DNA of 64,000 nucleotides from Methanoculleus formosensis. GTDB taxonomy: Archaea > Halobacteriota > Methanomicrobia > Methanomicrobiales > Methanoculleaceae. The stretch's first letter is position 1. The number at the start of each line of letters is the position of its first letter. The stretch spans positions 124,001 to 188,000 of the forward strand of contig NZ_VHLL01000001.1 in assembly GCF_025384765.1 (NCBI RefSeq). Direction: 5' to 3'. The notes beneath the pieces were generated by a model. That model worked only from the letters and a program-made list of their open reading frames with translations, ran no database searches and was not told the DNA's origin. Shown piece after piece: positions 1 through 64,000 of this stretch. The translations under genes and the position numbers were made by a program.

Positions 1-2
1 TA

Positions 3-1339
<1,337 letters not shown>

Positions 1340-1397
1340 CGCAAAAAGTGAGGATTATCAACAACCGGTGCGAGTAGTACCACAGGAAGGATGACAA

Positions 1398-1805
1398 ATG
1401 ACGATAAACCTTGGATTCGTCGTCGCGGAGTTCAACCGCGACATCACCTATATGATGGAGATTGAGGCCCGGGAGCACGCCCGCTTCCTCGACGCGGAGG
1501 TCACCGATACGATCTACGTCCCCGGCGCCTACGACATGCCGCTTGCGATCAAGAAGATGCTCACTGGGGGGAAGGTCGACGCGGTCGTCACCATCGGCTG
1601 CGTGATCGAGGGCGCGACCCAGCACGACGAGATCGTCGTCCAGCACGCGGCGCGTAAGATCATCGACCTCTCCCTTGAGTTCGGCAAGCCCGTTGCCCTC
1701 GGGATCTCGGGGCCGGGGATGACCCGGATGGAAGCGACCGAGCGTATCGACTACGCGAAGCGCGCCGTCGAATCGGCCGTGAAGATGGTCCAGCGGTTGG
1801 AATGA
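1398..1805 (+). CDS. ribH: 6,7-dimethyl-8-ribityllumazine synthase
   Basis: The 135-residue product has the lumazine synthase order: [13 protein letters not shown] at the N-terminus, the [12 protein letters not shown] segment and the [15 protein letters not shown] substrate loop containing the catalytic histidine region. It condenses 5-amino-6-ribitylamino-uracil with dihydroxybutanone phosphate. An AGGA-type ribosome site (cacaggaaggatgacaaatg) precedes the ATG. Its TGA overlaps the ATG of the next aminotransferase. Alternative identity is unlikely because the family length and motifs are all present. Confidence 0.95.
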
Positions 1806-2932
1806 GGCCCCTCTCGGAGAAGGTTGCGGCCATCGCTCCTTCTGCGACGATCGAGATATCGAACGCCGCAAAGCGGATGGCACAGGAAGGCCTCGACGTC
1901 ATCAGCCTCTCCATCGGCGAGCCGGACTTCGATACCCCCGGCCACATCACGGATGCCTGCATCGGCGCCCTCCACCGGGGCGAGACGCATTACGCCCCGA
2001 GCGCCGGGATACCCGCCCTGACGTCCGCGATAGCGGAGAAGATCACCCGGGAGAACGGCTTTGCCGCAGAGCAGGACGAGGTTATCGTCACCTGCGGGGC
2101 GAAAGACGCCATATACGAGGCGATGGAGGCTGTCCTGAACCCGGGCGACGAGGTGCTCATCCTCGATCCGGCGTGGGTGTCGTACGAGCCCTGCGTTCAG
2201 CTCGCAGGCGCCGTCGCCCGGCATCACGCGCTCTCGCTCAAGACCTTCCAGGTCGACGACACCCTTCTTGAGGCCGTCGGCCCCCGGACGAAGATGATCG
2301 TGGTCAACTCCCCCTCGAACCCCTCCGGCGCGGTGCTGGATGGGGACTCGCTCGAGCTCATCGCCGATATCTGCCGCGACCACGACCTCTACGCGCTCTC
2401 CGATGAGATCTACGAGAAACTGGTCTACGGGAAGGAGCACGTCTCCCTCGCCTCGCTCGACGGCATGGCCGAGCGGACGATCACGATCAACGGGTTCTCG
2501 AAGGCCTACGCGATGACCGGGTGGCGGATCGGCTACGCGGTCGCTCCGCGGCCGATCTTGCGGCAGATGGAGAAGGTGCAGCAGCACACCATATCGCACC
2601 CGACGACGTTTGCGATGTTCGGCGCCCTCGCCGCGATCGAGGGTCCCCAGGATTGCGTGGAGGCGATGCGCCGTGAGTTCGAGCGCCGGCGCGACTACCT
2701 CGTCCCGGCGTTACGCGGCCTCGGCTACGCCACTGCTCCGGCCGACGGCGCTTTCTACGCCTACGTGCAGGTCGACGGCGACGATATGGCGGTCGCCAGG
2801 TCCTGGCTCCGGGACATCCACGTAGCGGTCACCCCGGGAACCGCGTTTCACACCCCGGGCTGGCTCCGCCTCTCCTACGCGACCTCGATGAAGAACCTCG
2901 AGGAAGCGGTCGAACGGATCGCGCGAGTCTAA
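1802..2932 (+). CDS. Class I/II aminotransferase (aspartate/aromatic type)
   Basis: The 376-residue protein has all fold-type I landmarks: [11 protein letters not shown] near residue 40, [11 protein letters not shown], the [10 protein letters not shown] strand, and the PLP lysine in [17 protein letters not shown]. It most resembles archaeal aspartate or broad aromatic aminotransferases; the amino donor cannot be fixed from sequence. The start ATG overlaps the ribH stop, so it is the last gene of the operon. Its 3' end overlaps the convergent TPR gene by four bases. Confidence 0.9.
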
Positions 2933-4623
2933 GATCTTATCTTTTTTCCCGGGCTCCGTTCTCCCTTCCGCTTCCACTCCGGCAGCCGTTGCAGCCTCTC
3001 GTAGTATTTGACCGCCTCGGCGTGGCGATCGAGGTTGATGAGGGCCACCGCCTTGCCGTTGAGCGCTTCGGCATCGTCGGGGTTGATGGCGAGAACCCGG
3101 TCGTAGCAACCGAGCGCCTCGTCGCTACGGTCCAGGAGCACGAGAGCGTTCCCCTTCGTCGTCCAGGCCCCAACCCTCGCGGGATCGATCTCGAGCGCGT
3201 GCGTATAACAGGTGACGGCCTCGCTGTACCGCCCGAGGACAAAGAGCGCGAGGCCTTTATTGTACCAGGCGTCTGTGTTCTCCGGGTGTATCCGGAGTTC
3301 CCGGTCGTAGCAGACGAGCGCCTTGTCGTAGTGCGACAGAACGGAGAGGACGCTCGCTTTGTTGTTCCAGACCCGCTGGTTCTCCGGGTCGATCTCGAGC
3401 GCCCGCTCGTAGCAGACGAGCGCCTCTTCATAGTGCTCGAGCTGGTAGAGTGCGTTGCCGTAGTTGTTCCAGGCGATGGCGTTCTCGGGGTGTGCCCTGA
3501 CCGCGGAGCGGTAGCACTCGATCGCCGCCTCGCAGTCCCCGAGGGCGTAATGGCACTCGCCCCGGTAGTAATCCGCGTCGGCGTGGCCGGGCCGGAGTTT
3601 GAGCGCCTGGCCCAGGCACTCTATCGCCTCCCCGTAGCGCTTCAGCGCGAAGTAGAGCAGGCCCTTCTGGTACCAGATCTCCGCATCGACGGCGTTCACC
3701 CGGAGCGCGCGGTCGTAGCAGGCGAGCGAGAGGTCGTAGCGCTTCAGTTTCTTCAGCGTCGTGGCCTTCTGATACCAGATGCCGGGGTAATCGGGGTTGA
3801 TCCGGAACGCCCGCTCGTAGCAGTCGAGCGCCTCTTCATAGCGTTCCAGGTTCTGCAGTGTCCGACCCCGGTTGTACCAGGCCTCGACGTCGTCGGGGCG
3901 GAGGGCGAGCGCGCGTTCGAAGCAGGCGAGCGCGAGTTCGTAGCGCTGGAGCGCCGAGAGCGTGCATCCTTTGGTGTACCAGGTATCGGCGTGGTTCGGG
4001 TTGATGGCGACGGCCCGGTCGTAGCAGTCGAGCGCGTCCTCGAAACGGGAGAGAAGGGTCTCGATGGTCCCTCTGGCATACCAGGCGTTTGCGTTCTCCG
4101 GGTCGAGCGCGACCACCCGATCATAGCACTCGATCGCAGCCTCGTAGCGGCGTTCCGCGGCAAGCGCCGTTCCGCGGGCGAGCCAGGCGTCGATCCGGTC
4201 CGGTTCGAGCCCGACCACCCGGTCGTAACACGCGATCGCCTCGGGGGTAAGCCCGATCTTTCGGAGAGCATGGCCCCGGGTGAGCCAGGCACTCGCGGAG
4301 TCCGGCGCAAGTTTCACCGCCTGGCCGGAGGATGCGGCCGCCTCGCGGTACTCCTTGATCTCGTACATCGCCTCTCCCCGGGCCTGCCAGAACCGGGGAG
4401 AGGCCGGGTCGATCCGGATCGCCTGGTCGAAGCACTCGATCGCTCCACGGTGATCCCGTGCGGCGGTGAGGGCGAGCCCTTTATGGTACCAGGCGGCGCC
4501 GGTGCCGGGGCTCTGCTGGATCGCCCGGTCGTAGAACTCGACGGCCCGGTCGTACTGCCCCTGCTCGGCGTATGCCTGTCCTTTCCTGCACAGGGCGTCG
4601 GCGCTCTTCCAGGGGAGTTCCAT
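2929..4623 (-). CDS. Sixteen-repeat TPR protein
   Basis: The 564-residue protein is built almost wholly of 16 uninterrupted 34-residue TPR units, each with the W-x-x-x-G...A...Y...A pattern (for example AWYNKGLALFVLGRYSEAV). There is no signal peptide or membrane segment, so it is probably a cytosolic scaffold. I start it at MELPWKSADALC because the upstream in-frame extension to 4881 is low-complexity, lacks TPR pattern and runs into the radC promoter. Thirteen of 16 repeats carry a cysteine at the same helix-B position. The partner is unknown. Confidence 0.88.
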   Translation of the reverse strand: MELPWKSADALCRKGQAYAEQGQYDRAVEFYDRAIQQSPGTGAAWYHKGLALTAARDHRGAIECFDQAIRIDPASPRFWQARGEAMYEIKEYREAAASSGQAVKLAPDSASAWLTRGHALRKIGLTPEAIACYDRVVGLEPDRIDAWLARGTALAAERRYEAAIECYDRVVALDPENANAWYARGTIETLLSRFEDALDCYDRAVAINPNHADTWYTKGCTLSALQRYELALACFERALALRPDDVEAWYNRGRTLQNLERYEEALDCYERAFRINPDYPGIWYQKATTLKKLKRYDLSLACYDRALRVNAVDAEIWYQKGLLYFALKRYGEAIECLGQALKLRPGHADADYYRGECHYALGDCEAAIECYRSAVRAHPENAIAWNNYGNALYQLEHYEEALVCYERALEIDPENQRVWNNKASVLSVLSHYDKALVCYDRELRIHPENTDAWYNKGLALFVLGRYSEAVTCYTHALEIDPARVGAWTTKGNALVLLDRSDEALGCYDRVLAINPDDAEALNGKAVALINLDRHAEAVKYYERLQRLPEWKRKGERSPGKKIRS

Positions 4624-4820
4624 TCGTGAATGATAGTGCAATCGGGTACATATGGGTTTCGATAGAGTTTGAAAGGATATTTCCGGCAGGAAGGGATTTT
4701 TCACCTTGTGGGTCTCCCTCCCGGGATCTGAGTCCGCCGGATGCGCCGGATAGATTGGTAATGTATACATGCTCCGGGATCCAAACCGGGGATGAGGTAA
4801 CCCGATCGGGCCGGACGAAG

Positions 4821-5492
4821 ATGAGAAAGAAGATGCGCGACACCCCAGACCGCGATCGCCCACGCGAGAGGCTGGCGGCACGCGGACCGCAGGCGCTCAC
4901 CAACGCCGAACTGATCGCTCTTCTCATCGGGCGCGGCACGAAGGGACGGGACGTCTGGCAGGTCTCGGGCGACGTCGAACGCTGCCTGAAGGAGGCTAAA
5001 GGCTGCCCCTCCTATGACGATCTCCTCGAGATAGACGGCATCGGCTCGGCGAAAGCCTGCGAGATCATGGCCTGCTTCGAACTTGGACGGCGGTATCTCG
5101 AGGGAGACGGGGTCTCCGGGCACCGGATCGCCTCTCCCGCCGACGTGCTCCCGCTGGTCGCCGAGTGGCGGGACAAAAAGCAGGAGTACTTCATCTGCAT
5201 CACCTTAAACGGTGCCGGCGAGGTGATCGAGCGCCGGGTGGTCACCGTCGGTATCCTGAACCAGAGCCTCGTCCACCCCCGGGAAGTCTTTTCCGAGGCG
5301 ATCACCGACCGCGCGGCCTCGGTCATCCTGGTTCACAACCATCCTTCGGGCACTCTTGATCCCTCCACCCAGGACATCGGCATTACCCGGCAGCTCGTCG
5401 AAGGCGGGTCGATCCTCGGCATCCGGGTGCTCGACCATATCATCGTCACGAAGAAGGGCTACGTGAGCCTGAAAGAGCTCGGGCACCTGTAA
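4821..5492 (+). CDS. radC: RadC-family JAB-domain protein
   Basis: The 223-residue protein has the RadC layout: an N-terminal helix-hairpin-helix region (LTNAELIALLIGRGTKG, then LLEIDGIGSAKACEI) and a C-terminal JAB/MPN domain with the zinc motif VHNHPSG followed by the downstream aspartate in DPSTQDIG. RadC was named for DNA repair but its biochemical role is unsettled. I chose ATG 4821 because the longer frame upstream overlaps the divergent TPR gene's start region and is not RadC-like. The usual family length is about 225 residues. Confidence 0.9.
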   Translation: MRKKMRDTPDRDRPRERLAARGPQALTNAELIALLIGRGTKGRDVWQVSGDVERCLKEAKGCPSYDDLLEIDGIGSAKACEIMACFELGRRYLEGDGVSGHRIASPADVLPLVAEWRDKKQEYFICITLNGAGEVIERRVVTVGILNQSLVHPREVFSEAITDRAASVILVHNHPSGTLDPSTQDIGITRQLVEGGSILGIRVLDHIIVTKKGYVSLKELGHL

Positions 5493-5643
5493 CGGCGGGG
5501 AAGAACCGCCCGCTCACCCCGGCATACCGCGCCTGTTCCCCGGAGGATCCCCAGAATCCGGTGAATATATTTGCATCCAGCATCACGCCCCTGAAAAAAA
5601 TATATCCCCTCTCATGGGTCAAGAGTATAGGAGGCGTAACTTA

Positions 5644-6300
5644 ATGGATACTGGATTTCTCCGGGTGTTGCTCGATCCCGGACGATTTTTTGAGGCGCGC
5701 ATGCAGGAAGAGCCGAGCCTGAAGGTGCCGGCGCTGATCGCGATCGTCATCGGGCTGATCGGTGCGGTATCGACCATACCGATGACGGATCTCACCATGG
5801 CTATGCTTCCCGCGGAGATGCAGGGCCTCGGGCTGCTCATGACGGTCATCTCCGCCGGCGTCGCCTTCATCGGCGGATTCCTCGCGTGGGCCATCTACGG
5901 CGTTGTCTTCCACATCGTCTCGCTGATCTTCAAAGGCCAGGGCAGCCTCGAGCGGACGATGGAGTTCACCGGCTACGGGCTCCTTCCCCAGATCTTCGGG
6001 GGCATCATCGGGACGTATTTCTCCTACCGGCTCCTCTCGGGCCTGAGCATCCCCTCCATGACCAGCCCCGAACAGATGGTGGAGTTCTCGGAGAACCTGG
6101 TGGCCGTCCTCACGACCAGCCCCCTCGCCCAGATCGCCGGGCTCGTGAGCATCCTCTTCCTCGTCTGGAGCGCCAATATATGGATCTTCGGCATGAAGCA
6201 CGCGCGGGGCCTCTCCACACGGGACGCGGTTCTCACCGTCGGGATTCCCATGGGGCTCTATATCCTCTATATGCTCATCACACTTACCGGATGGCTGTAA
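5644..6300 (+). CDS. YIP1-family integral membrane protein
   Basis: The 218-residue protein begins MDTGFLRVLLDPGRFF, a typical archaeal YIP1-domain opening, followed by about five hydrophobic helices (PALIAIVIGLIGAV, LLMTVISAGVAFIGGFL, an ILFLVWSANIWIFG segment and a last helix). The ATG at 5644 has a strong GGAGG site seven to ten bases upstream, better than the earlier in-frame ATG at 5614. It is two bases from the next gene and sits ahead of an ABC exporter, so a role in that membrane system is plausible but unproven. Confidence 0.82.
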   Translation: MDTGFLRVLLDPGRFFEARMQEEPSLKVPALIAIVIGLIGAVSTIPMTDLTMAMLPAEMQGLGLLMTVISAGVAFIGGFLAWAIYGVVFHIVSLIFKGQGSLERTMEFTGYGLLPQIFGGIIGTYFSYRLLSGLSIPSMTSPEQMVEFSENLVAVLTTSPLAQIAGLVSILFLVWSANIWIFGMKHARGLSTRDAVLTVGIPMGLYILYMLITLTGWL

Positions 6301-6301
6301 C

Positions 6302-7444
6302 ATGAAACCACTCAACGTTTTGATCATATCACTCCTCTGTGCCGCGATGGCGTTCACCGTACCGGCCAGCGCCGGTCCTGCGGACATCGCCGTTGTCTCC
6401 TCGTCGCTCGACCCTTCGGTCCTGATGAAGGGGGACACCGGGACGCTGACGGTGACGATCCAGAACACCGGTGCCGAGACCGTGGCCATCCGGAGCGCCC
6501 GGCTCTACGGCAGCGGGGTCGTCCCCCTGAGCGAGCCCTACCCCTCGGTCGGGGAGATCGGCACCGGGAACAGCAAGACGTTCACCTTCTCCGTCCGTGC
6601 GGACGGTGGCGAGGGGACGTTCTACCCGACGTTCGTGCTCGACTTCCGTGACGGCGGCGGCAGCCTCCGCTACCCGGTCCCGATCCAGGTCGTGGACACA
6701 CCGCTCAGCGCGTCGGTGATCCAGAAGCCGGACGCCTTCGCCGAGTCCCGGACGGCCGATATCACCGTCCGGGTGGGCAACCCGCGCCCGAACGCCGCCT
6801 CCGGCGTCCAGGTGATCCCGCAGGGGAGCGGCTTTACCGTCACCCCGACCGGCGGATTCATCGGGGCGCTCGCTCCCGACGCGTCCGGGACGGTCACCTT
6901 CAACCTGACCCCGACCGCGGAGACGGACGTCACATTCCAGGTGGTCTGGCGCAACGGGATCAACACCCACACTGCGGATCTCGTGCTGCCGGTCGCGTTC
7001 GGCGAGGACAAGAAGCAGGCCGACCCCGTCATCACCAACGTCGAGGTCACGCCGATCGCCGGGGGCTACCGGATCGTGGGCGATGTTATGAACGCCGGCC
7101 TCGAGTCCGCCCGGTCGGTCATCATCTCTCCGGGCGCTCCCGCGACGGCGATCGATCCCTTCCGGGTCTACGTCGTCGGGACGCTCGATCCGGACGATAT
7201 CTCGTCGTTCGAGGTGACATTCCGGGCCGACGCGAACACGACCGAGATCCCGGTCGTCGTCGAGTACCGGGACAACGACGGGAACCGCTACACCGCGTCG
7301 ACCCCGATCGGGCTCGGCGGCATGACGGCCGCCCCGATCGAAGGGTCGGAGGACGGCGGGTTCCCGGTCGCCGGGCTCCTCGTCGTGGTGCTCGTCGCAC
7401 TCGGGGTCGCCGGAGCGATCTACTACTCGTGGAAGCGGGCGTAA
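6302..7444 (+). CDS. Secreted CARDB/S-layer-like protein with C-terminal membrane anchor
   Basis: The 380-residue product has a signal peptide (VLIISLLCAAMAFTVPASA), three tandem immunoglobulin-like, CARDB-type segments (DTGTLTVTIQNTGAETVAI, ADITVRVGNPRPNAASGV, GYRIVGDVMNAGLESARSV) and a final transmembrane helix (VAGLLVVVLVALGVAGAIYY) with a WKRA tail. It resembles the COG1361 proteins that sit beside MacB-type ABC genes in methanogens and may be the extracellular partner of the exporter encoded immediately downstream. Function is inferred from this linkage. Confidence 0.8.
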   Translation: MKPLNVLIISLLCAAMAFTVPASAGPADIAVVSSSLDPSVLMKGDTGTLTVTIQNTGAETVAIRSARLYGSGVVPLSEPYPSVGEIGTGNSKTFTFSVRADGGEGTFYPTFVLDFRDGGGSLRYPVPIQVVDTPLSASVIQKPDAFAESRTADITVRVGNPRPNAASGVQVIPQGSGFTVTPTGGFIGALAPDASGTVTFNLTPTAETDVTFQVVWRNGINTHTADLVLPVAFGEDKKQADPVITNVEVTPIAGGYRIVGDVMNAGLESARSVIISPGAPATAIDPFRVYVVGTLDPDDISSFEVTFRADANTTEIPVVVEYRDNDGNRYTASTPIGLGGMTAAPIEGSEDGGFPVAGLLVVVLVALGVAGAIYYSWKRA

Positions 7445-7449
7445 CGACG

Positions 7450-8121
7450 ATGCCGGTCATCAGTTTCGAGAACGTGAGAAAGGTCTACCCCCTCCCGGCG
7501 GGCGACGTCGTGGCTCTCGCCGGCGTCGATATCGCCATCGATGAGGGAGAGTTCGTCCTGATCATGGGCCCTTCGGGGTCGGGGAAATCGACGCTCCTGA
7601 ATATCATGGGCTCGCTCGACGTCCCGACCTCGGGAGAGGTCACCATCGCCGGCAACAAGATCAGCGGGATGGACGACGACGACCTGACCCTTCTGCGGCG
7701 CGACCATATCGGGTTCGTCTTCCAGCAGTTCAACCTGATCCCGCTCCTCTCTATCGTCGAGAACGTCGAGTATCCCCTGATCCTGAAGGGCCGGCAGAAC
7801 GGCACCCGGGAGCGGGCAGAGGAAGTCCTCAGGGCGGTCGGGATCACCGAGACCCACTTCACCCACAAGCCGGGCGAGCTCTCCGGCGGGCAGCAACAAC
7901 GGGTCGCGATCGCGAGAGCGCTCGTCAACGACCCCGACTTCCTCCTCTGCGACGAACCGACCGGGAACCTGGACTCGAAGACCGGCACCGCCATCATGAC
8001 CCTCCTCGACCGGATGAACCGCGAGGAGGGCAAGACCGTCGTCATGGTCACCCACGACCCCCGGATGACCGAATACGCCGACCGGACGATCCGGCTCGTC
8101 GACGGGAAGGTGGTGGAGTGA
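7450..8121 (+). CDS. ABC transporter ATP-binding protein, MacB/LolD type
   Basis: The 223-residue ATPase has Walker [11 protein letters not shown]-loop [13 protein letters not shown], signature LSGGQQQR, Walker [14 protein letters not shown] and the H-loop MVTHDP. The sequence is of the LolD/MacB subfamily, which powers mechanotransmission rather than classical substrate import. I start it at MPVISFENV, since seven earlier in-frame codons overlap the previous gene's end. Its TGA overlaps the GTG of the permease gene, so the two are coupled. Confidence 0.93.
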
Positions 8122-9263
8122 CGTTCTTCGACCTCGCCCGCCGCAACGTCACCCGCCACTGGCTCCGGTCGTCCCTTGCGGTCATCGGGATCGTCATCGG
8201 CGTCATCGCTATCGCCTCTCTCGGGATCATGGGCAACAGCATCGGCCTTATGTTCGACGATATGGTCAGCGACGTCGGCGACACCGTCATCGTCTCCCCG
8301 GCGACGGGCGTGGGCGGCGGCAAACTCACCGAGCGGCAGGTCTCCGATATCGCCCGGGCGGTCGGGTCGAACGACGTCATACCCTTCTCCAGCACCGGCG
8401 AAAGGATAGCCGTGGGCGATAAGGAGAGCGCCGCGATGATCTACGCCATCCCCGCCGGGGACATCCCCTCTCTGCTCGAAGTGGAGTCGGGGAGCTACCC
8501 GAAGGATACGGGCGGCGGGTGCCTGATCGGGAGCGAGCTTGCCGCGAACAGCAGGGAGAACGGCCTGAAACTCGGTGCCCGGGTCAGGATCGGCGACGAG
8601 ACCCTCCGGGTGGTGGGCGTGCTCAAGGAGCGGGGGATGGGGTTCGACATCAACCCCGACTACGCCATCGTCGTCCCTTACGCGTGGTATTCGAGCCACT
8701 ACGACGAAGACGACTACGACCAGGCGATCGTGAAGGTCAGGGACGTCAACAACATCGACGCGGTCAAGGAGTCGATCGAGCAGAAGATGAACCGGCGGGA
8801 GGATACCGTCACCGTCATGGATACCCGGGCGATCCTCGAGAGCGTCTTTGCGGCCACCGAGTCGATCACGGTCTTCCTCGCGGGAATCGGCGCGATATCG
8901 CTCCTCGTCGCCGGGGTCTCGATCCTGAACGTGATGCTGATGTCGGTGACCGAGCGGATCAAGGAGATCGGCGTTCTCCGGAGCATCGGCACCCGCCGGG
9001 GCGAGGTGATGCGGATGTTCATCTACGAGGCGCTGATCCTCGGCCTTGCGGGCGCTCTCATAGGAGGGGCGCTCAGTTTCTGCACCGGGTATCTGGTGAC
9101 GGCGGTCTTCGTCCAGAACCCCGATTACCTCTTCGATCCGACGAGTCTCCTCTACATCGTCTTCGGGATGCTCTTCGGCGTCATCACGAGCGTGGCATCC
9201 GGTCTCTACCCGGCCTGGAAGGCGGCGAACCTGAACCCGATCCAGGCGCTGCGCCACGAGTGA
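8118..9263 (+). CDS. ABC transporter permease, MacB/FtsX type
   Basis: The 381-residue product starts with GTG and shows the MacB-like order: a first helix after [15 protein letters not shown], a ~200-residue extracellular MacB_PCD domain, then three helices in the FtsX domain ([19 protein letters not shown] with [21 protein letters not shown], the typical FtsX loop). It forms the membrane part of the complex with the ATPase just upstream. The substrate is unknown. The end of the gene is followed closely by convergent genes. Confidence 0.92.
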
Positions 9264-9269
9264 CCGTCT

Positions 9270-9545
9270 TCAACCCATACTCTTCTCTTTTTCCCGCTCG
9301 ATATCGCCACGGAGGCTCTCGATCTTCTCCCCGGCCTTCGTGGGGGCGCCCGGGAGAAGGGCGAGGTACTCGTTCTCCCCTTCGGTGACGAGGAGCGCAA
9401 CGGGCGTCAGGCTGACCATGGCACTCCCCCCGCCGTAGACCACAAGCGCGCTGATGATCGGGATGATGCACCGGTCGCCCGCCCTGCGGCCGCCGCCGAC
9501 GACGAGGCCGGGGCCGCCGCTCTCCTTCTCACGCACCGGGAGCAC
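9270..9545 (-). CDS. Short GerW/YtfJ-like protein
   Basis: The 91-residue product keeps the core of the GerW (YtfJ) family: a GPGLVVGGG turn, the CIIPIISALVVYGGGSAM strand pair and SLTPVALLVTEGENEY. It lacks the N-terminal portion of the full-length paralogue at 10228-10665. The start overlaps the end of the DUF2953 gene by 17 bases. In Bacillus, YtfJ is a sporulation-associated protein next to ytfI (DUF2953). The job in a methanogen is unknown. Confidence 0.7.
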   Translation of the reverse strand: MLPVREKESGGPGLVVGGGRRAGDRCIIPIISALVVYGGGSAMVSLTPVALLVTEGENEYLALLPGAPTKAGEKIESLRGDIEREKEKSMG

Positions 9546-10206
9546 CCCTTCCTGATACCTGGCGGAGCCGCTGCCGGACAGGTTTCTGCCAGAGAGCCCT
9601 TGCGACCGCGACCAGGATCAGGAGCGGCCGGCGGATCTGCATCTTGAGCGTGAAGGTGCCCGCAAAGATCCTCTCGTTAAAGACTGGGGTCATCACGAAG
9701 TCGATCGCCTCCACCGGCCAGAGGGCGTAGCGGGCGGCGGTGCAGTAGCCGTAGATGATGCCGGTGTCGGCGGGGCTGTCGAGGCCGAGGGTGACGTTGC
9801 CCCGGAGCGTCTCGAGGTGGAGTGACCGGTAGACGGCCTCGAGGATCCCCCGGAGGTGAGGCCAGAGGTCGCCGGCGGCCTCGATGTAGTCGCCGGGCGA
9901 GAGCGCCGGGCCCCGTTCTTCTCTCTCTTTCTCCTCTTCCGACGGCTCTGCTGCCGCGATCTCTTCAAGGTCCCGGGTTACGACCGTCCGGCCGGCGAGG
10001 AGGACCTCAAGCACCCCCACGCCGTCTCCGACCCGGACCCTCCCTCCCACGATGCCCCAGGCTATGGTTGCCGTCGCCCGGGCGCTCTCCCGGCTGCAGT
10101 CGGCGACCGTCGAGACGGTCACCGGGACCAGGTAGAGGGCCAGCAGGAGAGCGAGGATGAGGACGGCGACGGCGAGCGGGATCAAGAAAAGAACGGTCGC
10201 GGCCAT
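9529..10206 (-). CDS. DUF2953 membrane-anchored protein
   Basis: The 225-residue protein opens with one long transmembrane helix (TVLFLIPLAVAVLILALLLA), continues with a beta-rich portion (ATATIAWGIVGGRVRVGDG), a charged stretch of Glu/Lys around residue 90, and ends with the DUF2953 signature region (GNVTLGLDSPADTGIIYGYC). It matches the DUF2953/YtfI family. It lies between two GerW-like genes in the same direction, the arrangement seen as ytfI-ytfJ in spore formers, suggesting a conserved two-protein module with a non-sporulation role. Confidence 0.8.
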   Translation of the reverse strand: MAATVLFLIPLAVAVLILALLLALYLVPVTVSTVADCSRESARATATIAWGIVGGRVRVGDGVGVLEVLLAGRTVVTRDLEEIAAAEPSEEEKEREERGPALSPGDYIEAAGDLWPHLRGILEAVYRSLHLETLRGNVTLGLDSPADTGIIYGYCTAARYALWPVEAIDFVMTPVFNERIFAGTFTLKMQIRRPLLILVAVARALWQKPVRQRLRQVSGRGAPGA

Positions 10207-10227
10207 AGAGTGGAGGGTAAGAGTGCC

Positions 10228-10665
10228 TTACGCCTCTCCTTCGCCGCCGACCGGGATCTCCTTTCCTTCGGCCCCGGGCGTTTTGCCGCCCATGCGCTGC
10301 TGCATCATCTCGGAGCCCTTATCGAGCACCTTCTCGACATGCGGGCCGACCGTCTCCCCGATCGTCGCGATCACCTCGGCCATCTGGCTCTTCTTCTTCA
10401 GCGAGACCACCTGGATGCCCTCGGGGCCACTGACACCCCGGGTGATGATGATCAGGGCGACGGCCGTTATGCCGCCGCCGCCGCCGGTCGCGGCCCCGCC
10501 GTGCGGGACACCTTCTTTGTGCCCTCCTGTACCTTCTCCGCCGCCGAATCCGAACCCGAACTCTGCGACCGGTATGATAACCCGCTCGCCGGCCTCGATC
10601 GGGGCACCGAGGACGGCACTCGCGCAGAGTGTTCGTGCAAGCTGATCGACGGTTAGCCGGAGCAT
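10228..10665 (-). CDS. GerW/YtfJ-family protein
   Basis: The 145-residue product has the full GerW-family pattern: an N-terminal helix (LTVDQLARTLCASAVLGAPI), the strand ERVIIPVAEFGFGFGGGEG, glycine-rich GGGGGITAVALIIITRGVSG, then a C-terminal helix ending in Gly/Glu-rich tail. I start at MLRLTVDQL (10665), not at the much longer upstream frame, because family similarity begins there and a TATA-like TTATATA (minus strand, about 10717-10723) lies upstream. It leads the minus-strand operon with the DUF2953 and short GerW genes. Confidence 0.82.
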   Translation of the reverse strand: MLRLTVDQLARTLCASAVLGAPIEAGERVIIPVAEFGFGFGGGEGTGGHKEGVPHGGAATGGGGGITAVALIIITRGVSGPEGIQVVSLKKKSQMAEVIATIGETVGPHVEKVLDKGSEMMQQRMGGKTPGAEGKEIPVGGEGEA

Positions 10666-10733
10666 CGATTCACCAGTCAAACTATTCACCACAGGTATTC
10701 CACTATCCGGCCACGTATATAAGGGTTGGGATT

Positions 10734-11309
10734 TTACGGCGGTAGGAACCGCCAGCCCATAGCCAGCGCGGCGAGGACGGCAAGGCCGAGTGCCGGAGAG
10801 ATCGAGGTCTTCGCGAGCCGTTTGAGAACGGCCGCGAGTTCGCGCCGGTAGATGTAGGCGAACAGCCCTGCTATCAGGAAGAAGAAGAGCCATTCGCTCG
10901 GCTGGGCGAGCTCCCGGAGAACCGACTCCCAGAAATAATCCTCCGGGTAGCCGTGGTTCGGGAGCGGGCCGAGGAACGGCCAGACCCACTCGACGGGGTG
11001 GCGCCACATCCCGTCGAAGAACTGGTGGCTCGCTATCCCGGCGGCGAGAGCGAAGAATTCGATCCGCCGTCGGTAGTAGTAGAGGAGGAGGCCGGCAGCG
11101 AGGATCAGGAAGAGGATGGTGAGGCCGTGGAAGTAGATCCTGCCGTAGCCCACGGTTCCGGCGAGGACGATGTGCCCGAGCGGCTTGTCGATCAGGTCGG
11201 GGAGGACGGCGCCGAACACGGCGAGCGCGAGAACCCGCCGGTCGCCTGCGATCGCCGCGAGCACGACGCCTATGAGGAGACCGATCATGGCGTGGGCGAG
11301 GAGGTACAT
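10734..11309 (-). CDS. DUF457/YdjM-type membrane-bound hydrolase-like protein
   Basis: The 191-residue protein has five or six hydrophobic segments and the characteristic histidine/aspartate positions of the YdjM/DUF457 family: AHAMIGLLIG near the start, LPDLIDKPLGH, YFHGLTILF and ASHQFFDGMWRHP. The family is called a membrane-bound metal-dependent hydrolase on the basis of these residues; no activity is established. It is transcribed toward the GerW-type cluster, separated by about 70 bp that include that cluster's promoter. Confidence 0.82.
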   Translation of the reverse strand: MYLLAHAMIGLLIGVVLAAIAGDRRVLALAVFGAVLPDLIDKPLGHIVLAGTVGYGRIYFHGLTILFLILAAGLLLYYYRRRIEFFALAAGIASHQFFDGMWRHPVEWVWPFLGPLPNHGYPEDYFWESVLRELAQPSEWLFFFLIAGLFAYIYRRELAAVLKRLAKTSISPALGLAVLAALAMGWRFLPP

Positions 11310-11450
11310 CGCCAGTTAGTGGCGGAGCGGGCATATACCCTTTTTCCCGTAAGGATCGGGCAGGGACGGGGCCGGTGCGGTACCAGCATGATTGTGGTGG
11401 ATCAACATTGTTGAATAATGTATATATGTGTTCAGCATATACCATGATCT

Positions 11451-12809
11451 ATGCAGACGAAGATCCTCCTTGACGAGGGAGAGATGCCGAAACGGTGGTA
11501 CAACATCCAGGCGGACCTCCCGACACCCATGGACCCGCCCCTCCACCCGGCGACCGGGAAACCGATGGTCCCGGATGACCTCCGCCACATCTTCCCGATG
11601 GAGCTGATCCGGCAGGAGATGAGCACCGAGCGCCACATCGATATCCCCGGTGAAGTCCGGGATATCCTCACCCTCTGGAGGCCGAGCCCCCTCTACCGGG
11701 CGAGAAGGCTTGAAGCGGCCTTGAAGACCCCGGCAAAGATCTACTACAAGTGGGAGGGCGTGAGCCCGCCGGGCTCGCACAAGCCCAACTCCGCCATCCC
11801 CCAGGCCTACTACAACCGGGAGGCGGGGATCGAGCGGCTGGCGACCGAGACCGGGGCGGGGCAGTGGGGGTCGTCGCTCGCGTTTGCTACGGGCCTCTTC
11901 GATATGGAGTGCACCGTCTACATGGTCCGGAGTTCCTACGACCAGAAACCCTACAGGAAGAGCATGATGCAGGTCTACGGCGCCGAGTGCATCCCGAGCC
12001 CGTCGAACAAGACCCGGTCAGGCCAGGCCGTCCTCGCCCGCGACCCGGATACGCCGGGCTCCCTCGGCATCGCCATATCCGAGGCCGTCGAGGATGCGGC
12101 CGCCCACGATAACACCAACTACGCGCTCGGCTCCGTCCTCAACCACGTCTGCCTCCACCAGACGATCATCGGCCAGGAGGCACGGGAGCAGCTCGCGATG
12201 GTGGAGACCTACCCCGATGTCATCATCGGGTGCGTCGGCGGCGGCACCAACTTTGCCGGGCTCACCTTCCCGTTCGCCGGCGATAAGATGACCGGGAAGC
12301 ATCCCGAGACCGAAATCGTCGCGGTGGAGCCCGCTGCCTGCCCGACCCTGACGAAGGGGCTCTACGCCTACGACTTCGGGGACGTCGCGGGGCTGACCCC
12401 GATGATGCGGATGTTCACCCTCGGCCACGACTTCGTCCCGCCGGCGATCCACGCCGGAGGGCTCCGATACCACGGAATGTCGCCGCTCGTCTCCCGGCTC
12501 GCCCGCGACGGGGTGGTCCGGCCGGTCGCCTACCGGCAGAACGAGGTCTTCGAGGCCGCCGTGCTCTTCGCCCGGACGGAAGGGATCATCGTCGCGCCCG
12601 AGGCCGCCCACGCGGTGAAGGCCGCGATCGACGAGGCCCTCCGGTGCCGGGAGACCGGGGACGCGAAGACAATCCTCTTCAACAACTCCGGGCACGGCAA
12701 CTTCGACTTCTCCTCCTACGAGGCCTACTTTGGTGGGAGGCTCGTCGACTACGAGTACCCGGTCGAGCTGATCAAGGAGTCGCTCGCCCGGCTGCCGGCG
12801 ACGGGGTAA
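11451..12809 (+). CDS. trpB: Tryptophan synthase beta chain, TrpB2 type
   Basis: The 452-residue protein is of the TrpB2 subgroup, longer than TrpB1 (about 400). The PLP lysine is in [15 protein letters not shown], and the phosphate-binding loop is [12 protein letters not shown]. TrpB2 makes tryptophan from serine and indole; in archaea with two copies it may act independently of TrpA. No trpA is adjacent. A TATA element (TGTATATATG, about 11418) lies close enough to the ATG that the transcript may be nearly leaderless. The stop overlaps the next gene's start by one base. Confidence 0.92.
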
Positions 12810-13909
12810 TGCGGACCGTCGGCTTCCTCGTCAACCCCATCGCCGGGATGGGCGGCGCCGTGGGGCTTTCCGGGACGGACGGCGGGGTGGAGGAGGCGGT
12901 TCGCCGGGGTGCGGTCCCGCACGCCGCGGTTCGCGCAGCCCGGACCCTCTCCCTCCTCCGGGACGAGGATATCGCGTGGTGCACCTGTGCATCCCCGATG
13001 GGGGAGGACGTCCTTACCGGTGCCGGGATCGACTCCTACACCGTTCTCTACCGGCCCACCGTCCCGACGGGTGCGGCCGACACAACAGCCGCGTGCCGGG
13101 TGTTCCTCGCGGCCGGGGTGGATCTCATCGTCTTCTGCGGCGGGGACGGGACGGCCCGGGACGTCTTTGACGCCGTCGGCGGGGAGGTCCCCATCCTCGG
13201 CATCCCCGCCGGGGTGAAGATGTACTCGGCGGTCTTCGCGGTCAACCCGGCAGCGGCGGCCGACCTCGTCCGCCGGGCGGGCGATATCCCCTGCCGCGAC
13301 TCAGAGGTGATGGACGTCGACGAGGAGGCATACCGCTCGGGCAGGCTCACCGCCCGACTCTACGGGTATGCCTGCGTCCCCTTCGTTCCGGAGCGAATTC
13401 AGGGAGGAAAACAGGTCTTCGAGCAGCAGGACGAGGAGCGGGCGAAAGACGATATCGCCGCGTTCATCACCGAGATCATGCTCCCGGAGACCCTCTATAT
13501 CATCGGCGCCGGGAGCACGACGGCACGGGTCATGGAGCGGCTCGGTCTTGCCCCGACGCTCCTCGGGGTCGATGCCGTCGTGAACGCTGAGATCGTCGCC
13601 TCGAACGCCGACGAGCGGACGCTCCTCGCCCTCCTCGACGAACACCCGCGGGCGAAGATCGTCGTGAGCCCCATCGGCGCCCAGGGCTTCGTCCTCGGGC
13701 GGGGGAACCAGCAGATCAGCCCCGCGGTCCTCCGGAAGGCCGGGTTATCGAACCTGATCGTGGTCGCCACGCCCGCCAAACTCGCCGGGACGCCCCTCCT
13801 GTACGTCGATTCCGGGGACGCGGCGCTCGACCGGGAGGTCGGGGACTCGATGCTGGTCGTCTCCGGCTACCGGATGGCGCAGCGGAAGCGGGTCGTCCAC
13901 TCGGAGTAA
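12809..13909 (+). CDS. ATP-NAD kinase family protein
   Basis: The 366-residue product begins [19 protein letters not shown] and has the NAD kinase/diacylglycerol-kinase-like core: GGDGTARDVFDAVG, then GIPAGVKMYSAVFA and a C-terminal beta-rich domain. It matches the archaeal COG3199 type (predicted polyphosphate/ATP-dependent NAD kinase), distinct from the shorter bacterial NadK. Start ATG shares a base with the trpB stop (TAATG). The last 165 bases overlap the convergent Na/Pi cotransporter frame. Confidence 0.85.
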   Translation: MRTVGFLVNPIAGMGGAVGLSGTDGGVEEAVRRGAVPHAAVRAARTLSLLRDEDIAWCTCASPMGEDVLTGAGIDSYTVLYRPTVPTGAADTTAACRVFLAAGVDLIVFCGGDGTARDVFDAVGGEVPILGIPAGVKMYSAVFAVNPAAAADLVRRAGDIPCRDSEVMDVDEEAYRSGRLTARLYGYACVPFVPERIQGGKQVFEQQDEERAKDDIAAFITEIMLPETLYIIGAGSTTARVMERLGLAPTLLGVDAVVNAEIVASNADERTLLALLDEHPRAKIVVSPIGAQGFVLGRGNQQISPAVLRKAGLSNLIVVATPAKLAGTPLLYVDSGDAALDREVGDSMLVVSGYRMAQRKRVVHSE

Positions 13910-15523
13910 CGCCGCCTCGGTCGCCTTCTCGCGCGAATACTGCTCGGCAAGTTTCCTGAGGTCCCGCACCTTGGCGTTCGCCGCCTCGATGATGGAGAGG
14001 ACCTCAAGGTAGCGGCTGTCTCCGAGGTTGCCCTCCCTCTTGAGGTTGACGAGCTGCTTGCGGTAGTGCTCGTTGATGGCACGCTGGAGTATGATGTCGC
14101 GGGCACGGAGTTCCGCGACGGTTGTCTCCTGGATCTCGGGGAAGAGGAGGCCGAGCCCGACGATGTTATCGTCGAGGATCCAGTAGACGCCCTGTATCTC
14201 CTGCGCGAGAACAGCCCGGGTGTCGTCCCCGTCCCGGGCCGTTCTCCGGAAGAAATTTCCGAGATCTCCCCCGAGATAGCCGAGCCGCCCGATCTCGTTC
14301 GACATCCTCACCAGGGAGACCACCTCGGTCGCCTCCTGGTCCGAGAGCGACCGTGCGGAGATTGTCCGGAGGGCCTGCTCGATCCTTCGATCAAGGTGAC
14401 TGTTCAGGCTCTTGAGTCGCTCGACCATCTGGTAGTCCGCCTCCTTTGCCGTGGCGAGGTAGGTCATTGCCGCCCGGAAGAGGTCGAGCGTGACCTCGTG
14501 GGCATGTTTGAGCTCGCTCTTGATCTGTTCGAACCCGAGGTGCGTCTCCTCGGGGATGCCGTTCTCGAGATGGCGTGTCCGCATCAGGATCTCGGGTTCG
14601 TTCCCGGGCACCAGCCGTTCGACGACCTGCCCGAACCGCCCGATGAAGAGGAGGAAAACCGCCGCCGTGATCAGGTTGAAGGCAAGGTGGGCGTTTGCCA
14701 CCATCTGCGCCTCGGTCCCGCCGATCGACACCACGAAATCGGTGAACAGGGCGAGGAAGGGGAGGATCAGGAGCACGCCCCCGAGGTTGAAGAGGAAGTG
14801 AGCTACCGCCGCCCTCCGGGAGTGGAGGTTCATCCGTGCCGAGGCGATCAGGGTCGTCGTGGTCGAGCCGATGTTTGCGCCGAGCAGGAGCGGGATCGCC
14901 TGCGGGAGGGTGAGCAGCCCCTGCTGGGCGAGGATGACGGCGAGCCCGGTCGTTATGGCGCTCGACTGCACCGTGGCCGTCACGAGAAACCCGATCAGGA
15001 TGGCGAGCGGGAGCGCCGAGTACTCCGTGACAAGCCCGATGAGTTCGGGGTCGTTCTGGAACGGCGTGAGCGCCGTCGAGATGAGATTCAGGCTGAAGAA
15101 GACCAGGCCGAAGTAGAAGAGGGGTTTCCCCAGGAACTTGTAGCGCCGCCCAAAGATCCCGACGAGGAACCCGACCGGGATCAGCACCTGCCCGAACGCT
15201 GTCATCTTGAAGGCGACGAGCTGGGCGGTGGCGGTCGTCCCGACGTTCGAGCCGATGATGATCCCGAGGCTCTGGATGAACGAGAGCGTCCCGCTGTTGA
15301 CGAGGTTGACGGTGATGATCGTGGTCGCCGCGCTGGACTGGACAAGCGCGGTGACGGCGGCACCGAGGAGTGCGGCGAGGATCGGCCGCTCCGTCACCCT
15401 GCCGAGGATCGCGGCGAAGCTGCCCTTCGCGACCGCGAGGATCTCGCGGGAGAAATTCTCTATGCCGTAGAAGAAGAGGATCAGGCCGGGAACGACGGCG
15501 AATAGTATCTCCCAGGGGACCAT
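13745..15523 (-). CDS. Na/Pi cotransporter family protein with PhoU-like domain
   Basis: The 592-residue protein has two inverted halves of the NptA/Na-Pi cotransporter II family with QSSAATTIITVNLVNSG and VQSSAITTGLAVILAQQG, about eight to ten membrane helices up to residue 310, then a helical PhoU-like domain. It is expected to move phosphate with sodium. The natural PhoU end appears to be near KLAEQYSREKATEAA; the remaining ~55 residues are antisense to the NAD kinase gene and arginine/proline/glycine-rich, so the stop may have been lost. Confidence 0.88.
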   Translation of the reverse strand: MVPWEILFAVVPGLILFFYGIENFSREILAVAKGSFAAILGRVTERPILAALLGAAVTALVQSSAATTIITVNLVNSGTLSFIQSLGIIIGSNVGTTATAQLVAFKMTAFGQVLIPVGFLVGIFGRRYKFLGKPLFYFGLVFFSLNLISTALTPFQNDPELIGLVTEYSALPLAILIGFLVTATVQSSAITTGLAVILAQQGLLTLPQAIPLLLGANIGSTTTTLIASARMNLHSRRAAVAHFLFNLGGVLLILPFLALFTDFVVSIGGTEAQMVANAHLAFNLITAAVFLLFIGRFGQVVERLVPGNEPEILMRTRHLENGIPEETHLGFEQIKSELKHAHEVTLDLFRAAMTYLATAKEADYQMVERLKSLNSHLDRRIEQALRTISARSLSDQEATEVVSLVRMSNEIGRLGYLGGDLGNFFRRTARDGDDTRAVLAQEIQGVYWILDDNIVGLGLLFPEIQETTVAELRARDIILQRAINEHYRKQLVNLKREGNLGDSRYLEVLSIIEAANAKVRDLRKLAEQYSREKATEAALLRVDDPLPLRHPVAGDDQHRVPDLPVERRVPGIDVQEGRPGEFGGRGDHDQVR

Positions 15524-15642
15524 TGTTGTTCAGTGAGTATGGAGTCTTCGCTCTGAAATACCTCTCTAAATGCATCTCCGGCCGGGGAGGCGGCGATCCC
15601 GGAACCACAGGTTTAATTCCGGCTGCGGTCGAACCTCTTCTG

Positions 15643-16308
15643 ATGGCACCCTTCGACCCCTCGGTCCTCGGGATCTTCGTCTTCGGCCTCGTCGCCGGGA
15701 TCTGCCCCTGCAACAGCGTCCTCTGTCTCGGGTTGATCGGCTACCTGACGAGTGGGAAGACCGATCTCTCGCTCGCCGGGATCCTCAGGCTGACCGTGGC
15801 GTTCTCGCTCGGCACCATCCTCGTCCTCCTGCCGCTCGGGGCGGTCGCGGGCTACATTGGGGGATACCTCCTCTTCCTCGACGAGACGATCGCGTGGGGG
15901 ATCGGCGGGGTGCTGATGATCCTGATGGGGCTGCAGCTCCTCCACGTCTACAAGCCGCCGATCCGGAGCATCTTCAACCGCTTCCGGGCGCCCGTCTCCT
16001 ACACCGTTACGGGGGCGTTCCTCCTCGGCCTCTCGTTCGGGGCGATCACCGTGGGGCGCGGGGCGCCGATGCTCCTCGTCGTCCTGACCTACATCGCGCT
16101 CTACCAGACGGTGCTCGAAGGCCTCTTCACGATATTCGTCTACGCCGTGGGGCTCGCGATCCCCCTCATCGTCATCAGCTCGGTCGGGGGTGCGGTCGGG
16201 AAGAAGATCAAGGAGAAGGCGAGGGTGAGCGGCGAGGTCTTCGATCGGGTTATGGGCGTCGCGATCGTCCTGATCGGGGTCTACTTCCTCTACCTGGCCT
16301 TTTTCTAA
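15643..16308 (+). CDS. CcdA/DsbD-like transmembrane protein with only one Cys site
   Basis: The 221-residue protein has six hydrophobic helices in two halves like CcdA, the thiol-electron carrier for cytochrome c maturation and extracytoplasmic thioredoxins. The first half has GICPCNSVLC at the expected place. In the second half, where CcdA carries a proline-cysteine motif, this protein reads FGAITVGRGAPM and has no cysteine. It may therefore be a divergent transporter rather than a working thiol relay. I start at MAPFDPSVLG; the longer upstream frame overlaps the divergent transporter gene. Confidence 0.75.
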   Translation: MAPFDPSVLGIFVFGLVAGICPCNSVLCLGLIGYLTSGKTDLSLAGILRLTVAFSLGTILVLLPLGAVAGYIGGYLLFLDETIAWGIGGVLMILMGLQLLHVYKPPIRSIFNRFRAPVSYTVTGAFLLGLSFGAITVGRGAPMLLVVLTYIALYQTVLEGLFTIFVYAVGLAIPLIVISSVGGAVGKKIKEKARVSGEVFDRVMGVAIVLIGVYFLYLAFF

Positions 16309-16314
16309 TTCAGT

Positions 16315-16905
16315 TCATCGGGCCTGCCGGCTGCACTGAGAGGCGAGCGCGAGGAGCATGATGCCGAGCAGCGGGAGCCCAACGTAGACGTAGGCCGCTC
16401 CGGCGAACTCATAGAGCGACGGCGAGTCGACCCGGATATTCGCCGGGAGTGATGGGGCGAGGAAGAGGCCGTATGCTCAGGCCATGCCGAAGAGACTGAT
16501 GATCCCCGCCTCGATCACGGAGAACCACGCGACCGTCCCCTGCCTGAACGGGAGCGCTCCGAGCAGGAGGACGAGGGCCGCCGGGGCGAGGAGCACGGTC
16601 GCGAACAGGCTGATCCCGGAGGACTGCGGCGCCGGGCCGAAGGCGGCGAGTGCCGCAAGAAGCGCCGCGAGCGGCACCGCCGCCCACCACCTGCCGCCCT
16701 CCTGCGCCAGAGCGAACGAGAAGAGCGCCGCTCCCGCGAGCGAGACGATGCAGAAGAGGAGGAGCACCGGCGAGAGGTCTGCAGCCCCGTATATGGACCT
16801 GCCGGGGTAGGCGAACCGGGCATACACCCCGGTCACGGGCACGGCGATGAAGTATGCCGCGGTGAGGGCGAGGGCGAGCGTTTTTCTCTTCGGGGGCGTA
16901 TCTAT
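16315..16905 (-). pseudogene. Membrane protein gene with ATA at the start site and an in-frame TGA
   Basis: Read on the minus strand, a 196-codon membrane protein runs in one frame from 16905 to the TGA at 16315-16317, with about five hydrophobic helices. Two defects are visible. The codon at the expected start is ATA (16903-16905), right after the upstream gene's stop, followed by DTPPKRKTLALALTAAYFIA, a normal first helix. Codon 143 is TGA (16477-16479); after it the frame resumes with AYGLFLAPSLPANIRV and another helix (YVYVGLPLLGIMLLALA). A GTG at 16842 could give a 121-residue truncated protein lacking the first and last helices. Each defect is one G-to-A change from a working codon (ATG, TGG). 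Confidence 0.7.
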
Positions 16906-17465
16906 CCCTCCTCTTCAGCGTGCCTCTCTTCCCGAAACCCCGGATCGAAGGCGGCGACCGTCCGAAGAACGATATAGAGGATCGCGGCGATGAGCACGCA
17001 CTCGAGGTAGAACCCGAAGACCGCGAACCCGGAGAAGAACAGGCGGTAGGCGAGGGTGTCCACCGCGAGCGGCAGGACGCCCATGATGCCGTCGAAGAAC
17101 CACCCGAAGACCGGCACGCTCTCCGCGAGGAGGGGGGCGGGGCCGCCCGGCCACCGGTCCGGGTTGATCACCAGGGCGGCGACGAACGGGACGGTGGCTG
17201 CGATGGCGGCGAGCAACGCCTGCTGCTCTCTCCTGACCGGGACGGCGCCCGGGATGAGCGGGAGCGGCGTCGCGGCCCCCGCGGCCGCGAGGATGACGAT
17301 CACGAGAACAAAGACGGGGAGGACGGACGACGGCGCCGGTCCCGGTGCCCCGGAGACGCTCACGGCGATACCCGCCCAGACTGTGCATGCCGCGACCGCG
17401 ACGAGCGGGGGAATGGCCGGCGAGAACCGGCTCCGGGGAAGAGAGGCGACGATCTTACGCGACAT
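16902..17465 (-). CDS. Hypothetical multi-pass membrane protein (paralogue of 52884-53471)
   Basis: The 187-residue product has five or six hydrophobic helices and no recognised domain. I start it at MSRKIVASLPRSRF; an earlier in-frame ATG lies within the repeated promoter module at 17521-17568 and cannot be transcribed. A loop reading NPDRWPGGPAPLLAESVPVFGWFFDGIMGV-like resembles GPDKLPGSAPPVFAEKLPFL in the protein at 52884, and both end with a YLECV/YLEVL helix, so they are paralogues. Both are downstream of the same promoter module type (the second through the preceding gene). Confidence 0.72.
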   Translation of the reverse strand: MSRKIVASLPRSRFSPAIPPLVAVAACTVWAGIAVSVSGAPGPAPSSVLPVFVLVIVILAAAGAATPLPLIPGAVPVRREQQALLAAIAATVPFVAALVINPDRWPGGPAPLLAESVPVFGWFFDGIMGVLPLAVDTLAYRLFFSGFAVFGFYLECVLIAAILYIVLRTVAAFDPGFREERHAEEEG

Positions 17466-17520
17466 ATTGCACCGTTCTCGGCACGGTTCAGCTCCCGTGT
17501 CCTGTAAACCTGCGGGAAAT

Positions 17521-17568
17521 GTCAACGTTCTTCTATAAACGATTTCTGTCACAATCGTCTACATGTCG
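17521..17568 (-). promoter_or_regulatory. Repeated 46-bp promoter module, copy A
   Basis: On the minus strand it reads CGACATGTAG, nine bases, ACAGAAATCGTTTATAG, two bases, GAACGTTGAC. It contains a TATA box (TTTATA) and flanking conserved boxes at fixed spacing. It precedes the membrane protein gene starting at 17465 by about 55 bases. Confidence 0.75.
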
Positions 17569-17988
17569 CAGGATTTTAGCCGCCATGCGTTCCGGAGCGA
17601 ACGGCCTTGTTGAACCTGCCTGCTTGCTCCAGATGGCCGCAATCAGGGGTACTCAGGGGCACGGCTTTCCACCGGGTATCGCCATGACTGCCCCCGCCCT
17701 GGGGCGGGGGAGGAGGCCGGAGGCCGGGTGGAGTGGGGTCGATGAGGTATGCGGATCTTCGCGCGTAAGAGACAGGGGAGGGGGTCTCCCCCTCCCCGTC
17801 AGCCCCACCCCCAATGGCGATAGCCACCACGGTCCACTGCATGAGAACCCGCCCGGGAAAAAGGTCGTCCCAAGGACAAACCAGGCCTGGCACCAGCCTC
17901 ATCAGGGAAGGGATGAAGATCGGAACAGGGTTTCAACAGAGCCAAGCAAACCGCAACAGGCCGGCACGTGCGATGCAGCCGGCCAGGG
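17553..17988. other. Non-coding stretch with a strong GC hairpin
   Basis: No credible gene. Apart from copy A of the promoter module at its left edge, it holds an inverted repeat GGGGAGGGGG (17775-17784), loop TCT, CCCCCTCCCC (17788-17797), extended by GAC/GTC outside, and another G-run cluster near 17700. The hairpin could terminate the YIP1 gene transcript arriving from the right or form a quadruplex; neither can be decided from sequence. Confidence 0.5.
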
Positions 17989-18546
17989 TCAGGAGGAGAG
18001 CAGGACAAGCACGGGATCGAGGAGCCAGCGATGGAGGTAGTACGTGAGGACCACACCGGTTGCCAGAGCGACGAAGACAGCCCGGTCCTTCGACTTCTCG
18101 TGGAATATCCACACGCCGAAGTAGGTCGAGAGGCAGAACCAGGCGAGGAGGAGCAGGCCGGCAAACGGGATCTTCAGGAGGACCGCCCAGGAGAAGAGGA
18201 TGAGCGGCGAGAGAGCGTAGACCGCCGACTTCATCGTCTGCTCGAACTCGCGGTGGACGTCGACGAAGAGGAGGAAGAAGTGCTCGACGAGGCTGACGGC
18301 GAGGAGGGCGACGGCCCCGGTTATCAGGCCCTGGACGAGGACGATCAGGGTGCCGGCTACGATGAACCCGATCCGGTGCAGCCCTTCAATCTCCGCTGCC
18401 TCTCCCGTAAGGAGGGGTAACGCCATGAATAGGACCGATGCGACTGCGACGATCGCGAAGTAGAATGTGAGGTCGTCGCGCAGCGGTTTCTCGTTGAGTT
18501 TCTGGAAGATCCGCCGGGGGCCGATGATGATTGTTCCTGTCGACAT
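17989..18546 (-). CDS. YIP1-like integral membrane protein
   Basis: The 185-residue product opens MSTGTIIIGPRRIFQKLNEKP and has about five helices (YFAIVAVASVLFMALPLL, GFIVAGTLIVLVQGLITGAVALLA, SAVYALSPLILFSWAVLLKI, LLLAWFCLSTYFGVWIF, and a final one). Layout and the central short amphipathic loop fit the YIP1 family, weaker than the gene at 5644. Start 18546 is chosen over an ATG eight codons earlier. It is driven by copy B of the repeated promoter module about 70 bp upstream. Confidence 0.7.
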   Translation of the reverse strand: MSTGTIIIGPRRIFQKLNEKPLRDDLTFYFAIVAVASVLFMALPLLTGEAAEIEGLHRIGFIVAGTLIVLVQGLITGAVALLAVSLVEHFFLLFVDVHREFEQTMKSAVYALSPLILFSWAVLLKIPFAGLLLLAWFCLSTYFGVWIFHEKSKDRAVFVALATGVVLTYYLHRWLLDPVLVLLSS

Positions 18547-18614
18547 GCTCCTCCGACCGGACGCCGGCATCCGTCCGTCCGGTCGGATCGCCGTTGCACC
18601 GTATCAACGAAGAG

Positions 18615-18662
18615 TTCAACGTTCCGCTATAAACGATTTCTGTCACAATCGTCTACACGTCG
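18615..18662 (-). promoter_or_regulatory. Repeated 46-bp promoter module, copy B
   Basis: On the minus strand: CGACGTGTAG, ACGATTGTG, ACAGAAATCGTTTATAG, two bases, GAACGTTGAA. It differs from copy A by only a few bases although the genes behind them are not homologous. The TATA box is TTTATA. Confidence 0.78.
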
Positions 18663-18771
18663 GGGCATCCGGACCCATCTCATTCAGGATCCGACCATAA
18701 CCGGCCGGGCGAAGGAGGCGTGACCCCTGAAGGTGGCTCTCCCGGTGCCGGTCGCCATCACAACCTTTATA

Positions 18772-18791
18772 GTTAGGTCTACCCAAACTAA
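18772..18791 (+). promoter_or_regulatory. MarR-type operator 1 overlapping the marR promoter
   Basis: GTTAGGT, seven bases, AACTAA. The outer parts are an imperfect inverted repeat (TTAG..T / AACTAA). It begins directly after the TATA box CTTTATA (18765-18771) of the regulator gene, a position suited to repression. The same word with the same spacing occurs before lon (19244-19263). Confidence 0.65.
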
Positions 18792-18803
18792 TGGGTATCA
18801 ACC

Positions 18804-19223
18804 ATGGCGGCGAGACGTGAGCACCTGTTCGAAGTGTTTGATCGCCTGATCGCCATCAAAAACGAATGTTCCTCCGAGATCATCTCCGAATGCGGCCTCA
18901 GCGACGTGACGGTGAAGCAGGTTGCCTACCTGAAAGTCATCGACGGGCACCGCGACATGACGTTCAGCAGGCTCGCCGAGATCACCAGGAACTCAAAACC
19001 CACCGTGACGGAGATGGTCGATCGGTTCACCCGGATGGAGTGCGCCTACCGCCAGAAGTGCCCCGACGACGGGCGGGTCACCTACATCCGGTTGACCGAG
19101 AAGGGGCGGATGCTGGCAAACGCCGAGCAGAACGCGCTCCACCGGATGATCGAGAGGGTGGTGCGGACGCTCGATGAGAACGAAGTGGATCTCCTTGTGG
19201 AGATCCTGAGAAAGGTCGGATGA
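18804..19223 (+). CDS. MarR-family transcriptional regulator
   Basis: The 139-residue protein has the MarR winged helix-turn-helix: LSDVTVKQVAYLKVIDGH, MTFSRLAEITRNSKPTVTEMVDRFTRM as the recognition helix region, and the wing DDGRVTYIRLTEKGRML, flanked by dimerisation helices. It probably represses its own promoter and that of lon, since identical-spaced operators lie over both. Its gene ends about 55 bp before the lon start. The ligand or stress it senses is not evident. Confidence 0.88.
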   Translation: MAARREHLFEVFDRLIAIKNECSSEIISECGLSDVTVKQVAYLKVIDGHRDMTFSRLAEITRNSKPTVTEMVDRFTRMECAYRQKCPDDGRVTYIRLTEKGRMLANAEQNALHRMIERVVRTLDENEVDLLVEILRKVG

Positions 19224-19243
19224 TTTTTTTGGCCGGCCAAATT

Positions 19244-19263
19244 GTTAGGTAAATGCGAACTAA
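19244..19263 (+). promoter_or_regulatory. MarR-type operator 2 upstream of lon
   Basis: GTTAGGT, seven bases, AACTAA, matching operator 1 in both halves and in spacing while the seven spacer bases differ (AAATGCG versus CTACCCA). It lies 16 bp before the lon start codon, within the likely transcription start region. Confidence 0.65.
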
Positions 19264-19279
19264 ACAACCCGGAGACATC

Positions 19280-21655
<2,376 letters not shown>

Positions 21656-21659
21656 ATAC

Positions 21660-21672
21660 TCTTTTTTCTCTC
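21660..21672 (+). terminator. T-rich terminator after lon
   Basis: The run CTTTTTTCTC begins five bases after the lon stop. Archaeal RNA polymerase ends at such T-runs without needing a hairpin. A second pyrimidine-rich stretch follows. Confidence 0.5.
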
Positions 21673-21730
21673 CCCTGCCTCCGTTTCCTCCCCCGCGCCT
21701 CTTCAGGGAGCAGATAGGCTCGAAGTGCCC

Positions 21731-21777
21731 GGGGAGTAGAGGATCGTGACAGAAAACCCTTATAGAGGTACGTCGAC
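21731..21777 (+). promoter_or_regulatory. Repeated 46-bp promoter module, copy C
   Basis: GGGGAGTAG, AGGATCGTG, ACAGAAAACCCTTATAG, two bases, GTACGTCGAC. The left box is degenerate but the nine-base spacing is kept. It precedes the propeptide-type protein gene at 21813. Confidence 0.72.
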
Positions 21778-21812
21778 CTCTCCCGCATGGACGAGCCGGG
21801 GGATGAAGCGGG

Positions 21813-22367
21813 ATGAGGCGATCCCTCATCGGGGGCATCGCTCTCCTGGTCTGCTTGATCGTCGCAGCAGCGATCGCGCTGGGTGCAGGCGCTCAAGATA
21901 CTGCCGGCGTCCCGGTTCTGGCCGTCGGCGATTCTACACACGTAATCGTCGCGGGCGCAACATCGGTCTCCGACCTTGCAGCCGCCGGGATTCCGGCGCC
22001 GGATGAACTCAAGATCCCGAAGGGCGTCGGGCGCTACGATATCGTGACGTTCAACCACGCTGCCCTCTCCCGGGAGATAGAGGGCGGCACGCTTCTCCTT
22101 CGTGTCCGCGGAACGGAATACCTTGCCGAGGTGCACCGGATGAACTTCGAGCAGATCGACGACGACATCGACTCCTACGAGGGGAGGATCGTCGGTGTCG
22201 GCGAAAGCGACGTCCTCCTGACGACCTCGAAGAACGGCCTTATCGGGAGCGTGACGCTCAACGGGGAGACGTTCCGGATCGAGGGGGTTGAACCGCGTGC
22301 GCGTGCCGAACGGTCGGCCTCCCCCCTGCACATCATATACAGCTCGAGGGATACAGGATGGTTCTGA
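21813..22367 (+). CDS. Propeptide-only relative of the secreted metallopeptidase
   Basis: The 184-residue protein has a signal peptide (LIGGIALLVCLIVAAAIALGAGA) and then matches the propeptide half of the metallopeptidase at 44415 throughout: SDLAAAGIPAPDELKIPKG, RYDIVTFNHAALSREI, MNFEQIDDDIDSYEG, ASPLHIIYSSRD. It ends three residues after the SSRD that in the paralogue leads into the catalytic domain, so the peptidase half is missing. Two small membrane protein genes follow, as they do after the full-length gene. It may be a remnant or a free-standing inhibitor. Confidence 0.75.
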   Translation: MRRSLIGGIALLVCLIVAAAIALGAGAQDTAGVPVLAVGDSTHVIVAGATSVSDLAAAGIPAPDELKIPKGVGRYDIVTFNHAALSREIEGGTLLLRVRGTEYLAEVHRMNFEQIDDDIDSYEGRIVGVGESDVLLTTSKNGLIGSVTLNGETFRIEGVEPRARAERSASPLHIIYSSRDTGWF

Positions 22368-22412
22368 GGAGCGGCGATGTGAGCGGGAGCACGGGCTCCC
22401 GGAGGAGGTTGC

Positions 22413-22814
22413 ATGGAGACTGACCGGAAGCGCCTGGTTGCCGTAGGGATCTTCGCGTTCATCGGTGTCGTCATCCTCGTTGCGGCGACCGTGTTCGGAG
22501 TTACAACCCTCATTGCCCTGGTCACGGGAATCGACGGGCCTCCGAAGTCGTTGACCGTGGAGGTGGTCGTAGAAGAGGATCTGCAGAATGCATCCGTCAT
22601 CCATCTGACCGACCGGGACCTGAAGCAGCACCCGGTGCTTGCCTCTGCGATCCGCGAGGCCGGCAGCGAATCCAACGTGGTGAAATCTGCGTCGGTCCCG
22701 ATGACAGAGGTCGAGTGCCTCGCACTCACCGAGTCGTTTGGTGTGTATACGGCGAATGCGCCGATCCTCGAGTACGATGGCGTGTACTACGCCACCCGCG
22801 TCCTGCTCCATTAG
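22413..22814 (+). CDS. Small membrane protein with HP...GxYY domain (type A)
   Basis: The 133-residue protein has one N-terminal membrane helix (LVAVGIFAFIGVVILVAATVF) and an extracytoplasmic part with the pattern IHLTDRDLKQHPVLASAIRE ... E ... ILEYDGVYYATRV. The same pattern occurs in the genes at 22835, 45948 and 46425 and at the C-termini of the propeptide-only proteins at 24391 and 40098. No named family is recognised. GGAGGAGG precedes the ATG. It is closest to the 45948 product. Confidence 0.72.
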   Translation: METDRKRLVAVGIFAFIGVVILVAATVFGVTTLIALVTGIDGPPKSLTVEVVVEEDLQNASVIHLTDRDLKQHPVLASAIREAGSESNVVKSASVPMTEVECLALTESFGVYTANAPILEYDGVYYATRVLLH

Positions 22815-22834
22815 GATGCTTGAAGAGGTGCAGA

Positions 22835-23275
22835 ATGGAAGACGGTAAGAAATCCGGCAACCGGCTCAGAATGGCGGGACTCGTCATCGCGTGCGGCCTT
22901 ATCGGGATCGTCGCCGTCGCGCTCGGCTTCATGCTCGCCGATGCCCTCCTCATCTATGCAATGGGAGGTTCGGGCGGGCAGCCGATGCTCTACGTCATGG
23001 AAGGGGCGGAGCCGGGAGAGAACGTGGTCGTTCCCCTGACCGAGAAGGACTTTGCTGACCACCCGGCGCTCGACGCGGTCATCCGTGGCGATGAGCGCAA
23101 CCCGTCGGCGTGGGAGTGGGGTATGAGCGACCGGCGCTTCATCGGGGGAACCAACGTCTCCTACGCGGAGAGCAGGGCGCTCCAGGACACTTACGGCCCC
23201 GACCGGGAGACGTGGGTCTACCCGCACCTGGAGTACGAAGGGGCGTACTACCTGGTGGTGACGACGTGGCCGTGA
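22835..23275 (+). CDS. Small membrane protein with HP...GxYY domain (type B)
   Basis: The 146-residue protein has a basic N-terminus, one membrane helix (MAGLVIACGLIGIVAVALGF plus a following hydrophobic turn) and an outside domain: VPLTEKDFADHPALDAVIRG, NPSAWEWG, VSYAESRALQDTYG, LEYEGAYYLVVTTWP. It is a clear paralogue of the 46425 product over its whole length. I start at MEDGKKSGN (site AAGAGG upstream); the longer frame overlaps the previous gene. Its neighbours are the type A gene and a PGF-CTERM protein gene. Confidence 0.75.
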   Translation: MEDGKKSGNRLRMAGLVIACGLIGIVAVALGFMLADALLIYAMGGSGGQPMLYVMEGAEPGENVVVPLTEKDFADHPALDAVIRGDERNPSAWEWGMSDRRFIGGTNVSYAESRALQDTYGPDRETWVYPHLEYEGAYYLVVTTWP

Positions 23276-23294
23276 GAGAACCAGAGGAGGAAGG

Positions 23295-24389
23295 ATGAGC
23301 AGAACGGCCGGAACAGGGACAATCCTCCTCGCGCTGCTGCTCGCGGCCGCCCCGGCGGCAGGCGCAGATCTCGGTCCCAATCAGCACCTGATCCCGGAAC
23401 TGAAGGTGAACGAGTCGATCGAGACGATCGCCATCTCCGGCGAGTTGAGCCTTCAGCCGGAGTGGGACGGGAGTGTGACCACCGGGATACCGTTCGGTTC
23501 GATCCTTGTTCATACAGCGGATGAGAAGACGCTGGTCTTCGATAGCGACGGGAACCACCTCTTCTCCATCAGCGACGAACGCTCCGCGAAGATCCCCACC
23601 CCGGCGGGTGTCGAGAAGCCCTGCACCTGGGTGAACCAGGTCCCGAGCGGTTCTCGCTCCTACCACCACGACAACGCGACCTTCATCTTCGGCACGGCCG
23701 GGGACCTCATCCTCACCGTCATCAACGAGCACCCGCCGCCCGTCGAAGACCCGATCGCCATCAACATCACCTCCCCGCGTGAGGGCGAAACCATCTGGAT
23801 CGACGTCGTTCCGCCGCACGTCGCCGTCGTCGGGGAGGTGCATGCCTCTGCAGGTCTGCACAGCGTGGTTGTTCGGAGCGGAGCCGGAGAGGTCTCGTGC
23901 GGAAACCGTCCCGAGTTCGCCTGCTCGGTGCCGGTCTCCGCCGGGGAGAACGCGATCACCGTCGTGGCGGGCACCCATGGACGCCGGGTTGAGAAGACCG
24001 TGAACCTGACCGTCCGCATCGGCATCCCGCCGCCCCCACTGATCGCCGTCTCGGGCAGGGTGACAGATGCCAACGGCAGTCCGGTTCCCGGTGCGTCGGT
24101 GCGGTTCGAGTCGGTGTTTACGCTCGACGGCGAATCCATTGCGGGGACGAACGTAACGGGAGAAGACGGCCGCTACCTGGTAGAAGATGCCCTCGGTTAC
24201 CGGCAGACCGTCACGGTCGAGATGGAGGGCTATTCCACCCTCCGGGAGGAGTTCATCTTTGAGAACCTGACGAACGATCTCGACCTGGAACTGGAGCCCC
24301 TGCCCCGGACCGTTCCGGGGTTCGGCTCCGCGCTCGCGGCTCTATCGCTCACGGGGGTTCTCCTCCTCGTCGGCCGGAAGAGGTGGTGA
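23295..24389 (+). CDS. Secreted protein with Ig-like and carboxypeptidase-regulatory-like domains, PGF-CTERM
   Basis: The 364-residue protein has a signal peptide ending near AAPAAGA, a novel N-terminal part, an Ig-like domain (INITSPREGETIWIDVVPP to about residue 245), and a CarboxypepD_reg-like domain starting VSGRVTDANGSPVPGASVRF. It closes with VPGFGSALAALSLTGVLLLV followed by GRKRW, the PGF motif, hydrophobic helix and basic tail of archaeosortase A substrates, so it should be cleaved and lipid-anchored at the cell surface. It lies between the small membrane genes and the propeptide-only gene. Confidence 0.8.
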   Translation: MSRTAGTGTILLALLLAAAPAAGADLGPNQHLIPELKVNESIETIAISGELSLQPEWDGSVTTGIPFGSILVHTADEKTLVFDSDGNHLFSISDERSAKIPTPAGVEKPCTWVNQVPSGSRSYHHDNATFIFGTAGDLILTVINEHPPPVEDPIAINITSPREGETIWIDVVPPHVAVVGEVHASAGLHSVVVRSGAGEVSCGNRPEFACSVPVSAGENAITVVAGTHGRRVEKTVNLTVRIGIPPPPLIAVSGRVTDANGSPVPGASVRFESVFTLDGESIAGTNVTGEDGRYLVEDALGYRQTVTVEMEGYSTLREEFIFENLTNDLDLELEPLPRTVPGFGSALAALSLTGVLLLVGRKRW

Positions 24390-24390
24390 G

Positions 24391-25203
24391 ATGACAGAGA
24401 GCGGTTCGATAATCCCGGCGCTCCTCCTTACCGCCGTAGTCACGGCGCTGGCGGCGGGTTTTGCGGCCTTCTCACCCGTCGCGGAGGCCTCCGTAACCCC
24501 GCACGAGGAGATAGCCACCGAAGATCAGGCCCTGGTTCATATCGATTTCTTCACGGAGAAGCGGGATGTCCCGGTCGAGGGCGTGGATACCCTCTCCTCG
24601 ATCCTGCGCTACGAACTCGCGGTCTACGATACGATGGCAATCCGGGATCACCTGATTTCCGGCGAACCGCTCGCGATGCATATCGCCGGGCAGCCCTGCA
24701 CGGCGGATCTGCAGGAGACGCGGCACAACACCGGCTCCTTCACCGGCACGCTTGACGGGGACGGGTGGGCGCACCTGACCATCAGCGGCGACGTCCTTCG
24801 CGGCTACTTCGAGCTCGGCGGCGTTGCCTACTGGGTGGAGAGCACCGGACGGTACGATCCCGATTCCCCCGGAAAGGTCCTCTACTATCTCTTCTCCTCC
24901 GCCGACGTGAAGGGGCTGAGCGGCTGTTACCTCACACTCTACAACATCAGCAACGGGGACCTGGAGGATTCCGGGTACCCCCGGGGCTGGACAAAACCCG
25001 ACTTCCTGAACGCCGGAGACGAGGTCGCCCCGCTCACCGATGCCGATCTCGCCCGCCTCCCCAGAGTGAACGAGACCCTTCGCACCGGCTTTATGGAGGT
25101 GCCGCTCTCCGATAACGAGACGCTGCGGATCGCCGAGGGCTACCGGGGGAAGATCGCAGAGTACCGTGGGAACTACTACCTGATCGACTTCATAACGGCC
25201 TGA
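24391..25203 (+). CDS. Propeptide-only secreted protein with C-terminal HP...GxYY-like domain
   Basis: The 270-residue protein has an N-terminal membrane/signal helix (IIPALLLTAVVTALAAGFAAF), then a propeptide-like domain (ILRYELAVYDTMAIRDHLISG, SFTGTLDGDGWAHLTISGDV, YYLFSSADV) like the reprolysin-type prodomain, but no catalytic HExxH domain. The last ~65 residues (APLTDADLARLPRVNETLR ... GKIAEYRGNYYLIDF) match the outside domain of the small membrane proteins. It is a paralogue of the product at 40098 over its length. Candidate trans-acting peptidase inhibitor or chaperone; function is inference. Confidence 0.75.
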   Translation: MTESGSIIPALLLTAVVTALAAGFAAFSPVAEASVTPHEEIATEDQALVHIDFFTEKRDVPVEGVDTLSSILRYELAVYDTMAIRDHLISGEPLAMHIAGQPCTADLQETRHNTGSFTGTLDGDGWAHLTISGDVLRGYFELGGVAYWVESTGRYDPDSPGKVLYYLFSSADVKGLSGCYLTLYNISNGDLEDSGYPRGWTKPDFLNAGDEVAPLTDADLARLPRVNETLRTGFMEVPLSDNETLRIAEGYRGKIAEYRGNYYLIDFITA

Positions 25204-25213
25204 TCCCCGGCTC

Positions 25214-25699
25214 CTACACCCTCTTTGCAATCGTCTCGATCGCTTCGATGATCGTCTGCTGCTGCGGTTTGATGATCGCGACCGGGCAGTCGACGATCTT
25301 CTCCACGATCGACGCGAGGATTGGGGCGCAGACGATCCCGAGCGCCCCCTCCTTCTCCGCCCGTGCCGCGGCGGCGATGCACTCCTCAAGGGTGTTCGCC
25401 GCGTAGCCCCGGATGTGGTATTGCTTCCCACCGATAGGGAGGTCGCGGTTGTCGATCTCATCGAGCAGGAACCGGGCCGCGATCACCGCGATGAAACTCT
25501 TCTCCCGGGGTTCGAGGACGTTGACGATCCGCCGGACGGTCGAGAGGCGCGGGTCCGCCCTGCCCGACGTGAGCTTGTAGAGGGTGGCGGCCGGGATCCC
25601 CGCCCGTTCAGCGAGGTCGCGGATGCTCATGTCCTGCCGGGCGAGTTCTTCCTGGAGCGCTTCGGCAAACTCGGCTTCAAAGATCTTTCGCGAGAGCAT
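25214..25699 (-). CDS. XRE-type HTH regulator with C-terminal sensor-like domain
   Basis: The 161-residue protein has an N-terminal Cro/CI-type HTH (MSIRDLAERAGIPAATLYKLTSGRADP) and a C-terminal alpha/beta domain (GYAANTLEECIAAAARAEKEGALGIVCAPI ... CPVAIIKPQQQTIIEAIETI) that resembles the PrpR-N type effector domain. It is divergent from the marker-16/coenzyme M operon and a 12-bp inverted repeat (25704-25715) lies just upstream of its start, so it likely controls itself and perhaps that operon. Confidence 0.83.
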   Translation of the reverse strand: MLSRKIFEAEFAEALQEELARQDMSIRDLAERAGIPAATLYKLTSGRADPRLSTVRRIVNVLEPREKSFIAVIAARFLLDEIDNRDLPIGGKQYHIRGYAANTLEECIAAAARAEKEGALGIVCAPILASIVEKIVDCPVAIIKPQQQTIIEAIETIAKRV

Positions 25700-25703
25700 T
25701 GTT

Positions 25704-25715
25704 CTACTTTAGTAG
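25704..25715. promoter_or_regulatory. Inverted repeat in the divergent regulator/operon promoter region
   Basis: CTACT-TT-AGTAG lies five bases upstream of the XRE regulator's start codon and about 65 bp before the operon's first ATG. A TATA-like CTTTTATGG near 25737 would serve the operon. Confidence 0.45.
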
Positions 25716-25778
25716 TATATTGGAGATAAAATTTTCCTTTTATGGTGACACTATCCTCAACATAGGAAAACGCTTATC

Positions 25779-26582
25779 ATGATCAGCGGCGACTGTTCTC
25801 CCATGGATCCCTCACCCATCCGGGAGATCACGATCCTCCCCGGGCTGAGCCGGGGCGGCGAGCCGGAGCGGTTCGAAGCGATCACCATCCGCCCCGGCGA
25901 CACAATATCGGTCGTCGGCCCCACCGGCTCGGGGAAGAGCGCCCTCATCAACGACATCGAGGTCTTCGCCCGAAACGACACCGCAACGGGGCGCACGGTC
26001 CTCGTCAACGGCGAATTCCCCCCCGAAGAGTTCGTCCGCGACCCGGCGCACAAACCCGTCGCCCTGATCACCCAGAACACCCGGTGCCTCGCGGACCTCA
26101 CGGTCACGGAGTTCCTTTCGATGCACGTCCAGTCCCGGAGGATCGAGGACGACCGCATCATCGAGAGGACGATCGCCCTCGCAAACGAGTTCACCGGAGA
26201 GGCAATCCGGCCGGACGCCCGAATGACCGCGCTCTCCGGCGGGCAGACCCGGTCGCTCCTGGTGGCCGATGCGATCATGATCGCCGCGGCGCCGGTCCTC
26301 CTCCTCGACGAGGTGGAGAACGCCGGGATCTTCAAGGAACGGGTGATCGAGGTTCTCCGGGCGGGCGGGAAGGCGGTCATCTTCGTCACGCACGACCCCC
26401 TCGTCTCCCTCCTCTCGGGCCGGCGGATCGTCATGCGGGACGGGGCGGTCGAGCGGGTGATCGAGCCGGACGGCAGGGAGATTGCCGCTCTCCGGGAGGC
26501 CCGCCGCCTCGACGGCATCCTCTTCCGGATGCGTGAGCAGATACGGGCGGGCGACCTGATCACGGAACCGGTCGGAGCATGA
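25779..26582 (+). CDS. ABC-type ATPase, first gene of the marker-16/coenzyme M operon
   Basis: The 267-residue soluble ATPase has Walker A VGPTGSGKSALIND, a Q-loop in ALITQNTRCLADL, signature LSGGQTRSLLVAD, Walker B VLLLDEVENAG and switch histidine VTHDP. No permease gene is adjacent, so it may act on a protein or metal cofactor rather than as a transporter subunit. An alternative start lies at ATG 25803. Its stop overlaps the next gene's ATG (ATGA), followed by further overlaps through to the sulfopyruvate decarboxylase gene. Confidence 0.8.
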   Translation: MISGDCSPMDPSPIREITILPGLSRGGEPERFEAITIRPGDTISVVGPTGSGKSALINDIEVFARNDTATGRTVLVNGEFPPEEFVRDPAHKPVALITQNTRCLADLTVTEFLSMHVQSRRIEDDRIIERTIALANEFTGEAIRPDARMTALSGGQTRSLLVADAIMIAAAPVLLLDEVENAGIFKERVIEVLRAGGKAVIFVTHDPLVSLLSGRRIVMRDGAVERVIEPDGREIAALREARRLDGILFRMREQIRAGDLITEPVGA

Positions 26583-27286
26583 GGCTCGCCGTCGTCGCCG
26601 GGCCGCCGTCCGCCGGGAAGACCGCCGTCGTTCGGCAGGTTATCCGCACCCTGCAAGACCGGCACCGGATCGCCTACCTGAAGATCGACGTCGTCCGGGC
26701 GTTCGAGGACGAGGAACTCGCGGCCGAGTTCGGCATCCCGGCGCGGAAGGTCTACTCGGGCGACCTCTGCCCGGACCACGCCGGGGTGATGGTGATGCGG
26801 GACGCCATCGCCTGGGCCGAAGGGGAGGGCGCCGACCTCCTCCTGGTCGAGAGCGCCGGGCTCTGCCTCCGTTGCTCGCCCTACACCACACAAGGGCTCG
26901 GGATCGTTGTCCTCTCTGCAATATCGGGGACAAACACGCCCCTGAAGATGGCTGCGATGCTCGCGCTCGCCGATGTCGCGGTCGTGACCCGGATCGACCT
27001 CGTCTCCCAGGCCGAGAAGGAGGTCTTCCGGGAACGTATCCGGGAGGTGAACCCCGACCTCGATATCGTGGAGACGAACGCCGTCCAGGGGACCGGGATG
27101 CGCTACCTCCTCAGGGCGATCGAGGATCACCCGGCAATAGCCGACCCGGATACAGTCGTCCTCCGGGGTGCGCCGCCGCTTGGGGTCTGCACCGTCTGCA
27201 TCGGGAAGACCGAGATTGGGTGGCAACACCACTTCGGGGTCGTCCGGAGACTCGAGGACGCCGACTACCTCTTCCGGGGGGACTAG
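26579..27286 (+). CDS. HypB/UreG-like metallochaperone GTPase
   Basis: The 235-residue protein has the SIMIBI P-loop AGPPSAGKTAVVRQV, switch residues around LKIDVV, a G3-like LLLVESAGLCLRC and a specificity motif near VVTRIDLVSQAEKE. Cysteine pairs (CLRC; CTVC near the C-terminus) and CPDH suggest metal or cluster handling. It resembles the GTPases that insert metals into hydrogenase or urease. Here, beside an ABC-type ATPase and two Fe-S proteins, it probably helps to mature a metalloprotein of this operon. It ends with TAG, an ordinary stop. Confidence 0.8.
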   Translation: MRLAVVAGPPSAGKTAVVRQVIRTLQDRHRIAYLKIDVVRAFEDEELAAEFGIPARKVYSGDLCPDHAGVMVMRDAIAWAEGEGADLLLVESAGLCLRCSPYTTQGLGIVVLSAISGTNTPLKMAAMLALADVAVVTRIDLVSQAEKEVFRERIREVNPDLDIVETNAVQGTGMRYLLRAIEDHPAIADPDTVVLRGAPPLGVCTVCIGKTEIGWQHHFGVVRRLEDADYLFRGD

Positions 27287-27290
27287 TCCG

Positions 27291-27911
27291 GTGGCATGGC
27301 AACCGCCCGGGAAGGACTGCGGGGCCTGCGGCTCTCCGACCTGCGAGGCATTCATCGCCCTGGTCCGGCGAGGGGGAAAGAGCCTTCCCGACTGTGTCTT
27401 CTACCCCGCCGGGACCCCCGCCTCCACCGGGTCCGAAGGCGATGCCTGCTATACCGGCCGGGATGTCCTCGGCGGCGAGTACGACTTCATCCTCAACCCC
27501 CTCCCCGGCGAGGTCTCGGCCCGGAAGATCATCCTCCCCTTCCGGCCGGACCTCGTAGAGAAGTGGGAGATTGCTTCCGGGGATATCGTCGTCGGGAGGC
27601 CGGCCGGCGCGGGCTGCCCGGTCCAGCACGTCCTCTCGGTCATCCACGCGAATCCCGTGAGTGGTCTCCTCACCTGCCTGGTCGTCGGGCCGCGTGCCTC
27701 CCGGGGCGGAGGGTTTAAGGAGATCGAGGCGTATCACATCGTTGGTTTCGAGGGGATTGCCCGGACGGTGCGGCGCGAACCTACCTTCGGGATGCGGCAA
27801 CGGTTCCTGCCCGGCCACTGCATGATGAACCTCACGCATACGGGCGTCGTGAATATGATTCTCGCACAGTCCTCGGGTCTCCGCGTGCGGGTGGAGGATA
27901 TCAGGTTATGA
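27291..27911 (+). CDS. Small Fe-S protein with CdhD/E-type four-cysteine motif
   Basis: The 206-residue protein starts with GTG four bases after the previous stop. Near its N-terminus GKDCGACGSPTCEAFIALV plus a further cysteine at SLPDC gives the C-x2-C-x4-C-x(n)-C pattern of the [4Fe-4S] domain in corrinoid Fe-S proteins and related redox adaptors. The remaining part has no named domain that I recognise. It overlaps the marker-16 gene by four bases and may deliver electrons to it. Confidence 0.75.
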   Translation: MAWQPPGKDCGACGSPTCEAFIALVRRGGKSLPDCVFYPAGTPASTGSEGDACYTGRDVLGGEYDFILNPLPGEVSARKIILPFRPDLVEKWEIASGDIVVGRPAGAGCPVQHVLSVIHANPVSGLLTCLVVGPRASRGGGFKEIEAYHIVGFEGIARTVRREPTFGMRQRFLPGHCMMNLTHTGVVNMILAQSSGLRVRVEDIRL

Positions 27912-29149
27912 AGACGATGAGAGAGATCGACCAAAAGATCCGGAACGGTTCGGCGGTCGTCTACACCGCCGCGGAGTTCAAGCGGCTCGTCCGCGAGGGT
28001 GGGGAGGTCACGGCCGCAGACGTCGACGTGGTCACCACCGGGACGTGCGGGGTGATGTCGGGGACCGCAGCGATCCTCTCGGTTCCGGTCGCAGCGCCCG
28101 GGACATTCGAGCGTGCCGAACGGGCCTGGCTCAACGGGGTCCCCTGCATGCCCGGCCCCTGCCCGAACGAGCGCCTCGGGCTCGTCGACCTGATCGTCTC
28201 CGGGACCGCCCACGCCGGCGCCGGCTACGGCGGCGGCCACCTCTTCCGCGATATCGTCGAGGGCCGGGAGATCGAGGTGGTGGTGGAGGCTGCCGATCGG
28301 TCGATCGAGGCGAAGGTGACCCTTGATGACTTCTCCTACGCCCGGCTCTTCACGACCCGGAGCGCCTACCGGAACTACACTGCCTACCTGAACACCCAGC
28401 CGACCCGGGTGAAGACCATCTTCTCGGTCACGGGGCTTCAGGGGCCCTGCCGGGAGGTCTCGGTCAGCGGGTGCGGCGAGATCAATCCCCTCCAGAACGA
28501 TCCCGCACGGCTCGCGATCCGGGACGGGACGCCTGTCTTCCTGAACGGCTCGGCCGGTATCGTGACCGGGGAGGGGACCCGGAGCACTCCTTCGCGGCCG
28601 AACCTCACGGTCATCGCCGATATGGCAGGGATGCAGCCCCGCTACATGGGAGGGTTCAGGACCTCTGCAGGGCCGGAGTGCATCACGAGTGTCGGGATCG
28701 CGATCCCGGTCCTCGACGACCGGCAGGTGGCGGGACTCCGCGTCCTCGACGATGAGATCGCTCTCCCGGTCGCCGACATCAACACCCGGAGAGTCCTCGA
28801 TACGGCGACCTACGCCGACGTCTGGCAGCGGCCCAACCGGGAGGTGGCCTACTATCCGGAGTGGTGCGAGGGGTGCTCGGCCTGTGCTGCGGCCGTAATT
28901 TGCCCGACGGGCGCGTTTACCCGCGAGACCGGGATCGACCGCGACCGCTGCCTCGCCTGCACCGCCTGCATGGCCGCCTGCCCGAACAACGCCCTCGAGG
29001 CCGGGGAGGGCTCGCTCCGTGTCCGGGGACGGAAGGTCCCGATCACGCTGCGCCAGTCGGGCCGGACGCTCGCGGAAGATCTCTGCCGGGACTTAAAAGA
29101 GATGGTCCTCGATGCCCGGTTCACCTTCACCGGGGGCGGGGGGCGGTGA
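27908..29149 (+). CDS. Methanogenesis marker 16 metalloprotein (DUF39 plus ferredoxin)
   Basis: The 413-residue protein has a DUF39 domain (VVTTGTCGVMSGTAAILS, VPCMPGPCPNERLG, QGPCREVSVSGCGEINPL) followed by two [4Fe-4S] ferredoxin motifs (CEGCSACAAAVICPTG and CLACTACMAACPNNAL). This is the marker-16 layout. A related DUF39 protein takes part in sulfur insertion into aspartate semialdehyde to make homocysteine. Translational coupling to cysteate synthase and sulfopyruvate decarboxylase suggests a similar reductive sulfur insertion in coenzyme M synthesis. Confidence 0.88.
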   Translation: MKTMREIDQKIRNGSAVVYTAAEFKRLVREGGEVTAADVDVVTTGTCGVMSGTAAILSVPVAAPGTFERAERAWLNGVPCMPGPCPNERLGLVDLIVSGTAHAGAGYGGGHLFRDIVEGREIEVVVEAADRSIEAKVTLDDFSYARLFTTRSAYRNYTAYLNTQPTRVKTIFSVTGLQGPCREVSVSGCGEINPLQNDPARLAIRDGTPVFLNGSAGIVTGEGTRSTPSRPNLTVIADMAGMQPRYMGGFRTSAGPECITSVGIAIPVLDDRQVAGLRVLDDEIALPVADINTRRVLDTATYADVWQRPNREVAYYPEWCEGCSACAAAVICPTGAFTRETGIDRDRCLACTACMAACPNNALEAGEGSLRVRGRKVPITLRQSGRTLAEDLCRDLKEMVLDARFTFTGGGGR

Positions 29150-30435
29150 GGGAGAAGTACCTCCTCCACTGCCCGGGATGCGGCCGGCCCTTCCCCGACC
29201 GCTACACCCTCGACTGCCCGTCGGGGTGCGACGCCCTGCTCCGGACAGTCTACGCCGAGCACCGGCTCGTCCTTCGTGACCTCCCCGGCATCTTCCGCTA
29301 CTCTTCGTGGCTTCCCATCGAGGGCCATCTCCGGATCGACGCCGGCCCGGTCTCCTACGAGAGCGTCGGTCTCGCCCGGGAACTCGGGCTCTCAAACCTC
29401 ACGATCACGTTCTCGGGCTACTGGCCCGAGCGGGGCGGGCGGATGGAGACCTGCTCGTTCAAGGAACTCGAGGCGCAACCGACGGTGCTGCGCCTCGGGG
29501 AGAAGGGCGCCGGGGTCATCCAGGTCTCCTCGGCGGGGAACACCGGCCGGGCCTTCTGCCAGGTCTCGGCCCTGACCGGGGCCCCGGTCGTGGTGGTGGT
29601 CCCGGCATCCGCCGCCGACCGGCTCTGGACGACGGTTCCGGCCCCGAACGTCTGCCTCATCACGGTGGAAGGGGACTACTCCGACTCGATCGCGTTCGGG
29701 CGGGAGGTCTGCTCGCTCCCCGGTATCGTCCCCGAGGGCGGGGCGAAGAACGTCGCCCGGCGTGACGGGATGGGGACGGTGATGCTCGACGGGACGCTCT
29801 TCGCCGGGAGGCTCCCCGACTCCTACTTCCAGGCGGTCGGGAGCGGGACCGGGGCGATTGCCGCGTGGGAAGCGGCCGAGCGGCTCATCGCCGACGGCCG
29901 GTTCGGTTCCCGCCTCCCGGCTCTCCACCTCTCCCAGAACCTCCCCTTCGTCCCGATGGTCCGGGCCTGGGAGGCGGGGAGACGGGAGATCGTGGCCGAG
30001 GATATGCCCGACGCCGAGGCATCGATCGCCCGGGTTTCTGCTGGCGTCCTGACGAACCGCCACCCGCCCTGGGGGGTCCGGGACGGGGTCTACGATGCAC
30101 TCGCGGCATCTGGGGGGAGGATGTATGCGGTCTCGAACGACGACGCCCGATCCGCCGGGAGGCTCTTTGCCGATACCGAGGAGATCGACCTCGACCCGGC
30201 GGCGGCCGTCGCGGTCGCCTCGCTCGTCCGTGCGGCGGAGGAAGGGTTGGTCAGCCCGGAGGAGCACATCCTCCTGAACGTGACCGGCGGCGGCTACGAG
30301 CGTGCGGCCGAGGACCTCGACCGCTACCCGGTCGAGCCCTATCTCCGGGTCCGGGCCGATGAGGCCTTCGAGGGGGATCTCCGGGATGCCGTCAGAGCCT
30401 GGATCGCGGAGCAGGGGGTGGCAATCCGTGCGTGA
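29146..30435 (+). CDS. Cysteate synthase (coenzyme M biosynthesis)
   Basis: The 429-residue PLP enzyme resembles threonine synthase. It starts with GTG overlapping the previous stop and has an N-terminal four-cysteine segment (LHCPGCGRPF, LDCPSGCDA), the PLP lysine in METCSFKELEA, and the phosphate/cofactor loop QVSSAGNTGRAFCQVSA. It converts phosphoserine and sulfite to cysteate, the Methanomicrobiales/Methanosarcina route to coenzyme M. It overlaps the sulfopyruvate decarboxylase gene by eight bases. Confidence 0.92.
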   Translation: MREKYLLHCPGCGRPFPDRYTLDCPSGCDALLRTVYAEHRLVLRDLPGIFRYSSWLPIEGHLRIDAGPVSYESVGLARELGLSNLTITFSGYWPERGGRMETCSFKELEAQPTVLRLGEKGAGVIQVSSAGNTGRAFCQVSALTGAPVVVVVPASAADRLWTTVPAPNVCLITVEGDYSDSIAFGREVCSLPGIVPEGGAKNVARRDGMGTVMLDGTLFAGRLPDSYFQAVGSGTGAIAAWEAAERLIADGRFGSRLPALHLSQNLPFVPMVRAWEAGRREIVAEDMPDAEASIARVSAGVLTNRHPPWGVRDGVYDALAASGGRMYAVSNDDARSAGRLFADTEEIDLDPAAAVAVASLVRAAEEGLVSPEEHILLNVTGGGYERAAEDLDRYPVEPYLRVRADEAFEGDLRDAVRAWIAEQGVAIRA

Positions 30436-31564
30436 AGGATGTGTCCTCGACCGTCTCGCGGCCCTCGGGGTCGATACCGTGGCGTCGCTCCCCTGCGACC
30501 GGACGCAGGAGTTCTGTGCCCTCATCCCGGAACGGCTCCATGCGGTGAACCTGACCCGGGAGGAGGACGGTGTCGGGATCTGCGCCGGGCTCGCGATGGC
30601 CGGAGGGCGGCCGGTGCTCCACATGCAGAGCTCGGGGCTCGGGAACTCCCTGAACGCGATCATGTCCCTCACCGTCACCTTCGGCCTCCCCCTCCCGGTC
30701 CTCGCGAGCTGGCGGGGGGTCTACCGGGAGGCGATCCCGGCCCAGGTGCCGTTCAACCGGGCGGTCCCGGGGGTGCTCGCGGCGCTCGACATCCCGTATA
30801 CGGTCATCCGCGATCCTTCGGACGAGGGATTGATCGACGAGGTCGTCCGCGACGCGTACGATAATATGCGGCCGCACGTGGGCCTGATCCTCCCCTCGTT
30901 CTGGGAGGGGGCGGAGGAGGCCTGCCCGGCGGAGCAGCCGTTCCCGCCCCGGGCCCGGGAGTCTGCGCTCGAGTACCGGCGGGCGTTCCGCGACCCGGTG
31001 ATGACCCGATACGATGCGATCCGGGCGATCGCCGCCGCCCTGGATGACGAGGCGGTCGTCGCGAACATCGGCGTCCCCTCAAAGGAGCTCTACGCGGCGA
31101 ACGACCGGGACCTGAATTTCTACATGCTCGGGAGCTACACCCAGGCGACCCCGATCGGTCTCGGGCTTGCCATCGCCACCGACCGGGATATCGTCGTCCT
31201 CGACGGCGACGGGAGCCTGCTCGGGACCGCCGTCCTCCCGGTAGTGGCGGCGGAGGCCCCAGAGAACCTCACGATCGTCTGCCTGGACAACGGGGCCTTC
31301 GGGAGCACCGGAAACCAGCCCACCCCGGCCTCCGGGCTGGTGGACATGGAACTCCTCGCCCGTGCCGCCGGGATCCGGCGGACCTGCAAGGTGCAGGACG
31401 AGCGGGAGCTGAAGGATGCCTGGGAGAGCCGGGGAAGGGGGCCGACCTTCATCCATGTCGTTTTGAAGCCCGGAAACGCGGTGGTTCCGAATATTCCGCT
31501 CGCCCCGGAGGAAATCCGGGAAAGGTTTGTGCGGGGGCTCCCGTGGGCCGCACCGGCAGATTAA
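30428..31564 (+). CDS. comDE: Sulfopyruvate decarboxylase, fused alpha and beta subunits
   Basis: The 378-residue protein begins with GTG. Residues 1 to about 165 match ComD (LTREEDGVGICAGLAMAGGR is the cofactor-activating glutamate region) and about 185-375 match ComE with the thiamine diphosphate motif VLDGDGSLLG...CLDNGAFGS. It decarboxylates sulfopyruvate to sulfoacetaldehyde, the direct precursor of coenzyme M. In other methanogens the two subunits are separate; here they are fused. It is the last gene of the operon. Confidence 0.92.
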   Translation: MREGCVLDRLAALGVDTVASLPCDRTQEFCALIPERLHAVNLTREEDGVGICAGLAMAGGRPVLHMQSSGLGNSLNAIMSLTVTFGLPLPVLASWRGVYREAIPAQVPFNRAVPGVLAALDIPYTVIRDPSDEGLIDEVVRDAYDNMRPHVGLILPSFWEGAEEACPAEQPFPPRARESALEYRRAFRDPVMTRYDAIRAIAAALDDEAVVANIGVPSKELYAANDRDLNFYMLGSYTQATPIGLGLAIATDRDIVVLDGDGSLLGTAVLPVVAAEAPENLTIVCLDNGAFGSTGNQPTPASGLVDMELLARAAGIRRTCKVQDERELKDAWESRGRGPTFIHVVLKPGNAVVPNIPLAPEEIRERFVRGLPWAAPAD

Positions 31565-31577
31565 CACAATTATTTAT

Positions 31578-31603
31578 TGTTCGAAACCACGAACACATGT
31601 TCG
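31578..31603. promoter_or_regulatory. Triple half-site TGTTCG/CGAACA/TGTTCG
   Basis: TGTTCG, six bases, CGAACA, two bases, TGTTCG lies just after a TTATTTAT TATA-like box and about 90 bp before the small membrane protein gene at 31694. The half-site resembles that of the GTTCGG palindromes at 38-47 kb but the spacing differs. Confidence 0.4.
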
Positions 31604-31693
31604 GTGACATGAACCTCCCTGGAGGGGACGTTCTCGCTCACGTCGACCATCGTTGAGCGACGGCCGAATCTGCAGTAACGGGGCGGATGAAGC

Positions 31694-31924
31694 ATGCAGC
31701 GAAAGATATCGATGAACACACTCTTAACGGGGCTCTTCGTCGCGATGCTCCTTCTCTTGCTCTTCTACGACCCTATCAGGGGGCTCCATTCGGCGCTTGA
31801 TCCTCTTCTCATGCTTTTTGGCCAGGGCGTTGGCCTCGTTCTCCTGGCGCTCATGGCATTCTGCATCGTCGGCCTGGTGCTGCTCGCCGTCCGACGTCTT
31901 TACGGCCTTTGTCATGGGAAATGA
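31694..31924 (+). CDS. Small two-helix membrane protein
   Basis: The 76-residue product has two strong membrane helices (NTLLTGLFVAMLLLLLFY and GVGLVLLALMAFCIVGLVLLAV) and short basic ends. No family is recognised. Evidence that it is real: sensible hydrophobic pattern, a promoter-like region with half-sites upstream and no competing frame. It stands alone between the coenzyme M operon and the next small membrane gene. Confidence 0.55.
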   Translation: MQRKISMNTLLTGLFVAMLLLLLFYDPIRGLHSALDPLLMLFGQGVGLVLLALMAFCIVGLVLLAVRRLYGLCHGK

Positions 31925-32052
31925 CGACAGTTATCCTGGTAGAGTTCTTCTCCGCACAGAGAGATCCGTTCCAGGATCGATCAACCTGGGTGTTAGCATC
32001 TCCCGTAACCCTTTGTGGAGATCCAGACTCTTTGTTTCCGGTAACAACCCCC

Positions 32053-32100
32053 GGATGCGTAGAGATGCGTGACAGAAAACATATACCTCGAAACGTCCAG
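32053..32100 (+). promoter_or_regulatory. Repeated 46-bp promoter module, copy D
   Basis: GGATGCGTAG, AGATGCGTG, ACAGAAAACATATACC, then GAAACGTCCAG. The TATA box is ATATAC rather than TTATAG. It precedes the 51-residue membrane protein gene by 10 bp. Confidence 0.68.
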
Positions 32101-32110
32101 GTCATCATAC

Positions 32111-32266
32111 ATGGAGCGCAAATATCTCATCGCGTTGCTGCTCGTCGGCACCGCGGCCGGCCTGTATGCAGTCATCACCTACCAATGGATCCTGGGGTTC
32201 ATCATCGTTGCACTGGTGGCGCTGATTCTGGTCGCGGGCGACGTCGCAGGGCGGAGCAAGGCGTAG
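32111..32266 (+). CDS. Very small two-helix membrane protein
   Basis: The 51-residue product (starts MERKYLIALLLVGTAAGLYA, ends GDVAGRSKA) is two membrane helices with a short turn. It is below usual annotation size but is supported by copy D of the promoter module positioned with the TATA box about 30 bp before the ATG, which would make the transcript nearly leaderless. No homologue is recognised. Confidence 0.6.
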   Translation: MERKYLIALLLVGTAAGLYAVITYQWILGFIIVALVALILVAGDVAGRSKA

Positions 32267-32324
32267 CCGTCGGCGACCGCCACCGACATGGAAGATTTAT
32301 CTCCACCGGAGCCTTCCCCTGCCT

Positions 32325-32972
32325 ATGCGCATCACCCGGCCGGCTCTCCTCCTCGCCGCCCTCGCCCTCCCTTCATACATCGCCCTCGTCCGCTGGCTCG
32401 GCCCCGCCCGCGGCATCGCGCTCCTCTTCCTCCTGAGCCTCCTCCCGCTCGCCGTCGAGGGATACGCCGTCGCGACCGGCATCCCGTATGGGTGGTTCAC
32501 GTATTCGGCCGACCTCGGCTACCGGGCCTTCGGCCTCGTCCCCTGGACGGTCGCCTTCGCCTACCTCCCGATGCTCCTCGGCGCCGTCACCCTCGCCAGC
32601 GCCGCCGCCGGGACCGGGTGGTGGCGGCTGGTCCCGGCCGGTGTCCTCGTCCTCCTCCTCGTCGACCTCGTCATCGACCCGGCGGTCGTCCACGCCGGCC
32701 TCTGGGTCTGGCCCGACGGTGGCGCCTACTACGGCGTGCCGGTCTCGAACTTCGCAGGCTGGATCCTGACCGGAACGGTCTACATCACCCTCTTCCGGCT
32801 CATCGCGGGCGATCGAGCGATCCCCGGGACGGTGGCGGCGAGCCTCCTCCTGATCCTCGCGTTCTGGACCGGCTACCTCACGCGGAGCGGCCTTGCGATA
32901 CCGGCGCTCCTCGGGGCGGCCCTCGCCCTTGCAACCCTTCCGGTCATCCTCAGGGACGGGTCGCCGCGCTGA
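32325..32972 (+). CDS. cruF: Carotenoid hydratase CruF-like membrane protein
   Basis: The 215-residue protein has six or seven membrane helices and the DUF422 pattern seen in bisanhydrobacterioruberin hydratase (VEGYAVATGIPYGWFTYSADLG, VDLVIDPAVVHAGLWVWPDGGAYYGVPVSNFAGW with conserved Asp, Trp and Asn). CruF hydrates the ends of C50 (or acyclic C40) carotenoids. The genes for desaturase, phytoene synthase and prenyl transfer follow in the same direction, so the assignment fits its neighbours. Confidence 0.82.
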   Translation: MRITRPALLLAALALPSYIALVRWLGPARGIALLFLLSLLPLAVEGYAVATGIPYGWFTYSADLGYRAFGLVPWTVAFAYLPMLLGAVTLASAAAGTGWWRLVPAGVLVLLLVDLVIDPAVVHAGLWVWPDGGAYYGVPVSNFAGWILTGTVYITLFRLIAGDRAIPGTVAASLLLILAFWTGYLTRSGLAIPALLGAALALATLPVILRDGSPR

Positions 32973-33057
32973 CCACCCGTTCCGTGCCCCCGATACCAAG
33001 GTTTATATCCCATATGCTTCTTCCTGCACCCGTTTTCCATTCAGGCAGGGGGAGTGT

Positions 33058-34530
33058 ATGCGGGCTGTAATTGTCGGGGCCGGGTTCGGGGGGCTCTCCG
33101 TCGCGGCCCTTCTTGCAAAGGGCGGGTTTGATGTCACGGTGATCGAGAAGAACGAGCAGCCCGGGGGCCGGGCGAGCGTCCACCGCGATGGAGGGTTCAC
33201 ATTCGATATGGGACCGTCCTGGTACCTTATGCCCGATGTCTACGACCGATTCTTCGCGGAGTTCGGGAAAAGCCCAAAAGACTACTTCCCACTCGTCCGA
33301 CTCGATCCTTCATACCGGGTCTTCTTCGCCGACGATCAAATCGCCGATGTCTCGGCCGATATCGAGAAGAACCTCGCCCTCTTCGAGTCGTTTGAACCCG
33401 GCGGGGCGGAGAAACTTCGAAACTACCTCGCCGAGTCGGAGGAGACCTACCGGACCACGATGGACGACCTCCTCTACCGTGACTACCGGAGCATCTTCGA
33501 CTTCTTCGACTGGCGGCTCCTCGCCCGGGGAAGGAAACTCCGCCCCTTCGAGAACCTGGAGACCTACGTCAAAAAACGCTTTTCAAGCGACCAGGCCCGG
33601 AAGGTCGTCCAGTACTCCATCGGCTTCCTCGGCGGCTCGCCTAAAAACACCCCCTCGTTCTACCATATCATGACGCATATCGACATGAACATGGGAGTGT
33701 GGTACCCCGAAGGGGGCATGCGGGCGGTCGTCGAGGCCCTCGTCACGCTCGGTCGGGAGTTCGGCGTCGAGTACCGCTACAATGAGCCGGCGACCGCGAT
33801 CGACGTGGAAGGGGGAGTCGCCCGCCGGGTCGTCACCCCGCTCGGCGCCCACGAGACCGATATCGTCGTCGTGAACGCGGACTACCCGTTCGCGGAGATG
33901 CACCTCCTTCCCGAGAACTCGCGGTCCTACCCTGCCTCATACTGGGAGAAGAAGGTCCTTGCCCCGTCCACGTTCGTCGCCTATCTCGGCGTGGACCGGG
34001 AGATCACGAAACTCGCCCACCACAACATCTTCCTCGAACCCGACTGGGAGGAGGGGTTCGAGACGATCTTCGATCCCAAGAAAGCCGCCTGGCCGGAGAA
34101 CCCCTCGTTCTACGTCAACGTCCCCTCGAGGACGGATACGACCGCCGCCCCGGGAGGCACCGATACGCTCTTTCTCCTCGCGCCCCTCGCCCCCGGCCTT
34201 GAGGATACCCCGGAACTCCGCGAGCGGCTCTACGACCACCTTATGAGCCGGATGGAGGAGATCCTCGGTGAGAATATCCTTGATGCGGTCGTGACCCGGC
34301 GGATCTTCGCCCTCTCGGACTTTGCGGACCGCTACAACGCCTACCGCGGCACGGCGCTCGGCCTCACCCACACCCTCCGGCAGACGGCGCTCTGGCGGCC
34401 GGCGCACCGGAGCAAGAAGGTGGGCAACGTCTACTACACCGGTCAGTACACCCATCCCGGGATCGGGGTCCCGATGACCCTGATATCCTCCCAGATCGTC
34501 GCTCGTGAGTTAATAGACCACTACGGATGA
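33058..34530 (+). CDS. crtI: Phytoene desaturase family flavoprotein
   Basis: The 490-residue protein has the FAD-binding Rossmann motif GAGFGGLSVAALLAKGGFDV, ENEQPGGRAS-like second glycine motif (EQPGGRASVHRDGG), FDMGPSWYLMPDVY, and the CrtI C-terminal signature YYTGQYTHPGIGVPMTLISS. It inserts double bonds into phytoene at the membrane. The start at MRAVIVGAG follows GGGGGAGTGT; an earlier frame overlaps cruF. A TATA-like TTTATATC (about 33002) gives it its own promoter. Confidence 0.92.
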   Translation: MRAVIVGAGFGGLSVAALLAKGGFDVTVIEKNEQPGGRASVHRDGGFTFDMGPSWYLMPDVYDRFFAEFGKSPKDYFPLVRLDPSYRVFFADDQIADVSADIEKNLALFESFEPGGAEKLRNYLAESEETYRTTMDDLLYRDYRSIFDFFDWRLLARGRKLRPFENLETYVKKRFSSDQARKVVQYSIGFLGGSPKNTPSFYHIMTHIDMNMGVWYPEGGMRAVVEALVTLGREFGVEYRYNEPATAIDVEGGVARRVVTPLGAHETDIVVVNADYPFAEMHLLPENSRSYPASYWEKKVLAPSTFVAYLGVDREITKLAHHNIFLEPDWEEGFETIFDPKKAAWPENPSFYVNVPSRTDTTAAPGGTDTLFLLAPLAPGLEDTPELRERLYDHLMSRMEEILGENILDAVVTRRIFALSDFADRYNAYRGTALGLTHTLRQTALWRPAHRSKKVGNVYYTGQYTHPGIGVPMTLISSQIVARELIDHYG

Positions 34531-34540
34531 GGGGTGTTCT

Positions 34541-35365
34541 GTGATCGACAGGACCATTTACGAGATCTTCAGGCGGGGGAGCAGGACGTACTTCTACTCG
34601 ACCCTCTTCTTCCCGCCGGCGGTGCGGGAGGACGTCTTTTCCCTCTACAGTTTCGTCCGCACCGCCGACGATTACGTGGACGCGGTGCCGCAGGAGGTCG
34701 AGGAGTTCTACGCCCTCACCGACCGCTACGCCATGGCGATGGCCGGGGAGGCGACGGGGGACGTGGTGGTCGACTCGTTCGTCGAACTTGCGGAGCGCAA
34801 AGGCTTTGATCAAGCGTGGACGGCGGCGTTCCTCTCCTCGATGGAGAGGGATATCACGGTCGGCTCCTACCGGACGATCCGGGATCTCGAGGGCTATCTC
34901 TATGGATCGTCCGAGGTGATCGGGCTGATGATGGCCCGGATCCTCGACCTCCCGCCGGAATCACAAGTTGCAGCGCAGAACCTCGGCCGGGCGATGCAGT
35001 ACGTCAATTTCATCCGCGACATCGCAGAAGACCTCGCTCTCGGCCGGACTTACTTCCCCCGCGAAGAGATGGAGGCGTTCGGGCTCGATGACCTCTCGGC
35101 GACGACCGCTTCCCGTGACTCCCGGGGGTTTGCAGCATTTCTCCGGTTCCAGCTCCGGCGCTACCGGGAGTGGCAGGAGGCGGCGGAAGCAGGATTCGGG
35201 CACATCCCCCGGCGCTACCGGATCCCGATCCGGACCGCGTCGGACATGTACCGCTGGACGGCCCGGACGATAGAACGCGACCCGGCCGTCGTCCACCGGC
35301 GGAAGGTGAAACCGTCGGTGTTCCGGATCGTCTCCGGCGCCGCCTCGAACACCCTGAAGGCGTGA
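34541..35365 (+). CDS. crtB: Phytoene/squalene synthase family protein
   Basis: The 274-residue protein, GTG start, has both aspartate-rich motifs of head-to-head prenyl synthases: RTADDYVDAV near residue 45 and NFIRDIAEDLALGRTYFP near 165. It joins two geranylgeranyl diphosphates to phytoene (or two farnesyl units to squalene); the crtI neighbour favours phytoene. It lies ten bases after the desaturase gene and six before the prenyltransferase gene. Confidence 0.9.
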   Translation: MIDRTIYEIFRRGSRTYFYSTLFFPPAVREDVFSLYSFVRTADDYVDAVPQEVEEFYALTDRYAMAMAGEATGDVVVDSFVELAERKGFDQAWTAAFLSSMERDITVGSYRTIRDLEGYLYGSSEVIGLMMARILDLPPESQVAAQNLGRAMQYVNFIRDIAEDLALGRTYFPREEMEAFGLDDLSATTASRDSRGFAAFLRFQLRRYREWQEAAEAGFGHIPRRYRIPIRTASDMYRWTARTIERDPAVVHRRKVKPSVFRIVSGAASNTLKA

Positions 35366-35371
35366 GGGTCC

Positions 35372-36226
35372 GTGGCTCCCCGGTTCCTCTCGCTCGCCTG
35401 GCGGGTCTCGCGGTTCCGGTTCTGGATCTACACCGGCGGAACCTACGTGGTGGGCTACGCCCTCGGGATGGACTCCTGGACGGCCTTCTTCGATCCCGGC
35501 TACGTCCTCTTCCTGCTCTACTTCTTCTTCCCGGCAAACCTCCTGATCTACGGGGTGAACGACTGGTGGGACCAGGAGACCGACCGGTTCAACCCAAAAA
35601 AGGACGTGAAGGAGTACCGCATCAGTGATGCGGACGGCCGGGACCTGCTCCTCCTCCTCGCTCTTGCGGGCGCCGTCAGCCTCGCGCTCCTTTTCGTGCT
35701 CGACACTGTCGGGCAGGCGCTGCTGCTCGCGTTCCTCTTCCTCTCCTATTTCTATAGCGCTCCGCCGCTCCGGTTCAAGGAGGTCCCGGTCCTCGACTTC
35801 TCCTCGAACATGCTCTACATAATGCCGGGAATCCTCGGCTACTACATCGCGGGCGGCGCCCTCCCCTCACTTGCCCTCGTCCTCGCCGGCTACCTCCACA
35901 TCTCAGCGATGCACCTCTTCTCCGCGATCCCCGATATCGGCTTCGATGCGACCGCGGGGATGACGACGACGGCCGTCGTCCTCGGAAGGCGGCGCTCGCT
36001 TCTCCTCTGCCTCGCGTTCTGGTCGGGGCTTGCCGCTCTCGTCATCTATCTTGCCGGTCTTCACCCCTTAAGCCTGCTCGTCCTGATCTACCCGGCCGTC
36101 CCTCTCGCCCTCCTCCTCCGGGAGAGCCTCTCCATCGACCAGGTCTACTGGTACCTCCCGTTCGTCAACACCGGCCTCGGGGGGCTGGTCTTTCTTCTCG
36201 CGACCCTGCGGACGGTTGCGTGGTAG
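35372..36226 (+). CDS. lyeJ: UbiA-type prenyltransferase, probable lycopene elongase
   Basis: The 284-residue protein, GTG start, has about eight helices with the two UbiA motifs NDWWDQETDR and DIGFDATAGMTTTAVVLG. Lycopene elongase/hydratase of haloarchaea has the same type of motifs and adds C5 units to both ends of lycopene in making bacterioruberin. Position next to crtB, crtI and cruF supports this over a quinone or chlorophyll role. It ends with a TAG stop. Confidence 0.85.
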   Translation: MAPRFLSLAWRVSRFRFWIYTGGTYVVGYALGMDSWTAFFDPGYVLFLLYFFFPANLLIYGVNDWWDQETDRFNPKKDVKEYRISDADGRDLLLLLALAGAVSLALLFVLDTVGQALLLAFLFLSYFYSAPPLRFKEVPVLDFSSNMLYIMPGILGYYIAGGALPSLALVLAGYLHISAMHLFSAIPDIGFDATAGMTTTAVVLGRRRSLLLCLAFWSGLAALVIYLAGLHPLSLLVLIYPAVPLALLLRESLSIDQVYWYLPFVNTGLGGLVFLLATLRTVAW

Positions 36227-36273
36227 GGCGGGACCATAACGGCCCACCTCTGGTCCGGAGCCAGCCCTGAAGC

Positions 36274-36322
36274 TTGATGTGCAGACGCGCGGCACAGAAA
36301 AGGTTTATAGCTGAACGTCGAC
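36274..36322 (+). promoter_or_regulatory. Repeated 46-bp promoter module, copy E
   Basis: TTGATGTGCAG, ACGCGCGGC, ACAGAAAAGGTTTATAG, two bases, GAACGTCGAC. A near-consensus copy, about 75 bp before the gene at 36396. Confidence 0.78.
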
Positions 36323-36395
36323 CTCACACCCGTAGATACCGACATCCGGTTATGCGCAGTCCATCCGCGGGTTCGACGCCCGAAGCGAGGTCTGT

Positions 36396-37112
36396 ATGAA
36401 GGTTGAATATGTTCTCAAGGCGATCACTGTCGTCCTTGCCGTAATTGTCTTCCTGATCCTCTTCTCTCCCGCGTTCACCGAAACCGTCCTGCCGGGTAAC
36501 TTCTACACGATCGAGATCACCGGTCTACCCGGTCCTGCCGCGAACGGCACCGCCACGGTCATGGTCCCGATCCCGGCGAACGTAACGGGCGAACCGGTGA
36601 TCCCGGAGGAAGCGCTCGTCGGCGATCGGGTCACCGGGTGGCAGGCAGAGCTCCGGGAGACACCCTTCGGGAAGATGCTCGCATTCACGGCGACCGGGGA
36701 GTGTGCGCCCGATATTTCAATATCGTTTGAGGTGCTGCAGACGGAAGACGAGCTGCAGCGACTGCCCCGGTACCAGCGACCCACCAACCTGACCGCATGG
36801 GAGATGAAGAGAGAGCTGCGGCTGCTCATGCCCGTGCTTGCGACCCCCGGTGACGTTGGCGTCGCTGAGTTCATCCAGGTTTCAAACAGTACCTACACCA
36901 CGGTCGTATTCCTTGACGGCTTCGCCCCGCCGCCGGAAGATGCAGCAGGGATCACGTTCAGCCTCGAGTACCGGGGAGTGGGGGGCACGAAACGCTTGAT
37001 ACGCGAAAATACCTGGACGGCAACGGTGAATACGGCCGTTCAAGGCACAGAGTCGGGTTTCGTCCCGGTACCGGCTGAATACCGGGTTATTGCAGGGGGT
37101 ATCGGGTTCTGA
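36396..37112 (+). CDS. Membrane-anchored extracytoplasmic protein, unknown
   Basis: The 238-residue product has one N-terminal helix (ITVVLAVIVFLILFSPAF) and an extracytoplasmic beta-rich region with several N-x-S/T sequons (ANGTATV, ANVTGE, NLTAW, SNSTYT). No domain is recognised. The ATG follows GAGGTCTGT and the gene is downstream of promoter-module copy E. It stands alone between the carotenoid genes and the AEC transporter gene, which runs convergently. Confidence 0.7.
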   Translation: MKVEYVLKAITVVLAVIVFLILFSPAFTETVLPGNFYTIEITGLPGPAANGTATVMVPIPANVTGEPVIPEEALVGDRVTGWQAELRETPFGKMLAFTATGECAPDISISFEVLQTEDELQRLPRYQRPTNLTAWEMKRELRLLMPVLATPGDVGVAEFIQVSNSTYTTVVFLDGFAPPPEDAAGITFSLEYRGVGGTKRLIRENTWTATVNTAVQGTESGFVPVPAEYRVIAGGIGF

Positions 37113-37181
37113 TGGAGATCGATTTCATCGTCAAGGATGGATCCCGGCGGTAATTATTCACTCTTCCTGCTTTTCTCTCTT

Positions 37182-38114
37182 CTACAGTAGCACCGTCGTG
37201 ACGAGCGGGATCGTAACGAGTGACCCGATCGTCGAGACGAAGACGATCTGCGACGCGAGTTTTGAATCCGCACCGTACTGCTCCGCAAAGATGACGGTGT
37301 TTGCGGCGGCGGGCATCGCGGCCATCGTGATCATGATCCCGTTGATGTAGGGGTCGGGGAAGAACGGGGCGATGAGGTAGCAGTAGGTCGCCGGGATTGC
37401 GAGGAGGAGGACGGCGCTCGCGACCCAGTTTCGCCAGTTCCCGACCATCTCCCGGGTCGGGAATGTCGCGAGCATCGCCCCGACGATGATCATCGCAAGC
37501 GGCGTCGTCACCCCGCCGAGGAGGTCGATCGAGTCGATGAAGGGGCTCGGGATCTCGACCGATCCGAGGAAGAGGGCGAGCCCGACGATGGAAGCCGCGA
37601 TCCCGGAATTCAGGAGCAGTTTTGGATCGAACCTCTCCCCCCTCCCCCCGGTGAGCATCATGATCCCGACCGAGAAGACCAGAACGTTGAAGACGAGGTT
37701 GAATATCGCGACGTAAAAGAGCGATTCTTCCCCGAAGAGCGCCAGAGCGACTGGAAACCCCATGAACCCGACGTTGCCGAAGACGATCGCGAACTGGAGC
37801 ACCCCCTCCTCCGCGGCCGGAATCCGCATGGCCTTCGAGACCACCCAGGCGATGGCGAACGATATGACGTAGAGCGCCCCCGTCGCGAGGATCAGGGTCT
37901 CGGCACCCGCGAGGCGCTCGGTGGTGAAGGGCACCTGCATCGAGGCGATGATCAGCGCCGGCAGGGTGATGTTGATGAGGAGCCCGGAGAGACCCCGGGT
38001 GGCCCGGGGGTCCACGATCTTTGTCGCGACCGCGACATAGCCGGCGGCGATCAGGAGGACCAGGATGAAGATCTGATCTGCGACTACCAGGAAATCCGTG
38101 ATCATGCCGTTCAT
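37182..38114 (-). CDS. AEC-family transporter
   Basis: The 310-residue protein has ten hydrophobic helices in two halves and the auxin-efflux-carrier family features NITLPALIIASMQ and, mid-protein, VFGNVGFMGFPVALALFGEE, plus a C-terminal PAAANTVIFAEQYGAD. Family members export or import organic anions; the substrate here is unknown. Alternative start ATG at 38105. The 5' region borders the remnant at 38243-38398. Confidence 0.88.
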   Translation of the reverse strand: MNGMITDFLVVADQIFILVLLIAAGYVAVATKIVDPRATRGLSGLLINITLPALIIASMQVPFTTERLAGAETLILATGALYVISFAIAWVVSKAMRIPAAEEGVLQFAIVFGNVGFMGFPVALALFGEESLFYVAIFNLVFNVLVFSVGIMMLTGGRGERFDPKLLLNSGIAASIVGLALFLGSVEIPSPFIDSIDLLGGVTTPLAMIIVGAMLATFPTREMVGNWRNWVASAVLLLAIPATYCYLIAPFFPDPYINGIMITMAAMPAAANTVIFAEQYGADSKLASQIVFVSTIGSLVTIPLVTTVLL

Positions 38115-38242
38115 GAGGGCTCCGCTCCGTCCGGTTCACCAGTGTGGGCGCCGGTACCCCTTTATGGTTCTGCTCGGGGGTGGGAAAGGTGAAGATGATT
38201 CTGAGGGCGGTTTAACGGGCTCGTGTGCGACCGGGAGAGAAA

Positions 38243-38398
38243 CTACTCCGGTATGGGAGAGATTCCCCGCCGGCATCGCAGAGCTATGTACCAGAGCGCG
38301 ATCGTTACGCCGAGGAGCACCTCGCCCACGTAGAGGAGGGAGGGTGCGGCTGTCCGGGGCTGTGAGGTGTCGACGGATCCTGTCTCCAGGGGCAGGAA
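38243..38398 (-). pseudogene. 3' fragment of a membrane-tethered winged-helix regulator gene
   Basis: Read on the minus strand it translates FLPLETGSVDTSQPRTAAPS then LLYVGEVLLGVTIALWYIAL and RCRRGISPIPE-stop. This matches the last ~50 residues of the regulator at 41023-41496 (LLLYAGEALLCITIALWYLA, RNSPIPA). The DNA similarity continues past the stop to about 38222. The DNA-binding half is missing. The fragment ends right where the GTTCGG promoter begins, so a rearrangement joined them; similar but weaker sequence also precedes the promoter copy at 44188. Confidence 0.7.
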
Positions 38399-38430
38399 TT
38401 ATTGTCCTGCCATAAGAAGGTTTATGGTGC

Positions 38431-38467
38431 GTTCGGTTCCAGCCGAACGATGGCTGCCGATTTTATA
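38431..38467 (+). promoter_or_regulatory. Palindrome-TATA promoter, copy 1
   Basis: Palindrome GTTCGG-TTCCAG-CCGAAC (38431-38448), 12 bases, TATA box TTTTATA (38461-38467). AGAAGGTTTA lies ten bases before the palindrome. Four promoters between 38 and 48 kb have this exact geometry. A site upstream of the TATA box suits an activator, though repression is not excluded. Confidence 0.8.
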
Positions 38468-38489
38468 TGTTCTAACGACCCAGAATCGA

Positions 38490-38657
38490 ATCGGGTGCCG
38501 CGTGCGGTACCCGCTTGTGTGCGGGGGGTTGCCCATCCCCGGTTGGCGCCTGGATGACGCGCCCCGCTAGCCCGGAGGCAAAGGGAACGTAAGCGTTCTG
38601 CGTACTTAAACGTGTGCCTCTCCTGCCTCTGGGAAAAGAACCTGGAGGAAAAAACAC
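38490..38657 (+). promoter_or_regulatory. Structured 5' leader RNA, copy 1
   Basis: The transcript should begin about 25 bases after the TATA box, then carries hairpin P1 (GGTGCCG-CGTG-CGGTACC, 38494-38511), P2 (CCCGC/GCGGG), a competing helix GCGGGG/CCCCGC enclosing CATCC/GGATG, and GTAAGCG-TTC-TGCGTAC, inside a GGAGGCA/TGCCTC closing pair. The last segments can also pair with the GGAGG ribosome site before the ATG. Copies 2 and 3 are highly similar; see them for covariation. Confidence 0.72.
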
Positions 38658-39980
38658 ATGAACGGAAAAATTGGACTGCGGGCATTCTCCATGCTCCTGG
38701 CGGTAATGCTGGTGAGCGTGGTTTTGGTGCCTGCGGTGAGTGCTTCAGACTTCAAGAGTAAAGATGAGCAGATGTCTAACAGATCCGCTAGCGAGAAGGC
38801 TCTTGTCCACTTTGGGGATCTGACAGAGATGAGAATCGCTGATGAGAAAGAGGTCTACGCGAAAATCCCCTCTTCGATAAAGAACTACGATTTAGTAGTC
38901 TTTTACCTGCCGAAAATCCGTGAACATCTGCTTCGTGGTGATCAACTAACAGTGTATCTAGAAGGGCAGCCTTACACGATGGATCTACAGGAAACGACGA
39001 TTGATACAGAAGCTATTGCTACAGGGATCCATTCCTTTACCGGCAGTCTCACTGGTGTTGAAGATAGCCAAGTGCTTCTTACGGTTGGTAATAACGTTCT
39101 GCTGGGCAGAATTGTTATTGATTACACCGAATATTTCATCGAAAGCACCTCAATGCAAGATTCGAAACCGTCAAGTGCGTTCTTACAATATGTGTACTCA
39201 TCAAAAGATATTGTCCCCGAAGGCGACACGATCCCCATCGACTTCCATCCTCTTTCAACTCATGCAATCGACGAAAAAGCATATGCGCTGAAGAAAATGC
39301 TTGAAGAACAGGCTGATTCGCGTGCAACCGTCACTGTGAGAGTCCTTGTTGCTACCGATAGCCAATGGATGGCAGACGAGCCTGATTAGCAGGACACAGC
39401 GGCAGCCATCATTCAGTATTGCAATTATGACTTTAACACTCTCGGAGTGAACATCGTGCCCATATATGATACATCGAAGGCGCAACAGCTCTCCAACGAT
39501 CCGCAGATTATCAACTCTTCACTCTCAACATTCAAAAAATATTTCCCCGAATCATACCTAAATTCGAAATCCGCAGATCTCGGCTTGTATTTAGGCGGTT
39601 ATGACTCCATCGAATTTGAAGGGGTTGGATCTTCAGGGGGCTATGACTTCCCCTGCCTTTGCAGATATGCATGGGCGCAAATGGCAGATGATCCCTCTAC
39701 CTATGACGCTGTGCTCAAAGACAGAGCGGTTGTAACCATGCATGAATTAGGACATGCTTTTGATGCGGCCCATGAATATGCACCCAACCAAACAGAGACC
39801 TATACCAGAGCTTACCAATTTTACGAACATAACAGGTACTATCAGACCGTTATGTGGGGCTGTTTCATGAAAACCGCCTGGCTGCAATTTTCGGCAAACG
39901 ATGGCTTTTATGGCGATGCCAACCATGATAACTCGCGGAGAATTACTGAAACGAAGGGTGTTGTCGCATCCTATTGCTGA
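38658..39980 (+). pseudogene. Secreted metzincin-type metallopeptidase with in-frame TAG
   Basis: One frame runs 440 codons from ATG 38658 to TGA 39980, interrupted once by TAG at codon 244 (39387-39389). Before it are a signal peptide (FSMLLAVMLVSVVLVPAVSA) and the propeptide domain (NYDLVVFYLPKIREHLLRGD, HSFTGSLTGVEDSQVLLTVG). After it comes the catalytic domain with HELGHAFDAAH at about 362 and a Met-turn candidate. Alignment with the intact paralogue at 44415 places a tryptophan next to the TAG, one base away. Base use after the start is unusually AT-rich. Read-through would give a full peptidase; otherwise only a secreted propeptide is made. Confidence 0.8.
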
Positions 39981-40097
39981 GGTCGGGAATCAACTTCCCC
40001 TGTTGGTGGTGAGTATAGGTGCCGGCAATAGTTCCCGGAAGGGGTGGAGCGGGCTTGCCCCTCACCCCTCAGAACAGATCGCATGTGGTGTACTGAA

Positions 40098-40952
40098 ATG
40101 ATCCGAAAAAATCCCCTGCTCCCGGCTCTGCTTCTGGTGGTCGTGGCTACGGTGCTGGTGGCAGGTTTTGCGGCGTTCGGGCCCGGCACGGAGGTCGCCG
40201 GTACCTCAACCCCGCAGGAGCTGGTCATGGTCCATATCGACTCTTTCACGGAGAAGAGGGACGCCTCGGCCCGGGATCCCGGCGACCTCGGGATCTCGTC
40301 GTCGATCCGGCGCTATGACCTTGCGGTCTACGATACGCAGGCAATCCGGGACCACCTGCTCCGCGGCGAATCACTGACCGTGTACATCGCCGGGCAACCC
40401 TACAAGGTGGACCTGCAGGAGTCGTTGCACGACCCCGAATCCCGCAGTGCTGGGAGGCACTCCTTCTCCGGCACGCTTGACGGGGGCGGAGCGGCGCTTC
40501 TGACCATCAGCGACAGCGTTCTTCTCGCCCTGTTCAGGATCGGCGGTGTTGAATACTACGTGGAGAGCACAGGACAACACGATACCGTATTCCCAGAGAG
40601 GATTCTCCACTACGTCTACTCTTCCGCCGACGTCGTCCCGGAAGGCCCGCCCGCGATGTTGAGCGGCTGCTACCTCATACTGCACAATATCAGCAACGGA
40701 AAGGCGGAACATTACGGGTTCGAGCTTCCTGCAAACTGGACCGAGGCCGACTTCCGGAGCGCCGGGTACGAGATCGCCCAGCTCACCGATGCCGATCTCG
40801 CCGAACTTCCCACAGTGAATGAAACCCTCCATAGCGGCGGCCTGGAGGTGCTGCTATCCGAAGACGAGGCGGGGCGTATCGCAAAGAGTTACCGGGGGAA
40901 GATCGTGGAGTATCGTGGGAGTTACTATCTGATCGACTTCATTGTAAGTTAA
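40098..40952 (+). CDS. Propeptide-only secreted protein with C-terminal HP...GxYY-like domain
   Basis: The 284-residue protein has an N-terminal helix (LLPALLLVVVATVLVAGFAAF), a propeptide-like domain (RRYDLAVYDTQAIRDHLLRG, HSFSGTLDGGGAALLTISDS, LHYVYSSADVVPEG) close to that of the broken peptidase just upstream, and the tail AQLTDADLAELPTVNETLHS ... GKIVEYRGSYYLIDF. It has no catalytic domain. It is a full-length paralogue of the 24391 product. Start ATG 40098 is chosen for its signal-like helix. It is convergent with the winged-helix regulator gene. Confidence 0.78.
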   Translation: MIRKNPLLPALLLVVVATVLVAGFAAFGPGTEVAGTSTPQELVMVHIDSFTEKRDASARDPGDLGISSSIRRYDLAVYDTQAIRDHLLRGESLTVYIAGQPYKVDLQESLHDPESRSAGRHSFSGTLDGGGAALLTISDSVLLALFRIGGVEYYVESTGQHDTVFPERILHYVYSSADVVPEGPPAMLSGCYLILHNISNGKAEHYGFELPANWTEADFRSAGYEIAQLTDADLAELPTVNETLHSGGLEVLLSEDEAGRIAKSYRGKIVEYRGSYYLIDFIVS

Positions 40953-41022
40953 TACCGGGAGTGAGGCAGGGGATTCCGGCCCCACAGCCCGGGAACAGGC
41001 GTTTGTGCGACTGGGAGAGAAA

Positions 41023-41496
41023 CTACGCCGGTATAGGGGAATTTCTCCGCCGGCACCACAGCGCAAGGTACCAGAGCGCGATCGTTATACAGAGGAGCGC
41101 CTCGCCCGCGTAGAGGAGGAGGGGTTCCCGGACGACGCTTCCCCCCTGGATGGTGAAACCGTGGAGAAATGATGTCACGCAGAGCACCCCGGCCGTCATG
41201 GCAACCAGGGACGTGCCGAGGAGGAAGACGATCCGGTGATCCCTCCCGGGATGAAGGATCCGCCGCCCCCTCTCCGTCAGGGTGTAATCCCGCCATTTCC
41301 GGGCGTTCTCGTGCGTCACCAGGTCCGCGTCGGCCAGGACGGCGAGGTGCTCATGAACGGTCGACTTGGCAAGGCCAAGCCGATCGGCGAGCTCGCTCAT
41401 CGTCATCGGCCGGGTATCGAGCGATTTGAGGATTGCGACCCGGACGTCGGAAGCGAGAGTGGTGATATCGTCCCGGTCGAGCGTGACATTTTTCAT
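41023..41496 (-). CDS. Membrane-tethered ArsR-like winged-helix regulator
   Basis: The 157-residue protein has an N-terminal winged helix (LASDVRVAILKSLDTRPMTM, SELADRLGLAKSTVHEHLAV, wing RKWRDYTLTERGRRIL) and then two C-terminal membrane helices (IVFLLGTSLVAMTAGVLCVT and LLLYAGEALLCITIALWYLA). Such one-component regulators bind DNA while anchored in the membrane. It is the last gene of the minus-strand run that begins at the palindromic promoter at 44.0 kb, which makes it the best candidate to bind that palindrome. I start at MKNVTLDRDD because the domain begins there. Confidence 0.82.
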   Translation of the reverse strand: MKNVTLDRDDITTLASDVRVAILKSLDTRPMTMSELADRLGLAKSTVHEHLAVLADADLVTHENARKWRDYTLTERGRRILHPGRDHRIVFLLGTSLVAMTAGVLCVTSFLHGFTIQGGSVVREPLLLYAGEALLCITIALWYLALWCRRRNSPIPA

Positions 41497-41621
41497 GGTC
41501 TGGTCTGGAACAATCAGGTATTCTTCCGTCGGGAGTGAAAAGGGTTCCGAAACGGTCTCGGGGTTCTTCCCGGGTGAAACGGGGCTTCGGGCCGGTCGGA
41601 CGGGTAGAATTTGTCCTGGAG

Positions 41622-42437
41622 TCATCTTGCGGTCATCGTCGGTAACGGGATGATCGGGGGCGCATCCGCGCCCTGCACGATAACCACTGCATATCCCCGG
41701 GGAAGGCGGGCCCTGTTGTAGTTGGGGTCCGGAGTAAAGCCGGGGTCGGGCCCTTCTTTCCAGGAGGTGTTGGAACCCGGTATGGTGACGGTCACCCGCC
41801 GGAAGTCGAAGGTGATCGGCGTGTCGTTCGGGGTCGTGATGGTGTACGGGGCGGCAAGATCGATCGTCAGGTAAAGGATCTCCTCCGGGCCGGGCTGCGG
41901 AAGGTCCGCCGTCACCCGCACTTCGCGCCACTCCCCGGCGGCGAGGTCGTCGACGGGCAGCGAGGTCGAGGCGCCGGGGAGGACATCCCCCTCCGGCGAC
42001 CCGGTGGTGGTGTTCAGGCTCGCGGTTTCCGTCGTCACGGCAAGATCGGCACGTGCGCAGTCTTCGCCCGCGAGGTTCCGGATGAAGAAGTCGAGGCTGA
42101 TCCTGTCGCTCTCGATTGCGATATCGGGAGTGTACCGGATATCCTCCGGGCGGGCCGGATCGAGGCTGTAGCGGTCACCGAGGGAGAGGGTCTGGCTCCA
42201 GGCGGTAGTATTCTGCAGCTGCCAGGTCTCGTTCGTCCCGTCGTAGACGATCACCGGGCTCTCGTAGGGGCCGCGGTACTCGAACCCCGGTCCGGACGGC
42301 ATCATCCAGTTTACCCGCTTAAGCGGTTCCTGCACGTGCTGGTGCCCCGGGGGGAAGGCAGCGAATATGGCGAGGTTCGCCGCAACGAGGAGGAGAACGG
42401 CGGCAAAGCCAACCCATACCCACGTCTTCGAGTGCAT
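41622..42437 (-). CDS. Membrane-anchored extracytoplasmic protein, unknown
   Basis: The 271-residue product has one N-terminal helix (VWVGFAAVLLLVAANLAIFA) and a beta-rich extracytoplasmic portion with many possible N-glycosylation sequons (GTNETW, NTTAW, LNTTTG, SNTSW) and a proline-rich C-terminus. No domain recognised. It lies between the PepSY gene and the winged-helix regulator gene on the same strand, spaced by 26 and 125 bp, and is probably co-transcribed with them. Confidence 0.72.
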   Translation of the reverse strand: MHSKTWVWVGFAAVLLLVAANLAIFAAFPPGHQHVQEPLKRVNWMMPSGPGFEYRGPYESPVIVYDGTNETWQLQNTTAWSQTLSLGDRYSLDPARPEDIRYTPDIAIESDRISLDFFIRNLAGEDCARADLAVTTETASLNTTTGSPEGDVLPGASTSLPVDDLAAGEWREVRVTADLPQPGPEEILYLTIDLAAPYTITTPNDTPITFDFRRVTVTIPGSNTSWKEGPDPGFTPDPNYNRARLPRGYAVVIVQGADAPPIIPLPTMTAR

Positions 42438-42463
42438 TGTATCACATTAGGAAAAGAGGTGAT

Positions 42464-43240
42464 TTAGAGGTATGGACTCACCATCAGCACTTCTCCGGTC
42501 TGTGCGTCGATAACGACAAGCCCTCCCTGGAGAACGTGGTCCTCTGGCTCGCCTCTCATCGTAATCACCCATGTCAGCGTCTGTACGTCCGGTCGGGTGT
42601 ACTCGACGGAGAGGTCGGCCGTTGCACCGGTCACCCGGATTCCCGGGAACTGCCCGGCTACGATCTTCAGCGCCTCGTCCCGGGAAAGTTTCGGCTCAAG
42701 CGGGCATTCGATCCCCCGCTGGATCCCGATGTACGAGACGATCTCGCCGGTGCTCGGGTTAAGGTTCACGACGACCGTGTTCGGCGTGAGGACACCGCTG
42801 ATCTCTTCTCGCCAGATGTACGAGTACTCGCTGCCCGCATCACCGTGAGAAACCAGGTCCGATCTGGTAAGCTGCATACTCTTCTTCGCAAAGCCGCTGT
42901 ACTTCTCTTCGGCGTAGGCCCTTGCCGCTACTTCGGCTGCGGCCCGATCCAGCCGGATATCCTGGCAACCCTTCCGTGCGGAATCGAACGTGGCACGTTC
43001 GATCACCCCGGTCCGGGCGTTGACGTAAACCTGTCCGTCTCCGGTACCAAAGACATAGTACTCTCCCAGATTCAGGCGTTCAGTCTTCTGGTACTGGACG
43101 GTTGCGTCGGGTGCGTTAAGAAAGTCCTGTGCTTTTCCTTTCGCGGTATCCACTCCGATTGGAGCACTGGCGCCAGTTGCCGACACGATCGAGACCGCGA
43201 CGACGAGGCATAGCATTGCAACAATGTATATCCGTTTCAT
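42464..43240 (-). CDS. Secreted PepSY-domain protein
   Basis: The 258-residue protein has a signal peptide (IYIVAMLCLVVAVSIVSATG) and two PepSY-like units: YYVFGTGDGQVYVNARTGVI with an Asn/Asp-Thr-Gly turn, then VVVNLNPSTGEIVSYIG and VVIDAQTGEVLMVS. PepSY domains are found in propeptides of M4 metallopeptidases and in free proteins thought to inhibit or chaperone peptidases. It directly follows the clan CD peptidase gene (16 bp gap), so a protective role toward it or its metallopeptidase neighbours is plausible. Confidence 0.8.
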   Translation of the reverse strand: MKRIYIVAMLCLVVAVSIVSATGASAPIGVDTAKGKAQDFLNAPDATVQYQKTERLNLGEYYVFGTGDGQVYVNARTGVIERATFDSARKGCQDIRLDRAAAEVAARAYAEEKYSGFAKKSMQLTRSDLVSHGDAGSEYSYIWREEISGVLTPNTVVVNLNPSTGEIVSYIGIQRGIECPLEPKLSRDEALKIVAGQFPGIRVTGATADLSVEYTRPDVQTLTWVITMRGEPEDHVLQGGLVVIDAQTGEVLMVSPYL

Positions 43241-43255
43241 GATTGAATCATCCCA

Positions 43256-43948
43256 TTAATAGACCCCATAGCGAGCGGGAGTGAGACAACTGTTGTAACT
43301 GCCGGAGATCTCGTAGGTGTCCACTCCATGGTAACCGAACGGCCAGTGCAAGTAGCAGTCGTCCTTTGCATTGCTTGCGGCGCTTGCAACGGTCTCCCCG
43401 TTTCGCAACCGGTCCCAGAAGCTCCCGGACCAGCACTTTCCGTTTTCGACCTCGACCTCGCCGTCGAACCCCAGGCAGATGTCTGCGCCTTTGTTCATGG
43501 TCTGCTGGAGAAGATCTCCGTTGTAAGGGTTGTAGTGGGACGTATGGCAGGCGAGGTAGACCGCGAGCAGGACGTCCCTGATGTCGGTCCCGTAATCAGA
43601 TATGTAATACTGGTAGTTTCCCGGGTAGTGGCCGTCGGTGTCGGCCAGTATCCAGGATTCCGAGGAGAACTTTATTCCACCGCCTTTGTGCGAGTCGTCG
43701 TAGTAGAGGCCGTGGCCGTTGAAGAAGAACACCGCATCCGACCTGAACTGATTGTACGCTGTCGATGCGTGTGCATTCGTGGACGACGAGCTGGAGTAGT
43801 ACATCGCTGCCTGATCCACCCGTGCGTCGTAGGCCGTCGGCGTCGTATCCGAACAGTCATAGTTGTGCGCGGGTGGTGCGGCGCTGGCGACAGCAGGCAG
43901 AGCCGCGAGCAGGAAGAGTGCTGCCAGCATGTAGATCCATGGTTTCAT
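43256..43948 (-). CDS. Secreted clan CD (caspase/gingipain-like) cysteine peptidase
   Basis: The 230-residue protein has a signal peptide (YMLAALFLLAALPAVASA) and then a compact alpha/beta domain. His79 in AVFFFNGHGLYY and Cys134 in LLAVYLACHTSHYN sit at the ends of successive hydrophobic strands, followed by GADICLGFDGEV, the order of the His-Cys dyad in clan CD peptidases. No other family motif competes. It is the first gene of the minus-strand run from the palindromic promoter at 44017-44053. Confidence 0.72.
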   Translation of the reverse strand: MKPWIYMLAALFLLAALPAVASAAPPAHNYDCSDTTPTAYDARVDQAAMYYSSSSSTNAHASTAYNQFRSDAVFFFNGHGLYYDDSHKGGGIKFSSESWILADTDGHYPGNYQYYISDYGTDIRDVLLAVYLACHTSHYNPYNGDLLQQTMNKGADICLGFDGEVEVENGKCWSGSFWDRLRNGETVASAASNAKDDCYLHWPFGYHGVDTYEISGSYNSCLTPARYGVY

Positions 43949-44016
43949 AAGTATCCCTCAAGGAGCGCCCGGGCGTTCCTGCACCCGGAACTAAACCCGA
44001 ATTCGAGGGGGAATCT

Positions 44017-44053
44017 TATAAAACCCGCTGTCGTCGTTCGGTTCTGGCCGAAC
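44017..44053 (-). promoter_or_regulatory. Palindrome-TATA promoter on the minus strand (copy 4)
   Basis: On the minus strand: palindrome GTTCGG-CCAGAA-CCGAAC (44036-44053), 12 bases, TATA box TTTTATA (44017-44023). A GTTTAAGAT word precedes the palindrome, as in copy 3. It drives the clan CD peptidase, PepSY, unknown protein and regulator genes. There is no structured leader here: the start codon is about 70 bp from the TATA box. Confidence 0.78.
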
Positions 44054-44187
44054 AAATCTTAAACTTTGCGATCTGCTGCGTGACGGCATGGATGAAGGTG
44101 AGGCTGTTCGGGACTGTGATGTGTTGTCGGCGGGTCTTGCCTTCAAGGGCCGGGATCATTATCCCGCCATAAGAAGGTTTATGGTGC

Positions 44188-44224
44188 GTTCGGTTCCAGC
44201 CGAACGATGACTGCTTATTTTATA
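44188..44224 (+). promoter_or_regulatory. Palindrome-TATA promoter, copy 2
   Basis: Palindrome GTTCGG-TTCCAG-CCGAAC (44188-44205), 12 bases, TTTTATA (44218-44224). It is divergent from copy 4, 134 bp away, so one regulator could act on both peptidase transcripts. Confidence 0.8.
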
Positions 44225-44247
44225 TGTTCTAAAGACTCAGAATCGCA

Positions 44248-44414
44248 TTAGGTGCCACGTGTGGTGCCCACTTGTGTGCGGGGGTCGCCCATCCCCAGGT
44301 CTGACGCCCTGGATGACGCGCCCCGCAAGCCCGGAGGCAACAGGATGTACACATTCTGCGCACTTAAACGTGTGCTTCTCCTGCCTCCGTGGACCGAAAC
44401 TGGAGGAAAACGAA
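44248..44414 (+). promoter_or_regulatory. Structured 5' leader RNA, copy 2
   Basis: P1 reads GGTGCCA-CGTG-TGGTGCC (44251-44268): the loop is unchanged from copies 1 and 3 while the closing pair has changed from G-C to A-T, a compensatory change. The GCGGGG/CCCCGC and CATCC/GGATG helices are kept. GGAGGCA (44334-44340) can pair with TGCCTCC (44382-44388), and that CCTCC can instead pair with the ribosome site GGAGG (44402-44406). This suggests translational control. Confidence 0.75.
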
Positions 44415-45776
44415 ATGAACGGAAAAACTGGAATGCGGGTATTCTCCTTGCTCACGGCGCTGCTGCTGGTGGGCGTGGGGGTTGTGTCTGCGGTGAGCGC
44501 CCAGGATGTCACAGGGACCCTTCCCGCAGATAGCAGCGAGCCGGTCCTGGTCATCGGGGATTCTATGGATGTACTCATCACGGGTACTACATCGGTATCC
44601 GATATGCGAGCATCCGGAATCAACGCTCCAGAAGAGCTGAATATCCCGAAGGGCATTACCCGGTACGATCTCGTGACGTTCGATCATGCTGCACTGAACA
44701 AGCAGATACGGGGTGTACTCCCCCTCCGGGTCCACGGCAAGGAGTACCAGGCCGAACTGCACAGGATGGATTTTGAGCAGATCGACGACGGCATCGACTC
44801 GTACGAGGGGGTGATCGTCGGCGTTGGCGGGAGCGATGTTCTCCTGACGACCGGGGAAAACGCCCTTGTCGGGAGTGTAACCTTCGGTAACGAAACATTC
44901 TGGATCACCCCGGTCGAGTCGCGAGCGCGCGCAAAGGGAGAAGCATCGCCTCTGCATGTCATCTACAGCTCTCGGGATATTGAAAATCCTGAAAAATGGA
45001 GTCTTATCGACTACGGGACGCTCACGCCCCCGGAAGGATACACTCCGATCGAAGTTCCCGAGAATCTGGAATCTTCCATGAGAGAACTCCAGGACCAGTA
45101 TGCCACGGTCAATCTGCTGGTGGTTACCGATAACCAGTTCTACCAGGATCAGGACAACTGGAAAACAGTCGCTCAGGATATCGTAGCCGAAGCGAACCGG
45201 CAGTTTGACCGGGACGATATTAGGGTGACGCTCTGTGTAATGGCGTATACCGATTCAAAGCGGGTTCAACTCTCAAACCATTCTAACATCACGAGCAACC
45301 CCGTTGTTGCGGTCCAAGCGATCTATCCGAACACCGACCTTGATCTCTGGGCCGCAGATATTGCACTGTATGTTGGTGGTTACGATGCAGACGGTTCTGC
45401 ACAGGGGGCTACTTACGGCTACTACCCATATCATCATCGGCATGCCTGGGCTCAGATGGTCCCTGACGACATCTTGTACCTGGGTACCACACACGGCCGC
45501 AGGTGCGTGAGCATCCATGAACTGGGGCACCTCTTTGATGCTGGTCACCAGGAGCTGGATGAAAACCGGACGATCCCGTCTTACCGTAGGGCCTACCAGT
45601 GGTATCAACCGTTTTCTCCTCCCCTCAACCTCAAGAATACCGTGACATACAGTTACTTCAATGAGTTGATGAGTACCACTGAATTTTCATCGGACGACTA
45701 CCACGGGGATGCCGATCACGACAACGCAAGGAGAATCCGGGAGACGAAATGGACAGTTGCGAACTATCACTCCTGA
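44415..45776 (+). CDS. Secreted metzincin-type zinc metallopeptidase with propeptide
   Basis: The 453-residue protein has a signal peptide (FSLLTALLLVGVGVVSAVSA), a propeptide of about 160 residues (SDMRASGINAPEELNIPKG, RYDLVTFDHAALNKQI, ASPLHVIYSSRD) like reprolysin-type prodomains, then a catalytic domain with VNLLVVTDNQFYQDQDNW at its start, HELGHLFDAGH at about residue 368 (HExxHxxxxxH zinc site) and a Met-turn candidate FNELMSTT. It should degrade extracellular protein. I start at ATG 44415 because of the GGAGG site and signal peptide; the in-frame extension is the structured leader. Confidence 0.85.
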   Translation: MNGKTGMRVFSLLTALLLVGVGVVSAVSAQDVTGTLPADSSEPVLVIGDSMDVLITGTTSVSDMRASGINAPEELNIPKGITRYDLVTFDHAALNKQIRGVLPLRVHGKEYQAELHRMDFEQIDDGIDSYEGVIVGVGGSDVLLTTGENALVGSVTFGNETFWITPVESRARAKGEASPLHVIYSSRDIENPEKWSLIDYGTLTPPEGYTPIEVPENLESSMRELQDQYATVNLLVVTDNQFYQDQDNWKTVAQDIVAEANRQFDRDDIRVTLCVMAYTDSKRVQLSNHSNITSNPVVAVQAIYPNTDLDLWAADIALYVGGYDADGSAQGATYGYYPYHHRHAWAQMVPDDILYLGTTHGRRCVSIHELGHLFDAGHQELDENRTIPSYRRAYQWYQPFSPPLNLKNTVTYSYFNELMSTTEFSSDDYHGDADHDNARRIRETKWTVANYHS

Positions 45777-45947
45777 TGGGAGCCGATGCGAGTCTCACCC
45801 CTACCACCTTTTTAAATTGTTACCGGGTGATTTGGTGGTACGGAAACCCCGGGCAGCATGCGTCAGAAAAGAAGAATGGGGGCCGCCGGAAGGATCTGGG
45901 GCGTTCTCTTTCTGGCAGGATCGGGCGAAAGGGATAAAGGAGGTCAC

Positions 45948-46397
45948 ATGAAATCGAAACATGACAGACGTTTGGTTATCGAGGGGGTTCTGGCGTTCAT
46001 CGGCGTCATCCTCCTCGTTGCGACGGTTGTGCTCACGTGCACCGCCCTCTTCAACTGGCTCGAAGCAAGCGGTGGATCCCCGAGATTGGACGTCTGGGAG
46101 ATCAGGGGCGAACTGCCGCCGGAAAATGCATCGATCATCCACCTGACCGAGAAAGACTTCGAGCAGCACCCGGCGCTCGACTCCGCAATCCGGGGCGACA
46201 ACCGGGGTCCCGGTGCCTGGTATTCGGGAGACACACCGTACGGTGTCCTCGACGAGCGAACGATTGGGAGCGCTCCGGTGACATACCTGGAACGGGAAGT
46301 ACTTATCGAGTCGTTTGGTCCCGATGTCGAGGCGAGAAACCAGCCGTACATCGAATACGAGGGTGCGTATTACTACTTTCTCATCCTGATCCCCTAA
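45948..46397 (+). CDS. Small membrane protein with HP...GxYY domain (type A)
   Basis: The 149-residue protein follows a strong AAGGAGGTCAC site, has one N-terminal helix (IEGVLAFIGVILLVATVVLT) and the outside domain IIHLTEKDFEQHPALDSAIR ... VTYLEREVLIESFG ... IEYEGAYYYFLILIP. It is the paralogue of the 22413 product (same MxxxRxRLV opening style). It lies 171 bp after the metallopeptidase gene with its own TTTTTAAAT TATA-like box, and 27 bp before the type B gene. Confidence 0.75.
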   Translation: MKSKHDRRLVIEGVLAFIGVILLVATVVLTCTALFNWLEASGGSPRLDVWEIRGELPPENASIIHLTEKDFEQHPALDSAIRGDNRGPGAWYSGDTPYGVLDERTIGSAPVTYLEREVLIESFGPDVEARNQPYIEYEGAYYYFLILIP

Positions 46398-46424
46398 AAT
46401 CGGGTCAAAACAGGTGCTATTGGA

Positions 46425-46871
46425 ATGGAAGAAGATAAAAATCCGAAATCAAGGAACCGGCTCAAAACGGCGGCCCTCGTCGTCGCCTGTGGTCTTGCCA
46501 GCGTCATCGCCATCGCGCTCGGCCTCATGCTCGCCGACGCCCTCATCATCTACGCTCACGAGAGTTCTGGGGAACAGCCGATGTTCTACGTTATGGAGAG
46601 AGCGGAGCCGGGGGGAAGCGTGATCGTTCCCCTGACTGAGCAGGACTTCGAACAGCACCCCGAACTCGCCGCAGTCATCCGGGGTGAGGAGCGGAACCCC
46701 TCGGCGTGGGAGTGGGGCTACCGGGATCAACGTGTCATCGGGGGAACTAAGGTCTCGTACACGGAGAGCAAGGCGCTCCATGATGCCTACGGTCCCCGAG
46801 AGGGGAGGGGGCTGTACCCGCTCATGGAGTACGAGGGTGCGTATTACGTGGTCCTGACGACATGGCCCTGA
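46425..46871 (+). CDS. Small membrane protein with HP...GxYY domain (type B)
   Basis: The 148-residue protein is nearly collinear with the 22835 product: helix LVVACGLASVIAIALGLMLA, then MFYVMERAEPGGSVIVPLTE, FEQHPELAAVIRGEERNPSA, VSYTESKALHDAYG and YEGAYYVVLTTWP. The conservation of both proteins as an ordered pair behind a peptidase/propeptide gene at two places argues for a joint function, perhaps membrane receptors or immunity-like partners of the peptidase. Confidence 0.77.
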   Translation: MEEDKNPKSRNRLKTAALVVACGLASVIAIALGLMLADALIIYAHESSGEQPMFYVMERAEPGGSVIVPLTEQDFEQHPELAAVIRGEERNPSAWEWGYRDQRVIGGTKVSYTESKALHDAYGPREGRGLYPLMEYEGAYYVVLTTWP

Positions 46872-47202
46872 AGGGGAGTCCCCGTCGCCCGTGCTCGATA
46901 TGCATCGCCTCTTTCCACGGGGGAGGCAAGTCGGAGGAAGTGAACTGAACCACAACATCAGTCTGGGCGTCACCGCCTGGCCTCGGGCCACCCTATCCCG
47001 CTATTATCCGGCCTTAGAGGCCGACTGGGGGAAAATCTCGGGAGGTACCATTCTCCCCCCTCAGCGAAGAAAAGGTTTGGGTTTTTCTGTTCCGAACCGG
47101 TTCTCCAGAGATCGGGTGAGTGCATCCTTTCGGGCACATCCCCTGGCGGGGACGGGGGCACACTGCCGTGCGATCGCCCCACAATGAGAAGGTTTAAGAT
47201 GA
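46872..47202. other. Non-coding gap before promoter copy 3
   Basis: No gene seen. GAAAAGGTTTGGG (about 47068) and GTTCCGAACCGGTTC (about 47088) look like a degenerate version of the AGAAGGTTTA-palindrome arrangement found intact at 47203, so an older promoter copy may be decaying here. Confidence 0.35.
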
Positions 47203-47239
47203 TTTCGGAAAAAACCGAACGATGGCTGCTGATTTTATA
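47203..47239 (+). promoter_or_regulatory. Palindrome-TATA promoter, copy 3
   Basis: Palindrome TTTCGG-AAAAAA-CCGAAC (47203-47220), 12 bases, TTTTATA (47233-47239). The spacer within the palindrome has changed completely from TTCCAG while the arms stay, as expected for a dimeric protein site. Confidence 0.8.
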
Positions 47240-47263
47240 TATTCTAACGACTCAAAATCGCGT

Positions 47264-47433
47264 TGGGTGCCGCGTGCGGTACCCGTTTGTGTGCGGGGGT
47301 CGCCCATCCCCGGTCGACGCCCTGGATGACGCACCCCGCAAGCCCGGAGGCAAAGGGAACGTACGCATTCTGCGTACTTAAACGTGTGCCTCTTCTGCCT
47401 CCGGAAACCAAAACGAGCAAAGAGGTAGAAAAC
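47264..47433 (+). promoter_or_regulatory. Structured 5' leader RNA, copy 3
   Basis: P1 GGTGCCG-CGTG-CGGTACC; P2 CCCGT/GCGGG with a G-T wobble where copy 1 has G-C; GCGGGG/CCCCGC enclosing CATCC/GGATG; perfect GTACGCA-TTC-TGCGTAC hairpin; GGAGGCA with TGCCTCC downstream. The ribosome site here is AGAGGT rather than GGAGG. Confidence 0.73.
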
Positions 47434-48381
47434 ATGGAAAAAAGAATCGGAATGCGAGCTCTCTCTATGCTCTTGGCAGTAATGCTGGTGAGCGTGGTGG
47501 TGCCTGCAGTGAGTGCCTGGACGGAAAACGATCCGATCTGTATCGAAGATCAAGCCAAAATCCAGGGGTTATTCAAACCTATCGACGAAAACATCCGTGT
47601 GATTACCGCAGAGGATTTAATGGTGTCCGATCGTGCGAGTTCAGTGAGATGTTCTGAATTGTTATCGGAAATCATGGAGAAATATGACCAAAACCTTGAG
47701 GACATTATCTCTATTCTGGAGAAGACCACAGATGTTCAACCTGACGAGAAGGACCGAACCGTTCTGAAGGAAGTGATTGTCGGTGAGCATTTCAGACGAG
47801 TGTGTGACGAAATACTGATGGAACAGCGTGATCTTCGGGAGGAGGACGCTCTGATCGTCCAGCCGCAGATCCTTGGTGTTGCGGATTGTCAGGAAGATAT
47901 GGACAAGATGCTTGCAGAAACAGACAGGTGGGATACGTTCATCCTGGCCCAGTGCTCGCCGGATGTGTACGGCGGAACCGGACTTGACGGTGCAAATCTA
48001 CCTTACTCAGTAAATGGAGGCAATAACCTCTATGAAGTGGGTGTCTGGCCTGGCAGCCCGACCACATATCAGCTGCGCTATTATGACGAGGATCACCCGA
48101 GCCCGGTGACGGATATCGAGTACGATGCATTCAGGCTTTTATATTACGGGACTCTTGAAGACCGTGCCTTGTTTGATGTAACGGGCTCCCAGATCTACTT
48201 CAATTATTGTTGGAATGATGGTTACACATATGCCTGGCTCTACGGAATTCATGGGTATCAGTACAGGCCCAAGACCTCCGTGATCTACACCAGCAATATC
48301 TGGAACCATGATATCGACACTTACAACAGCAACCCGAATATCGGGCAGCTTGTCATGTCGGTACCCTACATTCAACAGTAA
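47434..48381 (+). CDS. Secreted protein of unknown function behind leader copy 3
   Basis: The 315-residue protein shares only its signal peptide (ALSMLLAVMLVSVVVPAVSA) with the metallopeptidases. The mature part starts WTENDPICIED, has a helical, charged N-terminal half with spaced cysteines, and an aromatic-rich C-terminal half (DGYTYAWLYGIHGYQYRP). No catalytic motif is recognised. Co-regulation with the peptidases suggests a related extracellular role (substrate, inhibitor or novel enzyme). Start ATG 47434 fits the signal peptide. Confidence 0.72.
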   Translation: MEKRIGMRALSMLLAVMLVSVVVPAVSAWTENDPICIEDQAKIQGLFKPIDENIRVITAEDLMVSDRASSVRCSELLSEIMEKYDQNLEDIISILEKTTDVQPDEKDRTVLKEVIVGEHFRRVCDEILMEQRDLREEDALIVQPQILGVADCQEDMDKMLAETDRWDTFILAQCSPDVYGGTGLDGANLPYSVNGGNNLYEVGVWPGSPTTYQLRYYDEDHPSPVTDIEYDAFRLLYYGTLEDRALFDVTGSQIYFNYCWNDGYTYAWLYGIHGYQYRPKTSVIYTSNIWNHDIDTYNSNPNIGQLVMSVPYIQQ

Positions 48382-48392
48382 TCTCTTTTTTA
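48382..48392 (+). terminator. T-rich terminator
   Basis: TCTCTTTTTTA directly follows the stop of the secreted protein gene. It is a typical archaeal T-run ending. Confidence 0.45.
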
Positions 48393-48431
48393 GTTTGAGT
48401 AAATGAGAAATTGGGAAAACAGGCTGTAATT

Positions 48432-49571
48432 ATGGAGACCACAACCTTTCACTATCCCCGAAGAAGTGCAATGTATGCAATACTCATTCTTCTTTTAGCG
48501 CTAACCATACCGTTCTTTGCCGGATGCATTGACAGGGGGCATAGAGACCTCACTCTGGACACATGGGTCCTCAAGACCGATTCGGACGGATCCCTCCAGT
48601 GGACTGCGATCATTGACGGCGACCCAAACGGCAGAGGGCAGGCGATGATTCAGACCCGCGACGGCGGGTACGCAATCACGGGCACGGGAACGAACGCCGA
48701 TGGGAACGGCCCGGTCCCCCGCATCGTTACTCTCGACGGAGACGGGAATGTCATATCAACCATGACCTTCGGTACGTCGCCGGATTACGGCAGCTCGCTG
48801 GTCGAGGCACCGGACGGCGGATACGTCGTTGCCATGTATTCTGGGTTTCTAACACGGGTGGATGAAAATGGGAACGCCCTCTGGAGCACGCCGCTCGGCG
48901 GGGGGAGCGACTGGTGGAAGGTCGTCGGGGCGCCGGACGGGGGGTATGCCGCAGCCGGGGATGCCAGGATCGTCAGGGTAGGCGAGGACGGGGAGATCGC
49001 ATGGACTGCAGCGTTTGAAACCGACCGGAACGTCGGTACGATCGCCGCGGTACCCTTGAGAGGTTTCATCGCAGGAGGGACCGCCGGAGCGGATGTATGG
49101 GTTGCGAGACTCGATGCCGAGGGAAATACCGTCTGGGACGAGACGCTCGGGAGCAGGTCGCGCGATGAACTCTACGTTGTCCGCATCTCTCCTGCCGGAA
49201 CCTACGATCTCGTCTATGGCACTGTCCTGGATGCAGGGAATGAAACGGCTGACGGGCGGTTTACGGAGACGACCGAAGCCTCTCTCGCCGCGGACGGCAG
49301 ATTGATCGGGGAAAGACCGGTAAATGTCTCCCGGGTCATCGTCGCGACGGAAGACGGTGGATACGCATATGCCGGTTTTATCGTTCCCGAGTTTATCGGA
49401 CTCCAACCGCTGAGCTATCCGGGCTCTTCCCTTCACGTCATCAGACTCGATGGCGAGGGAATGATCGCGTGGGATGCATCGTACGACATCGGGGATGATA
49501 GATCGGTCGTCTCGATCATTCGGACGTCGGACGACGGGTTTGCTGTCCTTGGGAGCGTATATGATTTCTGA
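48432..49571 (+). CDS. Lipoprotein beta-propeller-like protein
   Basis: The 379-residue protein has a signal segment ending in a lipobox-like FFAGC (AILILLLALTIPFFAGCIDR) and then seven or so repeats of the type D-G-G-Y-x-(I/V)-x-G ... D-x-(D/E)-G-x-x-x-W (TRDGGYAITGTGTNADG, LDGDGNVISTMTFG, APDGGYVVAMYSG), a PQQ/WD-like blade pattern. It is likely anchored outside the cell. Possible later start at MYAILILLL. It is homologous to the next gene. Confidence 0.8.
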   Translation: METTTFHYPRRSAMYAILILLLALTIPFFAGCIDRGHRDLTLDTWVLKTDSDGSLQWTAIIDGDPNGRGQAMIQTRDGGYAITGTGTNADGNGPVPRIVTLDGDGNVISTMTFGTSPDYGSSLVEAPDGGYVVAMYSGFLTRVDENGNALWSTPLGGGSDWWKVVGAPDGGYAAAGDARIVRVGEDGEIAWTAAFETDRNVGTIAAVPLRGFIAGGTAGADVWVARLDAEGNTVWDETLGSRSRDELYVVRISPAGTYDLVYGTVLDAGNETADGRFTETTEASLAADGRLIGERPVNVSRVIVATEDGGYAYAGFIVPEFIGLQPLSYPGSSLHVIRLDGEGMIAWDASYDIGDDRSVVSIIRTSDDGFAVLGSVYDF

Positions 49572-49623
49572 GCGCTATACTCCGTATCAAACATTTTTAC
49601 AACTCACCGGGGAGCACGAACCG

Positions 49624-50730
49624 ATGATACCAACTGAAAGAAACCTCCAGACCCTCGCGGCGGTTGCCGCGTTCATCCTGCTGACCGTCGCCGCCGGATG
49701 CCTCGACCGGCCGCTGACCCCGGGCCATCGTACGCTGGAAGGGGACGTCTGGGTGCTGAAACTGGACGATGCCGGGGACCAGGAGTGGTTCACTGTCATC
49801 GACAGCGGGAGGTTCGACGAAGCATTCTCCATCGTCGAGGTCCCCGACGGCTACGCGATCGCCGGTTCGGTCTCGGATGTAGGCGAGCTCCACCCGACGC
49901 CGCGGGTTATCCTCCTCGAGCGGGAAGGGGCGGTGGCATGGGATAGGACCTACCCGGCGTCGGAAGATCGCCGCGGGACGGGGATCGCGCCTGCCGGTCC
50001 GGGAGGGTTCGCCGTCGCGGCCTCCCGCGGCCTCGTCATCCTGACGGATGCAGAAGGGCGTGAACGGCACCGCACGGACCTTGCCGCGGGGGGAGAGTAC
50101 TGGGCGATCGCACCCTCGGACACCGGGGGCTGGATCGCGGCTGGTGACGACCAGATTGCGAGGATCGACACTAACGGCAGCGTCGCCTGGCAGGAGCCTG
50201 CCGGAGGCGTGAGTCCCGATTCGATCCCGATTATCGTCCCGGCACCGGCGGGAGGATTCCTCGTCGCCGGGGAGGCAGCAGGGGCGCCCGGAGCCATCAC
50301 AGCGGCGAAGTTCGACGACCGGGGCGCACCGGTCTGGAACACGACGATCCGCGGCGGCCCCGGGGAGCGATACCTCCTCTCGGCGGCGCGGCAGGACCCG
50401 GCCGGCGGTTACGGCCTGCTTGCCGGGGTCACAGGTGCGGAGCCGGCGGGAGTTCTGGAGGTCTCGCTCGGCGAGGACGGGAGCATTCTCCGGCGGAGCA
50501 CGATCAACGCCTCATCTCCGGTGACCTGGACCCCTGACGGCGGGTACCTCTCGGCGGTCCTTGCCGGAAACGACTACGGCGCCGCCCTCCTCCGGGTGGA
50601 GAGGTTCGATGGGGACGGAGCCGCGTCATGGACGTCGACGTAGCGGCTGGACGAGTACAGCAGGGTCGTGGCCCTCATCCCGACGGCCGATGGCGGATCG
50701 GCGGTGCTCGGGATGTACATGAAGTACTGA
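49624..50730 (+). pseudogene. Lipoprotein beta-propeller-like protein with late in-frame TAG
   Basis: Starting MIPTERNLQTLAAV with lipobox AAGC, the frame has the same propeller repeats as the preceding gene. It meets TAG at codon 340 (50641-50643), yet continues in the same frame for 28 codons (RLDEYSRVVALIPTADGGSA then VLGMYMKY-TGA) that align with the end of the 48432 protein (DGFAVLGSVYDF). The TAG aligns with a tyrosine there. The product to 339 residues lacks only the last blade strand, so it might still be partly stable. Confidence 0.75.
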
Positions 50731-50778
50731 TGCGGGTGAGGGTGCCGATTTCTGAGGTGGAACCAATCCGGCAGGTCC

Positions 50779-50826
50779 CGACGCGTAGACGCGTGCCACA
50801 GAAATCGTTTATAGATGAATGTCGAG
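50779..50826 (+). promoter_or_regulatory. Repeated 46-bp promoter module, copy F
   Basis: CGACGCGTAG, ACGCGTGCC, ACAGAAATCGTTTATAG, two bases, GAATGTCGAG. It precedes the gene at 50856 by 30 bp. Confidence 0.76.
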
Positions 50827-50855
50827 ATCCCTCTCAACCAATGAGGTGACCGGGT

Positions 50856-51683
50856 ATGCAGGCAATCAAAATACTCCTGATATTGGCGCTCCTCCTCCCG
50901 GCGGGTTCCGCCGCCGCTCCGGCGCCCTCCACCGGGGGCACCACGAACTGGCTCGATACCTTCGACGAGTGGGCCGGGCCCCGGGACATGTCGATGTACA
51001 ATCCGGTCATTGAAACCCCGCAGAGGGTTCCGATCACTGAGGAGATCGCACGGCAGCACCCCGGTCTGATCCTGCTCGATGAGAACGTGACGTTCCCCGA
51101 CGCCGGGTGCGTGGTGGCGCCGGGGCTGCCGTCCGGCCCTGCGATGCACGTGGTCATGACCGATCCTGCGTACTTCAGCCCGGTTCCGCCTGCCTCGCGG
51201 CCGAACCTCACAAGCCTTCCGCCCCTCCGGAAGTACGACCTCGTGACCGCCGACCCGGCGGCGTTCGTCGCCGACGCGGGTTTGGGGGGCCCGGTGACGC
51301 TCCGCCTCCCCGGCCGGGAGTTCGTGCTCGACCTCGAACCGGTGCCGGGCCCCGTTGCGGAAGACGCCCGGGCGTTCGTCAAGAACGAGTCGGGCACGTT
51401 CGCCGTCGCCCTTCCTTCTACATGGCGCTTTGAGGGGACGGTCGCCGGGGAGCCCGGGAGTTCCGCCGCGTTCACGGTCGGCACCGACGTGATCCTCGGG
51501 ACGGTCCGGTGCGGCTCGACGTCGCTCGTCATCGACCAGGCCGGGACTGTCGAGGTCGGCGGAGAGCAGAAGATCGTGCACGCCATTTACGACGAGCGGG
51601 ACGTCATATCGGCATGCGGCCTGAGCAGGCTCATTAATCCTTCAGTGAGCCTGATTGACGTTATGAGGACGCTGAAGGCTTAG
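50856..51683 (+). CDS. Secreted propeptide-like protein without peptidase domain
   Basis: The 275-residue protein has a signal peptide (ILLILALLLPAGSAAAPAPS), then RVPITEEIARQHPGLILLDE, which recalls the start of the HP...GxYY domain, then a propeptide-like region: RKYDLVTADPAAFVADAGLG, GPVTLRLPGREFVLDLEPVP, FEGTVAGEPGSSAAFTVGTD, IVHAIYDERDV. No catalytic motif follows. The order of the two parts is reversed compared with the 24391 and 40098 proteins. Driven by promoter-module copy F. Confidence 0.72.
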   Translation: MQAIKILLILALLLPAGSAAAPAPSTGGTTNWLDTFDEWAGPRDMSMYNPVIETPQRVPITEEIARQHPGLILLDENVTFPDAGCVVAPGLPSGPAMHVVMTDPAYFSPVPPASRPNLTSLPPLRKYDLVTADPAAFVADAGLGGPVTLRLPGREFVLDLEPVPGPVAEDARAFVKNESGTFAVALPSTWRFEGTVAGEPGSSAAFTVGTDVILGTVRCGSTSLVIDQAGTVEVGGEQKIVHAIYDERDVISACGLSRLINPSVSLIDVMRTLKA

Positions 51684-51719
51684 CGGCACAGGTGCGCCGA
51701 CACACCTTGCCGGGCGACC

Positions 51720-51760
51720 CGACGTGTAGCTTCCCGGCACAGAAAAGGTATAAGGGCCGG
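51720..51760 (+). promoter_or_regulatory. Repeated promoter module, copy G (right box missing)
   Basis: CGACGTGTAG, CTTCCCGGC, ACAGAAAAGGTATAAGG. The left box and nine-base spacing are perfect, but the right-hand GAACGTCGAC box is not present. Confidence 0.68.
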
Positions 51761-51848
51761 GGAGAAAGTCTCCCGGTGTGGATGCCGGAGCCGACCCCCC
51801 GCAAGGGAGCGCGGCTCTCTTCCGCACCGGATATCCCGAGGAACCATC

Positions 51849-52322
51849 ATGAAGAATATTCTCCCTGCCCTTCTCCTGCTCTGCTGCCTCCTTACCGCTG
51901 CCGGCTGCACCGGCACCAAGGAGACCGTACCGGAACACGCGGGCACGCTCGCCGAGGCCCGCGAGGTCTTCGGCCCCGATATCCCCGAACCGTCCTACCT
52001 CCCGGACGATTACGCCTTCGGAAACGCCGTCCGCTCCACCGACGGCAGCATCACGCTTACCTACACCGGCACCGCCGGCGATCTCCGGGTAACGAGGCTC
52101 TCCTCTCCTGACACCACCTGCCCCGGTCCGGCGGTCGCCGGGAGCAAAGAGTGGATCGTCCAGGGTAACGGCATCCTGGGCCGATTGGTTTACGAGAACG
52201 ACGACCGCTCGGAGGACTCTCTCTGGCTGTTCCGGTGGGAGTGGAACGACGCTGCCTTCTGCATGACGGGGAACCTCCCTGAGGATGAGATAACGAAGGT
52301 CGCCTCATCGATCGTCGAGTGA
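51849..52322 (+). CDS. Small lipoprotein, unknown
   Basis: The 157-residue protein has a lipoprotein signal (LLLLCCLLTAAGC) and a short mature domain with PEPSYLPDDYAFGNAV and DGSITLTYTGTAGDLRV, similar in style to DUF4367-type extracytoplasmic domains, but I cannot assign a family. It is a single-gene unit with promoter-module copy G about 90 bp upstream. Confidence 0.7.
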   Translation: MKNILPALLLLCCLLTAAGCTGTKETVPEHAGTLAEAREVFGPDIPEPSYLPDDYAFGNAVRSTDGSITLTYTGTAGDLRVTRLSSPDTTCPGPAVAGSKEWIVQGNGILGRLVYENDDRSEDSLWLFRWEWNDAAFCMTGNLPEDEITKVASSIVE

Positions 52323-52435
52323 TGACCGGAACGGCCGCGGCTCTGCCGGGGCGGGGACTCCTTCCGCCTCCCGCCGCGGCCCGGGTTCCCGGCGCATTAC
52401 GGCTGGGTTTGGGTCGGAGATTGATCGGGCGGGCT

Positions 52436-52483
52436 CGACGTGTAGCCGCGCGGCACAGAAAAGGTTTATAGGAGAGCGTCGAC
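52436..52483 (+). promoter_or_regulatory. Repeated 46-bp promoter module, copy H
   Basis: CGACGTGTAG, CCGCGCGGC, ACAGAAAAGGTTTATAG, two bases, GAGCGTCGAC. The closest copy to consensus. Confidence 0.8.
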
Positions 52484-52542
52484 GTCTCCACCGTGAATAC
52501 CGGGATCGGTATCCCGGGACGCGCCGGCAGGTGAGAAGATCG

Positions 52543-52887
52543 ATGAACGAAAGACGATTCATGAATAATACCGGCCGGAGAGGGTTGATCAGCATCGCTC
52601 TGCTGCTCTTCATCCTGGCCGGCAGCGGTATTGCGCATGCAGCCACGGCCCCGGGTGGAGACGTGCAGGCCGACCCGACAAGCGGTGGGGCATCGGCAGC
52701 CGATCTGGAGAATGCCCGGCAAACCGTCCTTGCGGATCCCGCAGATACGACGACGTATCACGGTTCCGAAAGTGCGTCCACCATCTTCTACAACCCCGTG
52801 CTCCTCGGGTGTGCTCTCGGGGCCGTGATCGCGCTCGCGGTTGGGTACTTCCTCGTCCGGAGGTCCCGCGGGAAGGACGCGCCGTGA
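52543..52887 (+). CDS. Small two-helix membrane/secreted protein
   Basis: The 114-residue protein has an N-terminal signal-like helix (LISIALLLFILAGSGIAHAA), a short acidic extracytoplasmic stretch (GGASAADLENARQTVLADPA) and a C-terminal helix (PVLLGCALGAVIALAVGYFL) with a basic tail VRRSRGKDAP. ATG 52543 has GGTGA at ribosome-site distance; a GTG at 52531 is the alternative. Its stop overlaps the next gene's GTG. Confidence 0.68.
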   Translation: MNERRFMNNTGRRGLISIALLLFILAGSGIAHAATAPGGDVQADPTSGGASAADLENARQTVLADPADTTTYHGSESASTIFYNPVLLGCALGAVIALAVGYFLVRRSRGKDAP

Positions 52888-53471
52888 GTCTGCTCATCTT
52901 TCCGGCCGTCGCCTTCGTCCTCGCGTGGCCGTTCGCTCTCATAACCCTGGTCGGGAAGCTGGGACAGGAAAAGCGGCGCCCGGCGGTTTCGCTCGGGATA
53001 GGGATCGTGGCGGTGGCGTCCGGCACGATCGCCACGGTTTACGCAGGCGCTCCCGCCGGCCCGCTGGTATCCGGGATAATCCTGCTCTCGATGGTTACGG
53101 TCTCGGCATCTGCCGTGGCGACAGCGTATTTTCTGTTCGGAAACGTTGCTATGAACGGCAGAAGACTATGTGCTGCAGCCGGATCGCTGCTCCAGGTGCC
53201 GTTCCTGATTGCCCAACTCGTGGGTCCCGATAAACTACCCGGCTCCGCACCGCCAGTCTTCGCGGAAAAATTGCCCTTCCTCGGCATACTCTTCGATGCT
53301 CTTGCAGAGGCGATCGGAACCGCCGGGGTGCCCGGGTATGAGGGGTTCTTCTCTTTAGGGTTGCAGGCCGGGCTGTACCTGGAGGTTCTCTTCGGTACAG
53401 CGGTCATCTGCCTGATTATGGGCATCGTGATGCGCAGTCTGGATGGGCATAAAACGGAGGGCCGGAGATAA
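52884..53471 (+). CDS. Hypothetical multi-pass membrane protein (paralogue of 16902-17465)
   Basis: The 195-residue protein starts with GTG overlapping the previous stop and has five or six helices. The loop GPDKLPGSAPPVFAEKLPFL and the helix GLYLEVLFGTAVICLIMGIV correspond to equivalents in the protein at 16902-17465. No named family. It is probably co-expressed from promoter-module copy H. Confidence 0.7.
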   Translation: MSLLIFPAVAFVLAWPFALITLVGKLGQEKRRPAVSLGIGIVAVASGTIATVYAGAPAGPLVSGIILLSMVTVSASAVATAYFLFGNVAMNGRRLCAAAGSLLQVPFLIAQLVGPDKLPGSAPPVFAEKLPFLGILFDALAEAIGTAGVPGYEGFFSLGLQAGLYLEVLFGTAVICLIMGIVMRSLDGHKTEGRR

Positions 53472-53526
53472 ACCCGGCCCGCCCCCGTTCTCCCCGCGCG
53501 TCGAACAACAACCCTTAAGACCAACC

Positions 53527-53545
53527 TTACGTAGATACTACGTAA
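53527..53545. promoter_or_regulatory. Perfect palindrome abutting the DraG-like start codon
   Basis: TTACGTAG-ATA-CTACGTAA, eight-base arms with a three-base centre, ends immediately before the ATG at 53546. There is no ribosome site in this stretch, so the mRNA may be leaderless and the palindrome would cover the transcription start. Confidence 0.6.
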
Positions 53546-54448
53546 ATGCTCGACCAGTTCAAGGGCTGCCTCCTCGGGGCCGCCATCGGGGACGCGCTCG
53601 GCATGGCGCGGGAGAGTACGCCGCCCGACTTCCAGCGCCTCCACGAGGGCTACCGCCGTGCCTGGCGGGGACACCCGAACGCCGGGCTGAAACCCGGACA
53701 GTTCACCGACGACACCCAGATGATGCTTCTTATGGCCGGGATGCTCGCCGACGGCACCTACTCGGAGAGTGCCTACGCGGCCGCCCTTGCGAAGATGTAC
53801 ATGCACGAGGAACTCCGGTTTCCCGACGGCGCTGTGGACGCCGCGTGCCGCCACCTCCTCCTCTCCGGCAAACCGGGCGGTGTCGCCTCCAACACGGCAG
53901 GCTGCACCGGGATCGCCGTCCCGTTCGGCCTCCTCTACGGCGACCCCATCGACGTCACCGAGCGGGTGGTCCAGGCCTGCAGCATCACCCACACCCACCC
54001 GGCGGCCCACGCGGGAGCGGTCACCGTCGCGATGCTCGTCCACCACGCCGTCCGCGGCCGTTCGGACGCCCTCGCTCTTGCCGGGAAGCATGCGAGCCTC
54101 GAAGACGTCGCCCTCGGCAACAAGATCCGCGACGCCGTCCGCCTCGCAGACGAGGGGATCAGCCTCGAGAGCGCCCTCTCGGTGATCGGAAACGACGTCA
54201 CCGTCTACCAGACCGTCCCGCTCGCCTTCTTCCTGATCAGCCGGATCAAGGACGTCACCGCCCTCCTCACCACCGCGGCGCACGTAGGGGGGAACACCGA
54301 TACCATCGCGCTCATCTGCGGCGCATACGCGGGCGCCGTCTACGGGAGATCCGCCCTCCCGCAGGATCTCCTCGAAGGACTCGAGGGAAGAGACGAGATC
54401 GAGTCCGTGGCCGCCCGCCTCTACGAACGCTGCACCACAAAGCCGTGA
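53546..54448 (+). CDS. ADP-ribosylglycohydrolase (DraG) family protein
   Basis: The 300-residue protein has the DraG-family metal-site motifs in order: GCLLGAAIGDALGMARE at the start, FTDDTQMMLLMAGML near residue 53, and GNTDTIALICGAYAGAVYG near residue 250. These coordinate two metal ions and remove ADP-ribose from protein or small-molecule substrates. No nitrogenase or DraT gene is nearby, so the substrate is open. A palindrome covers its start region. Confidence 0.9.
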   Translation: MLDQFKGCLLGAAIGDALGMARESTPPDFQRLHEGYRRAWRGHPNAGLKPGQFTDDTQMMLLMAGMLADGTYSESAYAAALAKMYMHEELRFPDGAVDAACRHLLLSGKPGGVASNTAGCTGIAVPFGLLYGDPIDVTERVVQACSITHTHPAAHAGAVTVAMLVHHAVRGRSDALALAGKHASLEDVALGNKIRDAVRLADEGISLESALSVIGNDVTVYQTVPLAFFLISRIKDVTALLTTAAHVGGNTDTIALICGAYAGAVYGRSALPQDLLEGLEGRDEIESVAARLYERCTTKP

Positions 54449-54449
54449 A

Positions 54450-55643
54450 CTACCCAGCGCTCTCGGGCGGGGCTTCCTGTTTCATGGCCAACACTTGCAT
54501 CACAGAAACGTGATGTAGCGGTATTGGCTCCCCAGGCTCAAAGGGCTGTTCCATCCCCACGCGGTGGATATTCACCGCCGCATTGTAATCTCTATCGGCA
54601 ACAAACCCACAATATGGGCAATCGTGGACTCTCACAGAGAGATCCTTTTTCACGATACTTCCGCAGTTTGAACACATCTGCGTTGTATTCCGGGGATCGA
54701 TTTGAATGAAGTTCGTACCGGCACTTTCAGCCTTGTACGAGAGGTAAGAATAGAATCGTCCCCATGACGCACTGTGGATACTTCTCCGAAGCCCGCACGA
54801 TTTGCCGTTCTCTTTCAGTTCCTTGATATTCAGGTCTTCGACGCAGATCGCTACGTAGGCGTCAACATACTGGCGGGAGAGTTTGTGCAGGAAATCGTTC
54901 TTCTGGTTCGTGATATGCTCATACACCTCCTCCAGTTTTCTTTTTGTCTTCTCCCAATTTTTCGAGAACCGTTGTTTCCGGGCAATATTCTGCTGTAATT
55001 TCCTGATCCGGTCGAGCGAGTGCTCATAGAACCGAGGGTTCTCAATTACCGCGCCGTCGCTATCGACCGCAAATGCGTTCAGACCAACATCGATCCCGAC
55101 AGACCGCCCTTCACGCTTTGATTCAGAAGGCCCCCGCTCTGCCTGGATGATCACGTACCATCTATCACCAGAACGGGTGATCAGGATGCCCTTCACCTCC
55201 CCCGAGTATGGTCGGTGCATCTTGAATGGGACTGTCCCGACCTTCGAGAACGTGATCGAACGATGTCCACGGTCGATCTTGAACCCGGACTGGTTGTAGT
55301 TGAGTGTGCGGTACCGGGATGCACTCTTGAACCGGAGTTTGCCGATCGTGCGTCCTCTCTTCTTTGTCTGCGACAGAGCACGGATGTTACTCCAGAGAGT
55401 GTAGTTCACCATCTGAAGCACTTTGGAGTACACGTCCTTTAGAAATGGGTTCTTCTCTTTCAACGTGACGATCCGCGCCTGCATTCCTCGCATCGCCGGA
55501 GTGATCCCGGCCTCTCGTGCGGTAGTGCACTCTTCGAGGAGTTTGTTGTAGAGCCACCGACAGGTATCGAGTGCGGTATTCAATCGCGCCTCAGCGGTTG
55601 CATCTGGATACGCTCGATACTTGTAGGAAATAAGCATAGACAA
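54450..55643 (-). mobile_element. tnpB: Solo TnpB (IS200/IS605-IS1341 type)
   Basis: The 397-residue protein has the TnpB layout: N-terminal HTH (CRWLYNKLLEECTTAR), OrfB core, RuvC-like acidic residues in SVGIDVGLNAFAVDSDG, CVEDLNIKEL and ADRDYNAAVNIHRVG, and a zinc ribbon CSNCGSIVKKD...CPYCG. It is a probable RNA-guided nuclease; the guide RNA would be expected at the end of the gene, near 54450. No tnpA is present. An alternative start is ATG 55637. The gene is intact and sits between the DraG-like gene and argC. Confidence 0.92.
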
Positions 55644-55720
55644 CGAGAGAGTTTATCCGAAAGAAGATATACGTGATCCGTGCAGGGCGAAAGTGGAAGA
55701 TGGATGGCTCCGCTTTCATC

Positions 55721-55738
55721 CCCGGCCTAAAGGCCGGG
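55721..55738. repeat. Perfect hairpin near the 5' side of tnpB
   Basis: CCCGGCCTAAAGGCCGGG, eight-base arms around AA, followed by AACTTCCCGC. Hairpins of this kind are found at IS200/IS605 ends, so it may mark the element end about 80 bp upstream of tnpB. Confidence 0.5.
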
Positions 55739-55801
55739 AACTTCCCGCTTCGCCCCTTCAGCCCCAAAGCCTTAAGATTCTATAAAAGACACCTCTCTCT
55801 T

Positions 55802-56788
55802 ATGGAAATTGCGATCATCGGTGCATCCGGATACACCGGGGGCGAACTGATGCGGCTCCTGCTGCAGCACCCGTCCGCGGACGTCGTCGCCGCGACATCC
55901 CGGAAGTTGGACGGCACCCCCGTCGCCTCGGTGCACCCCCATCTCCTGGGGCTGACCGATCTCGTCTTTCGGAACACCGAGGCCGGCGATATCGATGCCG
56001 ACTTCGCCTTCCTCGCTGTCCCCCACACGGCAGCGATGAAGGTTGCCGGGACGCTTGCGGAGCGGGGGATAAAGACCGTCGACCTCTCGGCTGACTACCG
56101 TCTTGCGAAGGATGTCTACGAGAAGACCTACGGCGTGACCCATACGGCCTACTTCGAGGCGCCCTACGGCATCCCCGAACTCCACCGGGAAGAGGTCAGG
56201 GGAGCCGCCTTCGTCGCGAACCCGGGCTGCTTCCCGACCGGTGCGACGCTTGCGGCGGCGCCGCTCGCGAAACTCGCCCACACCATCATCTACGACTCGA
56301 AGACCGGGGTCTCGGGCGCGGGGAACACCCCCTCCGCGACCACCCACTACGCGAATGTCGGCGACAACTTCAGCGCCTATAAGTGGACGACCCACCGGCA
56401 CCTCGTGGAGATGAAGCAGGAGGTCGCCCGGCTCGGCTCGACCGCCCGGTGCTACTTCACGCCCCACCTCCTCCCGGTGAACCGGGGCATCCTGACGACG
56501 GCCCACATCCTCCTCGATGAGCCGATGGAGCAGAAGGAGGTCGAGGCGCTCTACCGGAAGTTCTACGCCGACGAGTTCTTCGTCCGCTACCAGCGGCCGA
56601 CCCTTGCGGCCGTCCGCGGGACGAACTTCTGCGACGTCGCCGTCGAGAGCGAGGGCGACCGGGTCGTCGCGGTCTCGGCGATCGACAACCTGGTCAAGGG
56701 CGCGAGCGGCCAGGCGATCCAGAACATGAACCTGATGTGCGGGTTTGCGGAAGACACCGGGCTCCGCTCCGCCGGGATGCTCCCCTGA
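55802..56788 (+). CDS. argC: N-acetyl-gamma-glutamyl-phosphate reductase
   Basis: The 328-residue protein has the NADP Rossmann start [17 protein letters not shown], the catalytic cysteine in [19 protein letters not shown] and the ArgC segment [19 protein letters not shown]. It reduces N-acetylglutamyl phosphate to the semialdehyde in arginine synthesis. I start at ATG 55802; the TATA box TTCTATAAAA (about 55777) lies so close that the transcript is probably leaderless. The CBS, argJ and argB genes follow. Confidence 0.95.
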
Positions 56789-56797
56789 GGTGATGAG

Positions 56798-57286
56798 ATG
56801 GCAATGCTTGTCAGGGAGATCATGACTCCGGACCCGGTGACCGTCCGGGTCGACTCGCCGGTGAGCGAAGCGGCGGGACTGCTCAGGAAGTACCATATCG
56901 GCGGGCTCCCCGTGATGGACGGCGACCGGGTGGCGGGTATCGTCACCGAGACGGACATCCTCTCGCTCCTCGATGTCGGCGAGATCTCCGACGACCTCTG
57001 GCTCCCCTCGCCGCTCGAGATCATCGAGGTCCCGGTCAGGGAGTTCATCAACTGGGAGAAGACGAAGCGGGCGCTCACCGATATCGGGAGCCTGGAGGTC
57101 CGGCGCGTGATGAGCAGCCCGGTCGTCGCCATCGACGAGGATGCCGATATCACCGATGCGGCATCCCAGATGCTCCACGAGGGGATCGCCCGCCTCCCGG
57201 TCCTCCGCGACGGGCGGCTGGTCGGGATCGTCACCCGGGCGGATATCGTCCGGGGTATCGGGATGTCTTCGGAGGAGGGGTCATGA
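56798..57286 (+). CDS. Two-CBS-domain protein in the arginine operon
   Basis: The 162-residue protein is two CBS motifs in tandem: LVREIMTPDPVTVRVDSPVS ... IGGLPVMDGDRVAGIVTETD and EVRRVMSSPVVAIDEDADIT ... IARLPVLRDGRLVGIVTRAD. Such a pair binds adenosyl ligands. It lies nine bases after argC and overlaps argJ by four, so it may sense energy or S-adenosyl ligands to regulate arginine synthesis, which is inference. Confidence 0.9.
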   Translation: MAMLVREIMTPDPVTVRVDSPVSEAAGLLRKYHIGGLPVMDGDRVAGIVTETDILSLLDVGEISDDLWLPSPLEIIEVPVREFINWEKTKRALTDIGSLEVRRVMSSPVVAIDEDADITDAASQMLHEGIARLPVLRDGRLVGIVTRADIVRGIGMSSEEGS

Positions 57287-58422
57287 AGAGTATATGTGGA
57301 GTCGAGGGCGTCAGCGCCGCCGGGATCAAGGAAGGGAAATACGGGCTCGCCCTGATCCGGGCGAGCGGGACCGCGGCCGGGGTCTTCACCACGAACCGGG
57401 CCCGGGCGGCCCCGGTCGAGGTGATGATGGAGCGGATGCGCCGGGGGACTCTCGACGCCGTCGTCGTCAACAGCGGGTGCGCGAACGCCTACACCGGCGA
57501 GCGGGGCTACCGCGACGCCGTGGAGATGTGCGAGATCGCGGGCGGAGCGCTCGGCCTCGATGCGGAGTCGGTCGGTGTCGCGAGCACCGGGGTGATCGGG
57601 CGCTACCTCAACCTCCCGCTCATAACGGATCAGTGCGGGCGGGTCGCGCCGCTCCTTGCCCATAGTGCCGATGCCGAGGACGCGGCGGCACGGGCGATCA
57701 TGACGACCGACACCTTCCCTAAACACGCCCTCGTCGAGACGGAGACGTTTGCCGTCGGTGGGATCACCAAGGGGAGCGGGATGATCGCCCCGAACATGGG
57801 GACGATGCTCGCGTTCCTCTATACGGACGCCGAGGTCGAGGGACCAGTGCTGCAGGATATCCTCCGCACGGCGACCCGGCGGTCGTTCAACCGGGTCGTC
57901 GTCGACGGCGACACGAGCACGAACGACGTCGCCTTCTGCACCGCGACCGGCGCCGCCGGGAAGGTGGACCGTGCCGAGCTCGCAACCGCCATCGAGGCCG
58001 TCTGCCGCGACCTTGCCGTCCAGATCGCCCGCGACGGCGAGGGGGCGACGAAACTCCTCGAGGTGACCGTCCGCGGCGCTCCCGATGAGGACGCCGCCGC
58101 AGAGGTGGCACGGACGGTCGTCGCCTCCCCGCTCGTCAAGACCGCGATCTACGGCGAAGACCCGAACTGGGGGAGGGTGGTCGCGGCCGCAGGGAGGGCC
58201 GGCGTGGCGTTCGACCCCTACGCCGTCTCGCTCTCGGTCGGGGATACGCCGCTCGTCCTCCGCGGCGAGATCGTCGCCGATCTCGTGCAGGCGAAGGCCG
58301 CGATGCGGGGAAGCACGGTCGCGTTCGACCTCGACCTCGCCGCGGGCGACGGATTAGCAACGGCGTGGGGGTGCGACCTCACGGAGAAGTACGTGGAGAT
58401 CAACGGGAAGTACACGACATGA
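57283..58422 (+). CDS. argJ: Bifunctional ornithine acetyltransferase / N-acetylglutamate synthase
   Basis: The 379-residue protein has the ArgJ self-cleavage site in [20 protein letters not shown], where the chain is cut before the threonine that becomes the nucleophile; the residue before it is glycine rather than the more common alanine. Other landmarks are [17 protein letters not shown] and [13 protein letters not shown]. It recycles the acetyl group from acetylornithine to glutamate. It overlaps argB by four bases. Confidence 0.94.
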
Positions 58423-59288
58423 AACGAGAAGACGTGCTGATGGAGGCACTCCCTTATATCCAGAAGTTTTACGGCAAGACGATCGTGATCAAACTCGGCG
58501 GCCACGCGATGGTCGACCAGAACATCCTGAATACCGTGATCCGGGACGCCGTCCTCCTGCGCTACGTGGGGATGAAGGTCGTCCTGGTTCACGGCGGCGG
58601 CCCCGAGATCACCGCGAAGATGCAGGCGATGGGGAAAGAACCCAGATTCGTCGGCGGCCTCCGGATCACCGACGCCGAGACGCTCGAGATCGCCCAGATG
58701 GTCCTGGTGGGCAAGATCAACGCCGGGATCGTCGCCCTCATCGCAAACTGCGGCACCCGGGCGGTCGGGATCTCCGGCAACGACGGCAACCTCCTCATCG
58801 CCCGGAAGATGGAGCCCCAGCGGGTGAAGGTCGGGGAGACCGTCGAGGAGGTGGACCTCGGCATGGTCGGCGAGATCGAGGAGGTCGACCCCGAGTTGCT
58901 CAACGGCCTCCTCACCCAGAACTATATCCCGGTCGTGGCCCCGATCGCCCTCGACCGGCAGGGCCGGAACCTGAACATCAACGCCGATACGGCGGCCGCG
59001 GAGATCGCGATCGCTCTCAAGGCCTTCAAGTTGATCAACCTCACAGACGTCGACGGCGTGATGAACGCCGAACGGACGATGGTCTATCACCGCCTCTCGC
59101 TCGCTGAAGCGGAGGCGATGATCGGCGAGGGGATCATCGCCGGCGGGATGATCCCGAAGCTCGACGGGTGCATGAAGGCGGTCCGGAGCGGCGTCACGAG
59201 CGCCCACGTCGTGAACGGCAACAAGGAGCACAACCTGCTCCTCGAACTCTTCACCGACCTGGGCGTCGGGACGATGCTCACCCTATAA
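58419..59288 (+). CDS. argB: Acetylglutamate kinase
   Basis: The 289-residue protein has the amino acid kinase motifs [42 protein letters not shown] and [12 protein letters not shown], and the ATP-site lysine in [17 protein letters not shown]. It phosphorylates N-acetylglutamate, the step before ArgC. I start at [11 protein letters not shown]; the earlier frame overlaps argJ. A T-run follows the stop. Confidence 0.95.
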
Positions 59289-59300
59289 CCCCTTTTTCTT
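59289..59300 (+). terminator. T-rich terminator after argB
   Basis: CCCCTTTTTCTT just after the argB stop is a plausible archaeal terminator for the arginine operon. Confidence 0.4.
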
Positions 59301-59360
59301 CAGACCGTACCGCAGGGCCCGGGGCTTGCCCCTGGATCCCGGAAACCCGTACCTTCCCTC

Positions 59361-59645
59361 TCACGGCAGGTTGCCGTCGCCGCTGCATCCCCGCTGCCGC
59401 TCCTCGCTCATCCCGACCAGGAGCTCGAAGATGCTCCTGACGGCGACCGGGTCGATCCGGCTCTCGACGGCGTAGGCGAAGACCCGGTCGAGGACCGCCT
59501 TTCGTTGCGCTGGATCGTGGATGGAAAGCCCCTCCTCCTGCTTGATCCGGGCGATCCTCACCGCCAGCCTCTGCCGCTGTGCGATGAGGTCGATGATCCG
59601 TTCATCGATCTCGCGGATCTCGTTCCTGACGGCATCCAGAGTCAT
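59361..59645 (-). CDS. Chorismate mutase (AroQ type)
   Basis: The 94-residue protein starts MTLDAVRNEIREIDERIIDL and shows the three-helix AroQ pattern with active-site residues R (in VRNEIREID), R/K in AVRIARIKQEEG and E/R near SIFELLVGMSEERQ. It converts chorismate to prephenate for phenylalanine and tyrosine. The ATG at 59645 is used because the AroQ fold begins there. It is divergent from the M50 peptidase gene. Confidence 0.88.
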   Translation of the reverse strand: MTLDAVRNEIREIDERIIDLIAQRQRLAVRIARIKQEEGLSIHDPAQRKAVLDRVFAYAVESRIDPVAVRSIFELLVGMSEERQRGCSGDGNLP

Positions 59646-59734
59646 ACTACATGATAGGCCGCGGCCGGGGAATAAACCTGACGGGCCCACCCGGGGAGAA
59701 AGATATTACCGTGCCGGAACAAACCTGATACCGA

Positions 59735-60325
59735 ATGCTGGAACGAATACCGCTACGCGAACGTCGGGACCTCCTGATCGCGTGGCTCGCCATATCGATC
59801 GCCTTCACCCTGATCTACATCCGGGGCGGCGTGGACCCGATCGGGCTCGTCTTCTACTTCGTGATGTCGCTCGTCACGGTGGGCGTCGCCTTCGTCCTGC
59901 ACGAGCTGGCGCATAAGTTCGCCGCGATGCGCTACGGTTACTGGGCGGAGTTCCAGAAGGACAACCAGATGCTCCTCGTCGCTGTTGTGATGGCAGCGCT
60001 CGTCCAAGTTGTCTTCGCAGTGCCGGGAGCAACCTACATCAACGGAAACCCTACCCGGACGGAGAACGGACGGATATCGGCGGCAGGCCCGATCACGAAC
60101 CTCCTCCTCTGCATACCTTTCGCGGCTCTCGTGCTTCTATCCGGCGGCGGGTTCCTCAGTGAAGTGGGCTCAATCGGGCTCCGGATCAACGCGATGATCG
60201 CGACCTTCAACATGCTTCCGATCAGCGTTCTCGACGGCCGCAAGGTTCTCTCCTGGAACCCGGTCATCTTCGCGGTCCTTATGATCGCCTCGCTCGGGCT
60301 CCTCGTCTGGTCGCTCCTCCTCTGA
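59735..60325 (+). CDS. M50-family intramembrane metallopeptidase
   Basis: The 196-residue protein has about five or six helices with the zinc-binding HELAHKFAAMRYGYWAEF (HExxH) and the second-site motif NMLPISVLDGRKVLSW (NxxPxxxLDG). This is a compact site-2-protease-like enzyme that cleaves substrates within the membrane. No PDZ domain or anti-sigma-like partner is adjacent. Start ATG 59735 follows a TATA-like stretch AGATATTACCG. Confidence 0.87.
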   Translation: MLERIPLRERRDLLIAWLAISIAFTLIYIRGGVDPIGLVFYFVMSLVTVGVAFVLHELAHKFAAMRYGYWAEFQKDNQMLLVAVVMAALVQVVFAVPGATYINGNPTRTENGRISAAGPITNLLLCIPFAALVLLSGGGFLSEVGSIGLRINAMIATFNMLPISVLDGRKVLSWNPVIFAVLMIASLGLLVWSLLL

Positions 60326-60337
60326 GCAACCACTTTT

Positions 60338-63300
60338 TCAGGCCTTCTTCAGCGTGAACCGGAACACCGCGCCGCACTCCGGCCGGCCCGGCGCCCGGTC
60401 GCCGACCCATACCCGGCCGCCGTAACGCGTAATCAGCATCCGGGTGATATAGAGCCCGAGACCCTGGCCGCTTTTGCAGTTCCGGCTCTGCCCGAATCGC
60501 ATGAATATGGCGTCTTTCATCGCATCGGGAATCCCCGGCCCGGTGTCCTCGACAACAACCATGACCTCGCCGTCGTTCTCCTCCACCCGGATGGTGACCT
60601 CGACCTCCGCTCCCCCGAACTTGATGGCGTTCCCGATCAGGTTCGTGAAGACCTCGGGAAGGAGCGCGTCGGCCATGACCGCGAGATTCGTGCCGCCGTA
60701 ACGGATCCGGCTCCCGGGGAAGATCGCGATCTCGTCCCGGATAACCCCGTCGAGGTCTACCGGAACGAGCACCGCCGATTCCTTGTGGATCCGGCGGATT
60801 GTCGAGACGTTCCGCAGAATCTCGACGCTTTTGCGGATACTGCTCTGAAGTTTCTGTGCGTGGTCTCTTCCTTTCCCTTCGAGCATATCGACGAGGAGAT
60901 CGGCGTAGAGGCCCGAGACGTTCTCGGCGTTCCTGATGTCATGGCCGAGGATGTCGAGGTAGAGGTTTGCCTCCCGTTCGGCCATCTCAAGCTGCCGGAT
61001 CAGCAGGGTGCGCTCGACGGAGGTGCCGATCTCCCTTCCGATGGCCGTAAGGATGGAGCGGTCGGCGGCGGTGAACCGCTTGCCCTCCCCGGAGACCACA
61101 TTCAGCGCCCCAATGACCTTCCCGTGCGCCGTGATCGGGATGCTCGCATACTGGTGCGGTGTCCCCTCCCCCGGGTAGCGGAGATCCGGGTGATCGTCGA
61201 AGAAGAGGGGGTTTCCTGCCACCAGCACCTCCACGTAGGGCTGCACGGTGATGTCGGGGATGCACGGCTGCGGAGAAAAGCCATCAGGAAGACTCTGCAC
61301 GCAGACGAGCCGCGCTCTCTCCCTCCCCGGTTCGATCAGGTAGATGCCGCCGCCGGAGAGATCGAGGAGGGAGAGGATCGCCGCGAGCACCCGTTCCAGG
61401 ACCTCATCGACATCCGTTGCGGACGCCGATACCCCGATGATCCTGTTCAGGATCGAGAGTTCCCGGTTATGGGCCTGGATCTCCGCCTCGGCCTGTTTCT
61501 GGCTGGTGATGTCGGTGAGCGAAGCCGTGATGCAGAGGGGAACTCCGTCGCCGTCCCTGACCAGGCTTCCGGAGAACATGGCATAAAACGTCGTTTCATC
61601 CCGCCTTCTGCCGATCCGTTCTCCGGTGTGCCTGCCGGTGCGGACGACGTTCTCAAACGCACTTCGGCTCTCTTCCTCGTTCTGCCAGAGTTCCGTGACC
61701 CGCTTCCCGATCACCTCGGTCGGGGAGTCGTAGCCCCACATGGAGAGAAACGCCCGGTTGACGTAGATCAGGCGGCCGTCGAGGTCGGCGACGGCGAACG
61801 CGCTCAATGATGACGCTATCGCCATATCCCTGATCCGGAGTTCCTGCTCGGCCTGCTTGCGTTCGGTGATCTCGATCCCCGACCCCATCGTGCAGATCCG
61901 CCTGCCCGCTTCATCGGTGACGACAGAGAGGAAGAGCTGCATGGGGAAGGTCGAGCCGTCTTTTCGTCGCGATTTCACCTCGCCCGACCAGGCGCCGTCC
62001 CGGATGAGTTTCTCTCCGATCTGGTTCATCTCTCCCGGGTCGGCCCAGAGCACCGAGACGTGCTGCCCGATGATCTCCTCCTCCTCCCACCCGTGTATGG
62101 CGAGGGAGGCGCGGTTGGCGTAGATGATCCTTCCGTCGTAGTCGGAGAGAGAGATGCCTTCGAGCGCCGACGCTATTGCCATATCCTTGATCCGGAGTTC
62201 GAGTTCGGCCTGCCGCTGCCCGGTAACGTCGCGGAGGGAGTGGAGCGTCCCGGTAACCCGTCCGGAATCGTCGGTTAAGGTGCTGAGCGTCTCGTCGACG
62301 GATATTACCTCTCCATCTCTCTTCCGGTGACCGACGACACCGCGCCAGGTTCCGGATGAGCGGAGGGCATTCTTCGCCGCCTCTTCGTCGCCCGGGCGGA
62401 GCCACCCGATGGTGAAGAGTTCTGAGGTGGATCTCCCGAGAGCCTCGCCGGAAGGAACGCCGTAGAGCCGCTCCGCTGCCCGGTTCATGTAGGTGATCCT
62501 CTCATCCGTGTCGGCCGCGATCACGGCATCCTCCACCTGCGAGAGCACCTGGGCCTGGAACCGGAGTTGCTCTTCCGCCCGTTTCCGGCCGGTGACGTCG
62601 CGGCTGATCCCGAGCAGCCGCCGGACGGCACCGTCGCGTTCTGCCATCGGGAAGAGATGCGTCTCAAGCCAGATGCCTCCGCCGTCCCCCGGGAGATGGG
62701 TCTCTTCGGTGAGGGTCTCCCCGGGAGACGCCGCTATCGTCCGGATCATCGAGAGCCATCTCTTCGTGACATCGGGCGGGAAGACCTCCCTGTGGTTCTT
62801 ACTCCGCAGTCCCTCCGGGTCCACGCCGAGCAGGCGGCCGCCGGCACTGTTCACGTAGAGGGCGTTCCCCTCGGTATCGATGAGGAATATGACGTCCGGC
62901 GCCAGTTCCGTAAGCGTCCGGTAGCGCTCTTCGCTCTCCCGGAGCGCCCGGGCCATCTGCATCTCCTTGCTGATATCGACGGCGGTGGCCATGATGCAGA
63001 TCGGGTTTCCTGAGTCGTCCCTGAGGAGAGCCGCGGTGATATGAGCGGTAAATTCCGTCCCGTCAGCCTTTCTGCCGACCAGTTTCCCGTTGCACCTGCC
63101 GCGCTCCGCAAACTTCGCAAGCACCCTCTCGACCCTGGCCGGGTCCACCCAGAACTCCGTGATATGCCGCCCGATTACCTCTCCCGGGTCGGTCAGCCCG
63201 CCCAGCGCGAGCAGCGCCGGGTTGACGTGCGTGATGTAGCCGTCGAGGTCGGCGATGGCGATGGCGGCAAACGACGACTCCACCGCCATCCTCCCGATCA

Positions 63301-63763
63301 GGAGTTCTCGCTCCGCCTTCTTCCATTCCGTGATCTCGGTACGCGCCTCCGTGATCTGGAGCGCCTGCTCCCCGCGGTTCTGCCCGGTAACGTCGCTGAG
63401 CACGATCACCGAACGGGCTGTCCCGGGGATCAGGCCGATGGCGATCTCGACGATGTGGACGTTGCCGGAACGATCGAGAAACGAGATGGAGTAGTTCTCC
63501 GGCGTTGCAAGTGGATCCTCTCGCCGGAGAGCGTTGTATTCCTGCAGCCGCCGGCGTTCGTCTTCGGATGGTATAAGATCGAAGAACCGCTCTGTCCCGG
63601 CTATCTCGGTGGATGTGTACCCCGAGAGCCGCGCGAACCCCGCATTCGCCCAGATTACGCGGCCGTCCTCATCGAGAACCAGGACCGCGTCCTGTATACC
63701 CTCCAGTATCCGGTAGTCCGGCTGCGCGCCGTAGAGACACTCCGACGGCTCGGCGGGGGTCAT
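60338..63763 (-). CDS. Soluble multi-PAS/GAF sensor histidine kinase
   Basis: The 1141-residue protein has six PAS domains (starting near residues 17, 160, 285, 405, 530 and 655; for example ILEGIQDAVLVLDEDGRVIW), a GAF domain (about 785-935), and a kinase core with phospho-acceptor histidine 941 in LDILGHDIRN, N-box NLIGNAIKFGG, G1 DTGPGIPD and G2 GQGLGLYITRM. No membrane helix is seen, so it senses cytosolic signals. No response regulator gene is adjacent; such orphan kinases are common in this group. Four of the PAS units look like recent duplicates (MAIAS then A-FAVADLDGRLIY patterns). Confidence 0.92.
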   Translation of the reverse strand: MTPAEPSECLYGAQPDYRILEGIQDAVLVLDEDGRVIWANAGFARLSGYTSTEIAGTERFFDLIPSEDERRRLQEYNALRREDPLATPENYSISFLDRSGNVHIVEIAIGLIPGTARSVIVLSDVTGQNRGEQALQITEARTEITEWKKAERELLIGRMAVESSFAAIAIADLDGYITHVNPALLALGGLTDPGEVIGRHITEFWVDPARVERVLAKFAERGRCNGKLVGRKADGTEFTAHITAALLRDDSGNPICIMATAVDISKEMQMARALRESEERYRTLTELAPDVIFLIDTEGNALYVNSAGGRLLGVDPEGLRSKNHREVFPPDVTKRWLSMIRTIAASPGETLTEETHLPGDGGGIWLETHLFPMAERDGAVRRLLGISRDVTGRKRAEEQLRFQAQVLSQVEDAVIAADTDERITYMNRAAERLYGVPSGEALGRSTSELFTIGWLRPGDEEAAKNALRSSGTWRGVVGHRKRDGEVISVDETLSTLTDDSGRVTGTLHSLRDVTGQRQAELELRIKDMAIASALEGISLSDYDGRIIYANRASLAIHGWEEEEIIGQHVSVLWADPGEMNQIGEKLIRDGAWSGEVKSRRKDGSTFPMQLFLSVVTDEAGRRICTMGSGIEITERKQAEQELRIRDMAIASSLSAFAVADLDGRLIYVNRAFLSMWGYDSPTEVIGKRVTELWQNEEESRSAFENVVRTGRHTGERIGRRRDETTFYAMFSGSLVRDGDGVPLCITASLTDITSQKQAEAEIQAHNRELSILNRIIGVSASATDVDEVLERVLAAILSLLDLSGGGIYLIEPGRERARLVCVQSLPDGFSPQPCIPDITVQPYVEVLVAGNPLFFDDHPDLRYPGEGTPHQYASIPITAHGKVIGALNVVSGEGKRFTAADRSILTAIGREIGTSVERTLLIRQLEMAEREANLYLDILGHDIRNAENVSGLYADLLVDMLEGKGRDHAQKLQSSIRKSVEILRNVSTIRRIHKESAVLVPVDLDGVIRDEIAIFPGSRIRYGGTNLAVMADALLPEVFTNLIGNAIKFGGAEVEVTIRVEENDGEVMVVVEDTGPGIPDAMKDAIFMRFGQSRNCKSGQGLGLYITRMLITRYGGRVWVGDRAPGRPECGAVFRFTLKKA

Positions 63764-63946
63764 ACGTGTATCCTCCTGCTACCCTGAGGTATAGGTTGAT
63801 ACAGGATGGAATTATACGGGAGTATTAATCTGTTACGGTTGCAGAGCGGCGGGAAAGAATTGTTGCTCTGTGCGCCCGGCGGCGGTGGGCGTCATCGCAT
63901 GCGTACGGTGCCGTGGAAATGATATTCACCCTGGCATACCGGGGTA

Positions 63947-64000
63947 TCAGGGTCTTGCGTCCTCCGCACACTCCCGTCCACCGAGAAGGTCGACCACGTC
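63947..64000 (-). CDS. Possible 3' end of a gene cut by the right edge
   Basis: On the minus strand the last 54 bases read in one frame DVVDLLGGRECAEDARP and a stop at 63947-63949. The composition is like real coding sequence, but too little is present to identify it. The 180 bp between it and the kinase gene hold a possible TATA (ATTATACGGG) but no gene. Confidence 0.3.
   Translation of the reverse strand, partial: DVVDLLGGRECAEDARP

What the first reader, a model, noticed from the sequence alone, without database searches (positions are those of the whole stretch)
38490..47433. Conserved structured leader RNA before three secreted-protein genes
Leaders of ~165 nt at 38490, 44248 and 47264 can form the same helices: P1 with a CGTG loop whose closing pair changes G-C to A-T in copy 2; GCGGGG/CCCCGC around CATCC/GGATG; a 7-bp hairpin with TTC loop; and GGAGGCA against TGCCTCC. 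P2 (CCCGC/GCGGG) excludes the GCGGGG/CCCCGC helix, and CCTCC can pair either with GGAGGC or with the ribosome site. Mutually exclusive helices near a ribosome site are the mark of riboswitch-like or thermosensor control. Leaders this long and structured seem unusual in an archaeon.
Basis: partly seen in the sequence, partly recalled or inferred. Interest (0 to 1): 0.88.

Follow-up and report, generated by a model that had tools for sequence, protein, structure and literature searches.

The report
Switch-like leader RNA for secreted proteins
Many methane-making archaea place the same folded RNA in front of genes for exported proteins; its sequence shows that it can either hide or expose the ribosome's landing site, and in Methanosarcina a known antisense RNA starts exactly on the strand that decides between the two.

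Summary
The three leaders belong to a structured RNA family that is not itself in Rfam, found in 79 of 393 sampled genomes of the phylum (22 genera; Methanomicrobiales and Methanosarcinales), with up to 23 copies per genome. It nearly always precedes an ORF with a signal-like N-terminus, in about 30 protein clusters. Element 3 (UGCCUCC) can pair with upstream element 1 (GGAGGCA) or with the Shine-Dalgarno (SD) sequence, not both. In Methanosarcinales both pairings are kept by compensatory changes: the element-3 base facing the SD occurs as C-G, U-A, A-U and G-C, and also covaries with element 1. That is the mark of a two-state translational switch. All eight full-score loci of Methanosarcina antisense sRNA162 that I examined lie opposite a family leader, and sRNA162 starts at the complement of element 1. 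Published M. mazei data show that it binds that leader. Antisense RNA is therefore my leading candidate effector; whether this holds for the whole family is untested. A thermosensor is unlikely. No reporter data exist, and my home-made R-scape-like test was weak (one pair at E<0.05).

The parts
38490..38657 (+). Leader RNA copy 1, inferred transcript start to the base before the ATG
   Evidence: CM R1 38521-38652, 134 bits
38492..38513 (+). Copy 1 hairpin P1
   Evidence: fold; P1 pair counts
38521..38567 (+). Copy 1 hairpin A (GCGGGG/CCCCGC enclosing CATCC/GGATG)
38571..38580 (+). Copy 1 element 1, CCCGGAGGCA (competes with the SD for element 3)
38589..38617 (+). Copy 1 helix P3 (GUAAGCGUU:AACGUGUGC)
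38603..38609 (-). Copy 1 invariant TACTTAA, read on the opposite strand as TTAAGTA: candidate TATA box of an antisense promoter
   Evidence: spacing to element 1 constant; coincides with the region just upstream of sRNA162 in Methanosarcina; function in this genome not tested
38624..38633 (+). Copy 1 element 3, UGCCUCUGGG (pairs with element 1 or with the SD)
38644..38648 (+). Copy 1 Shine-Dalgarno, GGAGG
38658..39980 (+). Gene 1: secreted metzincin-like protein, interrupted by TAG at 39387-39389 (TGG in relatives)
44248..44414 (+). Leader RNA copy 2
   Evidence: CM R1 44276-44410, 120.1 bits
44251..44268 (+). Copy 2 hairpin P1 (closing pair A-U instead of G-C)
44278..44326 (+). Copy 2 hairpin A
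44330..44339 (+). Copy 2 element 1, CCCGGAGGCA
44347..44375 (+). Copy 2 helix P3
44382..44391 (+). Copy 2 element 3, UGCCUCCGUG
44402..44406 (+). Copy 2 Shine-Dalgarno, GGAGG
44415..45776 (+). Gene 2: secreted protein, 453 aa, weak M12/reprolysin match
47264..47433 (+). Leader RNA copy 3
   Evidence: CM R1 47291-47424, 122.9 bits
47265..47284 (+). Copy 3 hairpin P1
47293..47339 (+). Copy 3 hairpin A
47343..47352 (+). Copy 3 element 1, CCCGGAGGCA
47361..47389 (+). Copy 3 helix P3, with UACUU at 47375-47379
47396..47405 (+). Copy 3 element 3, UGCCUCCGGA
47421..47425 (+). Copy 3 Shine-Dalgarno, AGAGG
47434..48381 (+). Gene 3: secreted protein, 315 aa, no family above a curated cut-off

Best explanation
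It is a cis-acting two-state switch on translation initiation, shared by a regulon of exported proteins. In one state element 1 pairs with element 3, closing a long rod that contains helix P3, and the SD is free (ON). In the other, element 3 pairs with the SD and translation is blocked (OFF). The rod can form before the SD is transcribed, so ON is probably the default. Whatever occupies element 1 frees element 3 to cover the SD. At the sRNA162 loci of Methanosarcina the natural candidate is that antisense RNA, whose 5' end is the complement of element 1 and hairpin A. Supported here by sequence: the family, its place before signal-peptide genes, both competing helices, and the overlap with sRNA162. 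From a published paper: sRNA162 transcription and its binding to one such leader. Inferred: the effect on translation, the default state, antisense control outside the sRNA162 loci, and control of other copies in trans. My confidence is about 0.77 for the two-state translational switch, 0.55 for antisense control at sRNA162 loci and 0.3 for antisense control across the family.
For: SD hairpin, not part of the model used for alignment: the element-3 base against the base before GAGG gives C-G 16, U-A 11, A-U 5, G-C 9; duplex energy z = -11 against permuted partners (0/2000), control element 1:SD z = +0.3. Path-disjoint tree contrasts: 6 favour the own partner, 0 the swapped one, p = 0.016. Competing helix: key pair GC 39, GU 22, AU 11, UA 11, UG 8; whole structure 251 double-change cells against 98 in shuffles, 0/500; element 1:3 z = -3.2. 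In silico, with element 1 blocked, element 3:SD pairing is 0.90 instead of 0.20 and free SD 0.06 instead of 0.56. P1 has 55 double-change cells against a shuffle maximum of 34. About 30 protein clusters follow the leader; 95 of 112 loci have a hydrophobic N-terminus. Antisense: 8 of 8 full-score sRNA162 loci lie opposite a leader and start at the complement of element 1. In M. mazei nt 1-65 of sRNA162 bind the MM2442 leader by gel shift and footprint, and the MM2442 start is mapped 184 nt before the annotated start codon (PMC3510493). Element 1 and TACTTAA keep a spacing of 22.7 +/- 0.9 and 22.6 +/- 0.55 nt in the two orders, as TATA box and start site of an antisense promoter would.
Against: No probing or reporter data on the switch. 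A phylogeny-aware R-scape-like test of my own on a structure-free alignment gave one pair at E<0.05, and none for Methanomicrobiales region B alone. Among Methanomicrobiales the element 1:3 arms show no covariation and carry uncompensated A-C mismatches. A6 is fitted to the model's structure. About a third of sequences lack a Watson-Crick pair at the tested SD position. Full-score sRNA162 is confined to one genus and there is none in the window. The constant element 1 to UACUU spacing could also reflect RNA structure. Overexpression of the 65-nt sRNA162 fragment had no obvious phenotype, and the outcome of its binding to the MM2442 leader is stated as unknown (PMC3510493).
Confidence: 0.77

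Rival explanations
1. The same switch driven by a metabolite (riboswitch) or an RNA-binding protein recognising the rod or hairpin A, with no general role for antisense RNA.
For: Expression-platform architecture supported by covariation; strongly conserved bases in the rod; full-score sRNA162 only in one genus.
Against: Hairpin A differs in sequence between clades; the genes share export, not a pathway; no Rfam riboswitch match; an antisense RNA is already known to bind one member.
Confidence: 0.35
2. RNA thermometer that opens the SD on warming.
For: The SD can pair with an upstream anti-SD.
Against: Predicted free SD changes only from 0.28 to 0.36 between 20 and 55 degrees and from 0.48 to 0.62 between 10 and 50; a conserved competing strand is not expected of a simple thermometer.
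Confidence: 0.05
3. Constitutive leader: the structure protects the mRNA or sets a fixed translation level, without switching.
For: 5' hairpin P1 in all clades; conservation before signal-peptide genes.
Against: A fixed structure does not explain why one base keeps complementarity to two partners.
Confidence: 0.13
4. DNA-level cassette: leader and signal-peptide sequence are shared only because recombination copies a promoter/leader/signal module between genes.
For: High DNA identity of leader plus signal-peptide codons before unrelated cargo in Methanoculleus; chimeric copies such as L019, L021, L022.
Against: Compensatory changes across two orders need selection on RNA pairing. Shuffling may explain spread, not structure.
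Confidence: 0.05

Closest known systems
sRNA162 (Rfam RF02792) and its cis target, the MM2442 leader of Methanosarcina mazei (PMC3510493)
   Same: The MM2442-type leader opposite sRNA162 is a member of this family; sRNA162 begins at the complement of element 1
   Different: The paper treats one locus; it does not describe the leader family, its structure, the element 1/3/SD competition or the link to exported proteins, and reports no RBS before the annotated start
SD-sequestering translational riboswitches of bacteria (anti-SD and anti-anti-SD strands)
   Same: Two exclusive helices, one hiding the SD; located in the 5' leader directly before the gene
   Different: No ligand known; archaeal; tied to exported proteins; no Rfam match
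Fluoride riboswitch of Thermococcus kodakarensis, named in 2021 as the only experimentally determined natural archaeal riboswitch (PMC8241225)
   Same: Archaeal leader presumed to act on translation
   Different: The leaders match neither crcB nor any other Rfam family on the sense strand
slmA1 S-layer leaders of Methanosarcina (159 and 154 nt, mapped 5' ends, role unknown; PMC3361143)
   Same: Long structured leader before a surface-protein gene
   Different: R2 finds no match at ten S-layer loci

Membership tests
Any Rfam 15 family, sense strand | Covariance-model score above the gathering threshold over the leader | tested here: not met
   Window: none; relatives with relaxed E-value: only antisense sRNA162
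Translational riboswitch | Conserved structured 5' leader directly before the regulated gene | tested here: met
Translational riboswitch | Mutually exclusive pairings, one of them hiding the SD | tested here: met
   Covariation of both helices
Translational riboswitch | Direct, specific binding of a small ligand or ion by the RNA | not testable with these tools
   No binding data; cargo gives no metabolic hint
sRNA162-type antisense control | Antisense RNA gene opposite the leader | tested here: met
   8 of 8 full-score sRNA162 loci lie opposite a leader, in one genus
sRNA162-type antisense control | sRNA162 match opposite the window's own leaders | tested here: not met
   No RF02792 match in the window at gathering threshold; only the TATA-like element at constant spacing is present
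sRNA162-type antisense control | Antisense RNA binds the leader | not testable with these tools
   Published for MM2442 in M. mazei by gel shift and footprint (PMC3510493)
RNA thermometer | SD released by moderate warming | tested here: inconclusive
   Prediction only, small change
Methanosarcina slmA1 S-layer leader | Homology with the leader family | tested here: not met
   No R2 match up to E=5

The most novel reading that the evidence does not exclude
Every leader of the family carries on its opposite strand a promoter (TTAAGTA, about 22 nt before the complement of element 1) for a short antisense RNA that blocks element 1 and so shuts the SD; because element 1 is nearly identical in all copies, such RNAs could switch much of the exported proteome in trans, across two orders of archaea.
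Probability: 0.3. Interest if true: 0.95.

Novelty: new variant of a known kind. Interest (0 to 1): 0.88.

Why it matters
Natural RNA switches with experimental support are almost unknown in archaea (one by 2021, PMC8241225). This family is large and old, and occurs in several copies in Methanosarcina genomes, including one whose size and S-layer genes point to M. acetivorans, where genetic tools exist. It gives the published but unexplained sRNA162/MM2442 pair a mechanism and a wider context, links many unstudied exported proteases and surface proteins into one regulon, and supplies exact mutations for a test.

Tried and rejected
(1) First model R1 used local hairpins inside the rod; Methanosarcinales sequences showed a continuous rod with P3. 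(2) A second 'UGCCUC' upstream of element 3 as an extra switching strand: near-invariant in Methanoculleus, no covariation, not kept as such in Methanosarcinales. (4) Thermometer: computed opening too small. (5) A pooled alignment of hairpin A mixes unrelated hairpin classes and gave false top pairs; tested per class instead. (6) slmA1 leader as a member: not met. (7) Weak antisense sRNA162 hits at further leaders (33-51 bits) are not counted as sRNA genes, because the complement of a leader resembles the start of sRNA162 by itself.
Full report
WHAT IS IN THE WINDOW. Three leaders of 167-170 nt precede genes at 38658, 44415 and 47434. Each lies about 30 nt 3' of a TATA-like TTTATAT (38462, 44219, 47234, by reading), so transcription should begin near the base of P1; this is inferred. 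Model R1 finds the three at 120-134 bits and nothing else below E = 1. The own genome has six copies. The genus is Methanoculleus, judged from contigs of named relatives with matching lengths.

THE FAMILY. DNA similarity finds the leader in 36 of 100 relatives. R1 finds it in 49 of 232 genomes of the order. A core pattern scanned over 84,980 species hits Methanoculleus, Methanogenium and other Methanomicrobiales, and also Methanosarcinales: Methanohalophilus, Methanosarcina, Ca. Methanoperedens and unnamed MAGs. Three hits lie in MAGs labelled as bacteria (L140, L155, L157) and are presumably misbinned. Model R2, built from 17 mostly Methanosarcinales sequences, finds 79 of 393 genomes of the phylum in 22 genera. 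Copy numbers reach 14 in the window's genus and 23 in the Methanosarcina-like genus.

ARCHITECTURE. (i) P1, a hairpin at the inferred 5' end, present in different clades with different sequence; in 63 alignable copies 91.6% of cells pair and 55 carry a double change, against a shuffle maximum of 34. (ii) Hairpin A, at least three sequence classes with the same position and shape; class 1 has 29 double-change cells against a shuffle maximum of 17, and in Methanosarcinales 90-94% of cells pair. (iii) A rod: element 1 CCCGGAGGCA, a variable helix, P3 with a conserved UACUU, element 3 UGCCUCCGGG. (iv) A hairpin of element 3 with the SD, which lies usually 4-11 nt before the ATG. Alignment-free folding gives median z of -1.7 for P1, -2.2 for A, -2.7 for the rod plus SD and -2.3 for the SD hairpin, against -0.4 for the DNA just upstream.

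TWO EXCLUSIVE PAIRINGS. Element 3 cannot pair with element 1 and the SD at once. In Methanoculleus these segments are almost frozen, so covariation has little power: none, and a weak permutation signal for the SD hairpin only (12 of 500). In Methanosarcinales they vary. On 112 distinct sequences aligned with R2, the rod and A show 85.6% pairing and 251 double-change cells, against 98 +/- 9 in shuffles and 42-107 when slid. The pair between the fourth base of element 1 and the seventh of element 3 occurs as GC, GU, AU, UA and UG. The SD hairpin was not part of R2, so the alignment cannot favour it; there the same element-3 base pairs with the base before GAGG as C-G 16, U-A 11, A-U 5 and G-C 9 (chi-square p = 2e-11). 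Duplex energies of true partners beat permuted partners for element 3:SD (z = -11) and element 1:3 (z = -3.2), but not for the control element 1:SD (z = +0.3). Because sequences are related, I counted events on a tree built without element 3 and the SD: the element-3 base changes at least 18 times; of 14 path-disjoint contrasts 6 favour the own SD base and none the swapped one (p = 0.016); for element 1 it is 4 to 0. Single cases show the strands moving together: L208 has CCCAAGGGCA, UGCCUUUUGG and AAAAGG; a Methanosarcina subgroup has CCCUAAGAGGCAG, CUGCCUCCUAGGG and CUAGGAG.

LIMITS OF THE STATISTICS. My R-scape-like test (FastTree, Fitch-based null, G-test with APC) is home-made and not validated. 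On a structure-free alignment it gives one pair at E = 0.031, in hairpin A; variable spacing before the SD prevents column alignment of the SD hairpin. The conclusion rests on the focused tests above.

ENERGETICS. For 73 Methanomicrobiales leaders the SD-free and SD-paired ensembles differ by a median of 1.2 kcal/mol. For 89 leaders aligned with R2, the SD is free with probability 0.56; with element 1 blocked, element 3 takes the SD (0.90) and 0.06 remains free. Temperature has little effect. These are predictions.

ANTISENSE RNA. Rfam's sRNA162 (RF02792), an antisense RNA of Methanosarcina, gave weak hits opposite leaders. I then located its full-score loci in a set of 40 relatives; they occur in 12 genomes of one genus. 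In all eight that I fetched (L341-L348, 152-215 bits) it lies opposite a leader found by R2 (42-58 bits). sRNA162 begins GCCUUCGGGC, the complement of element 1, and runs back through hairpin A. In M. mazei its start and that of MM2442 are mapped by RACE; MM2442 starts 184 nt before its annotated start codon; nt 1-65 of sRNA162 bind the MM2442 leader; sRNA162 is processed to stable 55-65 nt 5' fragments, completely so in stationary phase, and the homologous sRNA171 behaves similarly (PMC3510493). The paper states that the outcome of binding to the MM2442 leader is unknown. The switch predicts it: covering element 1 lets element 3 hide the SD. The near-invariant TACTTAA reads TTAAGTA (or TTAAATA) on the other strand and stands 22.7 +/- 0.9 nt (80 Methanosarcinales) or 22.6 +/- 0.55 nt (66 Methanomicrobiales) from element 1, which suits a TATA box and start site. 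It is a possible reason for the conservation, but an RNA role would look the same, and no antisense transcript is known outside Methanosarcina.

CARGO. 163 predicted proteins after the leader form 32 clusters; the largest is held together partly by the shared signal-peptide region, so the number is approximate. Pfam sees metzincin-like (M12, M10), C39-like peptidase, transglutaminase, DUF6345 and Big_14 domains; most have no family. 95 of 112 R2 loci have an ORF with a hydrophobic N-terminal segment. The common factor is export.

WHAT IS KNOWN. Apart from the MM2442 locus, searches of open-access papers found no description; subscription papers and supplements were not searched. The slmA1 S-layer leader (PMC3361143) is not a member.

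VERDICT. Observation confirmed; a switch-like leader is supported by covariation of both states; thermosensor unlikely; antisense RNA is the leading candidate effector at sRNA162 loci, open elsewhere. Interest 0.88.

Noticed in passing
window 39387-39389: Gene 1 (38658-39980) has an in-frame TAG where four relatives have TGG: probably a recent nonsense change in this strain.
   Followed up: partly
window 38431-38448, 44036-44053, 44188-44205, 47203-47220: Palindrome GTTCGG-N6-CCGAAC (up to one mismatch) upstream of all three leader promoters and at 44036, before the divergent gene 43948-43256 (0.44 expected by chance): a likely shared transcription-factor operator.
   Followed up: partly
L019, L021, L022, L038:3775-3911, L050:871-1016: Chimeric leaders whose 5' part is normal but whose element 3/SD part is replaced by other sequence, suggesting recombination between leader-gene units.
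   Followed up: no
window 50856-51683 and L092: Window gene 50856 resembles the N-terminal region of the L092 cargo (transglutaminase-like protein) but has no leader, so related cargo occurs with and without it.
   Followed up: no
window 40100-40952: A secreted protein sharing the N-terminal, propeptide-like region of gene 1 lies directly downstream of it without a leader.
   Followed up: no
L140, L155, L157: Leader hits in MAGs labelled Bacillota, WOR-3 and Bacteroidetes; leaders and cargo look archaeal, so the contigs are probably misbinned.
   Followed up: partly
L206:1366-1556, L195:4193-4384, L170:4031-4221, minus strand: Sub-threshold sRNA162 matches (33-51 bits) opposite other Methanosarcina leaders; the L206 match aligns over the full 190 positions and may be a diverged antisense RNA gene.
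   Followed up: partly
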